DNA from: Pseudomonadota bacterium
Lineage (GTDB): Bacteria > Desulfobacterota > Syntrophorhabdia > Syntrophorhabdales > Syntrophorhabdaceae
Direction of reading: 5' to 3'
NCBI GenBank assembly: GCA_026388315.1
Contig: JAPLKA010000055.1
Span: 124,001-188,000, forward strand
DNA length: 64,000 nt
The notes under the pieces were generated by a model. It had not been told where the DNA came from. It searched no databases and saw only the letters and a program-made list of their open reading frames with translations. Made by a program: the position numbers and the translations under genes. Position 1 is the stretch's first letter. Every line of letters begins with the position of its first letter. Shown here one piece after another: positions 1-64,000 of the stretch.

Positions 1-1989
1 GCCAAAAAGGTTTTTCAGCACCCGGTCGGCCAATTCTTGAGCGGAAAACTTCTCGTCCAGGGGTAGCTTATAAGAGTCGTCAAGCTCGTATAGTTCATTA
101 AGAATAGCATTATACTCCCGTCTCTTCCCCATTCTGTCGATCAGTTCCGATACAACCTCGCTAAAAAATTCCCTTCTTTCATACTTTGGCCTAACCACCG
201 GCTGTGTTATCTGAAAATTCCAGTCCTCGGTACCAAAGGGATAGTTGAAGTTCATGCCCGCACCTTCAGCCCACGTTGCCATTTCCAGATAAGATGTATC
301 CGGCAAAAGTATGTCTGCGAAGCCTTCAGCCAGTTCCGTGGAATACAACTCGGACACGACGATAAAAGGTATTTTCTTAAGCGTTTCCGCCAGTATATCC
401 TTACTTGCAACGCTTAGTACCGTATTACAACCCCACGAAATCATCATTTCTATCCGGTTATCCCATCCAATTTTTTTCCATATTTCTTCCTGGTCGCTCG
501 ATGCGAAAACGAAAGAAAAGTGGGCTGCGGGAAAAATATCTAATAGTCCGGGATCCCCCCGAAACTCAGGCAGTTTTTCAGGCCACGGGCCTTTCCTCTT
601 GATTGACCCGCTGGAGGAACCAAAACGTTCGACTGCCAGAAAACCATCCTTACCCATGAACGGAGATGTGGCAAGCTTGCCGGTCTCTGGAAAACCGAGA
701 CATCTTGCTGGCCATCCGAGAGTGCCACCAGGAACATCGGCGGAGCCCACGATCATATCGAGAAGTGACACTGCAAAACAGGTATGGTAGGAATTCTCAT
801 GACCCTCCCCGCCACGAAAGAGGACCGCGGAAGCTGGTCTGAACGGCATTTTATTGCCGTCGATGGTAATGGTGCTTCCCACCATTGCGGCCTCTGCAAA
901 TTCGGTAGCTATACGGCGAATCGTATCTGCGGGGACACCACTTATCTGCGATGCCATTTCCGGTGTATACTGTTTCAGGTGTTCTTTGACAACCTGAAAA
1001 CACGGAACACACATTGTTCCCTCAACCTGATAGTCTCCCTCCAGCGCAAAATCGACTTCACACGCCGCTTCGTAGGTGGAGATCGCTCTATGGTTGTAAG
1101 GCACAGCCGCCCCCTCTTTCGCATCCCAGACCAGACACTTTCCTGAATCTTTCTCTCTCACGTAACTGCCGTCAGACGCGACAAGATAGGGCGCGTTCGT
1201 CTTAGCTTTCAAAAACACTTCATCCAGTGTCTTCAACTTATTCACTATAATGTTGCACATGGCGAGTGCTACAGCTCCATCGGTACCTGGAATGATAGGA
1301 ATCCACTCTGTTGCTTTACCCCCAGCTTGATTGCACATAGGATCAAAGACTACAAACCTCATACCACGGGCCCTCGCCTCAGCAGCGAGCCTGGTAGTCA
1401 TCATGGCGGAATGGCCTGACCCGCTACCTTTATTTGCCCCGAAGTATATCCCGTAGTTACAATACTTGAAATCGGGAACTATTGACCATGAACCATGTTG
1501 CAGCCCCGCTATTCCGTGGGCACCTTGACCGCAATGAAGACCGCCTCCGCCCAGATAGTAACTAAACTGTCCGAGAAGACTCTTGAGCGGAAAAATGTTG
1601 GCTATCATGAAGCTTGGTCGACATGTTGTAGCCTGAATCAAGAGCTTCCTCGGGTCTTCACTGACCACTTTCTTGAGTCGTGCAGCGATCTCATCCAAGG
1701 CTTCGTCCCAACTGATCTCCTTCCATTGAGGGTCGGCATATAGACCTTTCTCCGGATTCGTTCTCCTCAGCGGTACGTTGAGTCGGTTGGGATCGTAAAG
1801 CACCTGTAGCCCTGAGAGACCCTTCGAACATACACCACCCCGTGAACCCATGGGGCTCTCAGGATTACCCTCTATCTTCACGGCAACCCCGTTCACGACA
1901 TGAACGAGAATAGCACAGTTGGCATAACATCGACCACATACTGTAGGTATCCACATGTCTTGCTGAATTTCCGGCTTATTCTCCATCAT
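1..1989 (-). CDS. Molybdopterin (DMSO reductase family) oxidoreductase, 3' end missing
   Basis: The frame stays open for 663 codons to the window edge, so the C-terminus is missing. The N-terminus has C18-x2-C21-x3-C25-x28-C54, the [4Fe-4S] ligand pattern of the DMSO-reductase family. Further on are a glycine-rich stretch (YYLGGGGLHCGQG) and an ADILLPDTSYLE segment typical of the bis-MGD fold. I start it at the double ATG (1989/1986), which overlaps the end of the upstream beta-subunit gene by 14 nt, implying translational coupling. Next to a 2-oxoacid:ferredoxin oxidoreductase, a PadB-like role (oxidation of an aryl-acetyl-CoA to an arylglyoxylate) is attractive, because PadBCD plus PadEFGHI do this in anaerobic phenylacetate oxidation. 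This is inference: thiosulfate/polysulfide reductase-like enzymes share the fold, and any Fe-S or membrane partner would lie beyond the window. Confidence 0.85.
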   Translation of the reverse strand, partial: MMENKPEIQQDMWIPTVCGRCYANCAILVHVVNGVAVKIEGNPESPMGSRGGVCSKGLSGLQVLYDPNRLNVPLRRTNPEKGLYADPQWKEISWDEALDEIAARLKKVVSEDPRKLLIQATTCRPSFMIANIFPLKSLLGQFSYYLGGGGLHCGQGAHGIAGLQHGSWSIVPDFKYCNYGIYFGANKGSGSGHSAMMTTRLAAEARARGMRFVVFDPMCNQAGGKATEWIPIIPGTDGAVALAMCNIIVNKLKTLDEVFLKAKTNAPYLVASDGSYVREKDSGKCLVWDAKEGAAVPYNHRAISTYEAACEVDFALEGDYQVEGTMCVPCFQVVKEHLKQYTPEMASQISGVPADTIRRIATEFAEAAMVGSTITIDGNKMPFRPASAVLFRGGEGHENSYHTCFAVSLLDMIVGSADVPGGTLGWPARCLGFPETGKLATSPFMGKDGFLAVERFGSSSGSIKRKGPWPEKLPEFRGDPGLLDIFPAAHFSFVFASSDQEEIWKKIGWDNRIEMMISWGCNTVLSVASKDILAETLKKIPFIVVSELYSTELAEGFADILLPDTSYLEMATWAEGAGMNFNYPFGTEDWNFQITQPVVRPKYERREFFSEVVSELIDRMGKRREYNAILNELYELDDSYKLPLDEKFSAQELADRVLKNLFG

Positions 1990-2914
1990 ATTTACCTCTA
2001 TGCTCTTCGGGCCTGTTATTTTTATAATTACCAAGCCATTTCAACCACTCCCATCTTTGTTCGACTTTTTCTTTGAACTCTTCTATTTCCTGATTGTTTA
2101 GATGGGAAAATCGACCCTGAACTTTCAAATATTCTTCGAGTGGTATGCGCGCTGGTTCTTTGTTTAAAATAAAGCGATTCCCATTTTCAACTTCAAAGAG
2201 AGGGAATACTTTTGTTTGAACTGCTAACCGTGATAACTTCATGGTCCATTCGGTAGGAAAACGCCATCCAGTAGGGCAAGGGGTGAACATATGTAAAAAT
2301 CGGAATCCCTTCATTCCTTTAGCTTTCTGCACTTTTCTCATAAAATCACGTGGATATGCAATTGTCATAGTAGCAGCATAAGGTATATTATGGTCAGCAA
2401 GGATTAACATGATATCTTTCTTATGTTCATTTTTAGGAACAGGAAAAGGATTAGTGTATGTGGTTGCACCCTTTGGTGTTGCTGAACTTCTCTGGTTGCC
2501 TGTGTTCATATAGGCTTCGTTGTCATAGCATACATAAATGAAATCTTCATTTCTTTCAGCAGCCGCTGAAACAGCACCAAACCCAATATCAAAAGTTGCG
2601 CCATCTCCAGCCCATGGCACAACCACAGTTTCTAAGTCGCCTACCATTGTAAGGCCCGTTTTAAAACCTGCGGCAAATGTTGCTGCTGCACCAAATGGGC
2701 AAGCCAGTAACCCTATAGGTTGCCCTTTATAGCTTATGGCTCGCTTTGGAATATTAACAATAACGCTTGCACACCCTGGTGGCATTACAAATACTATCTT
2801 CTCACCTATAGCCTTCAAAAAATATCGTATGGCTACCGACAGACCACATCCGGTGCATGCAGTATGAGGTGACTGCAAATATTCCGTTTCAGGAAATATT
2901 GATAGTATTTTCAT
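1976..2914 (-). CDS. 2-oxoacid:ferredoxin oxidoreductase, beta (TPP-binding) subunit
   Basis: This 312-residue protein resembles PorB-type beta subunits. C20-x2-C23 and C48 are candidate [4Fe-4S] ligands. A GDG (residues 103-105) followed by DNEAYMNTGNQRS forms the thiamine pyrophosphate motif and is very close to pyruvate:ferredoxin oxidoreductases. With the alpha and gamma/delta genes upstream it would oxidatively decarboxylate a 2-oxoacid to an acyl-CoA and reduce ferredoxin in the cytoplasm. Its start lies 26 nt inside the end of the alpha gene and its end overlaps the molybdoenzyme gene. The substrate cannot be read from sequence. Pyruvate is possible, but the aromatic-operon setting favours an arylglyoxylate (PadI-like role). 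Confidence 0.9.
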   Translation of the reverse strand: MKILSIFPETEYLQSPHTACTGCGLSVAIRYFLKAIGEKIVFVMPPGCASVIVNIPKRAISYKGQPIGLLACPFGAAATFAAGFKTGLTMVGDLETVVVPWAGDGATFDIGFGAVSAAAERNEDFIYVCYDNEAYMNTGNQRSSATPKGATTYTNPFPVPKNEHKKDIMLILADHNIPYAATMTIAYPRDFMRKVQKAKGMKGFRFLHMFTPCPTGWRFPTEWTMKLSRLAVQTKVFPLFEVENGNRFILNKEPARIPLEEYLKVQGRFSHLNNQEIEEFKEKVEQRWEWLKWLGNYKNNRPEEHRGKYDGE

Positions 2915-4106
2915 CTTGATCGGCTCTCACATTTTTTATTTTTCCTAACCAGATTACTTCATCTTCAGGAGGATCTTCCTTAATCATGTAAAGAATGGCT
3001 TTTTTAATAAGTTCAACCGAAATATCTGCTCCCCCTAAACCTGAAATAAATCCATATACAGGTGTTGTATGATTTCGAGTATTTATGTTCAGCGCCCCTT
3101 TAACCTCCTGATAGATAATTCCACCTTCACCCGGAGAAAGATCACGATCAATAACGGCTATTTTTTCCCTTCCATGCAAAGCTTTTCTAACCAGTTCTTT
3201 GGGGAATGGACGAAACATTTTTAATTTAACCAAACCGACTCTATACCCATCATCTCTTAACATATCAATAACATATCGGCATGTCCCGACAGCACTCCCG
3301 GACATTAATACAACTACCTCTGCATCCTCGCATTTATATTCCTCCACCGGATCATACCCCCGGCCGAAATGTAACTTGAATTCCTCATTTGAATGTAAAG
3401 CCGTATCAATACATGTATTTTCCAACTTGTGTAGTTGGTACCGGTTTGTCATATAATCATACTGTTCATAATCAAGTGGTTCAGCAGGAGTTCTTCTAAA
3501 CATTCTAAATCTGTTATCATATGCCAGAGTGGTTTCGAAGGGAGGAAGATATTCATCCACCTTCGATTGATCTGGAATATCAACGCTTTCCGCAAAATAT
3601 GAAAGGTAAACGCCATCCAAACAGACCATACAGGGCAAGGTTACAGATTCAGCTATTTTATATGCCTGGATCACTGTATCAAGAATCTCCTGATTTGATT
3701 CACAATAAAACTGTAACCAACCTGTATCCCTTTGGGACAAACTATCAGTATGCTCACAGGTGAGATTCCATGGTGGAGCAAGCGGTCTATTAACATTGAC
3801 GAGCACAATTGGCAGACGAGCTCCCACTGCCCAATGGAGCCCTTCATGCATCCAGGCAAGGCCTTGTGAGGATGTTGCGGTAAACACTCTCGCGCCAGCC
3901 TGTGCCGCACCAATTACATAGCTAAGCGCTGACATTTCAGATTCCACATTTATGAATTCGCCTTTAAGGAGTCCCTCCGCGTGAAACTCAGACAGTAATT
4001 CCGGTATTCTTGATTGGGGGGTAATCGGATAGGCACACACAATTTTCGGACGACATAAAAGCGCACCATATGCTGCAGCTTCATTACCTGTGATTACCTT
4101 AAGCAT
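2889..4106 (-). CDS. 2-oxoacid:ferredoxin oxidoreductase, alpha subunit
   Basis: A 405-residue PorA-like alpha subunit. The N-terminus MLKVITGNEAAAYGA leads into a pyrimidine-binding domain (ITPQSRIPELL, FTATSSQGLAWMHEG), and the C-terminal part has the transketolase-C-like segment (VVLMSGSAVGTCRYVIDML). A longer open frame exists upstream, but ATG 4106 matches the family N-terminus and overlaps the stop of the gamma/delta gene by 8 nt, so I prefer it. Alpha pairs with the TPP-binding beta subunit encoded just downstream. Confidence 0.9.
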   Translation of the reverse strand: MLKVITGNEAAAYGALLCRPKIVCAYPITPQSRIPELLSEFHAEGLLKGEFINVESEMSALSYVIGAAQAGARVFTATSSQGLAWMHEGLHWAVGARLPIVLVNVNRPLAPPWNLTCEHTDSLSQRDTGWLQFYCESNQEILDTVIQAYKIAESVTLPCMVCLDGVYLSYFAESVDIPDQSKVDEYLPPFETTLAYDNRFRMFRRTPAEPLDYEQYDYMTNRYQLHKLENTCIDTALHSNEEFKLHFGRGYDPVEEYKCEDAEVVVLMSGSAVGTCRYVIDMLRDDGYRVGLVKLKMFRPFPKELVRKALHGREKIAVIDRDLSPGEGGIIYQEVKGALNINTRNHTTPVYGFISGLGGADISVELIKKAILYMIKEDPPEDEVIWLGKIKNVRADQDENTINIS

Positions 4107-4902
4107 TATGCCTTTCCTTCCACTCCATGGCTTTTTTCGGGCATTCCTCAATGCAGATACCACAACCCTTGCAGAATTCATCCCTTATAATAAATGACGA
4201 TCTGTCAGAATCAGGGATAATTGCAATATCAGGGCAGAACATGTAACAATTTCCACAGAGGTTGCATTTCTCATAAAGAAAGGCTGGATAACGTCCGCTG
4301 TCTATCCGTACATTGTCCTCAATCTTCTCCCCAATATCTGAATCCATTAGTGGCAATTTCAACTTCTCATATGCCTCTCTGGCAGCTTCAATGTTCTTTT
4401 CCGGTTTAGGAATATTCCCTTTCCTTATGACTGTAGCTAAAGATTCAAAATTCAACAACGGAATCATTGCAACAATAGATCCGAGCATCACTGTGTTAAT
4501 AATGGGCAATTTATTCGGAAGCACCAATTGATGTTTTTGTGCAATATGAGCAGCATTAATTGTAGATATGTTAAATCCTCCCGGTACTGAAAAATATTCG
4601 GGCGGTTTTGTGCTATTAATCAATATCAATCCATCATTTTTTAATCCAGCCAATACTTCAGGGTCCTTTACAAAATTCTCATCCATAAGCACTATAAAGT
4701 CTGGATCATACATCTTACAGTGTAGAAATATATGTTTTTCAGAAAGTCGTACATAGCCCTCTACTTTCCCTCCTCGCCTCTCTGCTCCGTATGAGGAAAA
4801 AGATTGTGCTATAAGGCCACACGTCACCGCTGTATCTGAAAGAATTTTTGCAGCAACCACAACACCATGTCCTCCAGTACCATACATTTTGATCTGGATC
4901 AT
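4099..4902 (-). CDS. 2-oxoacid:ferredoxin oxidoreductase, fused gamma-delta subunit
   Basis: A 267-residue fusion. Residues 1 to about 185 are the gamma domain (GTGGHGVVVAAKIL, SFSSYGAERRGG). The C-terminal 65 residues are a ferredoxin delta domain with two [4Fe-4S] motifs, CNLCGNCYMFCP and CKGCGICIEECP. Electrons from the TPP centre would leave through this domain to ferredoxin. In many four-subunit enzymes gamma and delta are separate genes. The start has a GAGGAA ribosome site. It is third in the operon, 40 nt after the CoA-transferase gene. Confidence 0.9.
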   Translation of the reverse strand: MIQIKMYGTGGHGVVVAAKILSDTAVTCGLIAQSFSSYGAERRGGKVEGYVRLSEKHIFLHCKMYDPDFIVLMDENFVKDPEVLAGLKNDGLILINSTKPPEYFSVPGGFNISTINAAHIAQKHQLVLPNKLPIINTVMLGSIVAMIPLLNFESLATVIRKGNIPKPEKNIEAAREAYEKLKLPLMDSDIGEKIEDNVRIDSGRYPAFLYEKCNLCGNCYMFCPDIAIIPDSDRSSFIIRDEFCKGCGICIEECPKKAMEWKERHNA

Positions 4903-4942
4903 CGTTCATTCCTCTTTGATTCTCTCTGCGGCATCTGTAAAA

Positions 4943-6148
4943 TTAAATTATACCTCTTTCCTTTAAGGAATTGAATTTCTTTAAATCGTAGCCTAAAAGA
5001 CCGCAGTATATTTCTTTATTATTTTCTCCCACTTTAGGTGCAAGCGTTCTTATTTTCCCTGGTGTTAAAGAGAGCTTAATAGGTATACCTGGTATAGATA
5101 TTTTACCAAGACCCGCGTATTCAACATCTACCACCATTTCTCGCGCTAAAGACTGAGGATCGCTCAATAGTTGATCCACTGCATTTACTTTAGCGCAAGC
5201 TACACGGGCAGCCTGAAGTTTATCTAATATTTCATCGGTAGTCTTGTCTTTAGCCCATTCCTGAATTATAGGGTCAATAAGCGCTGCGTTAAAAGATCTG
5301 CTCATATCATTTATACAACGGGGGTCAGTACTAAGCTCCTCTCTCCCGATTGCTGTTACGAATCTTTTCCAAACACCGCTGCTGCTTGCAACTATCATAA
5401 CCTGGCCATCCGTTGCTTTAAGACAGGTCATAAAACTCGCAAAACCAAAATTGCCAAACTGCTTGCGTATCTCACCATATACCTGATAATAGAGGAGAGT
5501 ACCTAAATTCTGTGTAATGAAGGATGCTATGTCGAATAAAGCAACATCAACGAGCTGTCCTTTCCCAGTTTTCTCCCTGTGGTAGAGTGCAAGCAGAATT
5601 CCGAGTGCAGCCATTACCCCTGAGCAGCAGTCAATATAAGGAACTGTGGTTTTTAAGGGGGGGTCACCCTGAAAACCATTCAGTACCATAGCCCCTGCTC
5701 TTGCCTGTGTAACAAAGTCAAAACCAACATTTTGAGCATCCGGCCCATTTAGACCGTAACCTGAAACAACTGCCAGTATGATTGATGACGAGACCTTGCT
5801 TAAATTCTCATAATTTAGCTGTGCCTCCAGTGTCGTACCGGGAGGAAAATTGTGGATAACTACATCCGAAGATTTAACCATTTCTCTGAAAATTTCCATT
5901 CCTTCGTTAGTAGATAAATTTAGGGTGGTGGATTTTTTATTTCTCCCTAAAATTTTATATGTAAGTGTTTCACCATCAGTTCCAAGTATACCCCATGTCC
6001 TGTCTACAGCGCCTCCCGGAGGCTCAACTTTAATCACCTCAGCCCCCATATCTGCCAGCATCATTCCACAAAGAGGCCCAGCAAGATATCTTGAGAGGTC
6101 TAAAACCCTGATATTGCTCAGAACCAACTCTTTATCGTTTTCTTTCAT
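4943..6148 (-). CDS. Class III (CaiB/BaiF family) CoA-transferase
   Basis: A 401-residue protein of usual family length. The N-terminus has the signature RVLDLSRYLAGPLCGMMLADMG followed by AEVIKVEPPGG. The Asp in PYIDCCSG, just before MAALGILLALYHREKTGKGQ, is the expected catalytic aspartate that carries the acyl-CoA anhydride intermediate. It would move CoA from a donor to a carboxylic acid without ATP. Lying between ubiD and the ferredoxin-oxidoreductase genes, with gaps of 29 and 40 nt, it probably activates the aromatic substrate of the pathway. Only one such gene is visible, whereas the succinyl-CoA:phthalate enzyme needs two subunits. Confidence 0.9.
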   Translation of the reverse strand: MKENDKELVLSNIRVLDLSRYLAGPLCGMMLADMGAEVIKVEPPGGAVDRTWGILGTDGETLTYKILGRNKKSTTLNLSTNEGMEIFREMVKSSDVVIHNFPPGTTLEAQLNYENLSKVSSSIILAVVSGYGLNGPDAQNVGFDFVTQARAGAMVLNGFQGDPPLKTTVPYIDCCSGVMAALGILLALYHREKTGKGQLVDVALFDIASFITQNLGTLLYYQVYGEIRKQFGNFGFASFMTCLKATDGQVMIVASSSGVWKRFVTAIGREELSTDPRCINDMSRSFNAALIDPIIQEWAKDKTTDEILDKLQAARVACAKVNAVDQLLSDPQSLAREMVVDVEYAGLGKISIPGIPIKLSLTPGKIRTLAPKVGENNKEIYCGLLGYDLKKFNSLKERGII

Positions 6149-6177
6149 ATCAGCACCTGTTGAAGAAAATTATAATC

Positions 6178-7641
6178 TTAATCTATGCGGTACTCCTTCC
6201 ATCTTCTCGTGGTCAACTCGTCATCTTCTTTGGAAATAGTGACCGATGACGGAGGATATACGTCGTTACCCCATTCAGGAACCTTATCGTAATCCCAGTT
6301 CCTTGTTGCATCAATAAGCACTCTTGCCCATTTTCCTGTCCCAAACTTGATTTCATTTCTATCCCTTATTCTGGTGCTTGGGTCTAATACAGCTCCAAAA
6401 CTTCCCGGAAAAATGACAATATCATTTTCTTCTGCGTTTACCCTGTATGAAATTGCTTCTTCAACAGATCTTTTATTCCAGATATCAATATCGTCTTCAA
6501 CAACAATGACAAACTTAAACAAGTATTGTGCTCCAGAGGATCCCCATAATGCAGCTGCTACCTGTTTTGCATGCCCTCTGAACATTTTTTTGATTTTGAC
6601 AATTGTTATTGGAACTGCGCTAATTTCGAGAACTCCCGGCACACCCTGGGATTCGAGGATATTCTTGGCAACAGCAGAGAGGCTCACAACGAGAATGGAG
6701 CTATCTTCGTTAGGATTCAGATAATTCATTCCCTCAAGCGTTCCGCGAAAGATAGGATCATTTCTGTGTGTAATACATGAAACCTTGACAAATGGTCTTT
6801 TTGCAGACTCACCATAATATCCCGTATACTCGCCGAATGGTCCTTCCATTTTATAATCCTTTGGATCAGGTGAAATATAGCCTTCCACAACCATTTCAGC
6901 ATCAGCCGGTACTTCTAAGTCTACAGTTTCGCATTTGACAAGTTTCACCGGCTCTTTGAGTAGACCGCCGGCAACCTTATACTCATCCAGATCCCTTGGT
7001 AAGGGGGTAGCTGCCGCAAAAACTATCGATTCGTCGCACCCGTACACAACAGCAACGGGCATTGGCTTTTTTAATGCCTGATATTTCGAATAATGGACAC
7101 CCCAGCCCTGACCTCTTACCAACAAAACCCCTATCTCATCTTTATCAACGATCATTCCTCGATACAATCCCACATTGTTTATTCCTGTTTCTGGGTCCTT
7201 TGTTATAATTCCACACCATGTGTTGATGTATCTTCCGCCATCAAGGTGGTGCCATTTGGGCACTGGGAATTTATTGAGGTCTATTTTTGATTTAATGATA
7301 TTTTGCTTTACAGGTCCTTTTTTCACAAATTGTGGTTCGATTGGATTCTTAAAACGCTCCCTTACAACTTCCACCAAGTCTTCCATCTTTATATCTTTTG
7401 GAAGATCCAGCATCAACGCAATCCTACTCTTTGATGCAAGCCCGCCAATAAAAAGTTTTGTACAAATCCCATCTTTGTAACCCTTTATATTTTCAAAAAG
7501 TAGTGCGGGTCCTCGTTTGGAAAAGACTTTTCTTGTAATTGCACCGATTTCACCTTGCCAATCCACTTCCGTACTTATACGTTTCAGTTCTCCTTCAGAT
7601 TCAAGTATTGCTATCCATTCTCTTAAATTTTTGTATCCCAT
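6178..7641 (-). CDS. UbiD-family prenyl-FMN-dependent (de)carboxylase
   Basis: A 487-residue UbiD-family protein (MGYKNLREWIAILESEGEL at the N-terminus, EGPFGEYTGYYGE in the middle, with the acidic residues of the active-site region). UbiD enzymes use prenylated FMN made by UbiX to add or remove CO2 on aromatic or unsaturated acids. Being first in a catabolic operon with a CoA-transferase points to an aryl carboxylase or decarboxylase (phenol/4-hydroxybenzoate type, or phthaloyl-CoA type) more than ubiquinone synthesis. A strong AAGGAGG precedes the start, and a sigma-54 promoter match lies about 100 nt upstream. The exact substrate is not deducible. Confidence 0.9.
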   Translation of the reverse strand: MGYKNLREWIAILESEGELKRISTEVDWQGEIGAITRKVFSKRGPALLFENIKGYKDGICTKLFIGGLASKSRIALMLDLPKDIKMEDLVEVVRERFKNPIEPQFVKKGPVKQNIIKSKIDLNKFPVPKWHHLDGGRYINTWCGIITKDPETGINNVGLYRGMIVDKDEIGVLLVRGQGWGVHYSKYQALKKPMPVAVVYGCDESIVFAAATPLPRDLDEYKVAGGLLKEPVKLVKCETVDLEVPADAEMVVEGYISPDPKDYKMEGPFGEYTGYYGESAKRPFVKVSCITHRNDPIFRGTLEGMNYLNPNEDSSILVVSLSAVAKNILESQGVPGVLEISAVPITIVKIKKMFRGHAKQVAAALWGSSGAQYLFKFVIVVEDDIDIWNKRSVEEAISYRVNAEENDIVIFPGSFGAVLDPSTRIRDRNEIKFGTGKWARVLIDATRNWDYDKVPEWGNDVYPPSSVTISKEDDELTTRRWKEYRID

Positions 7642-7742
7642 TGCTTACCTCCTTAAAATTATTGTCCTTAAAATTATCGACTTATTCCCTATATATCAAA
7701 AATAGTCAATTTTTAACAACTATCGTGTTTTACGATATAAAA

Positions 7743-7758
7743 TGCATTATTTGTGCCA
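7743..7758 (-). promoter_or_regulatory. Sigma-54 promoter of the ubiD operon
   Basis: Read on the minus strand this is TGGCAC-AAATA-ATGCA, against the sigma-54 consensus TGGCAC-N5-TTGCA: one mismatch, with the GG and GC exactly 10 nt apart. Transcription would start near 7733, giving a leader of about 90 nt before ubiD. A sigma-54 activator gene is divergent right next to it. Confidence 0.75.
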
Positions 7759-7936
7759 TAAATTTAAGCATCCATATTTATGAAATTTCATGCAGTGATG
7801 TGTGTTGATCAAAGAATAAATTTGCAGTAATAAAATAATTGTAACAGAATCAGGTGGTTAGATAATGCAGCAGCTGTGTTTCATTGTAAGCAATATGCAA
7901 ACCACGTATGAATTTTAAAATTGAAGATTACATAAC

Positions 7937-7972
7937 TGTCTGTTAAAATATACATGTCTGTATTGTAGGACA
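7937..7972. promoter_or_regulatory. Candidate tandem activator-binding sites (UAS)
   Basis: Two 18-nt sites lie head to tail: TGTCTGTTAAAATATACA (7937-7954) and TGTCTGTATTGTAGGACA (7955-7972). The second is a TGTC-N10-GACA dyad. They sit about 190 nt upstream of the ubiD -24/-12 promoter, the usual enhancer distance, and just before the activator gene. A related site occurs upstream of the ubiX promoter. Binding is inferred. Confidence 0.45.
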
Positions 7973-7997
7973 CATTAAGTGAATTGAGAGGTATTAT

Positions 7998-9416
7998 ATG
8001 GAAGAGAAAAAAATTTTGTTGGATATATTAGGCAAATATGGACATACACCAGTTATTGCATGTGCTTTAAAATTTATTTTCAGAAATCCATATGAAACTC
8101 TCATTGTAACAGATAGAAATGCCAGGATCGAATTTATGGACAGGGGTTCAGAAAAGTTTTTCGGACTTTCACAGGGCGATGCAAGAGGGACAGATATCCG
8201 AGAGCTTTTCCCCCACTCAAGCATACCAATAACCCTGGAAAACGGCATACCCATAGTAGGAAGAATATTTGAAGTAAAAGACAAGAAGGGAATTGGAACT
8301 GTATATCCAATCATTAAAGAGGAAAAAATAATAGGCGCTCTTGCGAGATTGACATTTTATTCACTGGAGGTGGTGGATAGAATAAATAGCGAAATGAATA
8401 GGTTAAGAAGAAAGGTGAGCTATTTTGAGGAGAAACAACAGGGCGAATATAGCGCATTATATACTTTTAACAATATCCTTGGTATTAGTTCTTTAATAAA
8501 AGATACCATTGAAATTGCAAAGAGAATTTCTCTTGTGAATACAGATGTATTGATTGTTGGGGAAAGTGGAACCGGTAAAGAGTTGTTTGCACATAGCATC
8601 CATGACTTTACCCACGGGGAAAAACCATTTGTAAAAATTAACTGCCCGGCCATCCCCTTCGAACTTGCAGAATCGGAACTCTTTGGCTATGAAAAAGGAG
8701 CGTTTTCTGGGGCATTATCATCAGGAAAAATTGGCAAATTTGAGGTTGCGAATAATGGGACAATCTTTCTGGATGAGATTTCCTCGCTACCGCTCTCCGT
8801 TCAAGCGAAACTGCTCAGAGTATTGGAGGAAAGAGAAATTGAAAGATTGGGAAGTACTAAAGTAAAAAAAATAAGCTTTAGATTAATTGCTGCTACAAAT
8901 AAAGACCTGAAAATTCTTGTAAAAGAAGGAAGGTTTCGCGAAGACCTTTATTACAGGGTGGCAAAAACTATTATTAATCTTCCTTCTCTTCAAGAAAGAG
9001 TTGAAGATATTCCTGTCTACCTTGACCACTTCTTAAGAAAAATAAGCTTATCGTTTAATATAAAACCCAAAAAGATGTCAGAAAAGGCTATAGACGCTTC
9101 CCTGAAATATAACTGGCCAGGTAACGTAAGAGAATTAATAAATATTTTAGAACTGGCCATGCTGAAAGCATGGAAAAGTGACAAAATCGATGAAGAGCAT
9201 CTTCCTTTTGAATTAATTTCCAATTCTGTAAGGCCAATTAATAATAACTCAAACAATAGTATAAAAAACATAAAGAAAGAGGTAGCAGATAAAGAAAAAA
9301 AACTCATCGTTTCTGCTTTAGAAAAAACAAAAGGCAACAAAAGACAGGCTGCAATATTTTTACATATGACAAGGTCTGCTTTATATGAAAAGATAAAAAG
9401 ATATAATATTGCCTAA
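7998..9416 (+). CDS. Sigma-54-dependent transcriptional activator with PAS domain
   Basis: A 472-residue NtrC/NifA-family activator. An N-terminal PAS-like sensor (residues about 25-130; ETLIVTDRNARIEFMD) is followed by a short linker. The AAA+ domain has Walker A GESGTGKE (about 188), the loop GAFSGA (about 234) and Walker B FLDEIS, and a Fis-type HTH lies at the C-terminus (GNKRQAAIFLHMTRSALYEKIKR). The loop is usually GAFTGA; Ser for Thr is a conservative change. There is no phosphoreceiver domain, so activity is probably set by a ligand bound to the PAS domain. It faces away from the ubiD operon, whose promoter is sigma-54 type, and is its obvious regulator. Confidence 0.93.
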   Translation: MEEKKILLDILGKYGHTPVIACALKFIFRNPYETLIVTDRNARIEFMDRGSEKFFGLSQGDARGTDIRELFPHSSIPITLENGIPIVGRIFEVKDKKGIGTVYPIIKEEKIIGALARLTFYSLEVVDRINSEMNRLRRKVSYFEEKQQGEYSALYTFNNILGISSLIKDTIEIAKRISLVNTDVLIVGESGTGKELFAHSIHDFTHGEKPFVKINCPAIPFELAESELFGYEKGAFSGALSSGKIGKFEVANNGTIFLDEISSLPLSVQAKLLRVLEEREIERLGSTKVKKISFRLIAATNKDLKILVKEGRFREDLYYRVAKTIINLPSLQERVEDIPVYLDHFLRKISLSFNIKPKKMSEKAIDASLKYNWPGNVRELINILELAMLKAWKSDKIDEEHLPFELISNSVRPINNNSNNSIKNIKKEVADKEKKLIVSALEKTKGNKRQAAIFLHMTRSALYEKIKRYNIA

Positions 9417-9555
9417 ACAAATGATTCGGCTTCTTGTGTCTTTTTTCTCTTTTTCCGATTTTCCAGTTCCTTATCTGTGGGTGTGATAGAAATATCCATC
9501 TGCATAGTGCCAGTAAAATAGGTCCTGCTCACATTCTCAAAATAGTATATAAGGG

Positions 9556-10071
9556 TTACCGCGCCAGATAATTGAGTACCTCTGGTAACGCTTTCTTAAA
9601 CCATGGCGTATATTTTCCCTGGTGTTTCCTTACATCTTCCATAAGTTCATCTATGGGCACAAACTTATGTTCTTCAATTTCATCGTTATTCGGCTTAATA
9701 TCTCCATCATAAATTCCAAAAAAAATATGATCAATTTCATTTTCTCCATATTTGTCGTCATAATTTTCTTTATAATGGAATTTGAAAAGAGGTTTTACGT
9801 CACACGTAAATCCTAATTCCTCTTGAAGACGCCTCTTCGTGGCTTTTTCAAGGTTCTCATCTTTTCTCGGGTGTGAACAACATGCATTTGTCCAGAAACC
9901 AGGCCATATTTTTTTTGAATTTTGCCTTTTATGGATGAGCATTTGATGCTTCATATTAATAATAAATATCGAGAATGCACGATGAAGTTTTACCGGAATA
10001 AGGTGACACTCTTCTTTTTCTTTATAATGTATTTCTTCATCATCCTTATCAACAAGTATCAACATCTCCAT
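9556..10071 (-). CDS. idi: Isopentenyl-diphosphate delta-isomerase, type I
   Basis: A Nudix-fold type I IPP isomerase of 171 residues. WPGFWTNACCSHP carries the catalytic Cys, and GENEIDHIF supplies the second catalytic Glu. It interconverts IPP and DMAPP. An ATG four codons further upstream (10083) is possible, but ATG 10071 has GGAG six nt before it and fits the family N-terminus. The gene lies 76 nt downstream of ubiX on the same strand. DMAPP is the source of the dimethylallyl group that UbiX attaches to FMN, so the pairing suggests local cofactor supply for the UbiD enzyme. Confidence 0.9.
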   Translation of the reverse strand: MEMLILVDKDDEEIHYKEKEECHLIPVKLHRAFSIFIINMKHQMLIHKRQNSKKIWPGFWTNACCSHPRKDENLEKATKRRLQEELGFTCDVKPLFKFHYKENYDDKYGENEIDHIFFGIYDGDIKPNNDEIEEHKFVPIDELMEDVRKHQGKYTPWFKKALPEVLNYLAR

Positions 10072-10147
10072 GTAGTTCTCCATAGTTGCGGGATATGGGC
10101 ATTCATGCTATGCCACTTTTAGATCGCAAATATATTCTGCCATTTAT

Positions 10148-10744
10148 TTATAAGATACTTATTCTCCTCTTCTCTTTTGGGCTCTCTTCAGTTCCCCACC
10201 TTTTAAATAAATGGGCGTCTATAGAAAAAAGGTCAAGAACCTTCCCGACTGTCTGGTCTATCAAATCGTTTATGGTTTGGGGTAAATGGTAAAAAGCAGG
10301 AACGGGAGGCATTATGATGCCGCCTATTCTTGAAACCTTCATCATTAATTCAAGATGTCCTTCATGTAATGGGGTCTCTCTTACCAGGAGCACAAGCCTC
10401 CTCCGCTCCTTCAGTATTACGTCTGCCGCTCTGATAATTAGATTGTCATTATACGAATTAGCGATAGCTGAGAGCGATTTTATCGAGCATGGTGCAATAA
10501 TCATCCCGTTAGCCCCAAAGGAACCACTTGCTATAGCAGCACCGACATCATCAACATCGTAGACAACGGAAGCCATTGAATACAGTTCATCTAAAGTGTA
10601 TTTAGTTTCAATAGCAATATTCTTTATTGCTGATTTGGATACAATAAGGTGGCTTTCTATGTTGATCTCATTTAAAACCTGTAATAACCTGATACCATAT
10701 ATTACTCCTGATGCACCCGAGATACCTAAAATCATCTTTTCCAT
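10148..10744 (-). CDS. ubiX: UbiX flavin prenyltransferase
   Basis: A 198-residue UbiX/Pad1-family protein with the N-terminal flavin-binding GISGASGVIYG, the mid segment IIAPCSIKSLSAIANSYNDN and the C-terminal RETPLHEGHLELM. It joins a dimethylallyl group to FMN to make prenyl-FMN for UbiD. GGAGAT precedes the ATG by 6 nt. It leads a two-gene unit with idi and has its own sigma-54-like promoter, so it is probably co-induced with the ubiD operon. Confidence 0.95.
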   Translation of the reverse strand: MEKMILGISGASGVIYGIRLLQVLNEINIESHLIVSKSAIKNIAIETKYTLDELYSMASVVYDVDDVGAAIASGSFGANGMIIAPCSIKSLSAIANSYNDNLIIRAADVILKERRRLVLLVRETPLHEGHLELMMKVSRIGGIIMPPVPAFYHLPQTINDLIDQTVGKVLDLFSIDAHLFKRWGTEESPKEKRRISIL

Positions 10745-10886
10745 ATCGTTATCTCCATCTTCTGAAATTACTTAGCGGTCTGTTGTTATGTCACTCTTGG
10801 AGTCCTATGCTCTTTTATCTACTACAACCGTCCATCCAATCTCTATCAAACATGCTTCATTATAAACAAATATATGCAAATATATA

Positions 10887-10902
10887 TGCAATTAGTATGC
10901 CT
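10887..10902 (-). promoter_or_regulatory. Sigma-54 promoter of ubiX-idi
   Basis: On the minus strand the sequence is AGGCAT-ACTAA-TTGCA. It has GG and GC 10 nt apart, a perfect TTGCA and two mismatches in the -24 box. A start near 10875 would leave a leader of about 130 nt before ubiX. Confidence 0.6.
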
Positions 10903-11057
10903 TTCGTGTAGCCTGGCAGTTTAATACTATTGCTTGCGGCAAAGACGTGACCGCATCGTGTTCCAGCCAAGGACAGAAGAAAATCATCCATCTACATTGA
11001 TTTAAATCATATCAGTCAAAGCAAAAAGTTATCATAATTTTAGGAATATACACAATT

Positions 11058-11074
11058 TGTCTACAGTTTGGACA
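11058..11074. promoter_or_regulatory. Candidate activator site upstream of ubiX
   Basis: TGTCTACAGTTTGGACA is a TGTC-N9-GACA dyad resembling the site at 7955-7972 (TGTC-N10-GACA). It lies about 160 nt upstream of the ubiX -24/-12 element. The one-base spacing difference is a reason for caution. Confidence 0.35.
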
Positions 11075-11659
11075 CGAACAAAACATGGAATAGCAATTTC
11101 AATAATAACATTTATTCCCGACACCGCTCTAAAGCACAAAATCCTGCTCTCTTTCGAGAAACGGGGGTTAGGTCATCAGTCCATTGTGTCCTCTTGGTTT
11201 ATTGGTTGAGGATTCAAATGCCGGTTTCTATATCAATATAGAACACATTATAGTTACTAAAAATCCAGGATATCAATCACTTTTGGTTATCATGGTTTTA
11301 TGAAAAACTTTTCAGCTTGTAGGATAGACGTTCAATTCTATTACAGCAAAAAAAACGATTACCACTTAAAGTCTTGTATATTGGGCGTAGGTTCTAAAAA
11401 CTCGATAGCAAGTGGCAATCAATAAATCTCAGTATTTCATAATTGGTGATCTACTGTATTATATGGCCATACGTGATAGGTCATGCTTCATGAGGCAGCG
11501 GATTTACCACGGTCGCTACACGTCCCCACGAGGTTTCATGCCTATGAACGCAGGACCGACGAATTTGTTGCTTTACGGGTCGTTTAGGTGGTAAATATGT
11601 CCATACCGAATCAATAAATGGTTGTTATGCTCTACTAAAGTTTGCAGGAGGACATAATC
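11075..11659. other. Intergenic stretch without a convincing gene
   Basis: About 585 nt, AT-rich at first. A 60-codon frame at 11412-11594 has no good ribosome site and no family resemblance. I see no RNA gene or repeat. The promoter of the downstream lipoprotein gene must lie here. Confidence 0.5.
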
Positions 11660-12730
11660 GTGAAGCTAACGTGTATGAAAGTGATCACATTCTATATCGT
11701 GATGCTGCTGGTCTCGGGGTGTGTCGCATACGGGCCTTCAACGATCCGTCGTGACCGACTCGACTACAATACTGCAATATCCGATTCCTGGAAGAGCCAG
11801 ATGCTTATCAATATCGTGAGAGTGCGTTACGGAGATACCCCCATCTTTCTCAACATCGACTCCGTGGTCACTTCATATGAGGTGTCCGGCAAAGGAACCG
11901 CAAATACAGGGTGGACATTTCCATTTACAACGAGTACCTACATAGGTGGAGAACTATACTCCGCCACTCGTCCAACGATAACATACAGTCCCATGGTAGG
12001 GGAGAAGTTCGTTCGCAGCATGATGACCCCCATTTCCCCTTCCGTCGTTCTTGCGCTTGTCCAATCCGGGTACCCGGCAGACATTGTCTTTCGTCTTCTG
12101 GTTCAGTCGGCAAATAGCGTTAAGAACCGCTTCGGCATGGGCGCAACGGGGAATCCAGCCGACCCTGACCTATATCCGTTGTTGGAGAGGATGCGGCGCA
12201 TGCAACAATCCGGTGCCATGGCGCTCAAGATAGAAAAATCCAGCGAGGGAGAATCCGCGTTCCTCACCTTCAGCGAGAAGTCCAGTAAAGAGATCAAGGC
12301 CGATGGCGCCGAGGTAAAAAAGATACTTGGTCTTGATCCTCAGACCCAGGAGTACAGGGTTGTGTATGGACAGTCCCCCAGGAACAACAAAGAGATAGCT
12401 ATTCTGAGCCGTTCGATGGTCCAGGTCCTCACCGATCTTGCCTCCTCTATAGAGGCTCCTGAGACCGACATAGCAGAAAAGCGGGCATACCCCAACCTTA
12501 AGATTGCAGATGACAGGGACCCACTGGCAGCTCAATCCATTAAGATCTACAATTCCCCGCAATTACCCGGCGACGCGTACATGGCTGTCCTCTATGACCG
12601 TACGTGGTTTTGGATCGATAATAAGGACCTTCCGTCAAAGTCCATGTTCTCCTTCCTCATGTTCGTCTTTTCGATGCTGGAAACAGAAGGGAAACAGGGG
12701 ATGCCTGTCCTGACCATCCCGACACGCTGA
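11660..12730 (+). CDS. Predicted outer-membrane or periplasmic lipoprotein, unknown function
   Basis: A 356-residue protein with a signal peptide (TFYIVMLLVSGC) ending in a lipobox whose Cys would be lipidated. I chose GTG 11660 because AGGAGG lies 8 nt before it; a TTG six codons upstream is unlikely. The body (DSWKSQMLINIVRVRYGDTPIFL, then a long alpha/beta region) matches no family I can name. It stands alone between the catabolic locus and the convergent methyltransferase gene. Confidence 0.8.
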   Translation: MKLTCMKVITFYIVMLLVSGCVAYGPSTIRRDRLDYNTAISDSWKSQMLINIVRVRYGDTPIFLNIDSVVTSYEVSGKGTANTGWTFPFTTSTYIGGELYSATRPTITYSPMVGEKFVRSMMTPISPSVVLALVQSGYPADIVFRLLVQSANSVKNRFGMGATGNPADPDLYPLLERMRRMQQSGAMALKIEKSSEGESAFLTFSEKSSKEIKADGAEVKKILGLDPQTQEYRVVYGQSPRNNKEIAILSRSMVQVLTDLASSIEAPETDIAEKRAYPNLKIADDRDPLAAQSIKIYNSPQLPGDAYMAVLYDRTWFWIDNKDLPSKSMFSFLMFVFSMLETEGKQGMPVLTIPTR

Positions 12731-12789
12731 TTTTATGAAAAACTTAACCGAATAATGATGGTGGATTATGCCCTTGATAGAGATCGTTA

Positions 12790-13578
12790 CTATTTTGTCT
12801 CTTTGACTGCCTTGACGATGATGTTCCACCCGAGACGGTTCCAGGGAAAGATACGTCCCAGGATTTTATCGATGAGGGCCAAGGATTCCAAGCGGTAAAA
12901 CTGTCTGCCAGAGGATGGCGATGCAGGGAATTTATGGGGAATGATGTACAACGAGCGCCAGGCAACAGGCCTTAGCCCTGCCTTTAGAAGTTTCTTTTTA
13001 AGGCTCCGGGGGGTATAGAAACGGAGATGTGTTGCATCCCATCCATACCAGTCCTTTTGACGCCGCACAACGCGATGATACATTCCTTCTATTAAATAAT
13101 TAAGGGAAAAGGCATTCTGGGTGCTTACCGTCAAGACCCCTTCGGGTGCAAGGTTTTGCGCGGCTGCATCGAGAAGAGCCTGATCGTCTTCAACGTGTTC
13201 GACTACGTCTTTTAACAGGATAACATCGAAAGAGGCGCCAGGTTGAAAAGCAGGCCATCTTTCGCTCACAATAAACTCGCATTTATCCTGGACCCCCTCT
13301 TTTTCCGTGAGATAACGGGCTGTTGATAAAACTGTTTCTTCAGCGTCCACCCCTACGATACGGGTAGCGCCCAACCTGGCGGCATAGACAAGAAACATAC
13401 CCGCACCACAGCCATAATCAAGGAATCTTTTCCCCTTCAGGTCTCCCAGCAATGCACTGATAAACATATTTTTTATTCTGCTGTAGGCCTTGCTCTGCTG
13501 ATCCATATACGCCTGCAGGGCCTTCTCGATATGCTCAGAACGTATCCAGTGGTCTTCGGGGTATCTTTTTCTTTTCAT
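12790..13578 (-). CDS. Class I SAM-dependent methyltransferase
   Basis: A 262-residue protein with motif I FLDYGCGAGMFLVYAA, the acidic end of beta-2 (VGVDAEE) and FDVILLKDVVEHVED, a UbiG/type-11-like pattern. The substrate is unknown. I start it at ATG 13578 (MKRKRYPEDHW); an upstream extension of the frame to 13635 has no family support. It lies 78 nt downstream of a glycosyltransferase gene on the same strand, so a sugar or lipid-linked glycan is a plausible acceptor. Confidence 0.85.
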   Translation of the reverse strand: MKRKRYPEDHWIRSEHIEKALQAYMDQQSKAYSRIKNMFISALLGDLKGKRFLDYGCGAGMFLVYAARLGATRIVGVDAEETVLSTARYLTEKEGVQDKCEFIVSERWPAFQPGASFDVILLKDVVEHVEDDQALLDAAAQNLAPEGVLTVSTQNAFSLNYLIEGMYHRVVRRQKDWYGWDATHLRFYTPRSLKKKLLKAGLRPVAWRSLYIIPHKFPASPSSGRQFYRLESLALIDKILGRIFPWNRLGWNIIVKAVKETK

Positions 13579-13656
13579 ACGCGGATATGATGATCTGCAG
13601 GAAGTCCATTTGTCATTCCGGTCTGCCTGCAGCAAAAATACAGACCTCTGTGAGGC

Positions 13657-14856
13657 TTATTTATTAAATCCCATAAACTGCCTGTATACCTGTTCCCATT
13701 CCCACCTTTCCCGTTCAGGGGAAAAATTTGTCATACGCTCTCTTGCGGCAATACCCAGTGCCAGGCCGCCATCAGACAGCGTGATGATCCGCTCAAGGGC
13801 ATCGGCAATGGTGTTAGCGCTGCCCCAGGGCACAATGAAACCCGATATCCCGTCTTCCATGAGGTTTTCCACTGCCCCCACACGGGTGGCAACACAGGGA
13901 AGTCCACAGGCCATTGCCTCCATGAGGATATTGGGACACCCTTCCGACACAGAAGGGAGGACAAAGGCATCAAGGCTCAAAAGCCAGTCAGTCACCTTTT
14001 CATGGGAAACAGCAGGGTGAAATGTGAGGATGTCCTGAATGCCGGTTCCTTTGATCATGTCTTCGCAGGTCTTCCGTTCCGAATCCCTGATCGTTCCCGT
14101 CAGTTCCAATGTTACATCATGCTGCTTTCTTAATTCTGCTATTGCCTTAAAGAGGTAGGGCAGCCCCTTTGCGTACTTGAATATGCCGGCACAGCCGATG
14201 TGAAAGGTATTATTTTTAACACTTTGAGGAGTCCATGGCACAGTAGGTATGGAAACGGAGTTGTAGATGATCTGTGCCTTCCCTTTAATCGATGAGAGAG
14301 CGTCTGCTGTGTCAAGAAGGTCCCGGCTTAACACCACAACCCTGTCGGCATTCTCCAGGCCGCTTTTACACATTGCGGTCTTTTCAGGGCTGAATATATA
14401 CTTTTTTACGTCATTGCCAACAATGGTGACAATGGAAGGTTTCCCTGTTTTGCGGGCAATAAGACCCGTAATATACCCCGCGGGATAGAGAAAAAAACTG
14501 TGGAAACAATCAAAGCACTGATCGTCATGGAGAAGTTCGAGGGACTGATACATCATTTTGAAGGTCCGTGTATAAGGAGAATCCCACATCGTAAGTGGTC
14601 TGCCGTAAAACTCTTCTTTGCCGATGTTCATCCGGTGAACCATGATCCCGTCAATAAGTTCATTCCTCCTGTTTTCATCAAGGAGAATCATCGGTTCATC
14701 CGTGACTGTAAAATGGGCAACATGAACCTCTATCCCCATGTCCCGGATATGCCGGGAAACGTTTTTCACTGTCCGCGCAAGCCCACCCCATTGGTCAGGC
14801 GGATACTCAGGTGTTACAATGCATGTTTTCGTAATGTTGCCTTTTCTTCGAAGCAT
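13657..14856 (-). CDS. Glycosyltransferase, GT4 family
   Basis: A 399-residue GT-B glycosyltransferase. The N-terminal acceptor domain has PPDQWGGLARTV, and the C-terminal donor domain carries the E-x7-E signature in SEGCPNILMEAMACGLP followed by DGISGFIVPWG. It would transfer a sugar from a nucleotide donor at the cytoplasmic face of the membrane. The nearby methyltransferase, GSCFA and heparinase-like genes suggest an extracellular polysaccharide cluster. Confidence 0.92.
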   Translation of the reverse strand: MLRRKGNITKTCIVTPEYPPDQWGGLARTVKNVSRHIRDMGIEVHVAHFTVTDEPMILLDENRRNELIDGIMVHRMNIGKEEFYGRPLTMWDSPYTRTFKMMYQSLELLHDDQCFDCFHSFFLYPAGYITGLIARKTGKPSIVTIVGNDVKKYIFSPEKTAMCKSGLENADRVVVLSRDLLDTADALSSIKGKAQIIYNSVSIPTVPWTPQSVKNNTFHIGCAGIFKYAKGLPYLFKAIAELRKQHDVTLELTGTIRDSERKTCEDMIKGTGIQDILTFHPAVSHEKVTDWLLSLDAFVLPSVSEGCPNILMEAMACGLPCVATRVGAVENLMEDGISGFIVPWGSANTIADALERIITLSDGGLALGIAARERMTNFSPERERWEWEQVYRQFMGFNK

Positions 14857-15136
14857 GTATGGGTTTTATAGTATCAAAGACATTGTCACTTAGTCAACCA
14901 TGTTATTGTTGGAGCTTCCTGACTTATGGAGGCCAACCAACCAGGCTCCAGCGTTCTCGACCGAAATGGTTCCGTCCGGGGTGAATTTAACATTTCTTTG
15001 AATAATCACAGGTATATTGTTGGGTGTAAGTCAGAAAGACTCAGGAAACATCCTGGTTGTTGCCGACTCGTAGGGCGATTTCTTTACAAAAGAAGCGTTA
15101 TGGGGTAATAATAATGAATGACAGGTGAAATGCATT

Positions 15137-16093
15137 ATGCCCCGATCTGATGTTCATCCCAAATTCCATTTCGAACCCTGGCAGGTGTGGCCGGGGTCAT
15201 ATGATAACCCTCCTGCCTCTGGAGAGGTCTATCCCTTTCCGGACGTTTCAGGATTAAAGATTGACCTGAAAACGCCCATCGCCTCTATGGGTTCATGCTT
15301 TGCCAGGGAGATAAAGGATGTGCTCATTGACAGAGATTATTCATACATCAGGGAAGAGGTTGGTCATCCTGCCTCGAAACACGCCAGCGCCGCATGGGAA
15401 CGAACGTACAACTCCTTTTCCATGCGACAGATATTCGAGTATACCTTTGACGACTGGAGGCCTCATGTTCGCTGGTGGAAGGCGCCAGTGTCCGGCATCA
15501 TCCAGGACCCCTACCGAAGGATTATCCTTTACAAATCGATGGCGGAGGCGGAGGCGGACTTCGAAAGACATTGCCTGGCATCGCGCACAGCCCTTGAACG
15601 TGCAGAGGTACTCATTCTGACCTTCGGTCTCACCGAGATATGGGAAGACAGGATTGACGGGTCTGTGATCTGCCTTCCTTCCGGTCCCTATGTGAACGAG
15701 GGCGGTGATATGAGCCGGTACCACTTCAGGGTGAGTCGCTATCATGAAAACCTTGACAACATGGAGCGCATATATGAACTTATGAAGGCCCATAATCCCC
15801 GGTGCAAACTGATTGTGACGGTCTCACCGGTACATCTCTGGGCAACATTCAGGAAAGACCTCGACGTCATCAGCGCAAGCTGGAATTCCAAGGCTACCCT
15901 GAGGGCTGCTGTAGACGAATTTGTCTCCCGCCACGAGAACGTATTCTATTTTCCTGCCTTTGAGATGGCCGTTACATACAGGGCAATCCTCGGCAAATCG
16001 TTATTTACCGAGGGAAGGGAGCCGTTCCACGTCAACAAAGAGACGGTAAATTTCATCATGGATAATTTCTTCCGCATATTTTCGAATGAATAG
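15137..16093 (+). CDS. GSCFA domain protein
   Basis: A 318-residue protein with the family-defining motif in ASMGSCFAREI and later LILTFGLTEIWED and VSPVHLWATF, as in SGNH-hydrolase-like GSCFA proteins. These are often found in polysaccharide loci and may act as esterases or acyltransferases on glycans; no activity is proven for this one. ATG 15137 has AGGTGA eight nt upstream; a GTG at 15125 is the alternative. Its 3' end overlaps the 3' end of the convergent heparinase-like gene by 38 nt. Confidence 0.88.
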   Translation: MPRSDVHPKFHFEPWQVWPGSYDNPPASGEVYPFPDVSGLKIDLKTPIASMGSCFAREIKDVLIDRDYSYIREEVGHPASKHASAAWERTYNSFSMRQIFEYTFDDWRPHVRWWKAPVSGIIQDPYRRIILYKSMAEAEADFERHCLASRTALERAEVLILTFGLTEIWEDRIDGSVICLPSGPYVNEGGDMSRYHFRVSRYHENLDNMERIYELMKAHNPRCKLIVTVSPVHLWATFRKDLDVISASWNSKATLRAAVDEFVSRHENVFYFPAFEMAVTYRAILGKSLFTEGREPFHVNKETVNFIMDNFFRIFSNE

Positions 16094-18518
16094 ATGTGAG
16101 AAAATGGGGAGGGATGTGGGAATGGATATCCGGGAGGGGATAGAGTACCCATGTAAGCGTGAGAGGTAGGGGGTATACGAAGGAAAAGGTAAAATGACTT
16201 GCCAAAATATCTCCACCATTTACAGAGACCCATCCGCATAATGGATCAGTATTGCCTTCCGAACGGACGACATCCGGTTTATAGTTCCTCAAGACGGGGA
16301 TCAGGGCAACGCCCCTGCCTTCCGATGTCGCTTTGCGGATTATGTATGTACAAGAGTCAATGTTAGTTTGCCCGGGAGAAAACTGCCAGCACACGGTGAC
16401 GGTGTGATTCCCATGCCCTGCTATTAAAGGGGCTCGCGTCGCCCCCTCCGCCAGCAAGCGCGACCCGCAACAAGCGGGTACCCCGGCCATTCTCTCGCGC
16501 TCGCAGTGCTCGCTAAATGACGCTCGGACTGAATCCTGAATGATCCAGTACTTATGGGCCGGAAAGGAGACCGTTCTTGTTACGGCAATCCTTGTGCCTC
16601 TTTCGTCGAGATAATCATTGCAGATTCCCGTTAACGTATCAATCGAGCATTCCAACCCTTTCTTCCGAGAAAGTAATTTAAGCGGCAGATCATTTATACC
16701 AAGCGTTTCATGGTGAAATCCAAAGCCTTCCCTCGCTGATCGTACTCTTTCCTGAAAAGCTAACTGTGACCTCTCGGGGCCTTTCCCATCGATGAGGATC
16801 ATATTATGGGCAACGGCTGAGCGGTAATAACCGGTAAGGGGCGTAGGCGCGTAGGTTGTGATGCCCGGGTCCGCAAGACAAAGGGTTCCATGCACTGTTA
16901 CATCGAGAGAGAGGACATCTTCATGTATGTGTGTCATTCCCGGAGGACCTGCCCTGAATACAAGGAAATGTGAGTCTTTGTTGTAACCCGACCGCATAAC
17001 GCCAATACCGGCATCGGGGTATATGTGTACAGCAGCGGCAGGCGAAGTGCCTCTCCGGCCTTTTGTGCCGATCCATATAAAATCGGGACGGTTAAAGAGT
17101 TCTCCTGCAAGCCTCATGAGGACTCTATAGTCACCGGTTATGTTCCCTGAATCATTCAAAGAAGGCCAGGTGAAGTCAGGGCGGCATAGAGAAGCGAGGT
17201 ATCCGGCTGCCCTTTCCAGGGGGGCCTCAAATACTGCGGGGAGAGGTACATGTTTGACGGATGCTGCCCTTTTCACTTCCAATAATGCATGGAGGCAGAT
17301 GGCGTGATAAAGCGGTGACAGTTCAAAATGAACCCCATCCGCCATAAATTGTCTGTGGAATTCACTTTCAAGACGACTTACCCCCTCCTCGAACCACTTG
17401 GCGGCTTCCGTTAATTCGGGGAGGCATATCCCGGCAAGGGCTAATGCCGTTGATTCCACGATGATCCAGTTATTAGGATGGCCTTTGTGATCCATGAGGT
17501 GGCGGGCATGTTCCCAGAAGGAACGGAGCATCAGTTCTTTCGTTTCACGCCTGAAGGATTCATGAGGCCATGCTATCCCTTTTATCCAGAGCCATTCCCT
17601 GAGACGCCATGCAGCAGACAGGGTTTCCCAGGATGGTCCAGCGCCGCCGTTTGATCCCACAGGCACGGGATGCGCGATGATCCAGTCGTGGATTATCTGA
17701 TCCAGAAATGCACTATAATGCCGGTCTTTTTTCTCCAGAAAGGCCTTCATCACTTCCCTTAAGAAGTGATGCCGGTGGAGAAAGTGCGACCATTCCAGAA
17801 TGCAGGACGGGTTTTTGTCCCACTGTAAGGGCCATGGAAGTTGTTGGCCCATGATGTGACCCTTGAGGATTTCGTCAGCGCCCTCCTGAGGGTAGGGATG
17901 GTAAGGGGGGATAGAAAGCAATGACGCATATGCCTGCCCGTAAGGATTGTCCGCATCTTCCCCTGGGCCCCTTTCTTGCGGGAGAGAGAGGGCCCTTGCA
18001 GACGCGCAATGGCTCAGCATCGCCTTGAGACCTCCATTTGTCAGCCTCGGGCCTGCCGGGAACAGCCGGTCTTCGCCATAGAGGGCGCCTATGCCCACTG
18101 CGATCAATCCCGTTGAAACGTCTGTTTTCTCATGTTTGCATGTGATTTCTATGCGGGTGATGTCTTTCCAGTCATCCGGTTTTCCATATGTGCCGAATGA
18201 CTCCCGGGGGAATGCTAATTCCACTGTTTTCCCGGGTGGCAGGCATTCCCGCCCACCGCTTAGTGAAACGGGCTCATCGATCACATCTGTTTTGCCGGAC
18301 CCGTGGAACAATCTCATTTCTGCATACAGGACCGTTTCCGTAAGGTTGGTTGCGGTAAGAGATAGCTGGTTGAATGACGAAAAATCCCGCATGGGGCATA
18401 GAAGGGTTACGCGGATCTGACCGATCGATGCGGCATGTCCGTACCCCTCAAAGAGCAACGCCCTCCTGGTGATTGTGTCACAAAGAAATGTGTCGGAAGG
18501 CAATCCCGGATCTTTCAT
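16056..18518 (-). CDS. Heparinase II/III-type polysaccharide lyase-like protein with an inserted repeat
   Basis: An 820-residue protein. The N-terminal half is an alpha-helical toroid of alginate-lyase/heparinase type (LEWSHFLHRHHFL, NNWIIVESTALALAG). The C-terminal half has the heparinase II/III beta-sandwich start (THIHEDVLSLDVTVHG, YYRSAVAHNMILIDGKGPERSQ). In many polysaccharide operons such proteins cleave or process acidic glycans in the periplasm, but no clear signal peptide is visible here. Residues about 663-697 are encoded by a copy of the dispersed hairpin repeat (16429-16530) placed in frame between KYWIIQDS and HGNHTVTVCWQFSPG. The last 40 or so residues look unrelated to the family and overlap the neighbouring gene, so the natural stop may have been lost. 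Confidence 0.88.
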   Translation of the reverse strand: MKDPGLPSDTFLCDTITRRALLFEGYGHAASIGQIRVTLLCPMRDFSSFNQLSLTATNLTETVLYAEMRLFHGSGKTDVIDEPVSLSGGRECLPPGKTVELAFPRESFGTYGKPDDWKDITRIEITCKHEKTDVSTGLIAVGIGALYGEDRLFPAGPRLTNGGLKAMLSHCASARALSLPQERGPGEDADNPYGQAYASLLSIPPYHPYPQEGADEILKGHIMGQQLPWPLQWDKNPSCILEWSHFLHRHHFLREVMKAFLEKKDRHYSAFLDQIIHDWIIAHPVPVGSNGGAGPSWETLSAAWRLREWLWIKGIAWPHESFRRETKELMLRSFWEHARHLMDHKGHPNNWIIVESTALALAGICLPELTEAAKWFEEGVSRLESEFHRQFMADGVHFELSPLYHAICLHALLEVKRAASVKHVPLPAVFEAPLERAAGYLASLCRPDFTWPSLNDSGNITGDYRVLMRLAGELFNRPDFIWIGTKGRRGTSPAAAVHIYPDAGIGVMRSGYNKDSHFLVFRAGPPGMTHIHEDVLSLDVTVHGTLCLADPGITTYAPTPLTGYYRSAVAHNMILIDGKGPERSQLAFQERVRSAREGFGFHHETLGINDLPLKLLSRKKGLECSIDTLTGICNDYLDERGTRIAVTRTVSFPAHKYWIIQDSVRASFSEHCERERMAGVPACCGSRLLAEGATRAPLIAGHGNHTVTVCWQFSPGQTNIDSCTYIIRKATSEGRGVALIPVLRNYKPDVVRSEGNTDPLCGWVSVNGGDILASHFTFSFVYPLPLTLTWVLYPLPDIHSHIPPHFLTSIHSKICGRNYP
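16429..16530 (-). repeat. Dispersed hairpin repeat, copy A (type 2), inside a coding sequence
   Basis: Read on the minus strand it ends in GGGGGCGACGCGAGCCCC, the most conserved part of the family, and holds the type-2 hairpin ACCCGC-TTGTT-GCGGGT also seen in copy D2. The first hairpin is degenerate here. It stays in frame across the heparinase-like gene. Confidence 0.85.
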
Positions 18519-18585
18519 GTGATCCTCGTCTGCTTTTTATATCGTGTTATCGACATAGGCGGCAAAAGTGTAGTACTGTTATAAT

Positions 18586-18614
18586 GCAAGTGATATAACT
18601 ATATCATAACTTGC
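18586..18614. promoter_or_regulatory. Inverted repeat after a -10-like box
   Basis: GCAAGTGATATA pairs with TATATCATAACTTGC apart from a 3-nt bulge. A TATAAT (18580-18585) directly precedes it, pointing at the phosphatase gene starting at 18650; no good -35 box is evident. It could be an operator or a leader hairpin. Confidence 0.35.
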
Positions 18615-18649
18615 CGGGGAAAAGGGTCATAAAAGATGAGGAGTAAAAC

Positions 18650-19333
18650 ATGATAAAGGTGTTTCTTGCGCGGCACGGTGAAACCGCTGGAAACAGCCAG
18701 GGACTTATCCTTGGACGAAAGGACTATCCTCTAACTGACAAAGGCATTAAGACCACCACGAAACTGGCTCATATTGTTATGGAGAGGCTTATGTCATATT
18801 CCGGAAGCCTTTCTTTTGTCGGAGATGGGTCCGGACTATTGCCGAAAGATGCCCGTGTGTTTAGAGGCCTCATCGTAGCCTCTTCCCTTGGCCGTGCCCT
18901 TGAGAGTGCGCGGATATATGCCGACAAAACCGGATGGCAGATAGAGGTGATGGCAGGGATGGCCGAGCTTTCCTGTGGACAATGGGAAGGACAACTCAGG
19001 AGCGTAGTAGCGCCGGATCGGCCCTTTATCCGTGCAGCATGGACGGCGTCCCCTCCTGAGGGTGAGGGCTATGCGAACGGAGAACTCCGGGTGGCCGAAG
19101 TCGTACGGAAGATAAAAATGATGGAGGGTTATGATGTAGCCATTGTCGTAGGTCACGCGGGGATAAACCGTGTCTTCCTGAAACTGTGGCTCGAGATGGA
19201 CCCGTTGTGCATCCTGAATGTCCATCAGTCCCATGAAACGATATACATACTGAATAGCGGTGACGATAAAGAAGTGGATTGGATACATGCTGACGGAACG
19301 ACCGGCCAGGGACTGATAGTTGAAAAACCATAA
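18650..19333 (+). CDS. Histidine phosphatase (phosphoglycerate-mutase-like) protein
   Basis: A 227-residue branch-1 histidine phosphatase. The catalytic His is in FLARHGETAGN and the second His in VVGHAGINR. Such proteins remove phosphate from sugars or nucleotide loops (for example alpha-ribazole phosphatase or ADP-heptose-type phosphatases); the substrate is unknown. GAGGAG precedes the ATG. The end overlaps the following radical SAM gene by 14 nt, so the two are co-translated. Confidence 0.9.
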   Translation: MIKVFLARHGETAGNSQGLILGRKDYPLTDKGIKTTTKLAHIVMERLMSYSGSLSFVGDGSGLLPKDARVFRGLIVASSLGRALESARIYADKTGWQIEVMAGMAELSCGQWEGQLRSVVAPDRPFIRAAWTASPPEGEGYANGELRVAEVVRKIKMMEGYDVAIVVGHAGINRVFLKLWLEMDPLCILNVHQSHETIYILNSGDDKEVDWIHADGTTGQGLIVEKP

Positions 19334-20816
19334 AATCCTTCTCATCGAACCCCCCTTTTACCGGCTTTTTAAAGAGACTTACGGGCTGGTCAGGTACCCC
19401 CTTTCTCTCGGGTATCTTGCGTCATCCGTAAAAGCAGGGACGGATTGGGATATCATGGCCTATAACGCTGATTTTACACCGGCCAGCGACCCCTTTGAAG
19501 TGACGTATTTTAAGGGTGCGGGCTTTGCGCGCTACCGCAGGACCCTCTGTGATGTATCGCACCGGATATGGCAGGGGATTCGGGATGTCATCTCCGGATA
19601 TGCACCGGCTGTTGTGGGCATCTCAGCAAAATCATCCACCTTTGCGTCTGTCCTCCGGGTCGCAGGTATTGCAAAAGCGATCAATCCCGAGATCATTGTC
19701 GTTGTCGGTGGTCCTCACCCTTCTGCCGTATTCTCAAAGGCATTTGACACGACAGGCATGAAAGGGGGTCGAGTCGACAGGACAGATGCGGGCGGCGAGG
19801 TTTTTTGCCGGGATATTGATATGTTTGTTGTCGGTGAGGGAGAAGAGACGATCGTTGCATTACTGGATGCCCTCGAAAGGCATAAGAGCCCTGACCGTAT
19901 CGGAGGGATTGTGTATAGAAAGGGGGAAGAGCTTATGGCAACCCTGCCGGGAAGACCCGTAGAAAACCTCGACGCGCTTCCCTTTCCCTATCAATATGCC
20001 CCTCACGTCTTAAAAGATTACGAAATCTACCCGTTATCCGCTTTCAGCAATGTTTTTGCTACACGGGGATGCCCTTACTGTTGCCTTTTCTGCGGGTCCA
20101 GAAACGTATGGGGGAAAGGCGTACGGTTCCGTTCACCCCGCAATGTGGTTGAAGAGATACTGAATCTGCAAAACATCGGCATCAAAGACATCCATTTTGG
20201 TGATGACACCTTCGGGGTTACAACACCATATCTCCAGACCCTTTGCCGGGCAATCAAGTCTTCATGCCCAGGGATCAGTTGGAGTTGTGAAATTCATGTT
20301 CGGCTCGTGAATGACAAAAACATATCCATTATGAAAGAAGCGGGGTGCTTCATGATCCAGCTCGGTATTGAGTCGGGGAATAACGAAATCCTGAAAGAAG
20401 TTAGAAAAGGCTTTACTATCGAGGAGGCGCTTGTAGCATGCAATATCATCAGGAACCACGGCATAAACCTGCAAACCTTTTTTATGGCCGGATTCCCTCA
20501 GGAGACAGAGGCGTCCCTCAAAGATACTGCGAAGGTCATCGAAGAGATTGAATGTGAAAAGATCATATACAGCATATTTACCCCTTATCCTGGCACGGAG
20601 GCTTTCGAACTTTGTCGGGGCAAGGGCATGATCACCCCCGACTATGACCCGTCCCTCTACTGCCACCAGAGCCCTGAAAACTGCTTCTGCGTCAATATAT
20701 CCCCTGAGCGTTTCAGGAAGCTGTCATCCCGTATTGAGGAGACGGTAGTGCAAAAAAACAGATTCTCATGGGCAAGGTCTTTGTTTGCGTTGCATGGCCC
20801 GTGGGAATCTCAATAG
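19320..20816 (+). CDS. B12-binding-domain radical SAM protein
   Basis: A 498-residue protein with an N-terminal cobalamin-binding-like Rossmann domain (LIEPPFYRLF to VVVGGPHPSAV) and a radical SAM domain whose C-x3-C-x2-C cluster motif is in RGCPYCCLFCGSRNVWG. It belongs to the large BchE/P-methylase-like group that modifies lipids, sugars or natural products. Translation starts at a TTG preceded by AGGGA, coupled to the phosphatase gene. Its last codons and TAG stop fall at the left edge of a dispersed hairpin repeat. Confidence 0.9.
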   Translation: MKNHKILLIEPPFYRLFKETYGLVRYPLSLGYLASSVKAGTDWDIMAYNADFTPASDPFEVTYFKGAGFARYRRTLCDVSHRIWQGIRDVISGYAPAVVGISAKSSTFASVLRVAGIAKAINPEIIVVVGGPHPSAVFSKAFDTTGMKGGRVDRTDAGGEVFCRDIDMFVVGEGEETIVALLDALERHKSPDRIGGIVYRKGEELMATLPGRPVENLDALPFPYQYAPHVLKDYEIYPLSAFSNVFATRGCPYCCLFCGSRNVWGKGVRFRSPRNVVEEILNLQNIGIKDIHFGDDTFGVTTPYLQTLCRAIKSSCPGISWSCEIHVRLVNDKNISIMKEAGCFMIQLGIESGNNEILKEVRKGFTIEEALVACNIIRNHGINLQTFFMAGFPQETEASLKDTAKVIEEIECEKIIYSIFTPYPGTEAFELCRGKGMITPDYDPSLYCHQSPENCFCVNISPERFRKLSSRIEETVVQKNRFSWARSLFALHGPWESQ

Positions 20817-20882
20817 CCCACACCGTGGGCGAGAAGGGGAGGCTCCGACAGCTTTGCTGGTGGAGGGGGCGACGTGAGCCCC
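20801..20882 (+). repeat. Dispersed hairpin repeat, copy B (type 1)
   Basis: It opens with GTGGGAATCT (half of the outer stem), then hairpin 1 GCCCAC-ACC-GTGGGC, hairpin 2 CTCC-GA-CAGC-TTT-GCTG-GT-GGAG and hairpin 3 GGGGC-GACGTGA-GCCCC. The TAG stop of the radical SAM gene is in its left part, and the convergent glycosyltransferase gene ends 34 nt beyond. Confidence 0.88.
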
Positions 20883-20915
20883 GGTAACAGGGCAATGCGC
20901 AGTCGAATGGAATAA

Positions 20916-22133
20916 TCAGAACGGACGCATACTTGACCAGTTTTCAAGGTCGGTAATGATGCCTTTGCCGATTCGGTATTTGTCAAAGCTGAAATGGAGG
21001 GGAACCGTGTTCCGGTTGAGAAGGTCCAAAAGGATATGGTCAGGGGGAGAGGCAAGTATATCCTTTTCAGCCATCACAATGACGTTATCCCGGGGGATGA
21101 GACATGCACGGCGCTCCTGCTCGCCGCTGGGATGGTGTTCCGGTATGATGAGCGCCCTCGAATCGGTCAGGAGGATCTCATTGATAATATTGTAGCCTGC
21201 ACGGCATACGACCAGTTTTGATACATGGATGAGGTCTATGAGGGGGTAAAAGAATGGCAGGAACCGGACATCCTCAAATAGGGGGTCGTTCTGTGAACCT
21301 TTAAAAATGTTCTGGTCAAGGTACGGGTCTATGATTATGATGATCTGGAAGCGCCGGCTCAGCCCTGTTCGATGAAATGCGGACATGAGGCACCGGCTCA
21401 AAGCGCCGACATCGCCGTGGCGGGAGAGGTTCATGAGAATGATGGGTTTGTCCGGCAGACGGAATCGCTTGAGAACCTCCTGCGGATCAGGCAATTCATC
21501 GAGATGTTTATCGGTTATTTTCCCCACATACCGGATTCTCGATTCAATGAGGGGATCATTGCCGAGGAACTCCCTGTTTACGTCTATGGTGGTTTTGTCA
21601 TCGAAGACATATATGAAGTCATACAATGATACATAATCGGTCAGCGGGAACTGGAATCGGCCTTCATGCGATCCTGGAGTACCACCCAAAATGCCCCGTG
21701 ATATGTTGACCAGGGGGAATTCGTCCGGTGTCCCTTTGCAGGCCTTTTTTCTGGCAAGAAGAGGGGTGACTTCGCCTGACAACCCGGCTATATAGTGCTC
21801 GATCATCAGTGCGTCAGGCCTGAAGAAATCAAATGAGCCAGCAATAGCCCTTTTTCGGTATTCAAGGATATCATCAAGGCTTGTCTCATGGAGATACCGG
21901 GGAGATAAAGAACCGCCTTCGCCAGTTATCACTTTTTTTACACTCGGGAGCTTGATGACTTCAATACCTTGTCTCAACAGGATATGAGGCACCGATGTGC
22001 CCGACACGACAAGAAAATCAATATCGGGCCGCCATTTTTTTATGCCAGTAATAATCGCCAGGACCCTGAAGGTGTGACCAAGGCCTATAGAATTATGTGT
22101 GTAAATGAGGATGCGGTGAATACGGTTTGACAA
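20916..22133 (-). CDS. Predicted MurG/GT28-like glycosyltransferase
   Basis: A 405-residue protein with an N-terminal glycine motif (IYTHNSIGLGHTFRVLAI) and a C-terminal donor-binding part (LIHVSKLVVCRAGYNIINEIL, IIPEHHPSGEQERRA), as in MurG-like and COG4671-type predicted glycosyltransferases. It starts at TTG with GGAG five nt upstream. Acceptor and sugar are unknown, but the surrounding genes favour a surface glycan. Confidence 0.82.
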   Translation of the reverse strand: MSNRIHRILIYTHNSIGLGHTFRVLAIITGIKKWRPDIDFLVVSGTSVPHILLRQGIEVIKLPSVKKVITGEGGSLSPRYLHETSLDDILEYRKRAIAGSFDFFRPDALMIEHYIAGLSGEVTPLLARKKACKGTPDEFPLVNISRGILGGTPGSHEGRFQFPLTDYVSLYDFIYVFDDKTTIDVNREFLGNDPLIESRIRYVGKITDKHLDELPDPQEVLKRFRLPDKPIILMNLSRHGDVGALSRCLMSAFHRTGLSRRFQIIIIIDPYLDQNIFKGSQNDPLFEDVRFLPFFYPLIDLIHVSKLVVCRAGYNIINEILLTDSRALIIPEHHPSGEQERRACLIPRDNVIVMAEKDILASPPDHILLDLLNRNTVPLHFSFDKYRIGKGIITDLENWSSMRPF

Positions 22134-22215
22134 AATAGCTCCGTTTAATGCAGTCTATAAAAGAGATTTATATATGTCAAACAATTAATCAGGGGTTATC
22201 AGGTAAGCCTACGGT

Positions 22216-24882
22216 ATGAAACGTTTTCTTTCAAAAACGCTTAACATATATGATCAGGAAATTAGAAAATTCCTCTGGATAGGCGCTATCTTTTTCGGCA
22301 TCTTCTTTATCATGGCCATTTTCCGTAGCTATGTGGATACCACATTTCTCAAACGCTATGGCGCCGGCTCTATTCCGCTCATGCTGCTCATTAACGGTGT
22401 CGTGACCATCGTTGTTTTCGGATTTATGAATCGTCTCAATATGAAATTCCCCGATCATAGACTCCTGAGCGGTTTTCTTATACTATGCGCCCTTGCGATA
22501 ACAATCCTCTTTTTTATGATTCAGGGGGGGAGTATAATCGCCTATCCGGTACTTTTTCAAATCCTGAACCTCCAGGACTCGTTTTTTTTGGTATACCTCT
22601 GGAACATGGCATGCGATCTCTTTGATGCCCGTCAGGGAAAACGCATTTTCCCCCTCATTATGGCGGGACAGGTGCTGGGAACCACGCTGGGGAGTTTTAT
22701 CGTGGCGCCCCTTGCTTCATACGCCGGATATGAGCCTCTCCTTATTATCACCTCGGCAGGTTACTTTGCTATCGCATCGGCGATGGCCTTTTCGGCTGGA
22801 AGGATGGTCGGTTCCCTTGCCCCTGAAAAAACAGAAGAAAAGACGTTAAGTAAAGGCCCGGCGGAAATCTTGTCTATCATGAGGCAGTATCCCATTATAC
22901 GCTATCTGATTATATCGGGCCTTATTCCGAATATCCTGCTGCCTGTCTTTACATATCAGTTCAGCGTTATTGCCCAGCACAGCTTTACCTCAGAGCACTC
23001 TCTGCTGACCTTCCTCAGTGTATTCAGGGGGGGTACAACGCTGATAAGTTTCATTCTCCTTTTTGTAATGGGTCGTGCCTATACAAGAATGGGGCTGCCC
23101 AACGCATCAATGATTCAGCCGTTAAATTTTGTTTGTGTTTTTACTGCGCTGACTCCCTTTTTCAATATATTTACGGCAGCATATGGCCAGTTTTCCACCA
23201 TATTCATCCAGAGGGCCATTGCCGGACCTGCCAACAAAGTCCTCTTTAATGTGGTGCCTGAGACTGTCGCAGCATGGAGCCGTGTATTTGTAAGGGGAAC
23301 CGTAATAAAGGCAGCTGTCATTATAGGCGCCCTTATCATGGTTGTACTGAAGCATGTGGTAAGTGCAAAAGGGTTGGCCCCTGTTGCAGCCGTAATTGCT
23401 CTGTATTGGATTTTCGAGACCGTTCTTTTCAAAAGACGATACAAAGAGGGGCTTAAACAGGTGCTCATGGACGGAGGTATCGATTTCGACCGTATCGAAT
23501 CAGAGATTGCCATGGAACAGGATGTAACGCCTATGGTTTTCCAGGCCTGCAGTATTGCCACCGGGCAGCACAAAGGCCGCAGGGAGATGGTATGTCATGA
23601 GGATATCACGCCCGAAATAGCGCTGAAACAATTGAACAGCAAAGACGACCTTGTACGGGCTGAGGCGGTGGTTTTCTTCGGCGGCCATCGTGACCCGCGG
23701 GCCATTAACCGCTTGATTCAGAGCCTCGATGACAAGGAGGTAGTCAGGGAAAGGGCTGTCGAATCCATTGCCGCCTATGGCGAAGGTGCCAGGCCATTTC
23801 TCGAAACAGCTTTACTGGACAGCCCTATAAGGATTCAACTGGGTATCATTGAGGCCATGAGATGTTCAGGCATGAAGGATTTTAATGTAACGCCTTTTAT
23901 GTTCAAGGTATTAACAACAGCATACAACAATTTGATTGCAGCGGAAGCTCTTTCGCGTCATCCCGGCTCACATAGCTACGATATGCTGAAGACCCACCTT
24001 TATGAACAGAATGAAGAGATCATGGGCGCTGTCTTTTATGCCCTTTGGGTACGCTATGACGATATGAGATTGATGTATGAGTCCCTCCGCACCGGCAAGG
24101 CTTCTGCTGCTGTGGAGATGGTGGAGACATCCATCGACAGGGAGACGGCAAGGTATCTCATCCCCCTCATCGATGAGATACCTTTTGCCGAAAAGATAGA
24201 GCGTGGGAGACAGGTTCTACCTCTCTTACAAACAAACGATATTGCCTATATCTTTTCCGGGTTAACAAGAAGCGATGACCCTGTCACAAGGATGCTCGTG
24301 GCGTATGCCGTAGGTGAACATATGCCCAATATGAGTTTTTACCCTGTTGCAGAATGGCTTCTCGATGATCGGGATGAAGGGGTGAGGCAGGCTGCTGCCT
24401 ATGCAGTACAACGGTGCATGAAAGGAGACGCAAAGATGCCTGAAATTATTTATGATATGGACATTTTGAAAAAGGAGGCCCTTTTTAAGGGCATCACCAT
24501 TAAGGGATATAAGGCCATTGCCTCTATCGCAACACAGAAATTTTATAAAGCAGGGGATATCCTTATCGGTGAAGGGAAGGAGGTCCTGTCGCTCTATATT
24601 ATCACGGATGGCCAGGTACACGTCTTTACCCATTACGGGACCGATAGGCAACAGCTTATGGGTACGTTGACAGACGGGGACGTTATGGGTGAACTCTACC
24701 TTTTTAGCCATCTCCCTGCAGGTGAAACCTATGTGGTGGCATCGGACTTTCTGGAGGCCCTTGTCTTCAACCGTCATGCCTTTTATGAGATTATGAATCT
24801 CCATCCCCAAATCGGAATAAACCTTTGCAGACAATTTTCCGTGAGGTTGGCCGGGGAGAAAAATAAATCTCAGGGGCAGTAA
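22216..24882 (+). CDS. Transporter-HEAT-cyclic nucleotide-binding fusion protein
   Basis: An 888-residue protein in three parts. Residues 1-410 form about ten to twelve membrane helices of the MFS/ATP-ADP-translocase-like type (FLWIGAIFFGIFFIMAIF, IMAGQVLGTTLGSFIVAPL). Residues about 440-730 are HEAT-like helical repeats (LVRAEAVVFFGG, ERAVESIAAYG, VRQAAAYAVQRC). Residues about 750-880 are a cNMP-binding domain (FYKAGDILIGEGKEVLSLYI, GDVMGELYLF). It could be a transporter gated by a nucleotide or a membrane-tethered sensor. The transported solute is unknown, and the key residues of true nucleotide exchangers cannot be judged by eye. Confidence 0.85.
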   Translation: MKRFLSKTLNIYDQEIRKFLWIGAIFFGIFFIMAIFRSYVDTTFLKRYGAGSIPLMLLINGVVTIVVFGFMNRLNMKFPDHRLLSGFLILCALAITILFFMIQGGSIIAYPVLFQILNLQDSFFLVYLWNMACDLFDARQGKRIFPLIMAGQVLGTTLGSFIVAPLASYAGYEPLLIITSAGYFAIASAMAFSAGRMVGSLAPEKTEEKTLSKGPAEILSIMRQYPIIRYLIISGLIPNILLPVFTYQFSVIAQHSFTSEHSLLTFLSVFRGGTTLISFILLFVMGRAYTRMGLPNASMIQPLNFVCVFTALTPFFNIFTAAYGQFSTIFIQRAIAGPANKVLFNVVPETVAAWSRVFVRGTVIKAAVIIGALIMVVLKHVVSAKGLAPVAAVIALYWIFETVLFKRRYKEGLKQVLMDGGIDFDRIESEIAMEQDVTPMVFQACSIATGQHKGRREMVCHEDITPEIALKQLNSKDDLVRAEAVVFFGGHRDPRAINRLIQSLDDKEVVRERAVESIAAYGEGARPFLETALLDSPIRIQLGIIEAMRCSGMKDFNVTPFMFKVLTTAYNNLIAAEALSRHPGSHSYDMLKTHLYEQNEEIMGAVFYALWVRYDDMRLMYESLRTGKASAAVEMVETSIDRETARYLIPLIDEIPFAEKIERGRQVLPLLQTNDIAYIFSGLTRSDDPVTRMLVAYAVGEHMPNMSFYPVAEWLLDDRDEGVRQAAAYAVQRCMKGDAKMPEIIYDMDILKKEALFKGITIKGYKAIASIATQKFYKAGDILIGEGKEVLSLYIITDGQVHVFTHYGTDRQQLMGTLTDGDVMGELYLFSHLPAGETYVVASDFLEALVFNRHAFYEIMNLHPQIGINLCRQFSVRLAGEKNKSQGQ

Positions 24883-24960
24883 TCTACTATTCAGCTCGCA
24901 CGGCGAGCGAGAGGGGGAGGCTCACACGGTTTTGCCGGGTGAGGGGGCAACGCGAGCCCC
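24883..24960 (+). repeat. Dispersed hairpin repeat, copy C (type 1)
   Basis: Lies between two convergent genes. Hairpin 1 is GCTCGC-ACG-GCGAGC, hairpin 2 is CTCAC-A-CGG-TTTTG-CCG-G-GTGAG, and hairpin 3 is GGGGC-AACGCGA-GCCCC. The outer stem is present only as a half (AATCTACTATTC). Confidence 0.88.
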
Positions 24961-24976
24961 TTTGATAGCCGGGGCT

Positions 24977-26041
24977 TCACAGAAGCAGTTCATCGGGGAC
25001 AGGCATCTTTTCTGTCAATGCATGGAACAGTTTCACATATGTATCTACCCTCTGCTCCCATGAGTGTTTATGTGCCATAAAGGCCATTACTGCTTCCCTT
25101 TTGTCTGACGGCGGGTGTTGAAGGAGCGACCGGGCCTTTTCTGTCAGGTCTTCCATATCATCGTATTTAAAGGTCAAACCGAGGCCGGTCTCACGAATGA
25201 GTGTATTATTAACAATGGGCTCTTCGGAAAGCACCGGGAGGCCGCCCCTGAGATAACTGAATATTTTCGACATATCGTTGTCGAAAGGATAAGGGCCTGT
25301 GGCGATGGCAAGGCCCATGCGGGCATGAAAGACATAATTCCATATCTCGTCTTCAGATAATGATCCGTGCTGCACCACCAGAGGACTGAGCGCATGCTGT
25401 TCCTTTCCGGAGTATAGGCATGACTTGTCTGAGCCGATGAAGTGAATCTTTGCCACCCCCTCGAAACGCCGGGAGATTTCATTGATTACAGGGATCATGC
25501 GCGGTGCTGCAAGGCTTCCGAGAAAGAGGATAACCTTTTCATGAGGACTGAAAGGGTTTTTCCCCGGCAGCGGGATCACAGAAGGGCACCCGGTAGGGAC
25601 ACACACGACAGGGGAGGCTGGGCCATACAGGGCATGCCACCTCTCTCCGTTTTCAGCATTGTTCACGATAACACAGGAGGCCCGTTCCCTGATAAGGGCC
25701 TGGCATCTCAGGAGTTGTTCCCTCATTGACTCATCCCGTTCAGGTAACAGGTCGTCTACAACCCGCACAATCCTGGAAACTACCGGTCCTTCATAACCGT
25801 CAATCAGATCAATAGAAAAATGATAGCAGGTTTTCACGAGGTCATAACGGCCTGATTTTAGGGAGCTTAAATGGCATACAGGCACAACTCCATCAATGAA
25901 TCCATCTTCTTCAACAGGGGCAAGGATTTCCGTTTCCATGCCTTTATGTATCAATCCCTTTGATATGGCACGAAGGCGGATCAGATCGATGCTTGCCGGC
26001 GGCGCCAAGGGGTTTTTATGAAAGACAATTGCTATCTTCAT
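24977..26041 (-). CDS. Glycosyltransferase (GT4-like)
   Basis: A 354-residue GT-B-type protein: N-terminal IAIVFHKNPLAPPASIDLIR, middle VVCVPTGCPSVIPLPG and VILFLGSLAAPRMIPVI at the start of the donor domain, then YLRGGLPVLSEEPIVNNTLI near the C-terminus. Overall layout matches group-1 glycosyltransferases, though the E-x7-E motif is weak, so the donor site may be divergent. It is the last gene of the glycan-related region. Confidence 0.8.
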   Translation of the reverse strand: MKIAIVFHKNPLAPPASIDLIRLRAISKGLIHKGMETEILAPVEEDGFIDGVVPVCHLSSLKSGRYDLVKTCYHFSIDLIDGYEGPVVSRIVRVVDDLLPERDESMREQLLRCQALIRERASCVIVNNAENGERWHALYGPASPVVCVPTGCPSVIPLPGKNPFSPHEKVILFLGSLAAPRMIPVINEISRRFEGVAKIHFIGSDKSCLYSGKEQHALSPLVVQHGSLSEDEIWNYVFHARMGLAIATGPYPFDNDMSKIFSYLRGGLPVLSEEPIVNNTLIRETGLGLTFKYDDMEDLTEKARSLLQHPPSDKREAVMAFMAHKHSWEQRVDTYVKLFHALTEKMPVPDELLL

Positions 26042-26132
26042 TTTAATGTTTTCGTCATCTCAAGAACAATTCCCACTCAATAAGCGAAAGAACGCGGATA
26101 AAAATTGATAATCATCCCCTGCTGCATTGCCG

Positions 26133-26366
26133 CTATGGTTGTTGATCCAATTTTTTTGCCGGTTTTAGAAGCATATACGCAGGCAGGATTACCAATGCAA
26201 GGAAAATCAGATAGACTGCAGGGGCTATAAGAACTCCCGTTGTTTTGATCAGACAGGTACTCACCATCGGCGCAGTACCGCAGAAAAATGCGAAAATTCT
26301 AAACCTTAGATTGCTTTCCCATTCATGTTTCGTTGACTCCCAACCCATATATTCATTGTCCTTCAA
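26133..26366 (-). pseudogene. Remnant of an MHS-type (ProP-like) MFS transporter
   Basis: A 77-codon frame whose segment FFCGTAPMVSTCLIKTTG followed by APAVYLIFLALVILPAYMLL resembles the last two helices of metabolite:H+ symporters of the MHS family. The normal protein has about 430 residues and 12 helices. Nothing upstream supplies the rest, so this is probably a decayed C-terminal fragment; an independent small membrane protein is the alternative. Confidence 0.55.
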
Positions 26367-26787
26367 TTCTATTTTGATTTCAACTTAAAAACACTTAATA
26401 GATTACCGAATATTGGGTCGAAATATATGTGTTTCTAAAAATGGTACAGATATTCTCTTTCAGGAAGCAAAGAACCGAGTCAGATTGGATAATTGTGGCG
26501 CACCCAAGGGAGGGAGTATTGTTATCTCCGGCAAGTTGCTGGCTCCCCCCCGGCATACCCTGTGGGACGGTAGCCTTGCAGTCCGGGACGCTCTACAATC
26601 AACGTAACTATGCAAGGCTATATAGTCCTCTCAGGCTTAGCCTTCATTCTACAGGCAATACGATTATGAGTTACTTAAAGGTATGGAATACGGTTGTCCG
26701 AATTTACAAACCTTTCATTTCTGCCTTTACACTCTCTGTCAAAAACTGCTAAAACATTCTCATGTATTCTGAATTCAGGAGATTGCA
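26367..26787. other. Intergenic stretch without a supported gene
   Basis: Two overlapping short frames (26413-26607, 26429-26752) have no ribosome site and no family resemblance. The right end carries the AGGAG ribosome site of the next gene. I see no RNA gene. Confidence 0.5.
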
Positions 26788-28098
26788 GTGGATAGACCCT
26801 TTTTAGAAGTTTTACTTATAGCAGTTCTCATAATTCTCAACGGTATTTTTTCTGCCGGTGAGATTGCCATCATCTCTTCACGGAAAAGCAAGATTAAAGA
26901 GATGATAAAAAACAAGAAAGGAAAAAGGGCCGAAGCCTTGCTCGAAATGAAAGAGAATCCGGAAAGGTTTCTTTCTGCAGTGCAGATTGGTATAACGCTT
27001 TTTGGTACCCTTGCTTCCGCTATAGGCGGTATCCTTGCGGTACAATATGTGAAGCCTGTAATACATGCCATGCCTTATATCGGTGTTTTTGACGATACTA
27101 TCTCCCTTGTTATCGTGGTAGCAATCCTTACCTATATCTTTCTTGTTGTCGGAGAGCTTGTGCCCAAATATATCGGTATGAACTATAAAGAAAAGGTGGC
27201 ATTATGGATTGTTCCGATCTTCCAGCTTACTTCAAGATTCCTCTTCATGTTTGTAAATTTTCTCTCATTGTCAACAATGCTTGTTGTCAGAAGCCTTTCC
27301 CTTAAGAAGGGTGAGGAACATATCGGTGAAGGCGAGATTAAGATATTGCTTGAAGAAGGCAGGCGGAAAGGCGTTTTTGATGAGACCGAGGAAAAGCTTA
27401 TCCATGGCGTTTTTGAATTTGCCGACCGGTCGGTAAAAGAGATTATGGTTCCCAGGCCGAACATTTACAGTATCAATATCGAGGATGGCATGGACGAGAT
27501 ATTGAAATATATTGTTGAGAACGAATTTTCCCGGTATCCGGTCTGCAAGGGGAGCCTTGATAGTGTTATCGGGCTTGTCTATCACAAGGACATCGCTAAG
27601 CAGATATGGCTGAAGAATCCCATTTACCTGGAGAACATCCTCAAAAAACCTTATTTCATACCCGATACAATGGAAATAAGCATTCTCCTCAAAGAGATGC
27701 AGAAAAGGCGCCAGCACCTTGCCATTGTGGTGGACGAATATGGAACCACCGCCGGCATTGTGACGCTTGAAGACATTATGGAAGAGATTTTCGGGGAGAT
27801 AATGGATGAAACCGACGTGGACGACAGGATCGAAAGATTGAAGGACGGCTCTATTATTATCGATGCCTCTTATTCAATCAGGGATCTGAATATCAGGCTT
27901 GACATCGATATTCCCGAGTCTCCGGATTATGAAACGCTTGGCGGATTTGTACTCAACCAGTTGCAGGGTATGGCCAGGGGAGGCGAGATGATTGACCATG
28001 GCATATACAGGTTTATAGTGGTCGGAGTAGAAGGAATAAGAATTACCAGGGTAAAACTCGAAAAACCAAGGAAAAGACAGACAGGTATCTTAAAATAG
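26788..28098 (+). CDS. CorC/HlyC-family membrane protein (DUF21-CBS-CorC domains)
   Basis: A 436-residue protein. DUF21 membrane domain (residues 1-190; [19 protein letters not shown]), a CBS pair (about 210-330; [46 protein letters not shown], which is the family signature) and a C-terminal CorC_HlyC FAD-like domain. Members are linked to Mg2+/Co2+ efflux; the name haemolysin is historical. Start is GTG with AGGAG seven nt upstream. Confidence 0.92.
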
Positions 28099-28199
28099 TA
28101 AAATCTTATAAATCAGCCTGAAGTTATTCTTAATATCAATTTGACAAATATCAATTATGAATATTAAAGTTAGCCTATATTCTGTGGAGGTTAACATTA

Positions 28200-29270
28200 A
28201 TGGAATTTTTTAAAAGGCATTGGAAGATTATATTGTGCGGTGTTTTTATAGGGATTTTTGCGGCTGTTCTCCAGAAACTCGGCAATCCGGCAAATATGGG
28301 CATATGCGTGGCCTGTTTTGAGAGGGATATTGCAGGGGCGCTTGGCTTTCACAAGGCGGCGATTGTTCAATATTTGAGGTCGGAGATCATTGCGTTTGTC
28401 CTTGGCTCATTTGTTGCGAGCCTTATCTTTAAAGAATTCAAGCCAAGGGGCGGCTCTCTTCCCCTCGTGAGATTTTTTCTCGGGTTTTTCGCCATGCTTG
28501 GCGCCCTTGTCTTTCTCGGATGCCCATGGAGGGCTTTGCTCCGACTTGCCGGCGGTGACTGGAACGCCATTCCTGCGATTATCGGCCTTATAGTTGGTGT
28601 TTATGTAGGCATTCTTTTTATCAGGAATGGCTTTACGCTTGGAAGGAATTATCCGGCTTACAAGCTTGCGGGTCTTTTGATGCCCATGCTGATGTTTGCC
28701 CTTCTTCTCCTTTTAATCATCAAGCCGGTAACGCCCACAGGTGCTCCTTTCTTCAGCCAAAAGGGACCTGGTTCACAGCATGCACCCATTATTGCGTCTT
28801 TTGCCATTGCATTTTTCATAGGTGTGTTTGCCCAGAGGACACGCTTCTGCACCATGGGGTCGATCAGAGATGTAATCCTCATGAGGGATTTCCATCTTGC
28901 CAGCGGCGTAATCAGCCTCCTCGTCTTTGCGTTTTTGGCAAACCTCGTATTTGGGCAATTCCATCCGGGTTTTACCGGCCAGCCCATAGCCCATACGAAC
29001 CATCTCTGGAATTTTCTTGGTATGGTCCTTGCGGGCCTTTCGTATGCACTTGCCGGAGGTTGTCCTGGTAGACAGCTTTTCCTGTCCGGTGAAGGTGATA
29101 TCGATGCGGGAGTTTTTGTGATCGGGATGATCGTTGGTGCAGGGTTTGCCCACAATTTCGGCACTGCAGCTTCCCCGGCAGGCATTGCTCCGTGGACACC
29201 CTTTGCCGTTATAATGGGTCTTCTGTTCTGTGTGGCAACAGGGTTATTCATGAGAAAAAGAATTGTATAA
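28200..29270 (+). CDS. YedE-family sulfur-compound or selenium transporter
   Basis: A 356-residue integral membrane protein with about ten helices and the paired Cys-containing motifs of the YeeE/YedE family: NMGICVACFERD, FLGCPWRALLRL, RTRFCTMGSIRD and ALAGGCPGRQLFLSGEGD. YeeE imports thiosulfate. The YedE branch next to a TusA/YedF-like protein is associated with selenium metabolism. GGAGG precedes the start. The TusA-like gene follows by 12 nt, so the two form an operon. Confidence 0.9.
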   Translation: MEFFKRHWKIILCGVFIGIFAAVLQKLGNPANMGICVACFERDIAGALGFHKAAIVQYLRSEIIAFVLGSFVASLIFKEFKPRGGSLPLVRFFLGFFAMLGALVFLGCPWRALLRLAGGDWNAIPAIIGLIVGVYVGILFIRNGFTLGRNYPAYKLAGLLMPMLMFALLLLLIIKPVTPTGAPFFSQKGPGSQHAPIIASFAIAFFIGVFAQRTRFCTMGSIRDVILMRDFHLASGVISLLVFAFLANLVFGQFHPGFTGQPIAHTNHLWNFLGMVLAGLSYALAGGCPGRQLFLSGEGDIDAGVFVIGMIVGAGFAHNFGTAASPAGIAPWTPFAVIMGLLFCVATGLFMRKRIV

Positions 29271-29282
29271 GGAGGATGGAAA

Positions 29283-29501
29283 ATGAGCAGAACAACACTC
29301 GATTTAAGGGGTCTTTCCTGCCCGCAACCTGTTTTTGAAACAAAAAAAGCGATTGAAAACCCATCCTTTGAATCTTTGGAGGTTCTCGTCGATACACAGG
29401 CATCCGTTGAAAACATAAAGCGGTTACTGAACAGCAAGAAGAATATTGAATATTCTGTTGAAGAAGGTGAAGATTTCAAGGTTATCATTTCAAGAGCGTA
29501 A
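29283..29501 (+). CDS. TusA/SirA-like sulfurtransferase
   Basis: A 72-residue protein with the TusA signature LDLRGLSCPQPVFETKKAI, the Cys of CPxP being the sulfur carrier, and the expected beta-alpha-beta-alpha-beta-beta length. It has AAGGAGG upstream and follows yedE by 12 nt. It probably takes sulfur or selenium delivered by that membrane protein. It lacks the second domain of full-length YedF. Confidence 0.92.
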   Translation: MSRTTLDLRGLSCPQPVFETKKAIENPSFESLEVLVDTQASVENIKRLLNSKKNIEYSVEEGEDFKVIISRA

Positions 29502-29514
29502 AGATAGTTGAGGA

Positions 29515-29532
29515 CCACGCTTTCAAGCGTGG
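29515..29532. other. Hairpin CCACGCTT/AAGCGTGG
   Basis: A perfect 8-bp stem with a two-base centre right after the TusA-like gene. There is no T-run, so it is not a classic terminator. Hairpins of this form occur at ends of IS200/IS605 elements, so a transposon-end remnant is possible; no tnpA or tnpB is nearby. Confidence 0.4.
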
Positions 29533-29587
29533 GTGAATGCATTATTATTCACACAACGCGTGTACATATGGTAGCATTATTTCAAGA

Positions 29588-29989
29588 ATGGACAACCAGT
29601 ATTATATAACGGTTATTGCCGGTGTTATTGAAAATGATAGCAGAATTTTGATTGCCAAGCGGAAGAAAAATAGCTTTTTAGGTGGCAAATGGGAGTTCCC
29701 CGGAGGAAAATTAGAGGATAACGAAACCCCCGAAGAATGTTTGAAAAGAGAACTGATGGAAGAATTTGGCATTGAGTCAGAAATAGGTGACTTTATCTGT
29801 TCAACCCGGCATCCCCTCAATTGCCAGACTACAATTGATCTTGCAGTATATAAGGTAAACTATGTTTCCGGGGAATTTTGCTTGAATGACCATGACGAGA
29901 TACGATGGATCAGACGATCCGAATTAAACCAGTACGATTTCCCGGAAGCTGATTATGCAGTAGTAAAGAGGCTCATGGAAGATTTATAG
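29588..29989 (+). CDS. Nudix (MutT-like) hydrolase
   Basis: A 133-residue Nudix protein. The box GGKLEDNETPEECLKRELME continues to EFGI and fits GX5EX7REUXEEXGU. WEFPGGK and the later DHDEIRWIRRSEL resemble MutT, which hydrolyses 8-oxo-dGTP. I start at ATG 29588 (MDNQYYITVIAGVI) because the family begins there; an open frame continues 17 codons upstream into the hairpin-flanking sequence. No strong ribosome site is visible. Confidence 0.88.
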   Translation: MDNQYYITVIAGVIENDSRILIAKRKKNSFLGGKWEFPGGKLEDNETPEECLKRELMEEFGIESEIGDFICSTRHPLNCQTTIDLAVYKVNYVSGEFCLNDHDEIRWIRRSELNQYDFPEADYAVVKRLMEDL

Positions 29990-30049
29990 ATGAAAGGTGA
30001 AATGTGAAAGGTTATAGGTCATTGTTTATTTCATCTTGAGGAGGTAAAT

Positions 30050-30253
30050 ATGCCATTTGTGAATATTAAGATTACCAAGGAAGGTGTTACTGCTGAAAAG
30101 AAGGCAGAACTTATCGAAGGGGTCACCCGGTTGCTCGTTGATGTGCTGGGTAAAAATCCCCAGACTACGGTCGTGATTATTGATGAGGTGGAAACAGACA
30201 ACTGGGGCATCGGCGGTGAAAGCGTTACAGTACGACGCAAACGCAGTCAGTAA
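30050..30253 (+). CDS. 4-oxalocrotonate tautomerase-family protein
   Basis: A 67-residue tautomerase. After Met removal, Pro1 (MPFVNIKITKEGV) is the catalytic base and Arg in TRLL is a typical substrate-binding residue. The family interconverts enol and keto acids in aromatic catabolism, but stand-alone members are common and often lack a known substrate. Strong GAGGAGG ribosome site six nt upstream. Confidence 0.92.
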   Translation: MPFVNIKITKEGVTAEKKAELIEGVTRLLVDVLGKNPQTTVVIIDEVETDNWGIGGESVTVRRKRSQ

Positions 30254-30303
30254 CAGAGGTTTTACCGTAATGGTTTAAAACCAATTGCACATCACGGAAT
30301 TTA

Positions 30304-30486
30304 TCAGTCAATCAGATTCTTCAGCCGTTCTATAACGGTTTTCAGTTGTTTTTCCCTTTCCTTCAACGCTTCACGGAATTCCCTCCGGTGAGTGTGCACG
30401 ATTTCTACCTCCAGATGGGAATGGTATGTCTCGATGACATTGAGCAATAATTTTGCTTCTTCACTATCCATTTCAAGGGTTATCAT
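30304..30486 (-). CDS. Small conserved-looking protein, unknown function
   Basis: 60 residues, mostly helical and highly charged (LLLNVIETYHSHLEVEIVHT then a REFREALKEREKQLKTVIER coiled-coil-like end). An AGGAGA ribosome site lies at proper distance before the ATG, which supports a real gene. It is 50 nt downstream of the cNMP-binding gene on the same strand. Confidence 0.65.
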   Translation of the reverse strand: MITLEMDSEEAKLLLNVIETYHSHLEVEIVHTHRREFREALKEREKQLKTVIERLKNLID

Positions 30487-30536
30487 GATACTCTCCTTTC
30501 TTTCATGTAAAAAGCATTTTGAAAAAGAGCAGCTTA

Positions 30537-30992
30537 CTACTGGCGATAAATATGCTGATAGGCATTTCGTAACCTCTGAGCGACAATACCCGTGAGGTGC
30601 TTGTAAATGAATAAACCCTCAGCAGGATGTCTTTTTATGACATCTTCTATCGTATCCCTGGAAACCCTTATTACCTTTGCACCCTCACTGCAACGCGCTG
30701 TAGCGGTATAAACATAGGGTTCAACGAGTGCAGACCATCCAAAAATTTCACCAGGCCGAGTCATGGTATAATGCATATTTTCTCTCTCAAGCAAAACAAT
30801 ATCTACCTCTCCTTCTACGAGCTCATAAATGTAAAGCGCTTCCTCATCTGTTCTAAATATGACCGAATCCTTTTCAATAACTATTTCCTCGCTGTTCTTG
30901 CCAATTTCACTCATGACACGCTGACTTACTCCCCGAAAAAGATCAAATTCTTTTGTTGGAGATGCTTCCATAATCGACATGACCATCACCAC
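30537..30992 (-). CDS. Cyclic nucleotide-binding domain protein
   Basis: 151 residues making a single cNMP/CRP-type beta-barrel (VIFRTDEEALYIYELVEGEVDIVLLE, RPGEIFGWSALVEPYVYTATARC) with a C-terminal helix (GLFIYKHLTGIVAQRLRNAY) but no DNA-binding HTH. It is therefore a sensor or scaffold module, not a complete CRP regulator. Several in-frame Met codons crowd the N-terminus, so the exact start is uncertain. Confidence 0.85.
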   Translation of the reverse strand: MVMVMSIMEASPTKEFDLFRGVSQRVMSEIGKNSEEIVIEKDSVIFRTDEEALYIYELVEGEVDIVLLERENMHYTMTRPGEIFGWSALVEPYVYTATARCSEGAKVIRVSRDTIEDVIKRHPAEGLFIYKHLTGIVAQRLRNAYQHIYRQ

Positions 30993-31125
30993 CCTTTTTA
31001 AATTTATCTCCTTACTATCTCTATTAGCACAAGATTCTAAAATTGCAATAACTATTTGTAATTAGTATAGGAATTTGTTGTGCATCTTGACAAACTCTTT
31101 AAAAGGCATTATTAACTGAAGGATT

Positions 31126-31797
31126 ATGAACGCGAAAGAAAATTTGAAAAATATGAAAAAGTCACGGATGAGCAAGCAGATTGTTATGGGAACTTTCTTT
31201 CTTATACTCCTTGGCGGAGGCTGGTTTTTCCCTCTCATCGGGTATTTTATCCCGCTCTGTATGGTTGCAGGTATCAGCATGGCGAGCGTAAAAGGAAGAA
31301 AATGGTGCAACTGGTTCTGCCCGAGAGGTTCCTTCGCGGATGCTTATATGAAAGCAATAAGCCCTGAAAAGAAAATTCCGGATTGGTTACGCTCATTACC
31401 TGTTCGCATTGGAGTGCTTGCCTTCCTCATAGGGATGCTCACTGTCCAGATCATAAGGTTTTGGCCTGATCCATATGCCATCGGCAGGTTTTTTATGGTG
31501 CTCCTTACCATTACGACAGCCGTCGGGATAATTCTTGCCCTTGTCTTCCAGCAGCGTTCATGGTGCTATATATGCCCGATAGGGTCAATGTCAAACTGGG
31601 TAGGGAAGAACAGGGATCAACTTGCCATTGATACAGAATCCTGCGTTTCGTGCAAGCTTTGTGGAAAGACATGCCCTATGCAGCTCACCCCTTATGAAAT
31701 GAAGGAAAACCAGGAGATGTCCTTTAAAGGAGATTGTTTGAAATGCGGTCTCTGTGTGGTCACCTGCCCGAAAGAGGCGCTCAGTTACAGGGGCTAA
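31126..31797 (+). CDS. Membrane polyferredoxin (NapH-like 4Fe-4S protein)
   Basis: A 223-residue protein with three to four helices, two CxxxCP motifs on loops (WCNWFCPRGSF, WCYICPIGSM) and two C-terminal [4Fe-4S] motifs (CVSCKLCGKTCP, CLKCGLCVVTCP). It resembles NapH/CcoG-like electron-transfer proteins that feed electrons across or along the membrane; its partner is unknown. Its final codons and stop (GGGGCTAA) coincide with the edge of a dispersed hairpin repeat. Confidence 0.88.
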   Translation: MNAKENLKNMKKSRMSKQIVMGTFFLILLGGGWFFPLIGYFIPLCMVAGISMASVKGRKWCNWFCPRGSFADAYMKAISPEKKIPDWLRSLPVRIGVLAFLIGMLTVQIIRFWPDPYAIGRFFMVLLTITTAVGIILALVFQQRSWCYICPIGSMSNWVGKNRDQLAIDTESCVSCKLCGKTCPMQLTPYEMKENQEMSFKGDCLKCGLCVVTCPKEALSYRG

Positions 31798-31857
31798 CGT
31801 CGCCCCCTCCACCGGCAAAGCCGTCGGAGCCTCCCCACTCTCGCACGCTGTGCGTGC
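31790..31857 (-). repeat. Dispersed hairpin repeat, copy D1 (type 1)
   Basis: Minus-strand orientation: hairpin 1 GCACGC-ACA-GCGTGC, hairpin 2 CTCC-GA-CGGC-TTT-GCCG-GT-GGAG, hairpin 3 GGGGC-GACGTTA-GCCCC. Its right-hand end supplies the stop codon of the ferredoxin gene. It lies close to copy D2. Confidence 0.88.
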
Positions 31858-31878
31858 TGAAGACTCTTTGTTCTGACA

Positions 31879-31999
31879 GGGGCTAACATCGCCCTCCACC
31901 GGCAAAGCCACGACCCGCAAGCGGGTGTCCCGGCCTCCCCCTCTCGCTCACCGTGTGAGCTGAATAGATTCCAGCGGACAAGCCCGTGGGAATCTATTC
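31879..31999 (-). repeat. Dispersed hairpin repeat, copy D2 (type 2) with outer stem
   Basis: Hairpin 1 is GCTCAC-ACG-GTGAGC, followed by the type-2 hairpin ACCCGC-TT-GCGGGT. The 3' end is GGGCGATGTTAGCCCC. Next to hairpin 1 is an outer inverted repeat, GAATAGATTCC (31962-31972) with GGAATCTATTC (31989-31999). Copy E has the same kind of outer stem. Confidence 0.85.
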
Positions 32000-32344
32000 G
32001 TACTCTTTCGGAACGGCGCAGATTAAAACGAATGGCTTATCTGCTGATTTATTCCGGTACTGGTGTGTTTCGCCAGGCAGGATAAGGGCAAAATCTCCTT
32101 TTTTGACAGGACGTTCTGACCCGTTTTCCATGACAACGGCGCCATTACCCTCGATGATGTAATTCAAATGTTCAAAGGCATGTTGATGATACGGGGTATG
32201 GCCGTTCGGCTCAATGGTGAAAACCCGGAAAGAATATGCCGGAGAACCGTCACCCATTGATATGGGGATCTGCTTATATGTATTTTTTGCCCCTTCAATA
32301 TTGAGTTTAACTTTCTCTACCTTGTCAAGATTGGTTATTTTCAT
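31994..32344 (-). CDS. Small cupin-domain protein
   Basis: A 116-residue single cupin. Motif 1 is in NGHTPYHQHAFEHLNYIIEG (metal-type histidines) and motif 2 in KGDFALILPGETHQYRN. It likely binds a metal ion; sensor, isomerase and dioxygenase roles are all possible. ATG 32344 follows GGAGG by five nt; the open frame upstream of it is not coding. Its 3' end lies in the outer stem of repeat D2. Confidence 0.88.
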   Translation of the reverse strand: MKITNLDKVEKVKLNIEGAKNTYKQIPISMGDGSPAYSFRVFTIEPNGHTPYHQHAFEHLNYIIEGNGAVVMENGSERPVKKGDFALILPGETHQYRNKSADKPFVLICAVPKEYE

Positions 32345-33002
32345 ACGAAACCTCCAAGAGGATAAATGTATGTTAAATACGCAGGCTTCCCGTCTGAACG
32401 GAGCTGCTGCTAACTGTAAAAAAATCGAATACAGAGAAAAATATCGGAGCCATGATATATTGTACATTTTTGTTTTGGTCTTTGGGTAGTTTTTTTACTT
32501 TTTACAGCAATTTTCGGTGAGACAATATTCTCTTATTTTCCTTTATGGAATCTATTAAAGAACGGGGTGTCTTAAATTCCGTGATTGTCCTGCCTTCGGC
32601 AGGATTAAGGCTTGCGTGATGTCCCTCCGCTTTCACCTTTCATTATTTCCCTCTACGCTCTACGCTCATCCTCCCATGGGTCAGGCCAAAGGAATTCTCG
32701 CATTCATTCAAGCAAGACATCCCGATAAAAACTATGATGTGAAGGGGGTGATGAGCGAACCGGTGAACTACGACCGGTCTCCCGATTATGTGTCGGAAGG
32801 TTTTTCCGACACTGTGTCGGAGATTGTATCTATATCTGCGAAGACAACAAGGACGATGCTTCGCACGCTATCGCTCTTAAAAACGCCCGGATAGATTTGT
32901 CAGATCAATGTTTTGAAAAGCAAATTGACATTCTCTGTGAATCCGCTATACTTGAGGAGGCCAATTACCAAAGAAACCTACTTTCTGTAGAATGGGGGCA
33001 TT
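32345..33002. other. Intergenic stretch with two hairpins
   Basis: About 660 nt without a convincing gene. It holds TCCTGCC-TTC-GGCAGGA (32588-32604) and a 9-bp stem GTGTCGGAA/TTCCGACAC with a 5-nt loop (32790-32812), followed at once by another TGTGTCGGA. Frames at 32616-32894 and 32897-33106 lack ribosome sites. The left hairpin lies beside sequence that recurs near 54210 and 30293. Confidence 0.5.
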
Positions 33003-35312
33003 ATGCAATTATTTCTCTTTTTTACTGTAATAATAATTGGTTTAAGCGCCTTTGTATACGCAGGTCCATCAGACAAGGATTGCTCAAAAGCGAGATCTCA
33101 AATTGAATCCGAACGACAAAGCTACCAAAAGATTCAATCAGGCGAGAAGAGTAGACGGTTCTACACCGGAACAAGCCCATGGTATGCGGTCATTCCCGAA
33201 GACCTCGAATATGTCTGGAAAGCAGTTGATGGAGGTCTGCCTAAAGACCCAAAAGGAGACAAATATTGGGGGCCTGCAGAATGCCGTACCGTATGGAGCA
33301 AAGGCACATTCCAGGATTATGAAAAATGTGCGTGGTCGCAATACCTTTCCCGACTGGAGAAACTTGTTTCAGCCTGCGGCGGCGCTCAGAAGGTTGAGCC
33401 ATACGTTCAGAAAGAATTGCCTCCTTTTCTTTTTGAAAGCGTCAGGCGTTTGATGGAAGCTAAACCTCCGCTCCAAAAGGCCATACAGGAGATTATCGGC
33501 AAGGATGCATTCTTAGTGGTCAGAGATAATACAGGGAAATTTTATGCAATCAATAATAAAGGTAAAAAAATGAACATCCCTGAATCGCTGAAAGATAAGC
33601 TTGCCTTCTCCAATAAGCCTGCACTTTTGCCGGCACTGCTCCCAACAGAAGCTCCGGATGAAGAAACGAAGGAAAAAGAAAGGGGTTTTGAAGGTACGGT
33701 CAGGAATCTTTTTCCCGAGAACTACGGTAAAATAATAAGTACTTACACTGCTGCTACCTACTTTTCCATGGATGAATTCCGGGCCGGGGCGGTTGGAGCC
33801 CTAAGTAAGGCAATAACAAGAGATGGATATAAAATTGTATTGCAAAAGCCGGACGATTCTATAGAAAGGCTGAACGAACTCCTCCAGGTGCCCAATTTTT
33901 ATGATATCTGGCGCGAGAAAAATAAGATATTGAGCCCTGAAGCTGAAAAGCTTGTCTATGAAACACAAAATTACCGTCAAAAAAGATTTTCGCAACTATC
34001 TGAGGCTGAAGCAAAAAATATTATAAAACTGAACAGGCTTATTCTTGAGGCAACCTACCCGAACATTTGTCCAAAGAGCTTAACAAAGGTGAAATACAGG
34101 AAAAGCAAATCATCAGATACTGAATATGTAAAAATAAAAGATAATGTTTATGATTTTACATATTTAGGACCACAAGCAGTATTCTGTTCGTCCGAGCATT
34201 CCAGCGTTAAAGGAACAGTAAACGGCGGTGGAGATTTTATTTATAATTTCAAACACACCTTATTAGCTTCCCTTGATGAACAGGACAGCTCGATAGCAAC
34301 TGATTTTGTAAAAAGTCCCATTGTTTTTGCAGCTTCAAGTTCTCCAGAATATGTGTTTATTTTAACACCCTCTGCCCAGATAACGCTTGCAGGAAAGGCA
34401 GTTGTGGATGTGGGATACAACGGTGAAACAGGGCTTTTGGTACTCGAAGGAAAGGCAAGGGTGAAAGAAGCTGTGACCGGCTCGGAGCGGGAAGTACCTG
34501 CTGGGTCCGTTGTATATGCTATCCCCGGCTTCGGAATCAGTAGGACAATCAAAGCATCGGAGATAAAGATAAGCCGCTGGTGGGAAGGTGCTGCCAAACG
34601 GCCGGATACCACACTTACAATGCCTGTTGTGAAGGAGCTTGTATTTGCCACAGGTGTTCGTGATGGTAAACCAGTTGGTGCTGCTGGCTCGTTTTCGCCG
34701 GATACCAACCCCATTTACATGTGGATGCGTCTGGACAGGACCGGATCACAGGGAAAGATCAAATCAGCCTGGTATTTTCTGAGCCAAAAAGGTCCCTTTT
34801 TTATGGGTGGAGAAGAGATTACCCTAAACCCAAACAATAATTGGGCAGAGTTCAATTACACATTGGCACCCGGAAAGCGCTGGCCGGTGGGTGAATATAA
34901 AGTAGTTGTCTCATCCGGGTCTCAGGAAATTGCCTCCGGTTCCTTCCGTGTTGCCGACACCAGCCAGCCTCAGTTCTTGAATTGGATTTCTATCTTATCC
35001 AGCGGACAGCCGGTGAACGTTGTTCTGGATGCGGTCACAGATTCTAATGAAAAAAACTGGCCCCTTGGAACGATTAAGGGGGGAGAACGCTATACTGTCC
35101 AGTATATCCCTTCATCGAAACAATGGCGGGCAACGGGTTATAACAAAGGAACAAAAGCAGCAGGAACATGGACGTATCCTGGCGGAAAACCAGAGAACCG
35201 TGAATTCAGCATTTGGGGCCATATTTTCCGATTTGACGAGACTGGGCGAGTATTTGACAACCAGCTGGGTCATGTGGGGCGACTGTTGCCGCTGAAGCCA
35301 GTCGGCAAGTAA
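33003..35312 (+). CDS. Large secreted protein with a FecR-like segment
   Basis: A 769-residue protein with a clear signal peptide (LFLFFTVIIIGLSAFVYAG). The region around residues 450-515 (SAQITLAGKAVVDVGYNG, LLVLEGKARVKEA, EVPAGSVVYAIPG) resembles a FecR-type beta-helix domain. The C-terminal part (about 540-680) looks like an Ig-like beta-sandwich, and a final repeat-rich domain follows (WSIW-type aromatic residues in REFSIWGHIFRFDETG). Function is unknown. GGGGG precedes the ATG. Confidence 0.75.
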   Translation: MQLFLFFTVIIIGLSAFVYAGPSDKDCSKARSQIESERQSYQKIQSGEKSRRFYTGTSPWYAVIPEDLEYVWKAVDGGLPKDPKGDKYWGPAECRTVWSKGTFQDYEKCAWSQYLSRLEKLVSACGGAQKVEPYVQKELPPFLFESVRRLMEAKPPLQKAIQEIIGKDAFLVVRDNTGKFYAINNKGKKMNIPESLKDKLAFSNKPALLPALLPTEAPDEETKEKERGFEGTVRNLFPENYGKIISTYTAATYFSMDEFRAGAVGALSKAITRDGYKIVLQKPDDSIERLNELLQVPNFYDIWREKNKILSPEAEKLVYETQNYRQKRFSQLSEAEAKNIIKLNRLILEATYPNICPKSLTKVKYRKSKSSDTEYVKIKDNVYDFTYLGPQAVFCSSEHSSVKGTVNGGGDFIYNFKHTLLASLDEQDSSIATDFVKSPIVFAASSSPEYVFILTPSAQITLAGKAVVDVGYNGETGLLVLEGKARVKEAVTGSEREVPAGSVVYAIPGFGISRTIKASEIKISRWWEGAAKRPDTTLTMPVVKELVFATGVRDGKPVGAAGSFSPDTNPIYMWMRLDRTGSQGKIKSAWYFLSQKGPFFMGGEEITLNPNNNWAEFNYTLAPGKRWPVGEYKVVVSSGSQEIASGSFRVADTSQPQFLNWISILSSGQPVNVVLDAVTDSNEKNWPLGTIKGGERYTVQYIPSSKQWRATGYNKGTKAAGTWTYPGGKPENREFSIWGHIFRFDETGRVFDNQLGHVGRLLPLKPVGK

Positions 35313-35322
35313 TGCTGGGAGA

Positions 35323-35353
35323 GGATAAAGGGGTTATGATACCCCCTTTATCC
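35323..35353 (+). terminator. Hairpin terminator-like structure
   Basis: GGATAAAGGGG pairs perfectly with CCCCTTTATCC across a 9-nt loop, 10 nt after the stop of the secreted-protein gene. There is no T-run after it, so it may rather protect the mRNA 3' end. Confidence 0.6.
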
Positions 35354-35712
35354 TTCCAACGTTAAGTCTTGATAAGAGGCTTCTACTGGATGGTTGTGGT
35401 GAAGCCGGAATGTATCATATTGATTTGTTCTGATAACGCAATTCTGTTCAATTGCTTCCTGCAAGAGGCAACATGTTGCTCCTTTCCGTTGGCCAATAAT
35501 TCAACTGGCAATCGTGGACAGAAAAACTACAAAAAAGTACATTTGCTTTTACCATGCAATATCAGCAAAAACAATTTCATCATAAATTAAGGTTTTGATT
35601 ATACTCGAAAAAAGCTTGTCATTCCTTCATTGAAAAGTATAATATTCAAATCAAGTATATTTGATATATTAACTGTGGCGCGTAAAACATTACAACTACG
35701 AAGGGGCTGATA
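35354..35712. other. Intergenic stretch upstream of a lipoprotein gene
   Basis: About 360 AT-rich nt. A 73-codon frame (35369-35590) lacks a ribosome site. The right end has the AAGGGG ribosome site for the gene at 35713. I see no RNA gene. Confidence 0.5.
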
Positions 35713-36510
35713 ATGAAAAGATTATTTATCATATTTTTATTTTATCTATGCTTACTGACCGGTTGTGCATATCCAAATATTAAGAACCAGACGATTCCTC
35801 AAGTAGATTCCAGTTATAAACTTGAAAAAGATATGGCTGTAAGCGCCAGAACAGGTTGGCAAGATTCGGAAATCATGCTACGAGAAGGACAAAAATTTAT
35901 CATACGAGCAAGTGGACTTTGGAATAAAGGTTTTGCACCTGATTGTGGCCCTGATGGATATATCGGTTCTGCCGGAGAAATTCGTTACAATTCCGAATAT
36001 GGTGCTATGTCGTTACTCGGCAAGATTGGTAATGAAAAAGAATTCCTCATTGGAAGTTATGTTGTAATGGTGGCCAGTTCCTCAGGCGAGTTGTCTTTTC
36101 GGCCAAATTGTGCTGATATTGGTTTTTGGGATAATTCTGGCGGTGTCATAGCAAGTATTTACTTGCCAAAGGTTTATAATGCGCAAGACAATGCAGCCCC
36201 ACTAAAGGTCGAAACTGTTGCCAAATCTGTAGATGTTTTGATTAAGGGTTATTCTCCCGGGGGCAAATCGAGGCAGCAGGATTATCAAGAGGCGTTGCTT
36301 AACGCCAAACTCCAAGCGATCGAGAGGGCGGGTATTGATATATCCTCATATACTAAGGTTGAGAACTTTGTAGTAACGCATGATCTTATAGAAAGCAAGG
36401 CCCAGGCTGTACTTGAGCCAGGGTTTCAGGTTATTGATATGGGTTACCAATCTGACGGATCATTTCTAGTGATCCTTTCCGGAAGAGTGACGACGTCAAA
36501 GGTAAAATAA
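35713..36510 (+). CDS. Lipoprotein with PA-IL lectin-like and LPP20-like domains
   Basis: A 265-residue protein with a lipobox (LCLLTGC). Residues about 40-150 (VSARTGWQDSEIMLREGQKF, DCGPDGYIG, LLGKIG, SSGELSFRPN, FWDNSGG) follow the pattern of PA-IL (LecA)-like galactose-binding domains. Residues about 170-260 (YQEALLNAKLQAIERAG to GSFLVILSGRV) look like the LPP20/FlgT N-terminal fold. A glycan-binding outer-membrane lipoprotein is a fair guess. Both domain calls are by eye. Confidence 0.75.
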   Translation: MKRLFIIFLFYLCLLTGCAYPNIKNQTIPQVDSSYKLEKDMAVSARTGWQDSEIMLREGQKFIIRASGLWNKGFAPDCGPDGYIGSAGEIRYNSEYGAMSLLGKIGNEKEFLIGSYVVMVASSSGELSFRPNCADIGFWDNSGGVIASIYLPKVYNAQDNAAPLKVETVAKSVDVLIKGYSPGGKSRQQDYQEALLNAKLQAIERAGIDISSYTKVENFVVTHDLIESKAQAVLEPGFQVIDMGYQSDGSFLVILSGRVTTSKVK

Positions 36511-36564
36511 GAGGGGGGCACAGGAGAGAGCTTTGACAGAGGGCAGGAGATAGAGGCCAATTGA

Positions 36565-36921
36565 CCGAACGGGGACATAGGTAACACTTTTGTATTAATT
36601 CATAGACACGAGGAGGTATCTATGGGTTGGAAAGGAGTTACCGTCATGGACCAGAGAGTATGTTTCATTGCAGAATACCTGAATGAGTATTTCCCGTTTA
36701 ATGAACTGTGTCTTCAATTCAATATCAGCAGGAAGACAGGCTACAAGTGGGTGGAACGGTATGAACAGGAAGGACCGGAAGGACTGGCAGACAGATCACG
36801 AAGACCCCACACCTGTCCACATCTCACCGATGAGGCAATCAGTGAAGCTCTCGTGCAGGCCCGATTAAAACATCCCACCTGGGGGCCGAAGAAGCTCCTT
36901 GAGATCCTTGCTCCCCGTTAG
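36565..36921 (+). pseudogene. Truncated IS481-family transposase
   Basis: The 99-codon frame from 36622 (MGWKGVTVMDQRVCFIAEYL, then the HTH FNISRKTGYKWVERY and DRSRRPHTCPH) matches the N-terminal HTH region of IS481 transposases and stops at LEILAPR, before any DDE catalytic core (whole proteins are about 300 residues). The sequence just upstream (GGGGACATAGGTAAC at about 36570) looks like the element's left end. The right end and the rest are gone, so the element cannot move by itself. Confidence 0.85.
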
Positions 36922-37276
36922 GGGGGATAAGGGGACATCCTATATTCCTCCTGTCAAGTAAAATTTTATTAAAAAATAAACCATGTAAAATCATGTTGTT
37001 ATAACGTACTCTTTTTTAAGTACGCACCTCTCTTGTCGGTTCTTTCGTGGAACCCTTTCATGTGTCCGGCGATCTTCTCACTTCAAAACGAATCCGCACC
37101 TCAGCGTTACCTGCCTGGATATGGCCGCTGAAGGCTCCTTTCTTCGGATATTTGCTATGGGATTATATCGAAGCGGAGCGTGATTTTCCATAAAATGTTG
37201 GACATTACTGCAATTATATTATAGGGTTAATGGATCGGAGAGGGATTGTGGTTAAATAAACAGGAGAGGTTACTGA
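36922..37276. other. Intergenic stretch, possibly decayed mobile DNA
   Basis: About 355 nt without an intact gene. CGTACT and AGTACG (near 36997-37024) could form a 6-bp stem. Frames on the minus strand are broken by several stops. The ribosome site of the next gene (CAGGAGAGG) is at the right end. Confidence 0.45.
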
Positions 37277-38263
37277 ATGGAGAGTCCTCAAACCATTATG
37301 ACAGAAGTAATGAACTTCATGAAAAGCCGTGTAGTCCTTACGGCTTCAGAACTCGATTTATTTACAAAACTCGATGAAAAACCTTTAACTGCAATAGAGA
37401 TCGCGGAGAGGTACAGTTTTAATCTGAAGGGTTTGACAAGGGTGCTTGATTGCCTTGTGGCCTTTGGTTTTGTCAAAAAAGAAGATAACCGTTATTCCAA
37501 TGCAGAGAAAGGTGCTTTTTTCTCATCCCGCCATTCCGGGACTATTCTTCCCATGGTGCTCCATTTTAACAGACTCTGGGATACCTGGAGTTTGCTCACC
37601 GATACCGTAAAAGGAAAGACAAGCAGAAGACACAAGGTGATAAAGGGATCAGATAAAAAAAGCAGGGAAGCCTTTATTGGTGCCATGCATGTCATTGGCA
37701 GGACCCTTTCATCCGAAATTGCAGGTTCTTTTGACGTAAGCCGCTTTGAGCGGATGCTTGATATCGGAGGGGCATCCGGTACTTATACAATGGCATTTCT
37801 CAGTAAGAATCCGAAGATGGAAGCTGTTCTTTATGACCTGAAGGAGGTGATACCCTTAGCAAAGAAGAGACTCGAATCTGAGGGTTTTTCCCATCGCGTG
37901 ACACTTGTTGCAGGGGATTTTTATAAGAATGAACTCCCCGAAGGGTGCGATCTGGCGCTGCTTTCGGCAATCATCCACCAGAACAGCGCTGAAGAGAACT
38001 TAGAGCTATATAAAAAGATATTCATTGTATTGCGACCAGGCGGAACATTGCTTATCAGAGACCATATTATGGATGAATCAAGGACAAACCCTCCCTCCGG
38101 GGCACTTTTTGCTATAAATATGCTTGTAAATACACATGGTGGGGATACGTATACTCTGGTTGAGGTTAAAGATACATTGAAAGAGGCCGGGTTTGTTGAT
38201 ATAAAACTGGTAAGGACCGGTGAAAAGATGGATTGCCTTGTAGAGGCAAAAAAACCTGTTTAA
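37277..38263 (+). CDS. SAM-dependent O-methyltransferase-like protein
   Basis: A 328-residue protein of the family-2 O-methyltransferase type. N-terminal winged-helix dimerisation domain (LTAIEIAERYSFNLKGLTRVLDCL), SAM motif I MLDIGGASGTYTMAFL, then VLYDLKEVIPLAKKRL and VLRPGGTLLIRDHIM. Substrates in the family are phenolic or polyketide-like small molecules. It ends exactly where the next gene begins. Confidence 0.9.
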   Translation: MESPQTIMTEVMNFMKSRVVLTASELDLFTKLDEKPLTAIEIAERYSFNLKGLTRVLDCLVAFGFVKKEDNRYSNAEKGAFFSSRHSGTILPMVLHFNRLWDTWSLLTDTVKGKTSRRHKVIKGSDKKSREAFIGAMHVIGRTLSSEIAGSFDVSRFERMLDIGGASGTYTMAFLSKNPKMEAVLYDLKEVIPLAKKRLESEGFSHRVTLVAGDFYKNELPEGCDLALLSAIIHQNSAEENLELYKKIFIVLRPGGTLLIRDHIMDESRTNPPSGALFAINMLVNTHGGDTYTLVEVKDTLKEAGFVDIKLVRTGEKMDCLVEAKKPV

Positions 38264-38806
38264 ATGCTTGTGTACAGTGCAATGACAAAACAGTTTACTT
38301 TACCTGCAATGGTCAAGAGATGTATTATGCTGATTTTGATTGTTATTTTTTTGCATTTGTTGTTTACGATAACAATGGCCAATGACAAAATCATCATCGG
38401 TACTGTTGAAGATGTAATTCTCCTGCCATGGGGTGTAAAATTACCCGCCCGTATTGACACGGGAGCAGCGACATCTTCACTTGATGCCCGGAATCTGATA
38501 ATAAAAGATGATAGTATGGCTGAATTTTATTTGCCCGAAAAGTATGGGGGGGGGCTCAAACTCTGTCTTCCTATTGTTGACTGGCGGACAGTAAAGTCTA
38601 CAGGTGAAGTGAAAAAAAGGCCTGTAGTAGAGATGGAAATCTGTATCGGTTCAAAACGTTTTCGTGCACAGGTGAACCTCAACAACCGGTCAAAAATGAC
38701 ATACCCTATGTTAATCGGACGAAATATCCTGAAAGAGTCATTCCTTGTAGATACCACACGGAGTGGGCGTGTACCGCCTACCTGTCCTGAGGCTTCGCAA
38801 AAGTGA
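38264..38806 (+). CDS. Retropepsin-like aspartic protease (COG4067, RimK-associated)
   Basis: A 180-residue protein with an N-terminal membrane anchor or signal (MLILIVIFLHLLFTITMA) and a retropepsin-like domain: ARIDTGAATSSLDARN has the catalytic DTGA and PMLIGRNIL is the flap-end motif. The family was once called ATP-dependent zinc protease. The start is unsure: ATG 38264 abuts the previous stop, and ATG 38282 or 38309 are alternatives. The stop overlaps the next start by 4 nt (GTGA). It belongs with the following 7TM and ATP-grasp genes. Confidence 0.85.
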   Translation: MLVYSAMTKQFTLPAMVKRCIMLILIVIFLHLLFTITMANDKIIIGTVEDVILLPWGVKLPARIDTGAATSSLDARNLIIKDDSMAEFYLPEKYGGGLKLCLPIVDWRTVKSTGEVKKRPVVEMEICIGSKRFRAQVNLNNRSKMTYPMLIGRNILKESFLVDTTRSGRVPPTCPEASQK

Positions 38807-40335
38807 GGCGATTTACCACTATCCTGGTGATTTCGCTTTTTATTTTTTCTGCCGCAATTATTGTTTACCGTGTTGTCCGGCTTGGTTATCCTGTCATTCC
38901 GGCAGCGCCAGGCCAAACATGGCGCCTCTCCATCGACGCCCATGTTAAAAATAACGGCAAAGGGATCGACATATCACTGGGAATCCCCATTGACTACCCC
39001 CGGCGGATGCTCGTTGAGGAGAAAATATCTTCCGGAACACTGAATTTCAATATCCTTAATGAAGGGCAGAACAGGTTTGGCGTCTGGTCAGGACATGAGG
39101 GAAGAGTTCCATGGGAAGAACTGATATTTTATCATGCCACGGTCCTTTTGCGTCCTAAACGCTTTTTTAAAGCCGTACTGCCGGATTCAAAAGAATATCT
39201 GTTTTCGGGAGGAGATACAGAAAAGGTCATTGCGAGACGCTTGACAGACAAATGGGACAACCTTCCATTGCATGAGAGGATAACTGCCATCGCAGGGACT
39301 GTATCAGGAATATGGGGAACACCTGCCCCCGATAAGGAAGATATGAATGCATGGGCTAAGGTAAAAGAAAAATATGGCAATGCAAAGGCACTTTTAATGC
39401 TATGCCAGAGCGCGAATATTCCGGCACACCAATCAGAAGGGCTCTTTCTCAGAGAGAGTGTGACGGGTAAATTGTCAAAATGGATAGAGGCATGGGATGG
39501 CAAGAAGTGGTTGAACGTGTGGGTCGAAACCGGGGATGTGTATCAGGATTATACTTCATTTCTTCCGCTTGCCAATGGCGGTGCCCCTGCGGTCCGGTTG
39601 ACGAATGGCGAAATCAGGGATATACGCTGGGTTCTGGTGAGGTATGTTGCAGACCGGTGGAGCTTACATGCTGAGCGTACGACGCGATCAAAGAGTTTTC
39701 TTGACACCTGGTCGCTTTTCAGGCTGCCCCCTGAGTTTCAGAAGACATTCCGGATACTCCTGCTCGTGCCTATTGGTGCGCTTATGATCAGTGTGCTCCG
39801 CAATATTGTCGGTTTCCCGACATTCGGCATTTTTATGCCTGTCCTTATGGCGCTCTCTTTCAGGAGTACGGGGCTCATCTATGGTCTTGGAATCTTTTTC
39901 GGTGTTATTCTTCTTGGATACATTGTACGCAGTTTCCTGGATAAGCTCAGGCTTCTCCTTGTGCCGCGCATGTCAGTCATGCTGACACTCGTCATTGGTG
40001 GTTTTACTATTCTTGCCCTCATCGGGAATAAATATGGATTAAGGGAATTTATGGCAGTAGGCCTCCTTCCCTTTGTAATCCTTACCATGACCATTGAAAG
40101 GTTTTTCGTCCTTGTTGAAGAATCGGGAACATTGGAGGCCTTCAGGACTGCCTGCGGAAGTGCTGCCGTGTCGGTACTGACCTATGTGATTATAAGCTGG
40201 GAACCACTGCAACTGACATTTTTTGTCTATCCGGAACTTCTCATGGCAATAGTAGGTATTCAAATCCTCATAGGCCGCTATACAGGTTACAGAATTTCCG
40301 AGTTTATTCGTTTTCGCGCCATAAGAGGTTCATGA
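38803..40335 (+). CDS. Inactive-transglutaminase fused to seven-helix membrane domain
   Basis: A 510-residue protein. One N-terminal helix (TTILVISLFIFSAAIIVYRVV), a periplasmic transglutaminase-like domain (about residues 40-300; AKALLMLCQSANIPAHQSEG, SKWIEAWDGKKWLNVWVETG) and a C-terminal seven-helix block (from about 315; RILLLVPIGALMISVLRN onward). The transglutaminase part of this family is described as inactive. Starts at GTG inside the protease gene stop and ends 4 nt into the ATP-grasp gene. Confidence 0.9.
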   Translation: MRRFTTILVISLFIFSAAIIVYRVVRLGYPVIPAAPGQTWRLSIDAHVKNNGKGIDISLGIPIDYPRRMLVEEKISSGTLNFNILNEGQNRFGVWSGHEGRVPWEELIFYHATVLLRPKRFFKAVLPDSKEYLFSGGDTEKVIARRLTDKWDNLPLHERITAIAGTVSGIWGTPAPDKEDMNAWAKVKEKYGNAKALLMLCQSANIPAHQSEGLFLRESVTGKLSKWIEAWDGKKWLNVWVETGDVYQDYTSFLPLANGGAPAVRLTNGEIRDIRWVLVRYVADRWSLHAERTTRSKSFLDTWSLFRLPPEFQKTFRILLLVPIGALMISVLRNIVGFPTFGIFMPVLMALSFRSTGLIYGLGIFFGVILLGYIVRSFLDKLRLLLVPRMSVMLTLVIGGFTILALIGNKYGLREFMAVGLLPFVILTMTIERFFVLVEESGTLEAFRTACGSAAVSVLTYVIISWEPLQLTFFVYPELLMAIVGIQILIGRYTGYRISEFIRFRAIRGS

Positions 40336-41282
40336 TGATCCTCTATACAATCCGGAATATGAGGACATCCGGCATCCTTGGCATGAACAACCGGAATGCA
40401 GAGTATATAATGGTCTTCAACCCCCGGTCTTCTTTTCCGCTTGTAGACAACAAGGTATTAACAAAAAAACTTGCCATGGAGCACGGGATACCCACGCCAA
40501 CCCTCTATCATGTCGTTCTTCATCATGGTGGAATTTCAGAGCTGAAAACACTCCTCAAAGACCACCGGGAATTTGTTGCCAAGCCGGCACGCGGCTCCGG
40601 CGGAAGTGGAATAGTGCTCATTATCAATCATACCGAAGAAACTTATGTTACACAGAGTGGGAAAGAAATCCCCTGGGAGGACTTTTCGTATCATATTTCC
40701 GGGATTCTTTCGGGTATTTACTCCCTTGAAGGATTGGAGGATTATGCAATTATTGAGTCTCTTATCCATCCTGCCCCTGTTTTTGCCGATGTAACCTACC
40801 AGGGGGTGCCGGATATAAGGATTATAGTATATAAGGGCGTTCCCGTGATGTCCATGGTCAGGCTGCCCACAAAGGCTTCTGACGGGAAGGCCAATTTACA
40901 CCGTGGGGCCATCGGCGCGGGAATTAATTTTAAAGACGGTAATACCTTAATGGCCGTCCACCATTCAAATCTCATTACCCATCATCCTGATACAGGCAAC
41001 CCCGTGAACGGAATTCAAATACCTTACTGGGAAAAAATGCTTCTTATTGCGGCAAAGGCTGCAGATATGGTCGGCCTTGGTTACATTGGCGCTGATCTTG
41101 TGATTGATAAGGAACGGGGTCCGGTCCTTCTCGAATTAAATGCACGTCCGGGTCTTGCAATCCAGTTGGCCAATGGCAGTGGCCTTTTGAAACGCCTCAA
41201 GACGGTAGAAGCGGCACCCCAAAATGTATTCGAGACACCGGAGACACGGGTCGCCTGGGCAATGGAGAACTTCGGAATATAA
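40332..41282 (+). CDS. RimK-type alpha-L-glutamate ligase-like ATP-grasp protein
   Basis: A 316-residue ATP-grasp enzyme: N-terminal MNNRNAEYIMVFNPRSSFPLV is cut here to MNNRNAEYI, ATP-binding FVAKPARGSGGSGIVLI and Mg-binding LGYIGADLVIDKERGPVLLE plus LNARPGLAIQLAN. It probably ligates an amino acid or similar nucleophile to a carboxylate. With the retropepsin-like and 7TM-transglutaminase genes it forms a tightly overlapped three-gene operon known across proteobacteria whose product is not settled. Confidence 0.9.
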   Translation: MMILYTIRNMRTSGILGMNNRNAEYIMVFNPRSSFPLVDNKVLTKKLAMEHGIPTPTLYHVVLHHGGISELKTLLKDHREFVAKPARGSGGSGIVLIINHTEETYVTQSGKEIPWEDFSYHISGILSGIYSLEGLEDYAIIESLIHPAPVFADVTYQGVPDIRIIVYKGVPVMSMVRLPTKASDGKANLHRGAIGAGINFKDGNTLMAVHHSNLITHHPDTGNPVNGIQIPYWEKMLLIAAKAADMVGLGYIGADLVIDKERGPVLLELNARPGLAIQLANGSGLLKRLKTVEAAPQNVFETPETRVAWAMENFGI

Positions 41283-41368
41283 CATGCTGGACTGTTAAAT
41301 TAGCTTTAAATTCCGTATGTTTTATGTTAGTAATGTGTCGATATTTAAACGTTTTTTGGTGAGGAGAG

Positions 41369-42628
41369 ATGGAAAAACTAAGGACTTTACGCGGATTCAG
41401 GGATGTTTTTGGTGAGGAGATACAGAAGTTCAATCTTATTGAAAATGTTTCAAGGAAATATTTTAATCTTTTTGGGTTTAAGGAAATTGAAATACCTGTG
41501 CTTGAAAAGACCGAGCTCTTTGTGAGGAGCATAGGTGATACGACGGATATCGTTGAAAAAGAAATGTTTACCTTTGTTGATCTGGGGGGTGATTCAGTTA
41601 CCCTGCGGCCTGAGGCTACAGCAGGGATGGTGAGGGCTTATCTCCAGGAAGGGCTGTATGCAAAGGAGAGGATATCGAAAGTATTTACCATAGGCTCCAT
41701 GTTCAGACATGAAAGGCCTCAGAAGGGGAGGTACAGGGAGTTTCACCAGGTTGACGTGGAAACCTTCGGGACAGACGACCCCCTGATTGATGCGGAACTT
41801 CTCTGGATGATCACGCTCATACTCAAGGAACTTAATGTAGCCGGATATATCGTTGAAATCAACAGCGTGGGTTGCAAAGAATGTCGTGAATCCTTTAGAA
41901 ATGAACTTGTGTCATATTTTGAAACAAAAAAAGACCATCTCTGCGAGGATTGTCTCCGCCGTCTGGAGAGAAACCCTCTGAGAATATTTGACTGCAAGAA
42001 TTCTCAATGTATTGATGTTACTCAGAGTTCACCCTTTCTTTTTGATTCGCTGTGTGAGGGTTGCAAGACACATTTTGAAACCTTCTTGAAGCACTTAAAT
42101 GACTTTAACGTTGCCATTAATATCAACAAAAGGCTCGTGAGGGGCCTTGATTATTACTCTAAAACGGTTTTTGAAATAACATCCGGTGACCTTGGCGCCC
42201 AGAAGGCATTCATTGCAGGTGGGCGTTACAATAATCTCGTTGAAGAAATGGGTGGACCATCCACACCCGCTATCGGCTTCGCAATAGGTGTTGAAAGACT
42301 TGCATTGATTACTTCAATTGATGCTTTGTCCGGAAAACCTTCTCATTTCTTTGCATATGTCGGCGAAGAGGCAAAAAATTACCTTGTGCCAATCCTGAGG
42401 TCATTTATCAGTGAAGGGTTATCCTTTAACTATGCGTATGAAGGTAAATCGTTGAAGTCCCAGATGCGCTTTGCGGATAGCCTCGGTGCGGATTATGTTT
42501 TGATTCTGGGGGACGATGAGATTGCAAAAGGGATAATTGTCATGAGGGATATGCGGAGAAAGAACCAGCATGAATTACCTCTGGAGGTTTTGGGGCTTGC
42601 AAAAGCAGTTCTAAAATTAACTTGTTAG
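41369..42628 (+). CDS. hisS: Histidyl-tRNA synthetase
   Basis: A 419-residue class II synthetase. Motif 2 is FRHERPQKGRYREFHQVD, the HisA signature is RLVRGLDYYSKTVFE and motif 3 is AIGFAIGVERLAL, followed by the anticodon-binding domain (YLVPILRSFISEGLSFNY). It charges tRNA-His in the cytoplasm. GAGGAGAG precedes the start. The TAG stop touches the outer stem of a dispersed hairpin repeat. Confidence 0.97.
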   Translation: MEKLRTLRGFRDVFGEEIQKFNLIENVSRKYFNLFGFKEIEIPVLEKTELFVRSIGDTTDIVEKEMFTFVDLGGDSVTLRPEATAGMVRAYLQEGLYAKERISKVFTIGSMFRHERPQKGRYREFHQVDVETFGTDDPLIDAELLWMITLILKELNVAGYIVEINSVGCKECRESFRNELVSYFETKKDHLCEDCLRRLERNPLRIFDCKNSQCIDVTQSSPFLFDSLCEGCKTHFETFLKHLNDFNVAININKRLVRGLDYYSKTVFEITSGDLGAQKAFIAGGRYNNLVEEMGGPSTPAIGFAIGVERLALITSIDALSGKPSHFFAYVGEEAKNYLVPILRSFISEGLSFNYAYEGKSLKSQMRFADSLGADYVLILGDDEIAKGIIVMRDMRRKNQHELPLEVLGLAKAVLKLTC

Positions 42629-42727
42629 TAGATTCCCACGGTTGTTGGAATCTACATTTAGCGAATTCATGAGCGAGAGTGGGGAGGCTCCACGAGCTTT
42701 GCTTGTGGAGGGGGCGACGCGAGCCCC
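42628..42727 (+). repeat. Dispersed hairpin repeat, copy E (type 1) with outer stem
   Basis: Outer stem GTAGATTCC/GGAATCTAC (42628-42655); hairpin 1 is degenerate (GCGAATTCATGAGC). Hairpin 2 is CTCC-ACGAGC-TTT-GCTTGT-GGAG (one G-T pair), and hairpin 3 is GGGGC-GACGCGA-GCCCC. It directly follows the hisS stop, and its antisense strand encodes the C-terminus of the convergent gene. Confidence 0.88.
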
Positions 42728-43140
42728 ATTAATAGTTTGCTTCTGTGCATTAAGTACGTCAGAATAAACGCAAGGGCAAACCTGAAGGCGACCAGGATAA
42801 AACCATTCGCGCCGATTACAACAAAAATCAAAGTATCTTCTATCATGGCATGACAGATTGAGAGAAAAAGAAGGATGAGAAAACCCTCTCTTTTACTTAT
42901 ATTGGATGTCTTTATAGAATAGATGATGATACCGGCACCATACGTTAACCCGATAATAATCCCTGTAATGAGAGGCACCAAACCATTATGGGTTATTCCA
43001 AATACAGAAAAGCGTATTTTTTCGATCTGTGACTGTTTGTGTTTGAGAAACTCATAAGAAATCGTCAAGGGTAGTATGATGACGAAAAGTTTGAGTATCA
43101 GGCTGAACGAGTCTTTTAATGCTACTAAAATAATTTCCAT
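42667..43140 (-). CDS. Gate-domain (nucleoside recognition/SpmB-like) membrane protein, second half
   Basis: A 157-residue protein with about four helices (SLILKLFVIILPLTISYEFL, LVPLITGIIIGLTYGAGIII, ICHAMIEDTLIFVVIGAN). It looks like the second half of a two-gene nucleoside-recognition Gate pair with the gene upstream, whose end it overlaps by 16 nt. Its last 19 residues (GLASPPPQAKLVEPPHSRS) and stop are encoded by the antisense strand of repeat copy E, so the original C-terminus has been replaced. Confidence 0.8.
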   Translation of the reverse strand: MEIILVALKDSFSLILKLFVIILPLTISYEFLKHKQSQIEKIRFSVFGITHNGLVPLITGIIIGLTYGAGIIIYSIKTSNISKREGFLILLFLSICHAMIEDTLIFVVIGANGFILVAFRFALAFILTYLMHRSKLLMGLASPPPQAKLVEPPHSRS

Positions 43141-43550
43141 AATAGATTAAGCAAAACCCCTGAAAGCAGACTAAAAAATATTCTTGCGGCGAGCATGATC
43201 CACCCGTTTACGCCTGTTTTCTGTGTCACCGGTGTTTCCACAGGAAGCGCATGTGAGATGCCGAGCATCAATGCCATAATGGTAATATCCTTTGTAGACA
43301 GGTTGAGTGGTGTCAGGACTGCAATGGCTGCATAGAGATTGATGAGATATCCTGCGATAAGCCCCAGTGCAGCCTCGCCGGGCAATCCGAACAAGCCCAT
43401 AAAAGGCCTGAAAAATCTGCTGATTATATCAATGAGCCCAAAATATTTTATGAACTCGATGGCGATGTAACATGGCACAATAACCTTGGCCATGACCAGA
43501 ATAATAGATAATCCGTTAAGGATACCTTTTTTAAGAACAATTGATTTCAA
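43125..43550 (-). CDS. Gate-domain (nucleoside recognition) membrane protein, first half
   Basis: A 141-residue membrane protein (GLSIILVMAKVIVPCYIAIEF, ALGLIAGYLINLYAAIAVL, LGISHALPVETPVTQKTG), matching Gate-domain proteins such as SpmA/SpmB and nucleoside-recognition proteins. The solute is unknown. It starts at a TTG whose last bases overlap the TGA stop of the FadL-type gene (TTGA), so its translation depends on that gene. Confidence 0.82.
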   Translation of the reverse strand: MKSIVLKKGILNGLSIILVMAKVIVPCYIAIEFIKYFGLIDIISRFFRPFMGLFGLPGEAALGLIAGYLINLYAAIAVLTPLNLSTKDITIMALMLGISHALPVETPVTQKTGVNGWIMLAARIFFSLLSGVLLNLLWKLF

Positions 43551-44854
43551 TGACTATACTCGAAGCCCAGGAGAAAAACGTGCGCAAAGTTTGTGTATTT
43601 GCCGTTTAGCCCTTGGATGTATGAATTTCGGTCATCAAAAAATGTTGCCTGATATCCGAAGTTTACTTTAAAAGCGTCTTTCCTCAATGTTCCTCCGAGG
43701 GTGAAAATATTCCTCGTACTATCAGGCATTTCGGGCCCAAGCGTTTTCCCTGGAACAGGGCTCTTGTCGTACATGTATCCACCCCTGATATCGAAAAATT
43801 TATTCACCGTGTAGTTTGAGCCGAGCGCAATAGTCGGTGTATTGCGCCAGTTTTTGTATATAAATGCATCTGCCGTCCCGTTATCGGATGTGATTTTGTA
43901 GCTGCTCATAGAAGACCACCCTGTATAGAGTATATCACCTTCCAGGGTTAAATCTCCGAATTTTTTTGATAAACCGGCAACGGCAATGAAGGGCAGGGTA
44001 AATGTTGTTGATGCACCGGTGCCACTGGAAGTCAAGGGTGGCGGAAGAGAAAAGAAGACTTTCCCGTTAAACCTGATCTCTGTAGAACTTCTGTAGGTAA
44101 ACGATAACGTGTAATCTTCGGGGAGTTTAATGGCAACCCCGGCATTATAGCCAATACCGTCTCCATCGCCGGTAAGTTTTGTAGTGCCATCAGGCAACCC
44201 GGGGGCTACAAATATGGCCTGTTTCATCGTTACCGAGCTTGTTATATAAGAGAGACCGAAGCTGAAAGAAAAATTATCATTTGCTTTAAAAGCAAATACA
44301 GGATTAACATAGGTTGTCCTGAGTTCCGCAAAAGTGCTGTAACGGCTGCCAGCCCAATCCTGCGGCCATTCAGTGGATAAACCAAAGGGTGAATAGACAC
44401 CAACCCCGAAAGATATATTGCCATGGGTGTATTTTGCAAAAAATGCGGGCAGATGGTGTGTTTCTGTCTTTGCATAATAACGTTTTCCTGTTGTTGGATC
44501 TTCGTATCGCATATTTGGTGCAATCATAGTGTCACCAACAGACATTCCAAAACCTTTTTGAAAAACGAGCATTGCAGGGTTATAAAACACAGCCGACGGA
44601 TTATCTATGGAAGATATTACGGCCATTCCCATGCCGTTCGCTTTTGCATCCTGGTTATAAATGAGGAAGGCGGCCCCGAAGACATCAAGGGGTATTAAAA
44701 AGAGAAAAAAGATTAAAATAAATGCCTTTTTTACTTTAAGCCCCCGTTTGTACGAATATAAAGCAATAAAGTTAAAATCGAAAAAACTTTGTATACCAAA
44801 ATTCTTGTAAATATTAAACGTTGATAACCGGCAAGTATTCAGTCTAATTACCAT
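43547..44854 (-). CDS. FadL/TodX-family outer-membrane transport protein
   Basis: A FadL-type beta-barrel. The signal peptide is AFILIFFLFLIPLDVFGAAF, and the mature N-terminus (NQDAKANGMGMAVISSIDNPSAVFYNPA) is the family's plug with the NPA-type motif; the C-terminus ends in an aromatic strand (VFLLGFEYSH). These porins admit hydrophobic compounds such as fatty acids or aromatics. The first ATG lies 40 codons before the signal peptide and I find no ATG, GTG or TTG between them, so either the long leader is translated or an unusual start is used. Confidence 0.88.
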   Translation of the reverse strand: MVIRLNTCRLSTFNIYKNFGIQSFFDFNFIALYSYKRGLKVKKAFILIFFLFLIPLDVFGAAFLIYNQDAKANGMGMAVISSIDNPSAVFYNPAMLVFQKGFGMSVGDTMIAPNMRYEDPTTGKRYYAKTETHHLPAFFAKYTHGNISFGVGVYSPFGLSTEWPQDWAGSRYSTFAELRTTYVNPVFAFKANDNFSFSFGLSYITSSVTMKQAIFVAPGLPDGTTKLTGDGDGIGYNAGVAIKLPEDYTLSFTYRSSTEIRFNGKVFFSLPPPLTSSGTGASTTFTLPFIAVAGLSKKFGDLTLEGDILYTGWSSMSSYKITSDNGTADAFIYKNWRNTPTIALGSNYTVNKFFDIRGGYMYDKSPVPGKTLGPEMPDSTRNIFTLGGTLRKDAFKVNFGYQATFFDDRNSYIQGLNGKYTNFAHVFLLGFEYSH

Positions 44855-44928
44855 TTAAGGTTGAAAAAAACAATATATAAAAATTTTTGTGTAGCCATTT
44901 TATTTTTAATTTAATAAAATAGGTCTTA

Positions 44929-45852
44929 ATGATATATACAATCACATTAAGCCCTTCCCTTGATAGAATCGTAGATGTTGAGGAACTCATATATGATGAT
45001 GTAAATAAGATTGAAGAAGAGAGAAGGCGGGCAGGCGGCAGGGGCATTGATGTTTCCCGCGTTATAAGGGAACTCGGCGGACAGAGCATTGCACTCGGGC
45101 TTATCGGTGGGTATGATGGTTTAGAATTAGAGGGCAGGCTCATCAACGAAGGTGTTATATGCGATTTTACAAGAATAAATAGTGAAACGCGAACAAATAA
45201 TATTGTATACCAGAGAAAAAAGAAATTGCAAACGCTGTTGAGTACCTGTGAACCTGATGTCGATCCGCTTGAAATTGCTTCATTTTTCAATAAAATCAAA
45301 GAGATACCAAGGCGCAGTTATGTTGTGATTAGCGGAAATATGCCCAAGGGAGTAAATGAGAATTTTTATGCGCAAATGATTATTACATTGAAGGAGAAAG
45401 GGGCAAAGGTGATCCTTGATACAGATGGTGAGGCGCTGAGAAGAGGCGTAGACGCCGGCCCATGCTTAATCAAACCAAATATCCATGAGTTCGGCAGATT
45501 TGTGGAACACAATGTATCGAGCGTAGAAGAAATTATTAACTATGCAAAACCATATCAAAATGTAGTAGAATATATTGTTGTATCTATGGGCGTGAGGGGT
45601 GTCGTGGGGATTAACAGGAATGAATATTATTTAGCAACTCCCCCAAAAATTAAGGTGAGGAGTTCTATCGGGGCCGGCGACTCGCTTGTGGCAGGGATTG
45701 TTTATGCTATGAGTGAAGGCCGGACATTTGAAGATGCTATTACACTGGGGGTTGCATGCGGGACTGCTTCAACACTGAATTCCGGCAATGAGTTGTGTAA
45801 GCGGGAGGATGTTGAAATTATTAAAAAAGATGTAATTATTAAAAAAATTTAA
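44929..45852 (+). CDS. PfkB-family sugar kinase (1-phosphofructokinase-like)
   Basis: A 307-residue ribokinase-fold protein. N-terminal ITLSPSLDRIVDVEELIYDD, GGRGIDVSRVIRELGG (sugar-phosphate binding) and the catalytic Asp in SIGAGDSLVAGIVYAM match the FruK/LacC branch, which phosphorylates fructose-1-phosphate or tagatose-6-phosphate. No PTS genes are seen nearby, so the physiological substrate is open. Divergent from the FadL gene across only 74 AT-rich nt. Confidence 0.9.
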   Translation: MIYTITLSPSLDRIVDVEELIYDDVNKIEEERRRAGGRGIDVSRVIRELGGQSIALGLIGGYDGLELEGRLINEGVICDFTRINSETRTNNIVYQRKKKLQTLLSTCEPDVDPLEIASFFNKIKEIPRRSYVVISGNMPKGVNENFYAQMIITLKEKGAKVILDTDGEALRRGVDAGPCLIKPNIHEFGRFVEHNVSSVEEIINYAKPYQNVVEYIVVSMGVRGVVGINRNEYYLATPPKIKVRSSIGAGDSLVAGIVYAMSEGRTFEDAITLGVACGTASTLNSGNELCKREDVEIIKKDVIIKKI

Positions 45853-45911
45853 TTTACTTATTTTGAATGTTGTAATAATATCTAATTAACAATGAAAGGA
45901 GGTGAAATTAG

Positions 45912-46136
45912 ATGAAAAAGCTCTTGGTGTTATTTATAGCCCTTACATTTTTTGCAAGTTTTTCATTAATGGGTTGCGGCCCGTCGGCTGAGCCACCAAA
46001 ACCAGCTCCAAAAGAGGAGGCAAAACCAGCGGCACCAGCTCCAGCACCGGCTCCAGAGAAAGCAGCACCGGCTCCAGAGAAAGCAGCACCGGCTCCAGAG
46101 AAAGCAGCACCAGCTCCAGCACCGGCGAAAAAGTAG
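45912..46136 (+). CDS. Small Ala/Pro-rich lipoprotein
   Basis: A 74-residue lipoprotein: signal peptide with lipobox LMGC, then a low-complexity tail of Ala, Pro, Lys and Glu containing three PAPEKAA units. It precedes pal, so it may be a periplasmic spacer-type envelope protein. Strong AAAGGAGGTGA ribosome site. Confidence 0.8.
   Translation: MKKLLVLFIALTFFASFSLMGCGPSAEPPKPAPKEEAKPAAPAPAPAPEKAAPAPEKAAPAPEKAAPAPAPAKK
46047..46109 (+). repeat. Three perfect 21-bp tandem repeats
   Basis: The 21-nt unit starting CCGGCTCCAGAG and ending AAAGCAGCA occurs three times without change, encoding the PAPEKAA units of the small lipoprotein. Such perfect repeats are prone to copy-number change by slippage. 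Confidence 0.9.
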
Positions 46137-46151
46137 TGTTTTTATTTTTTG

Positions 46152-46180
46152 GGGTATATCCACATCCTGTGGGTATACCC
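46152..46180 (+). other. Strong hairpin between small lipoprotein gene and pal
   Basis: GGGTATATCCACA pairs with TGTGGGTATACCC (12 of 13 standard pairs, one G-T) with a 3-nt loop. No T-run follows, so it is more likely an mRNA-stability or partial-attenuation hairpin than a full terminator. Confidence 0.65.
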
Positions 46181-46203
46181 TCAACGTATGAAAGGGGTGA
46201 AAT

Positions 46204-46731
46204 ATGAAAATGAAGTCTTTTTTACTTGTTTTAATGGTAATCGTATTAGGTATGACTTTAGGCGGCTGTGGATGTTTCATGCAGCAGATGAAGGGCGAAA
46301 CGCCCCCACCACCTCCACCGCAGGCAAAAGTTGTAGCACCTGAAACGAAAAAAGAAATTCCTGTTGCAGCACCAGCACCAGCAGCACCAGCACCTATTGT
46401 TGCTCTGAATGATATTAATTTTGATTTCGATAAATACAACATAAGGCCTGGCGATGCGAATATACTGAAGGGTAATGCTGAGTGGTTCAAGGCGAATCCA
46501 GGCAAGAAGATGAGGGTTGAAGGAAATTGTGATGAAAGAGGCACAGTGGAATACAACCTTGCACTCGGCCAGAAAAGAGCCGATGCCGCAAAGGCATACA
46601 TTGTGAACCTCGGAGTTGACGGGAAAGCCTTAGAGACAGTCAGCTATGGCAAAGAAAGACCTGCTGATCCGGGACATAATGAGGCGGCATGGGCAAAGAA
46701 CAGAAGGGCTCATTTCCTGGCACTTCCGTAA
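46204..46731 (+). CDS. pal: Peptidoglycan-associated lipoprotein Pal
   Basis: A 175-residue lipoprotein: signal peptide with lipobox LGGC, a Pro/Ala linker, then an OmpA-like domain (INFDFDKYNIRP, MRVEGNCDERGTVEYNLALG with the conserved D and R that hold diaminopimelate, RADAAKAYIVNLG). It anchors the outer membrane to peptidoglycan in the Tol-Pal system. The tol genes are not in the window. Confidence 0.95.
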   Translation: MKMKSFLLVLMVIVLGMTLGGCGCFMQQMKGETPPPPPPQAKVVAPETKKEIPVAAPAPAAPAPIVALNDINFDFDKYNIRPGDANILKGNAEWFKANPGKKMRVEGNCDERGTVEYNLALGQKRADAAKAYIVNLGVDGKALETVSYGKERPADPGHNEAAWAKNRRAHFLALP

Positions 46732-46735
46732 TGTG

Positions 46736-47836
46736 ATGATAAATGCGGAGGGTACAACAACAGCTACCCTCCCTTTTATTCAAAACGCAGAACACGTATC
46801 AAGGTATGTATATTTAGACGAGCAGATTAAAAAAGATATTGATGCTGTTTCTCGTCACCATCCTTTAAAAATCCCTGAATACTATATCGGTATTATGGAC
46901 AAGGATAATCCTCTTTGTCCTATAAGAAAACAGTCTATTCCGTCCAGTGAAGAACTTATGAATAACGGGGGTTTGGACCCGCTGAACGAAAAAGATTATT
47001 CTGTAACACCCACCTTTATTAAAAAATACCGGGGCAGAGGCGTTTTTCTTGTAAATGCGGAATGCGCTATGCATTGCAGGTTTTGTAACAGGAGGAGATT
47101 TGTGGGGAAAGGGTGGAACCCGAAGAAACACTGGGAGGAAACACTCCGGTATATAGAAAATAATGATGAGATACATGAAATTATCCTTTCAGGTGGTGAC
47201 CCTTTTATGTTGTTGCCCAATGAACTGAATTATTTACTGGAGCGTTTAAGGGCCATTGAGAGAATAAAAACTATAAGAATCAGTACAAGAGTTCCTGTAG
47301 TGTTTCCAGAGGGTCTCTACGAAGATCATTTTACCGCTATCAAGGATAATTCACCAATCTGGATTATAATTCATATAAATCACCCGAAAGAGATAACACC
47401 TGCTTTTGTAGAAAAGATAAAGAGATTCAGGGAAACGGGTGGGATAATTTTAAGTCAAACGGTGCTTTTAAGGGGCGTGAATGACTGTCCATACATACTC
47501 CAAAAACTGTTCGAGAACCTCGTTTATTGCGGTGTTAAACCGTATTATCTGTTTCAGCTTGACGAAGTCAGAGGTGCGATGCATTTCAAGGTAAGGGTTC
47601 AGAAGGGCATTGAGATTATGCGATTCCTCAGGAAAAATATCTCTGGCCTGGCATTGCCACATTATGTTTTTGACATTCCGGGTGGGCTTGGTAAAGTGCC
47701 GGTGGATTACCGGTATATGAAAAAAAGAAAAGCCGACAAGATCTATCTGGGGGGATTTTCTGGTACTACGGGTGTTTACTGTGATGACGGGAAAGAAAGC
47801 AGATGCATAGAGTGCGGGTTGTGTAAGGAAACTTAA
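46736..47836 (+). CDS. KamA/EpmB-like radical SAM aminomutase family protein
   Basis: A 366-residue protein with the radical SAM cluster motif in ECAMHCRFCNRR (C-x3-C-x2-C), LSGGDPFMLLP and a KamA-like C-terminal part (YLFQLDEVRGAMHFKV, HYVFDIPGGLGKVPV). Lysine 2,3-aminomutases also need PLP, and a substrate or PLP region is plausible here, but this protein could equally be an EpmB-type EF-P lysine aminomutase. It ends in an added CIECGLC. It starts five nt after the pal stop (GTG 46733 is the alternative). Confidence 0.88.
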   Translation: MINAEGTTTATLPFIQNAEHVSRYVYLDEQIKKDIDAVSRHHPLKIPEYYIGIMDKDNPLCPIRKQSIPSSEELMNNGGLDPLNEKDYSVTPTFIKKYRGRGVFLVNAECAMHCRFCNRRRFVGKGWNPKKHWEETLRYIENNDEIHEIILSGGDPFMLLPNELNYLLERLRAIERIKTIRISTRVPVVFPEGLYEDHFTAIKDNSPIWIIIHINHPKEITPAFVEKIKRFRETGGIILSQTVLLRGVNDCPYILQKLFENLVYCGVKPYYLFQLDEVRGAMHFKVRVQKGIEIMRFLRKNISGLALPHYVFDIPGGLGKVPVDYRYMKKRKADKIYLGGFSGTTGVYCDDGKESRCIECGLCKET

Positions 47837-48432
47837 GCATCTGGCCCCTGATCTCCCGTCTTTGTATCTGTGGATCTGAATATTGCTGCTACGTAGTGTA
47901 CGGCAGAGTATATGCTGAAAAAGAGGGCAAGATATAAGGTTATTAAACCTGCTTGATGGATTGCCGCATCTAATTTGTTCATCGGGCTGTTAAAGAGTAT
48001 ACAGGCAATACCTATGATTTGCAGCGTTGTTTTAAATTTCCCGGAAAAAGACGGATATATTGTAATGCCTTCCATGGCGTAAAAAGACCTCAGACCATTT
48101 ATAATAAATTCCCGTGCCACAAGAATTATCGTTATCCATAAAGGCACCATCCTGTAATACGTGAGAGTTATAAGAACTGATGACACAAGAAGCTTGTCAG
48201 CGATAGGGTCAAGATATAACCCTAATTTTGTTGTCATACGCATTTTTCGGGCCATATACCCGTCAAGTCCGTCGGTAATACCGGCTATAATAAATAACAG
48301 ACAGGATGCGAAGAGAAGTTCTTCATATTCAGTAGAAATGAGAATGATAATGACGGGAATGAAAAGTATTCTGATAACACTCAGCCGATTTGGAAGCGTC
48401 CAGACTGACGCCTTTTCATCTCTAACCTTCAT
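47833..48432 (-). CDS. pgsA: CDP-diacylglycerol-glycerol-3-phosphate 3-phosphatidyltransferase
   Basis: A 199-residue membrane enzyme with the CDP-alcohol phosphotransferase motif DG-x2-AR-x8-G-x3-D-x3-D in DGLDGYMARKMRMTTKLGLY followed by LDPIADK. It makes phosphatidylglycerophosphate at the inner membrane. Its start overlaps the upstream lytic transglycosylase gene by 11 nt; its stop overlaps the convergent radical SAM gene by 4 nt. Confidence 0.94.
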   Translation of the reverse strand: MKVRDEKASVWTLPNRLSVIRILFIPVIIILISTEYEELLFASCLLFIIAGITDGLDGYMARKMRMTTKLGLYLDPIADKLLVSSVLITLTYYRMVPLWITIILVAREFIINGLRSFYAMEGITIYPSFSGKFKTTLQIIGIACILFNSPMNKLDAAIHQAGLITLYLALFFSIYSAVHYVAAIFRSTDTKTGDQGPDA

Positions 48433-49009
48433 TCGGATACTTCAACTTATTATAAAATTGTTTAACTCTTTTAATGAATGTCCTGGTTTCTTCGATAGGG
48501 GGGACATTCATTTTGTGTTCCATCACCTTTGAGGGACCCGCATTGTATGCTGCGAGGATAAGCTCGAGATTACCATGAAAGGTTTCTTCTAAAAATTTTA
48601 AATATTTCGTACCTCCCTTGATGTTTTCATCTGGATCAAAGGGATTTTCAACCTTCATCAGTTTTGCCGTATCAGGCATGAGTTGCATAAGTCCCTGCGC
48701 CCCTTTTAGAGATACCGCATAGGGATTAAAGTTTGATTCGGCCTTCATGACCGCTTTGACAAGAGATGGATCTATTCCATGCAGATTCGAATGATGTATG
48801 ATAAGGGTATCGTAATTGCTGTTGTCGAAGTTTTTCTGCAGGTCCATTGTTCTGTTTTTATCGGTGATGACCACATGGTATTGCTTCCCTGCAGGTTTGA
48901 TATTTGTAAAGTGGTATATGCCACGGTCATCCACATAACCATAAATAGCACTGTATGCGTATGCCGGAACAAGACAGAGGACAATAAACGTGATAATTTT
49001 TGAAATCAT
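48422..49009 (-). CDS. Lytic transglycosylase, SLT type
   Basis: A 195-residue secreted protein: signal peptide (IITFIVLCLVPAYAYSA), DUF4124-like segment (YGYVDDRGIYHFTNIKP), then the SLT domain (VKAVMKAESNFNPYAVSLKG with the catalytic Glu, AQGLMQLMPDTA, LILAAYNAGPSKV). It cleaves the glycan strand of peptidoglycan in the periplasm. Confidence 0.94.
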   Translation of the reverse strand: MISKIITFIVLCLVPAYAYSAIYGYVDDRGIYHFTNIKPAGKQYHVVITDKNRTMDLQKNFDNSNYDTLIIHHSNLHGIDPSLVKAVMKAESNFNPYAVSLKGAQGLMQLMPDTAKLMKVENPFDPDENIKGGTKYLKFLEETFHGNLELILAAYNAGPSKVMEHKMNVPPIEETRTFIKRVKQFYNKLKYPNEG

Positions 49010-49048
49010 TGTTTATTTTCGTAAACTTTTTCGTACTTGTCAAGTGTT

Positions 49049-51049
49049 TTAGAACATTGTACCCGATTGAAGAATAATGGAAAAGTCAGTTCCTTTCCCT
49101 TTTTCACTTTTTACTTCGATGAGGCCGCCGTGGTTTTTAATAATCTCATATACAATGTATAATCCAAGGCCAATCCCCTTACCTGTCTGTTTAGTGGTGA
49201 AAAATGGTTTGAAAATATCTTTGAGAAGATGTTCCTCTATCCCTTCACCATTGTCTGTTATTGTGCATACGAGCTTTTTATCATCCCTGTTGTATGTCTT
49301 GACGATTATGGTACCATCTTTTTCGCCAATAGCATCAATGGCATTTTTTATAATGTTTATAAAGACCTGGCAGAGCCTTGGCTGACTTCCTTTAATAATC
49401 CCCTCTCCGGCATTAAAATCCTTTATTATACTGATTTTCTTAGTTTTGTACTGGCTATAGAGTATCCTGAGTGCATCTTCTATGGGGCTGTGAATATCGA
49501 TTATTTCCTTTGCTTCATCTTTTTGTCTGGCAGAATCGAGCAGACTTTTTACGATATCCCTTGCCCTCTTCAATTCTTTCAAGGAAAATGCAAGGTCTTC
49601 GTATAAGTCTCCTTTTTGTTCAAGGTGGTCGATATGAAATTCCAATGTGCTCATGACGCTTGCAATGGGGTTATTCAGTTCGTGTGCTACCCCCGCAGCA
49701 AGTCTGCCAACTGCAGCGAGACTTTCACTCTGGATAAGCGCCTTTGTCCTTTCATCAACAAGCCTTTCAAGAGACTCGGAAAAATCATGAATCCTTTTGT
49801 ACGCATCTGCATTATCAAAGGCGAGTGCGATATGGTTTGCGAGAATTGATATAATCTCAATTTCTTCCCCTATATATAAGCTCATATCATCTTTCTCGCC
49901 CAGCAAGAGACAGGAGGGATAAGATTTGGATAATATTGGTATGGATAGCCTGAATCCAAGATTCCACAAAGGATCTGATTCTCTGACGATGCTGAAAGCC
50001 TCGTAATCGTCAGTTTTAGGGATAGCTTTTATGTTGCATTTTTCAAGACCAAACATCTTCGTGAGACTTTCGACAATGATTTTCTTGATATGTTCAATGT
50101 TGTGCAGGGTTAATATCTCAAAGCTTAAATCCTTTACGGCCTTTCTGTTTCTGATAAATTTTTGTTGTAAGAACTGGACGAGAAAGTCCTGGATTCTGTC
50201 TTTGGATATGTAGATCAAAACGAATGTAAGGACCATGGATGCAATGTAAATGAGGTCAATATCCATAAAATCATGAAAGATATTTTTTAAAAACACCTCC
50301 AGGCCGATGTAAAACCCTGTGGAAATCAAAAGCAATGTTACGAAAGTAAGACCTTTATTCAGGAAAATTTTCCATTCCATCACATCGTGCCTTGATATTG
50401 CGTAGCCTAACAGGCACATAGGCACAAAAACAAAATTACCCATAGGATATATTTCATACCCGCTCATGATAATGACATCGAAATGGTTTACAAATGCGGC
50501 AAGGCCGAAGCTCAACAGGATATATTTTATACGTGTTCTATGAATGGATACCTTCACTTCTTTAAGGCTTTTTACGAGAAGATATAACGACATGAAGAGG
50601 CTTGCAGTGCTGAAAAACCCAAAAATGTAAAAAAGTGGGCCTGAAATGGCAAAATAGCCAAAATAGTATCTTCTCATGTGTGTCAAATATAACGGATGTT
50701 GTGCTAATGGCACCAACAGAATGGCGATTACGTAAAATACTTTAACAATGGGCATCCATTTTCTGTAGCCTGTTGCAAGTACTGTAAAATGGAGATACAA
50801 GGGGATGATAAACACCAGAAACATATGGTCGATTCTGCTGATTTTGATAGCCGTTGCTTCGTTTTGTATGATGGTAAGGATCGTCTTATCTGTATTGAGG
50901 AGACAGCCTACAAAGCAGATAAGTGAAAAAAGAAGGTTGATAGGCGATTTTTTGGCCTTGAATATGCCCATGAGGAAGAGTATGAACAGAATGGTTGCGC
51001 TCAAAAGCGGCGGGATGCTGTAGATGTTCATAGCTGGTTGCTGTGACAT
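49049..51049 (-). CDS. Sensor histidine kinase with 7TM and GAF-like domains
   Basis: A 666-residue kinase. Residues 1-290 are about eight helices (histidine-kinase 7TM-type), then a GAF-like region (about 310-420) and HisKA with the phosphorylated His in AGVAHELNNPIASVMS. The ATPase domain follows (FINIIKNAIDAIGEKDG, TDNGEGIEE, FKPFFTTKQTGKGIGLGLYI). No response regulator lies next to it, so its partner must be elsewhere. Confidence 0.93.
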   Translation of the reverse strand: MSQQPAMNIYSIPPLLSATILFILFLMGIFKAKKSPINLLFSLICFVGCLLNTDKTILTIIQNEATAIKISRIDHMFLVFIIPLYLHFTVLATGYRKWMPIVKVFYVIAILLVPLAQHPLYLTHMRRYYFGYFAISGPLFYIFGFFSTASLFMSLYLLVKSLKEVKVSIHRTRIKYILLSFGLAAFVNHFDVIIMSGYEIYPMGNFVFVPMCLLGYAISRHDVMEWKIFLNKGLTFVTLLLISTGFYIGLEVFLKNIFHDFMDIDLIYIASMVLTFVLIYISKDRIQDFLVQFLQQKFIRNRKAVKDLSFEILTLHNIEHIKKIIVESLTKMFGLEKCNIKAIPKTDDYEAFSIVRESDPLWNLGFRLSIPILSKSYPSCLLLGEKDDMSLYIGEEIEIISILANHIALAFDNADAYKRIHDFSESLERLVDERTKALIQSESLAAVGRLAAGVAHELNNPIASVMSTLEFHIDHLEQKGDLYEDLAFSLKELKRARDIVKSLLDSARQKDEAKEIIDIHSPIEDALRILYSQYKTKKISIIKDFNAGEGIIKGSQPRLCQVFINIIKNAIDAIGEKDGTIIVKTYNRDDKKLVCTITDNGEGIEEHLLKDIFKPFFTTKQTGKGIGLGLYIVYEIIKNHGGLIEVKSEKGKGTDFSIILQSGTMF

Positions 51050-51134
51050 TACAATATGTTATGGGCATGTTCAAGAAAATTCTTCATTTCTATTGATTAT
51101 TTGTCATAATATGCTATTTATTTAAACAGACGCA

Positions 51135-52361
51135 ATGAAGCCGAGGATTATTCATAATGCTGTAGCATTTGTATTGGCAGGAGGTGTGGGCGTTCGTCTC
51201 CACCCCCTTACAAAAGACAGGGCAAAACCGGCCGTTCCCTTTGGCGGTAAATACAGGGTCATTGATTTTACATTGAGTAATTGCATAAATTCCGGAATCA
51301 GGAAAATTTTTGTGCTTCCCCAGTATAAATCACATTCCCTTATACGGCATACGAGGGACGCATGGAGTATATTAAACCCTGAGCTGGGGGAATTTATAAC
51401 CCATCTTTCACCGCAGATGCGGGTTGGAGAAGACTGGTATAAAGGAACCGCAGATGCGGTTTACCAGAACCTGTACCATCTCGATCAGGTTGACGGAGAG
51501 CATATATTAATCCTTTCCGGTGACCATATTTACAAGATGGATTATGGCCAGTTTATCAGATACCATCAGCATAAGAGGGCCGATCTTACTATATCGGCCA
51601 TTGAAGTGGACATTAATGAGGCTTCCCGCTTTGGTGTGATACAAGTTGATGAAACAGGAAGGGTGTGCGGATTTGAAGAAAAACCTGAAAAACCCAAATC
51701 GATTCCCGGAAGACCTAAAAAGGCCTTCGTTTCAATGGGTGTTTATATTTTTAACAGAGAAACTCTCATAGATATTCTTAACGAAAACTCGAGGATGAAG
51801 ACGACACATGATTTCGGAAAGGATATTATGCCTTACATGTACCCGAAACACAGGGTCTTTGTATACAGATTCGGTGCCGGGACAAATAAGGATGCAAGCT
51901 ACTGGCGCGATATCGGAACTATTGATGCTTACTGGCAGGCCAATATGGACCTTGCTTCGGTAAGCCCTGTATTTAATCTCTATGATAAAAAATGGCCCAT
52001 AAGGACATATGAAGGCCAATACCCTCCGGCAAAGACAGTTTTTGCCGATGAAGATAAAGGAAGGGCAGGAAAGGCGTTGGATTCCATCATTTGCAGCGGT
52101 GTTATCATCAGCGGGGGCAGGGTTGATCGATCGATACTCTCTCCGGGTGTAAGAGTCAACAGTTATGCCGAGGTAACAGAATCTATTCTCTTCCATGACG
52201 TTACGATCGGGATGCGGGCAAAAGTAAGGAAAGCTATTATTGATAAAGGTGTGAGGGTTCCCGATGGCATGAAGATCGGGTATGACCTCGAGAAAGACCG
52301 GGAGCGCTTTTTTGTCTCAGATGAAGGAGTAGTGGTAATACCGAAAGGAGAGATACTGTAA
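51135..52361 (+). CDS. glgC: Glucose-1-phosphate adenylyltransferase
   Basis: A 408-residue protein of normal GlgC length. The nucleotide-binding start is VLAGGVGVRLHPLTKDRAKP, followed by YRVIDFTLSNCINSG, the substrate loop around FEEKPEKP and a C-terminal left-handed beta-helix (SSPGVRV-type turns). It makes ADP-glucose for glycogen. No other glycogen genes are in the window. Confidence 0.95.
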   Translation: MKPRIIHNAVAFVLAGGVGVRLHPLTKDRAKPAVPFGGKYRVIDFTLSNCINSGIRKIFVLPQYKSHSLIRHTRDAWSILNPELGEFITHLSPQMRVGEDWYKGTADAVYQNLYHLDQVDGEHILILSGDHIYKMDYGQFIRYHQHKRADLTISAIEVDINEASRFGVIQVDETGRVCGFEEKPEKPKSIPGRPKKAFVSMGVYIFNRETLIDILNENSRMKTTHDFGKDIMPYMYPKHRVFVYRFGAGTNKDASYWRDIGTIDAYWQANMDLASVSPVFNLYDKKWPIRTYEGQYPPAKTVFADEDKGRAGKALDSIICSGVIISGGRVDRSILSPGVRVNSYAEVTESILFHDVTIGMRAKVRKAIIDKGVRVPDGMKIGYDLEKDRERFFVSDEGVVVIPKGEIL

Positions 52362-52449
52362 TAGTTTTGAATTTTGAGTGATAAATTTTGAATTAAAAGA
52401 AGAACCAAGTAAATCCTAAGTTTGCAATTCTAAATCTTAAATTTTTATA

Positions 52450-53418
52450 TCATGTTTTCCTGCTCAGCATATAATCAGTGATGGTCAGCAGGGCTTCTTT
52501 ATAAGGCGAAGCCCCAAAGGCATTCAGGCATCCTTTTGCAGCCTCTGTGTATTTCTTTGTCGTATTGATCGCATATTCAATCCCGCCGTATTTGAGAATA
52601 ATCTTTCTTACGCTCTCGAAATCCTTCACCGTAACATTTGATTTTTTAAGAACTTTTTGAATAGAGAATTTTTCCTTGTCATTTGATGATTTTATCGCAT
52701 AGATGAGAGGAAGCGTTACCTTTCCTTCTTTAATGTCTGTACCTACCCGTTTCCCGAGGACATTATCATAGGAAGTATAGTCAAGAATATCGTCCTGTAA
52801 TTGAAAAGCCATACCGAGATTGTACCCGAAGTTTTTCAGTGAAGATTTCTTATTACTATCAACCTTCCCTAATATAGCGCCTATCTCGCATGCTACAGAA
52901 AATAACACCGCAGTCTTATTCCCGATAATTTCAAAATAATCCTCTTCTGATGTCTCTATATCCGATGTCCTTATTAGTTCGAGGATTTCTCCTTCTGAAA
53001 GGGACTTTGTAGTACTTGCCATTACGCCAAAGATTTTATCGTTGCCTTCATCTGCCAGGAGTTCAAAAGATTTGGCATATAAAAAGTCTCCAACGAGGAC
53101 ACTTGCCTCATTCCCCCAGATAGTATTGGCTGTGGATGCACCCCTCCGCGTCTGGGCATTATCCACCACATCATCGTGAAGCAGGGTGGCGGTATGAATA
53201 AATTCTACGATTGCGGCATAGGGTATATGTTCATCATCTTTGTGGCCGCAGAGCCTTGCACTGAGAATGACGAGAACTGGTCTTACCCTTTTTCCGCCTG
53301 ATTTAATAATGTGATTGACGATCTCCTTTATGAAACCAACTTTTGTTGTAACAAGCCTGTTAATCGATACTTCGAGTTTTGTTAAATCCGGTTCAATCAG
53401 TTTCATAACGTTTTCCAT
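52450..53418 (-). CDS. Polyprenyl diphosphate synthase
   Basis: A 322-residue trans-isoprenyl diphosphate synthase. The first Asp-rich motif is LLHDDVVDNAQTRRG and the second QLQDDILDYTS; GGKRVRPVLVIL binds IPP. It extends allylic diphosphates for quinone side chains or other long polyprenols; the chain length cannot be read by eye. Two nt after the methyltransferase gene, on the same strand. Confidence 0.93.
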   Translation of the reverse strand: MENVMKLIEPDLTKLEVSINRLVTTKVGFIKEIVNHIIKSGGKRVRPVLVILSARLCGHKDDEHIPYAAIVEFIHTATLLHDDVVDNAQTRRGASTANTIWGNEASVLVGDFLYAKSFELLADEGNDKIFGVMASTTKSLSEGEILELIRTSDIETSEEDYFEIIGNKTAVLFSVACEIGAILGKVDSNKKSSLKNFGYNLGMAFQLQDDILDYTSYDNVLGKRVGTDIKEGKVTLPLIYAIKSSNDKEKFSIQKVLKKSNVTVKDFESVRKIILKYGGIEYAINTTKKYTEAAKGCLNAFGASPYKEALLTITDYMLSRKT

Positions 53419-53420
53419 AT

Positions 53421-54146
53421 TTAACCCTTTAACGTATAATAGGTTTGCAGTTCTTCTGTATAATTGTCATTATCGTATATGTAAAGAGGTTTTTCAACCA
53501 TAACTTCCATACCACCCTCTTTTATGAACTCAGCGAGGAAAAGATTTGCCCCTTCACCCTTCCTTGGATGGACAAATTTCAGCCTCTTTGGTTCAAGTTT
53601 ATGCGATTTTGCAGCATGAATCAACTCACCAAGCCTTTTTGACGGATATATGGTATAAAAGCGTCCTCTCTTGAAGAGCAGTGATGATGCAACGGAAATA
53701 AGAGTTGAAAGGTCAAGCTGCGACTCATATCTTGCTATTAGTCTCGAAGATTGAGGGCTTTTTCTCCCTGTACTTTTTCTGGTATAGGGGGGGTTTGAGA
53801 CAACCACGTGGAAGGGTGTTTTTTTTAATTCCTTTTCCATCAGTGTAATATCGCCATGTGTAAATTGTATATTCCCGAAATTATTTAAAGATGCGTTTTT
53901 TTGGGCCACATCGAAGAGGTCTCCCTGGATTTCTATCCCAAGCATGCTGTTTTGGTAGCCTTTTTTTGACATATAGACAGGTATGATACCACATCCGGAG
54001 CCAATATCCAATAATCTATCACCCCTTTTTAGGACAACAAAATTAGCAAGGAGGATTGCATCAATAGAGAATCTGTACCCGTTTTTCTTTTGAATGAGCT
54101 TTAACTCATCATTACAGAGAATATCGAGGGTTTCGTCAGCGGCCAC
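53421..54146 (-). CDS. TrmN6-like tRNA adenine-N6 methyltransferase
   Basis: A 241-residue class I methyltransferase with motif I LLDIGSGCGIIPVYM and the N6-methylase signature NPPYTR, in the YfiC/TrmN6 layout (target A37 of tRNA1-Val). I prefer GTG 54146. The frame stays open to a GTG at 54191, but the extra codons are low-complexity with no ribosome site. Confidence 0.88.
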   Translation of the reverse strand: MAADETLDILCNDELKLIQKKNGYRFSIDAILLANFVVLKRGDRLLDIGSGCGIIPVYMSKKGYQNSMLGIEIQGDLFDVAQKNASLNNFGNIQFTHGDITLMEKELKKTPFHVVVSNPPYTRKSTGRKSPQSSRLIARYESQLDLSTLISVASSLLFKRGRFYTIYPSKRLGELIHAAKSHKLEPKRLKFVHPRKGEGANLFLAEFIKEGGMEVMVEKPLYIYDNDNYTEELQTYYTLKG

Positions 54147-54260
54147 GTCAATATTCGTAATTGGTAATTGGCAGTTGGTTTGACTAATCACGTACAGTTT
54201 AATCCCGACAGCGGAGGGACATCACGATTTACGAATAACGGTCTTTTCTCCGAACTGTTT

Positions 54261-55481
54261 TCAGGCATACTTATAAAATACGAGACCTGTTAGTATCTTT
54301 GGATAAAAAAATGTGGATTTGGGTGGCATGAAGAGGCTGTTATCGGCGATACCCTTGACTTCCCGAACCGTTGTCGGCGGGAGAAAAACTGCGAGATCAA
54401 TGGTGCCGTTTTTTAAGGAATCAATGGATTTGAATGGATCCTGTGTGAAGGAGATCTCTTCATCGCTTATGTTGAGAAGACGCTTTAGTGCCCCGGTATG
54501 AACTACATTTACTTTTAACGTTTTTAAACCCTCGTGGAGATCGCTATCCATTGGAATAGGAGTTTTTTCTTTCAGTACATAAAGGTTCTCTAAATCATCC
54601 TTTGAACAAAGCGCAAAGGCAAGGTTTGCTGATTCAGAAATATCTTTCAGGACCTTTTTGATTGAGTTGTCATCAATCAACGGATGCTTCTCGATTTCGC
54701 CGTGGCTCCCGATAGAATGTAACAGTTCTTGGATGCCTCTGCTGGCATTGAACTTGATAATCCTGTGGTACGGGAGGATTACAATGCCACTCGAATACAT
54801 GTTGGTCAAATAGAGCGGAACGTAAGGGATGTTGAGTTTATATGAAACGTCGAGGCGGTGGTGGCCGTCCGCAATATAAATATTCCTTTCATCCATAAGC
54901 GCTAAAAGCCTTTTAATCTCATCACTATCGGTCATCCTGTAAAAGCGGTTACGGATGGCTTGTTCATCGATGAAGTCATACATTATGTCTTTTCGGGCGT
55001 TCACGAGTATATCTTCCATCTCGTCGTTTTTATCTTCATACAGACCAAAAATAAGGCTTGTGTACGTTTTTAATGTTGTGATAAGACGCTCTCTATCTTC
55101 TTTTGCCTTCTTTCTCGTTTCTTCGTGTGTAAGGATGCGGTTCCTGTCAAGTTTGTTGAGGGCAATAAATCCCCTTCTCAGGCATAAGGTTCCTTCTGCA
55201 TCAAACTCCTGTTCGTTCACGTATACAGTGTCTTTGCTGTCCAACTCCAGCACCCCTTTGCGTAACCATTCATCCATTGTGTTTTTGGCGGCATTGTATT
55301 TGTCCATGGAAGGAAGAGATTGCGGAAGCTCAAGCCTGATGGCATTAAACTTGTTCCTTTTGTAATAAGACCTTGCATCTGAGACGACATCATACGGAGG
55401 ACAGACACAGGAGGCAATATCACCGATCTTTTCTTTGTTGTAAACGATTCCTCTGAATGGTTTGGTATACAGTTCCGGCAT
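54261..55481 (-). CDS. DUF1015 family protein
   Basis: A 406-residue member of DUF1015 (KPFRGIVYNKEKIGDIASCV, CPPYDVVSD, IYIADGHHRLDVSYKL), a cytoplasmic family often found near serine or phosphoserine metabolism genes in other genomes, with no known reaction. ATG 55481 fits the family start; an upstream TTG at 55517 is possible. Just upstream lies tRNA-Phe on the other strand. Confidence 0.9.
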   Translation of the reverse strand: MPELYTKPFRGIVYNKEKIGDIASCVCPPYDVVSDARSYYKRNKFNAIRLELPQSLPSMDKYNAAKNTMDEWLRKGVLELDSKDTVYVNEQEFDAEGTLCLRRGFIALNKLDRNRILTHEETRKKAKEDRERLITTLKTYTSLIFGLYEDKNDEMEDILVNARKDIMYDFIDEQAIRNRFYRMTDSDEIKRLLALMDERNIYIADGHHRLDVSYKLNIPYVPLYLTNMYSSGIVILPYHRIIKFNASRGIQELLHSIGSHGEIEKHPLIDDNSIKKVLKDISESANLAFALCSKDDLENLYVLKEKTPIPMDSDLHEGLKTLKVNVVHTGALKRLLNISDEEISFTQDPFKSIDSLKNGTIDLAVFLPPTTVREVKGIADNSLFMPPKSTFFYPKILTGLVFYKYA

Positions 55482-55597
55482 GTTGAATTTGTTAACATAC
55501 GCCCCGGGGAATGTCAAAAGGTTTTAGAGGCGCAATCCTGCTTGTACGATGAATGTCTTGACATACAATCGGCAATTATGTTTAAAATAAACATTGT

Positions 55598-55670
55598 GCC
55601 GAGGTAGCTCAGTCGGTAGAGCAGGGGACTGAAAATCCCCGTGTCGGCGGTTCAATTCCGTCCCTCGGCA
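55598..55670 (+). tRNA. tRNA-Phe (GAA)
   Basis: A 73-nt cloverleaf without encoded CCA: acceptor GCCGAGG/CCTCGGC with discriminator A, D stem GCTC/GAGC, anticodon stem GGGGA/TCCCC with anticodon GAA at 55631-55633, and T loop TTCAATT. Its 3' part is the integration site of the adjacent island. Confidence 0.97.
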
Positions 55671-55680
55671 CTTTAATCTC
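55626..55680 (+). repeat. Left attachment-site repeat (attL, in tRNA-Phe)
   Basis: Covers the anticodon region through the 3' end of tRNA-Phe plus 10 flanking nt. It is identical to 59851-59905; the bases on either side differ. Confidence 0.9.
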
Positions 55681-55681
55681 A

Positions 55682-56020
55682 TTAAGTTCCTCTTTTATCT
55701 TCTTCCTTTTGGACGATTCCCTTCAACCTTTTTACTGCAAGTCGGTACACTTCTTCTTTGTCTCTTCTTCCTATACCAACAATCTCGACGACTTCAATCT
55801 GCTCTCCAATGAGGTGATACACAATCCTGTAGGCTTTCTTTGCCACATATATTTTGTAATAGCCGGTAAGGTCAAGGCCGAATTTATTTCCCAGCGGGTT
55901 CCCAAGGAAAGGGTTTTCCTGTAAGGCAATAGCCTTTTTTATAACCTGAGTCCTGATTGATTTATCGAGGCCTTTGAGGTCATTATGGGCATCTTTTGTA
56001 AATATGACTTTATAGGCCAT
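55682..56020 (-). CDS. RelE/ParE-family toxin
   Basis: A 112-residue protein with the RelE fold signature: YKVIFTKDAHNDLKGLDKSI, then LGNKFGLDLTGYYKIYV and AYRIVYHLIGEQIEVVEIVGIGRR. RelE toxins cut mRNA at the ribosome; ParE members poison gyrase, and sequence alone does not separate them here. It overlaps the antitoxin gene by 11 nt and its stop lies immediately inside the left att repeat. Confidence 0.9.
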   Translation of the reverse strand: MAYKVIFTKDAHNDLKGLDKSIRTQVIKKAIALQENPFLGNPLGNKFGLDLTGYYKIYVAKKAYRIVYHLIGEQIEVVEIVGIGRRDKEEVYRLAVKRLKGIVQKEEDKRGT

Positions 56021-56294
56021 AACGTTCCCTTATTTCTTCAAGGGTTACGCTCTGAGAAGAATCATGGTGTTTCATGCGTTGTTGTACCATCTCATATATC
56101 TCGAAGTGCTCAAGAACCTCTTCCAGCTCTTTTAAGGTAGAATATTCATCAGGCGATACCATAACGGCTGCAACCTCATTATTTCTCAGAACAAAGAGCG
56201 GTTCTTTCGTATCCGAGACGTCACGCAACTTTTGGGTAAGTTCTCTCTGTAGTCGGGTTACGGAAATCATCTTGTTCGTGTTAACCAGCATCAT
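56010..56294 (-). CDS. Phd/YefM-type antitoxin
   Basis: A 94-residue protein with the Phd/YefM N-terminal DNA-binding start (ISVTRLQRELTQKL), VLRNNEVAAVMVSPDEYSTL in the middle and an acidic C-terminal tail that should wrap the toxin. ATG 56294 has GGAGGTG upstream; the frame is open further but without a ribosome site. It is coupled to the toxin by an 11-nt overlap. Confidence 0.9.
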   Translation of the reverse strand: MMLVNTNKMISVTRLQRELTQKLRDVSDTKEPLFVLRNNEVAAVMVSPDEYSTLKELEEVLEHFEIYEMVQQRMKHHDSSQSVTLEEIRERYGL

Positions 56295-56353
56295 TACACC
56301 TCCATATATAATTACTATTATACATGGAATAATATGTATGTCAAGGGGTATCT

Positions 56354-56479
56354 TCACTTGAGTTTCCTGACTGCCTTGGTAATCGCAGGTTCACTGACTT
56401 TAAAATATCGTGAACGTGATGCTTGGGTTGCTCCGCTTGATAACATTTCTTTTAATTCATCGAGATTGATTCTTCCCAT
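56354..56479 (-). CDS. 41-residue HTH-like protein
   Basis: The peptide runs MGRINLDELKEMLSSGATQA and continues SRSRYFKVSEPAITKAVRKLK, a helix-turn-helix of the Ner/phage-regulator kind. ATG 56479 is nine nt after AGGAG; an ATG three codons upstream lies too close to it. It is followed by the antitoxin gene and is a likely small regulator of the unit. Confidence 0.7.
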   Translation of the reverse strand: MGRINLDELKEMLSSGATQASRSRYFKVSEPAITKAVRKLK

Positions 56480-56499
56480 TAATGACATCTCCTTTCTGT

Positions 56500-56535
56500 T
56501 CACCTTTTATGTGGAATCTTTTGAACATTTGCCAT
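56500..56535 (-). CDS. 11-residue leader peptide-like gene
   Basis: ATG 56535 follows AAGGAGG by seven nt and encodes MANVQKIPHKR before TGA. It lies between the palindromic operator and the HTH gene. It may be a leader or the start of a deleted gene. Confidence 0.45.
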   Translation of the reverse strand: MANVQKIPHKR

Positions 56536-56546
56536 TATCGTGCCTC

Positions 56547-56568
56547 CTTACCGTATCGTTACGGTAAG
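56547..56568. promoter_or_regulatory. 22-bp palindromic operator candidate
   Basis: CTTACCGT and ACGGTAAG are perfect inverted arms around ATCGTT. The site sits directly upstream of the leader, HTH and antitoxin genes. Its position over the ribosome site or promoter suggests autorepression. Confidence 0.6.
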
Positions 56569-56652
56569 TAAACGATAGTTTTATTGCTTTGGTCTATGGA
56601 ATCAAAAAGCGGGGTTTTTCAGGCACAAAGTTATATTAATGATTGTGGTAGT

Positions 56653-57549
56653 TTAGCGGTTATACGAAGCGAAGCGGCTATAAATACGATATATTTCTGT
56701 TAAGTTTTCAATGTTGATATTTTTATCTTCGGACACTTTGTTAATGGCCTCGTCTAATGGAAGCATTGGACAATTAAAATTGTAATCCGGGTAAATATAT
56801 GCTTCATGACGATAGTGAGGAAAAGAAATTGCCCCTGTTGTTAGTAGTTCAACTTGCCAATAAAGGGATAGTTCCCTAAGAAATTGTTCTTTATATTTTT
56901 TAGAAATGGTTATGCCTTTTGTCGGGAAAAAATATTCAAACCTCAAATTTGCCTCTGTGGTTTTTACATCGTCTTCCAGTGCTTTTAGCCCATAATATAT
57001 TTTCTGAAAGGCATCCCAGCCTTTGCAAGAGATACCCAGTTTTTTATAATCTTCTCTCGTCAGATTATTTATAGCCTCTTCAACAGTAAGCCCTTTCAGC
57101 CTCGCATCTTCAATGTATCGGTAAACTACCAAGTTATCAAAGTCATAGCCAACACCGGGATTGCCTCGGCTATCGATATATGCTGTAAATAGCTTTTTTA
57201 ATTTAGCTTTAGATTGTTTTGTGCCTTCGGCCTTCCATTTCTCAATCTGCTTAATTACCCACGATTGGTCTTGATTCTGACCAGCAACGTTGTTATCCGA
57301 ATAGCAAGTTAAAATCCCGGTGTCAATTTTCCACACTTCCCGGAAACAATGTTCGTTACTTTTCACAAATTCATAGATAGCGTTCTCATCACCGGCAAGA
57401 AACCTCTCTTGATAATGCAACGATTGTTCTATAAATCGTGTTACCCTGTACGCCTCCAAGTCGGCTTCGCTGTATAATGCCCAGCCTTCGGGTAGTTCGG
57501 GATAATAGTTCTTGATGGTAAAACGAGGGTCTTTCTTCTTCTTTGCCAT
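56653..57549 (-). CDS. Island protein of unknown function
   Basis: A 298-residue soluble protein, Lys- and Tyr-rich (KKKKDPRFTIKNYYPELPEG, SLHYQERFLAGDENAIYEF, LTREDYKKLGISCKGWDAF, FPTKGITISKKYKEQFL). No signal peptide, helix bundle or known motif is visible. An AGGGG ribosome site precedes the ATG. As island cargo with a toxin-antitoxin unit it could be a defence or stress gene, but nothing in the sequence shows it. Confidence 0.65.
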   Translation of the reverse strand: MAKKKKDPRFTIKNYYPELPEGWALYSEADLEAYRVTRFIEQSLHYQERFLAGDENAIYEFVKSNEHCFREVWKIDTGILTCYSDNNVAGQNQDQSWVIKQIEKWKAEGTKQSKAKLKKLFTAYIDSRGNPGVGYDFDNLVVYRYIEDARLKGLTVEEAINNLTREDYKKLGISCKGWDAFQKIYYGLKALEDDVKTTEANLRFEYFFPTKGITISKKYKEQFLRELSLYWQVELLTTGAISFPHYRHEAYIYPDYNFNCPMLPLDEAINKVSEDKNINIENLTEIYRIYSRFASYNR

Positions 57550-57741
57550 TTACGTTCTGCCCCTTTAGCAGTTCCTTTTTTATTCAAGGAAAAGGCGGGC
57601 AAGGTTCCCGTCCTTGTCACTTGGCCTGGCTATCTTTTGAAATTTCTATGCTTGCAATTTCAAAAACATCAATGAGTTCTTACCTCTCATCCATGCCCGC
57701 GATAGGTGCGTTCAGGATTGTACAAACAAGGTAATTTTCGC

Positions 57742-59094
57742 TTAACGGCAATCCCCCTTCCTTTTTGCCAATTCGTATAACTTGCAATCCCCCAAACTAC
57801 ACGCCTTTTGAGCGTCACTGCATCCACGGGTGGTATTGCCCATAAGCAAATATGCATACCCCCTGTTGTTATATGCCCCGGCATCATCTGGGTTGAGACG
57901 GATAGCCTCGTTGTAATCTTCTATTGCTCGCTGGGGTTGGCGGAGTTTCAAGTATGCATTCCCTCGATTATAGTATGCATTGGCATTGTCCGGTTTGAGA
58001 CGGATGGACTCATTAAAATCCTCGATTGCTCTCTGGTGCTGACCAAGGCCATGGTATGCATTCCCTCGGTTTAAGTAGGCAGCGGCATAATCCGGTTTGA
58101 GACGGATAGCCTCGTTAAAGTCTTGAATTGCCCGCTGGTGCTGACCAAGCTTCCCGTATGCTGACCCCCGGTTGGAGTATGCAATCGCAACGTCAGGTTT
58201 GAGGCGAATGGACTCGTTGAAATCTGTAATTGACTGCTGGTACTGACCGAGACTCAAGTATGCCAACCCCCGGTTGTAGTATGCCTTGGCATCATCAGGT
58301 TCAAGCCGGACAGCCTCGTTACAATCTTCAATTGCATGCTGGTGCTGACCAAGGGCGCTGTATGCTACCCCCCGGTTGTTGTACGCCACGGCAAAGTCAG
58401 GTTTGAGGCGGATGGCATTATTCAGGTATTCAATAGCTTTTTTGGGGTTAGAGAATTTTTCGTCCTGCCAGAGTGCTGAGGCTTTATAAAACCAGTCCAC
58501 CGCTGTGAGCCCCTGGGATGCCTCCTGAAATTGCCTCTTCAAATCGTCGCTGCTTTTGTTCTGTGCCATTAGGCGCAGGTTTTCCACTTCCAGTTTAGTT
58601 ATCTTGTCCAGATATTCCTTCTCTTTTATCCTGGCCTGATTGAGGTCATTCAGGTGTTTTCTGTCTTCCAAAAGTTTCTTGACTCTCGCTTCCAGAAAGG
58701 ACGTATCAACAACCACTTCGACCACGACTTCAATGCCTTTGACGTTCCCGCTGACATAGTTCTTTTCTGATACAACCTCAGTTTTCAAGACACCTGCCGA
58801 CAAGGCGAGAATCTCATCTTTCTCTACACGAAAGTCTTTAACAACAGCGAGACTTTCCACGTAAACCCCTGCCTTTTCCAAGGCTTCACGTTTTGCTCTT
58901 GCTACTGCGGCAATACGTGCATCATCGGCTGACCTACTGCCTCCGAATTGTTCTTTGACGGTGCGGGTGATGGTTTGAATCTCTCCCCTGACAGGGAAAG
59001 GGATAAGGCTCAGCATAACCGCCATGATAACAGCAAAACAGAAGAAGGAACATACCTGAATAGTTGGAATATACTTTGAAACTGTACTTCTCAT
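57742..59094 (-). CDS. Periplasmic TPR protein
   Basis: A 450-residue protein: signal peptide (CFAVIMAVMLSLIPFPVRG), an LPP20/FlgT-like N-terminal domain (DDARIAAVARAKREALEKAG), a coiled-coil stretch (about 145-185) and seven TPR units of 34 residues (unit type AIEDFNEAIRLKPDYAAAYL). The TPRs are highly alike at DNA level, a sign of recent duplication. A scaffold role is likely. A Cys-containing tail follows. Confidence 0.85.
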   Translation of the reverse strand: MRSTVSKYIPTIQVCSFFCFAVIMAVMLSLIPFPVRGEIQTITRTVKEQFGGSRSADDARIAAVARAKREALEKAGVYVESLAVVKDFRVEKDEILALSAGVLKTEVVSEKNYVSGNVKGIEVVVEVVVDTSFLEARVKKLLEDRKHLNDLNQARIKEKEYLDKITKLEVENLRLMAQNKSSDDLKRQFQEASQGLTAVDWFYKASALWQDEKFSNPKKAIEYLNNAIRLKPDFAVAYNNRGVAYSALGQHQHAIEDCNEAVRLEPDDAKAYYNRGLAYLSLGQYQQSITDFNESIRLKPDVAIAYSNRGSAYGKLGQHQRAIQDFNEAIRLKPDYAAAYLNRGNAYHGLGQHQRAIEDFNESIRLKPDNANAYYNRGNAYLKLRQPQRAIEDYNEAIRLNPDDAGAYNNRGYAYLLMGNTTRGCSDAQKACSLGDCKLYELAKRKGDCR

Positions 59095-59143
59095 ATCGCC
59101 CCCCGTGCATCCCTATTTATTTAAGGGTTCCGGCCTTGTCGCT

Positions 59144-59578
59144 CTACAGAAGCATCCCTTGAATATATTTTACACCTGTTTCGTCATTTTTCCGTTCACT
59201 TTTTAATTCAATGAAGAAATTAATTTTATTTTTTCTCAGCTTGTATTGGTCAAAAATGATTGCAGCGATAATACCAACAATGATTACGACCGCAATAATG
59301 TTAATAGTGTTTTCGTTAAAACTATATGGAGAAGCTGCAATTGTTGGAACCGAAGCAGTAACTGGCGCTGAAACATCTGCTGAGCGCTTTGAGGTTAACA
59401 CCCATACTACAATCATAAAAATAACAAAAAGAATGGCGGCTGCAATTGCTAACATTACGGCCCCGATTAATAACAAACCCAGCAGTTTACGTGCAGTTTC
59501 ATTGGCAAGAACAAGGATGAGAAGGAGTATGGCGATAATGTAAATCATGGCTCCCATCCAAATATTTTCAAATGGCAC
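59144..59578 (-). CDS. Small membrane protein of unknown function
   Basis: A 144-residue protein with an N-terminal helix (MIYIIAILLLILVLANETA), a second helix (LAIAAAILFVIFMIVVWVL), a Ser/Pro/Thr linker and a third (IIAVVIIVGIIAAIIFDQY). No family recognised. ATG ten codons in (MIYII) could be the start. 49 nt before the TPR gene, so perhaps co-transcribed. Confidence 0.7.
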   Translation of the reverse strand: MPFENIWMGAMIYIIAILLLILVLANETARKLLGLLLIGAVMLAIAAAILFVIFMIVVWVLTSKRSADVSAPVTASVPTIAASPYSFNENTINIIAVVIIVGIIAAIIFDQYKLRKNKINFFIELKSERKNDETGVKYIQGMLL

Positions 59579-59649
59579 CTCTTTATTTCATCTTACAACA
59601 CGAAACGATGTACTTCAATCTTTTCATTGTATTACACCCTATAATATCT

Positions 59650-59682
59650 ATAAGAAAACCCCGCCTATTTCTAAGCGGGGCC
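59650..59682 (-). terminator. Rho-independent terminator, orphan
   Basis: On the minus strand the stem CCCCGC/GCGGGG (59659-59680) is followed by TTTTCTT, a good terminator. The only minus-strand sequence just before it is the 64-codon frame from the att repeat, so the gene it once served, possibly the integrase, may be lost. Confidence 0.65.
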
Positions 59683-59850
59683 TTGTGTGTTGCCGATATT
59701 TTTATGTGCCTAAAATGTGCCCAAGCCTACCAAAAACCACCTCATTTTGACTCACGGCAACCAAAAGAGAAAAATTCACATTCTCTTTTAATATTATCAA
59801 ATTATCAATCATTTCAAAAAGGTTAACACCTTGAAAATATTGACTTTTCA

Positions 59851-59905
59851 GGACTGAAAATCCCCGTGTCGGCGGTTCAATTCCGTCCCTCGGCACTTTA
59901 ATCTC
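59851..59905 (+). repeat. Right attachment-site repeat (attR, tRNA-Phe fragment)
   Basis: An exact copy of 55626-55680 lacking the 5' half of the tRNA, so it cannot make a functional tRNA. It marks the right end of the island. Confidence 0.9.
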
Positions 59906-59991
59906 TAAGGGTCAAATTCCCCGAAGCTGGCTTCGAATAACATGTCTGACTGCAACTCTTTTTTCAATAATATCTTTTATGCAGCATCACG

Positions 59992-60130
59992 TTACGGTTC
60001 TCTGCTCTTATAAACAACATGGACAATAAGGAGCAGTTTTTTCATTGCCGCAATAACTGCCCTCCCGGAAGAAGTTGTTAAAACTGTTTTAACGATTGGT
60101 GAAATTGTCGTAAAGTCAATAATGGCGGTA
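59992..60130 (-). pseudogene. Possible IS110-family transposase C-terminal remnant
   Basis: A fragment ending SSGRAVIAAMKKLLLIVHVVY then KSREP resembles the last helix of IS110 transposases (ALVAVMRKLLVI-type). Only about 46 codons lie outside the HD-domain gene. No other part of the element is seen. The match is weak. Confidence 0.35.
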
Positions 60131-61339
60131 TCACCCTGCAACAGCAGAATTTGCTTCAAGGTCTGCATAAATCCTGTCAAATTCGATCCCTGCAATTATC
60201 CTGTTTTTGTATTTCCCTCTTATCGATGCCTTTGCTTCGTTCAATTCCTTTGATTTTACACCGTTTTCCAGCGCCAGGTAAGCCTCTGTGAAGGCAGAGA
60301 GTTCGTCTACAGCCTTTATGAGTTCTCCATCACGGGGATTACAGGAATCTGAGTTATAACGGTCCGATATCTCATCGGAACTTGCACGGCTTGTTTCACC
60401 GTTTATTGTCACGATACTGCTGAATTCATCTTCGGTGAACATCTTCATTTCCTGATGCCACTTATCAGGAATAAGGCCGTATACCTCTTTTTCCATCTGC
60501 TCTTTTTCATATTCTTTAATGAGTTCATCCAAACCCTCAATAGAACGTTTCACCGGAGAGATGATGTCTCTTGTGAGGACCTCAGGGAGGTCATGGAATA
60601 ATCCGGTGAAATAGTTGTTGACGCATCGACGGGTGCAGGAGCCGATCTCCTGCGTGAGGAGGTATGACAGGATTGCCACAATAAGCATATGCCCTAATAC
60701 CGATATGCGGGGATTCATGTTCACATAGTTCCAGCGCAACTGGAATCTCAACTGACCGCAGAGGTCAATGAAGTTCCTGTATCGTGGATAGAGGGCAAGC
60801 TGCTGGATTCCCTTCAGGTCATAGTACTTTTCCTGCCTTTCCTGGAGGAGGTCCTTTATCTTCGGTATTTCATATCCTCCCGGGTTTGCCCTCTCGATAA
60901 TGTCAAACTCCCAGCGGGTAGCATAAAAATGGGAGGCGCTCAGGATTTTCTTGTTGATTGTATCATCCGTTGTCGAGAAATACCCTTTGAACCTCTCCAC
61001 AAAACCTTCCCCCAATGGAAATATGACAGTTTCAAGCTGATGAAAAACCCATGCATTCAGTTTATCATATCGGGTATGGTTCTCTTTTATCCTGTTGAAT
61101 ATCTGGGGCTTCAGATCTGTAATGACGATACGCTGAAGAAATTCGAAGAAGCCGCCTTCGATAACTTCCAGCCAGTTGAATCCTTTTTCCCCTTCCTCAA
61201 ATTTTCCGAGAAAATATGCAATCATCATCTTATGCGCCTGTTTGTCGAGCTCCCTCAATTCAACAGGCCGTATTTTATCGTTCCACCGCTGCATGACGGC
61301 AGCGTTGTAAAGCTTAAGGATGAGATATCTGCTAATCAC
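60131..61339 (-). CDS. HD-domain phosphohydrolase-like protein
   Basis: A 402-residue soluble protein. The HD signature is FHDLPEVLTRD (about 255-265), with an upstream His-containing helix (VLGHMLIVAILSYLL) that could complete the metal site, close to YfbR/HDDC2 5'-nucleotidases. The N-terminal half is a long helical domain unlike those short enzymes. Starts at GTG with GGGGG upstream. Confidence 0.8.
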   Translation of the reverse strand: MISRYLILKLYNAAVMQRWNDKIRPVELRELDKQAHKMMIAYFLGKFEEGEKGFNWLEVIEGGFFEFLQRIVITDLKPQIFNRIKENHTRYDKLNAWVFHQLETVIFPLGEGFVERFKGYFSTTDDTINKKILSASHFYATRWEFDIIERANPGGYEIPKIKDLLQERQEKYYDLKGIQQLALYPRYRNFIDLCGQLRFQLRWNYVNMNPRISVLGHMLIVAILSYLLTQEIGSCTRRCVNNYFTGLFHDLPEVLTRDIISPVKRSIEGLDELIKEYEKEQMEKEVYGLIPDKWHQEMKMFTEDEFSSIVTINGETSRASSDEISDRYNSDSCNPRDGELIKAVDELSAFTEAYLALENGVKSKELNEAKASIRGKYKNRIIAGIEFDRIYADLEANSAVAG

Positions 61340-61465
61340 TGTTACCCCCTTTATTTTATCCCGGTCACTTTTATTTCTTTAATCTTCTAAAACATTACTC
61401 CATGATGCGGTGAGAGTAAACAATTTTACATTGTAACTTACCTGTACAATAATCAAAAATTATTG

Positions 61466-61524
61466 TTGACACGAATCGTGCCATTGTATAAACTGAACAT
61501 GTATTCACATGAACGATTGTTCAT
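61466..61524 (+). promoter_or_regulatory. Promoter and TetR-type operator of the efflux operon
   Basis: TTGACA at 61466 and a TATAAA-type -10 (61487-61492; spacing 15, or 17 if TAAACT) point to the tolC-like gene. ATGAAC and GTTCAT (61509-61524) make a dyad around GATT, like operators of AcrR/TetR regulators. CACGA-A-TCGTG inside the spacer is a second small dyad. Confidence 0.5.
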
Positions 61525-61637
61525 ATATATCGAGATGAAAAGGGCTGGTGTTATTTTGAAAATTTGCCGTAACTGTGGTATAAATGAACTGTTTCGATGT
61601 GAATCTGACATGAAAAGGGTCCCAGTCTAACATATTG

Positions 61638-62918
61638 ATGAAAAAAAACCTCTTTATCTGTATTATCTTCTTTGCCCTTTCCCTTATATCTTCCCATTCT
61701 TATTCAATAACCCTCGATGAGGCAGTCAAGAGGGCAATCGATGTTTCTTATCCCATAAAAGAGCAGAAAGAGACCGTTAAAAGAACGGAATTTTCATATA
61801 TTTCTTCCATTGACCCGTTTCTGCCAACCGTCACCATCCAGACAGGATATACGCGCTATTTGTACGGAGCACCGGTTACTTACACGTCAGGGTTCACGCC
61901 CCTTGTCAACAATGAATTTTACAATGCTACAGGTGCTATCTCCTACAGGTTATTTGATGGTGGACTGAGATATGCACAAAGGCAAGGCTCGTTTTCCCTT
62001 ATGGGCAGGGAGAAGGAGAAACTGCAAGGTATCAGGAATGATGTCTTGTTTAATATCAGGGCAGCTTTTTTCACGGCATTGGGCAAAAGGGTTGTTGTTG
62101 AGAAAAGGAACGAGGCATATGAAACAACCAAAAAATTATATGATTTGACAAAGGCCCGATTTACAGAGGGAATAGTCAGAAAAAGCGATGTATTGCAGGC
62201 GGAGGTAAGGGTTACATCTTCAAAGATCGATGTGGTCGATGCAGTAACTGATTACGAGAAATCGATGGAGGACCTGAAATCCCTTCTTTTGATAGAGCCT
62301 GATGAAAAACATGATGTTGAAGGGTTACTCGAAGCGCCGCAATTCCAGGAAAGCTATCAGAGTCTGACAGAAAAGGCTATTAAAACGAGGCCCGATGTTA
62401 CTTACCAGTTAAAGGAAATAGACCGTTTAACCAGCGTGTATAAGGAAAAGAAAAGCAACTGGTGGCCGAAGATTGATGTTGGCTTACAACAGGCGAGACA
62501 GGATACTTCATTTTTCCCCAATGGCAGAGAAGATACGGTTATGCTGAATTTTAGCTACCCTCTCTTTGATGGTGTTGGAAGATATTACAATATGGAAGGC
62601 GCCCAAAAGGATGTTAATGCTGCGAAATACAAGCTTGAAGAAATAAAGAGAAATGTGAAGCTTGATATCATAAAGGCGTACAAGGATTTTGATTTGAGTC
62701 TTGAGAACATCAGGATGTATACCGAACTGTTAAGAGAAGCGACAAGCAACTTTAACCAGGCTCTTGGTGAGTACAAGGCAGGGAAAGGCGATATTCTCAC
62801 ACTTATTCAGGCAGAAAAGGATTGGGCAAAGGCAAAAGAGAATCTTGTTGTGTCAATGTATAAATCAAATAATGCCCTTGCTTACCTTCAGAAAGTATCC
62901 TATTCAGACGGGAATTAA
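61638..62918 (+). CDS. TolC-family outer-membrane efflux protein
   Basis: A 426-residue protein with signal peptide (FICIIFFALSLISSHSYS) and the duplicated helical hairpins of outer-membrane efflux channels (ITLDEAVKRAIDVSYPIKEQ, FTEGIVRKSDVLQAEVRV, YKAGKGDILTLIQAEKDW). It would be the exit duct for a pump. ATG 61638 is preferred over the TTG before it. The adaptor gene follows after two nt. Confidence 0.92.
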   Translation: MKKNLFICIIFFALSLISSHSYSITLDEAVKRAIDVSYPIKEQKETVKRTEFSYISSIDPFLPTVTIQTGYTRYLYGAPVTYTSGFTPLVNNEFYNATGAISYRLFDGGLRYAQRQGSFSLMGREKEKLQGIRNDVLFNIRAAFFTALGKRVVVEKRNEAYETTKKLYDLTKARFTEGIVRKSDVLQAEVRVTSSKIDVVDAVTDYEKSMEDLKSLLLIEPDEKHDVEGLLEAPQFQESYQSLTEKAIKTRPDVTYQLKEIDRLTSVYKEKKSNWWPKIDVGLQQARQDTSFFPNGREDTVMLNFSYPLFDGVGRYYNMEGAQKDVNAAKYKLEEIKRNVKLDIIKAYKDFDLSLENIRMYTELLREATSNFNQALGEYKAGKGDILTLIQAEKDWAKAKENLVVSMYKSNNALAYLQKVSYSDGN

Positions 62919-62920
62919 CT

Positions 62921-64000
62921 ATGAAATTGACAAAAAAACGTGTCGTAGGGATTGTTTTATTGGTAATCATAGCGGCCCTTGTTGTTTTTTATTTTACCGG
63001 CAAACGGGGCAAATCAGAGAAGATCAGCGGTGAGGTATTTACCGTTAAAAAAGGCAATGTGACAAATTTTGCCGAGCAGACAGGTATCGTAAAGGCACAG
63101 GTAGGCGCTATCGTAAAAGTAGGTACAAGGGCTACCGGTGAACTTATCCAGCTTAGATACCAGGTCGGTGATTATGTAAAGAAGGGCGAGCTCATTGCGA
63201 AAATTGATGACAGGGAGAAACTTGCAAACATAAGAAATCTCCAGGCTCAGATAGAAGAACAAAAAAAGGATTTGGCCGCTAAAGAGGCGCAGTATCAATA
63301 CAGCAAGGTAAATTATGAGAGGGAGGAGCGGCTTTTAAAGCAGGAATTTACAACAAGGGACAGTGTTGACAAGGCGAAGAGGGAACTCGATGTATCGGTA
63401 GCCCAGGTAGAGCTTGGAAAGGCCAAAGTAGTTGAAGCCATAGAAGCCCTGAAGGCCCTTGAGGTTTCGTTAAGCTATAATAAGATTTATGCCCCCATTT
63501 CCGGATATGTTTCACAGGTGACAACCCAGGAAGGTGAGACGGTTGTGGCTGGTCTTGCTGCGGTAAATCTTATTACAGTCATCGATGCTTCAAAGCTGGA
63601 AATGTGGATATATGTCGATGAAACAGACATCGGCAGGGTAAAGCCAGCTATGAAGGCTGAATACTGGGTCGATGCATACAGAGACAAGCGGTTTTCAGGG
63701 AATATCAGCCTTATCTACCCGCAGCCTGAAATTAAGGAAAATATTGTCTATTACCTTGCCATAGTGAAGATAGACCCGAAAGATACAACTTTCCTGAAAC
63801 CGGAAATGACCACCCACGTGAGGATTATTATAAGTGAAAAAACAGATGTATTAATTGTCCCGAATGGCGCTGTACGTTTTGAAGACGGGAAAAATGTTGT
63901 TTATATAAAGGCAAAAGACAAAACTGAGCGGAAAGAAGTAACGCCGGGCATCAGGGATGACAAGTCTACCGAAATCGTTGCAGGACTCAGCGAAGGAGAG
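62921..64000 (+). CDS. MacA/HlyD-type periplasmic adaptor, 3' end missing
   Basis: The first 360 residues of a membrane-fusion protein. One N-terminal helix (VVGIVLLVIIAALVVFYF), a lipoyl half-motif (GELIQLRYQVGDYVKKGELI), a coiled-coil hairpin (about 100-180), the second half-motif (APISGYVSQVTTQEGETVVAG) and barrel domains (MWIYVDETDIGRVKPAM). Such adaptors join an inner-membrane pump, usually an ABC transporter of MacB type, to TolC. The pump gene would lie beyond the window. Confidence 0.9.
   Translation, partial: MKLTKKRVVGIVLLVIIAALVVFYFTGKRGKSEKISGEVFTVKKGNVTNFAEQTGIVKAQVGAIVKVGTRATGELIQLRYQVGDYVKKGELIAKIDDREKLANIRNLQAQIEEQKKDLAAKEAQYQYSKVNYEREERLLKQEFTTRDSVDKAKRELDVSVAQVELGKAKVVEAIEALKALEVSLSYNKIYAPISGYVSQVTTQEGETVVAGLAAVNLITVIDASKLEMWIYVDETDIGRVKPAMKAEYWVDAYRDKRFSGNISLIYPQPEIKENIVYYLAIVKIDPKDTTFLKPEMTTHVRIIISEKTDVLIVPNGAVRFEDGKNVVYIKAKDKTERKEVTPGIRDDKSTEIVAGLSEGE

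Follow-up and report, generated by a model that had tools for sequence, protein, structure and literature searches.

The locus considered here raises the question of how a hairpin-forming repeat came to lie in frame within a conserved protein-coding gene, and of what the peptide that it adds means for the protein. The window analysed is a stretch of 64,000 nucleotides (G000:C55:124001-188000) from the draft genome G000. The first-pass annotation of this window proposed that a repeat at 16429-16530 adds about 35 codons to a heparinase II/III-like protein after WIIQDS, at a site where the family has a short turn, and that the arrangement recalls the Rickettsia palindromic elements.

The insert and its host gene

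The host gene is a heparinase II/III-like open reading frame of 820 codons on the minus strand (16056-18518 in the open reading frame list of the window). Its product matches Hepar_II_III_N (E 3e-38) and Hepar_II_III_C (E 2e-15) in Pfam; the second match covers residues 498-715, and the insert falls within it. A covariance model built from 28 repeat copies finds the repeat at 16421-16521 (G000:C55:140421-140521) with E 8e-22, so that the annotated locus was right and its coordinates were a few bases off. The copy has the + orientation of the model (R1), and the gene reads it on the minus strand.

An orthologue is present in a genome of another genus of the same family (G016), with 81% amino-acid identity, and it lacks the segment. 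The translation and the alignment give a net gain of 35 codons at 16419-16523 on the minus strand. The corresponding peptide, ASFSEHCERERMAGVPACCGSRLLAEGATRAPLIA, sits between WIIQDSVR and GHGNHTVTVCWQF, at the point where the orthologue shows the short turn QDTIQGSGQAAVTACWQF, and the frame stays open on both sides across the 820-codon reading frame. The size of the insertion and its place at a short turn are as annotated. Tryptic peptides predicted from the insert include MAGVPACCGSR, LLAEGATR and APLIAGHGNHTVTVCWQFSPGQTNIDSCTYIIR. In the G016 gene, a stretch of about 40 nt of this type of repeat lies in frame elsewhere and reads LLPGEGATRAPLIE.

The insert would form a hydrophilic loop of 35 residues in the C-terminal β domain, with a surface position suggested by the orthologue alignment. 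A single-sequence structure model of the C-terminal part had a mean pLDDT of 31 and was discarded.

The codon score is weak just downstream of the insert, and the dN/dS ratio of this part of the gene therefore matters. Against G016, dN/dS is 0.23 before the insert, 0.30 after it and 0.24 overall. Both flanks of the insert are under purifying selection, and what lies downstream of it still serves as protein. The objection that the gene is a pseudogene, which had been raised with the annotation, is ruled out on this basis.

The repeat family

The repeat has about 79 copies in the 3.80 Mb of G000 (44 BLAST matches and 78 model matches at E < 1e-7). Because of these copies within the same genome, and because the more distant genomes sampled (three of family f3 and eight of other families of the phylum) have none, the insert in the heparinase-like gene is not a chance resemblance. 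Six of the model matches lie within the window. Besides the heparinase copy, which is of the long form, there are short forms at 20808-20890 (minus strand in R1 orientation, just 3' of a radical-SAM-type gene at 19320-20816), at 24886-24968 (minus strand, overlapping the upstream end of a minus-strand open reading frame) and at 42653-42735 (minus strand), together with a tandem pair on the plus strand at 31782-31865 and 31871-31968, the second of which is a long form. The last codons and the TAA stop of a ferredoxin-like gene (ending CPKEALSYRG) come from the copy at 31782-31865. A second palindromic motif, GAATAGATTCC...GGGAATCTATTC, is found at 31965-32000; it often adjoins copies of the repeat and occurs at other loci too, as in mosaic repeat arrays.

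Other repeated sequences were observed elsewhere in the window. An exact repeat at 55626-55680 and 59851-59905, 4.2 kb apart, takes in the 3' portion of the tRNA gene at 55598-55670, like the ends of an integrated element. Between the two lie a RelE/Phd-like toxin-antitoxin pair (55682-56357, assigned by eye) and a TPR protein; the 102-nt tandem repeats at 57851-58437 are accounted for by the 34-residue repeats of this protein. No integrase was seen. At 46009-46119 a 21-nt unit (CAGCACCGGCTCCAGAGAAAG) is repeated in tandem and, if translated, would give a stretch rich in Ala and Pro.

The repeat unit occurs in two forms, a short one of 83 nt and a long one of 98-102 nt, the latter with an extra GACCCGC..GCGGGT hairpin. 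In model orientation it consists of C[TA][AT]TTAC, GGGGCTYRCGTCGCCCC, a variable hairpin (CTCC....GC AAA GC....GGAG), CCCC and a GCTCGC-type hairpin. The hairpins covary, and pairs 5-7 of the variable hairpin show compensatory changes. Since one copy folded as single-stranded DNA does not outperform shuffled sequence (z -0.2 to -0.6), it is the covariation that carries the structural argument. An Rfam search of the window returned a single tRNA and no other known RNA family or intron family.

The repeat is present in most relatives of the same family and of a second family (f2), and the model finds none in three relatives of a third family (f3) or in eight genomes from other families of the phylum. 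Exact matches to a 21-nt core occur also in Nitrospirota, Syntrophorhabdus and a few other MAGs. The insertion first noted in the heparinase-like gene is real without being a single curiosity: it reflects something that this repeat does generally, throughout a bacterial order and in a second phylum as well.

The best reading of the element class is a non-autonomous element of REP/MITE type. The end consensus over 120 copies is C[TA][AT]TTA(C), the inverted ends amount to about 5 nt (CTATT..AATAG), and no parent transposon was found. As for a mobiliser, G000 has three Y1 transposase genes of RAYT size, none of them flanked by the repeat, and the RAYT of L047 type is absent from G005, a genome with 80 copies. 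RAYT was rejected as the mobiliser because the genes are not flanked by the repeat and are distributed unlike the copies.

Coding palindromes are known as the Rickettsia palindromic elements (RPEs) and from Wolbachia and Methanocaldococcus (PMC10969869, PMC2229807). They too are palindromic repeats of about 100-150 nt, both intergenic and intragenic, that add an in-frame peptide to unrelated proteins. The present family shares with the RPEs the hairpin-forming palindrome in many copies (about 79) and the in-frame insertion into conserved protein-coding genes. It differs, in a comparison made by description only, in its carriers (Desulfobacterota-type and Nitrospirota MAGs, hence two phyla, rather than Rickettsia), in its GC-rich units with several hairpins and in a measured bias to one orientation and one frame. 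The annotated likeness to the RPEs is supported by the empty-site orthologue, the open frame, the purifying selection on both flanks and the many further examples described below. The best reading is that the repeat works as the RPEs do, an analogy of behaviour.

The RPEs are a sound precedent, though not the sole one. Intragenic REPs have been reported in Opitutus, Thioalkalivibrio, Thauera, Xanthomonas, Rickettsia and others, with hosts that include repair genes, notably uvrA and recB (PMC3733652). The GTAG/CGTC REPs likewise have hairpins near the 3' ends of genes and some copies within genes, including repair genes; the hosts here include uvrA (G005), and mfd and an AddA/UvrD-like gene (G029). 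However, the present repeat carries no terminal GTAG or CGTC tag at the ends of the 120 copies (CGTC is present only inside the unit), exceeds the single 20-40 bp stem-loop of those superfamilies with its several hairpins per unit, and has no adjoining RAYT gene. ERIC and RU elements of enterobacteria are MITE-like, about 100-170 nt long, with open frames, and some copies lie in frame in genes (PMC2759123, PMC2229807). ERIC, by contrast, comes from unrelated organisms and has 5'-TA termini and target duplications. Among open-licence papers, a set without the 2002 RPE article, no description was found of this repeat family, its taxa or the one-frame bias. The phenomenon of in-frame palindromes is thus known, and this family, its spread across phyla and the one-frame bias appear to be new, with the reservation that the bias may in part have been reported already for the RPEs.

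Other hosts, empty sites and the favoured frame

Six of the copies in G000 lie in coding sequence. In addition to the heparinase-like gene, the hosts are genes for an HdrA-like flavoprotein (L071), a HemW-like radical SAM protein (L081), HdrA (L086), V-ATPase subunit I (L075) and a TehB-like methyltransferase (L091). In-gene copies add about 26-35 amino acids. The hosts in other genomes are equally diverse: the tails of a histidine kinase and of an ABC ATPase, and UvrA, in G005; GltD-like, Mfd, AddA/UvrD-like and zinc alcohol dehydrogenase proteins in G029; CdhD, MtaB-like and SfsA proteins in G025; AmtB in G020; persulfide dioxygenase in G011; and, in two Nitrospirota MAGs, a spermidine-synthase-like and a DnaJ-like protein. 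Pfam matches support the identity of the host proteins. At the C-termini of histidine kinases the repeat forms in-frame tandem arrays in two species.

The uvrA gene of G005 (L162, contig C22) has four tandem copies, and one incomplete copy breaks the frame inside the array; this could be a true gene fission or an assembly fault. Other candidates for in-gene copies, PBP2 (L089), OmpH (L055), pdxA, metF and purN, proved to be leader copies. In three species of one genus (L379, L380, L381) a copy stands directly upstream of the pdxA start, in the same direction and with the frame open into the gene, and is possibly a leader element or an N-terminal extension.

Empty sites are found at other hosts as well. 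The orthologues of the HemW-like gene in about 17 relatives align in two parts around the insert and have the site empty; they include one from the same genus (G002), whose protein is 94% identical over the aligned C-terminal part. This site, before IDEYVV, is filled in both G000 and G005 (L167), and may be an insertion hot spot. For the HdrA-like gene the site is empty in about 14 relatives, with alignments split into 1-372 and 402-924, and solved homologues have 3 residues where this protein has 31. The tryptic peptide predicted from this insert is EGVALPALLVEGATR. One further genome (G011) carries the same insert, in a protein 94% identical to that of G000. As to a target-site duplication, comparison with the empty HemW-like site of G002 hints at an ATAG flanking the insert on either side, and the HdrA-like site shows none.

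In-gene copies are almost always read in one orientation and one frame, with the consensus FSSHSEREGEAPTALLVEGATQAPVI. In a mechanical test on 249 copies, some of which are neighbours in one array so that there are fewer events than rows, 12 of the 16 strict in-gene copies had this orientation and frame. Stop codons alone are ruled out as the source of the bias, since the frame used is among the less open ones: the numbers of stop-free readings are 149, 155 and 205 in model orientation and 118, 111 and 63 in the opposite one, and the favoured frame holds 111 of the total of 801. A hand count of independent hosts (the window, L071, L081, L086, L075, L162, L167, L186, L178, L238, L291, L297, L311 and L319) placed 14 of 15 inserts of the favoured orientation in that frame (p ~1e-5 against the stop-free share), the one against being a second copy in L319. 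A test that makes no use of codon statistics, on open frames of at least 250 codons in 46 genomes of the order, gave 23 of 96 stop-free copies for the favoured frame (about 7 of the 23 being leader copies just upstream of starts) and 5 of 132 for the most open other frame (only one of the 5, a SAM hydroxide adenosyltransferase, L396, being a clear in-gene case). At least this one clear host thus departs from both the favoured orientation and the favoured frame. At the two best junctions the border falls on an Ile codon (ATA or ATT).

Intergenic copies are biased in orientation too, by 122:38 at gene 3' ends (p 2e-11) and 106:28 at 5' ends, and the orientation bias therefore does not come from selection on proteins alone. 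In the variable hairpin, A.C mismatches on the model strand outnumber G.T ones by 44:3 in G000 and 33:1 in G005, and this A.C excess corresponds to G.U pairs on the strand that genes read; most of the excess comes from a single pair, and it may be inherited, the copies being related. G.U-tolerant hairpins together with the direction bias point to a role or a constraint at the level of RNA. Once orientation is given, neither DNA nor RNA can sense the frame, and on this ground we infer that the choice of frame reflects selection at the level of the peptide, to which the phase of the target perhaps contributes.

Origin and meaning of the coding copies

On the basis of these observations we propose, with a probability of about 0.8, that the repeat is a non-autonomous REP/MITE-like element which is tolerated in genes in one orientation and frame. 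Transposition would carry the element to sites adjoining C[TA][AT]T, which the coding strand shows as AT[AT]G. Copies would pile up mainly between genes, with the G.U-tolerant strand along the direction of transcription, and a copy within a gene would survive only where the frame is kept and the protein tolerates the peptide. The survivors would then be those in one orientation and one frame (approximately SSHSEREGEAPTALLVEGATQAPVI), at turns, domain linkers and termini. The RNA hairpin would have a function, the insert would be translated and the peptide would be neutral; the best reading is of a peptide that proteins for the most part tolerate rather than use.

The insert shared by the HdrA-like genes of G000 and G011 bears on this in two ways. 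Of the five codon changes in it only one is synonymous, whereas the remainder of the gene has 218 synonymous and 56 non-synonymous ones (p 0.008), which fits a tolerated passenger. At the same time its dS is 0.04, against 0.47-0.61 in the flanks, a gap not expected under simple neutrality; constraint on the nucleotides, homogenisation of the copies or two separate hits at one site could account for it. The low synonymous change speaks for a rival view, in which the inserts are kept for a benefit that the host draws from the peptide or from the RNA hairpin, for example as a flexible linker or an mRNA control element. The single preferred frame, the orientation bias in leaders and trailers too (with the pdxA-upstream copies), the G.U-compatible hairpins on the transcribed strand and the histidine kinase arrays could be understood in the same way. 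However, the hosts are enzymes with no relation to one another, the insert is missing from most orthologues, in-gene copies are few (6/79 in G000), and four of the five codon changes in the shared insert are non-synonymous, compared with 56 of 274 elsewhere. We consider a benefit to the host improbable.

The chance is far smaller that the insert is removed or bypassed during expression, leaving a mature protein without it. The repeat is rich in hairpins, but no intron family was detected, and excision would need neither the preserved frame nor the openness and the favoured frame that the inserts display. It is equally hard to believe that the heparinase-like gene is a pseudogene or an assembly chimera with an untranslated insert: the assembly is a draft in 131 contigs, probably derived from a metagenome, and the codon score dips beyond the insert, but the downstream dN/dS, comparable insertions in more than 15 unrelated conserved genes and in several genomes from other projects, and the HdrA-like insert common to two separately assembled genomes all argue against it.

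Beyond the tolerated REP/MITE-like element, a more ambitious proposal is doubtful: the repeat may have become adapted to coding, with selection on the RNA fixing its direction and the one frame giving a peptide that is safe when translated. It would then be a mobile module that supplies a ready-made linker to unrelated proteins across two phyla, with some sites, such as the HemW-like one, hit repeatedly.

Coding palindromes first drew notice in reduced intracellular bacteria such as Rickettsia, and weak selection is the usual explanation. Here the same habit is found in bacteria that are probably free-living, of groundwater or sediment type, with genomes of several Mb. The hosts are conserved enzymes, repair proteins among them. 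Annotators and structure modellers should take care that the insert peptides, which are not domains, are not treated as such. Many species offer natural empty and filled alleles. Two old questions can thus be put to the test, one on the neutrality of such inserts and one on whether selfish repeats evolve towards safety when translated, and the spread of the repeat through an order and to a second phylum opens the origin of coding palindromes to testing as well.
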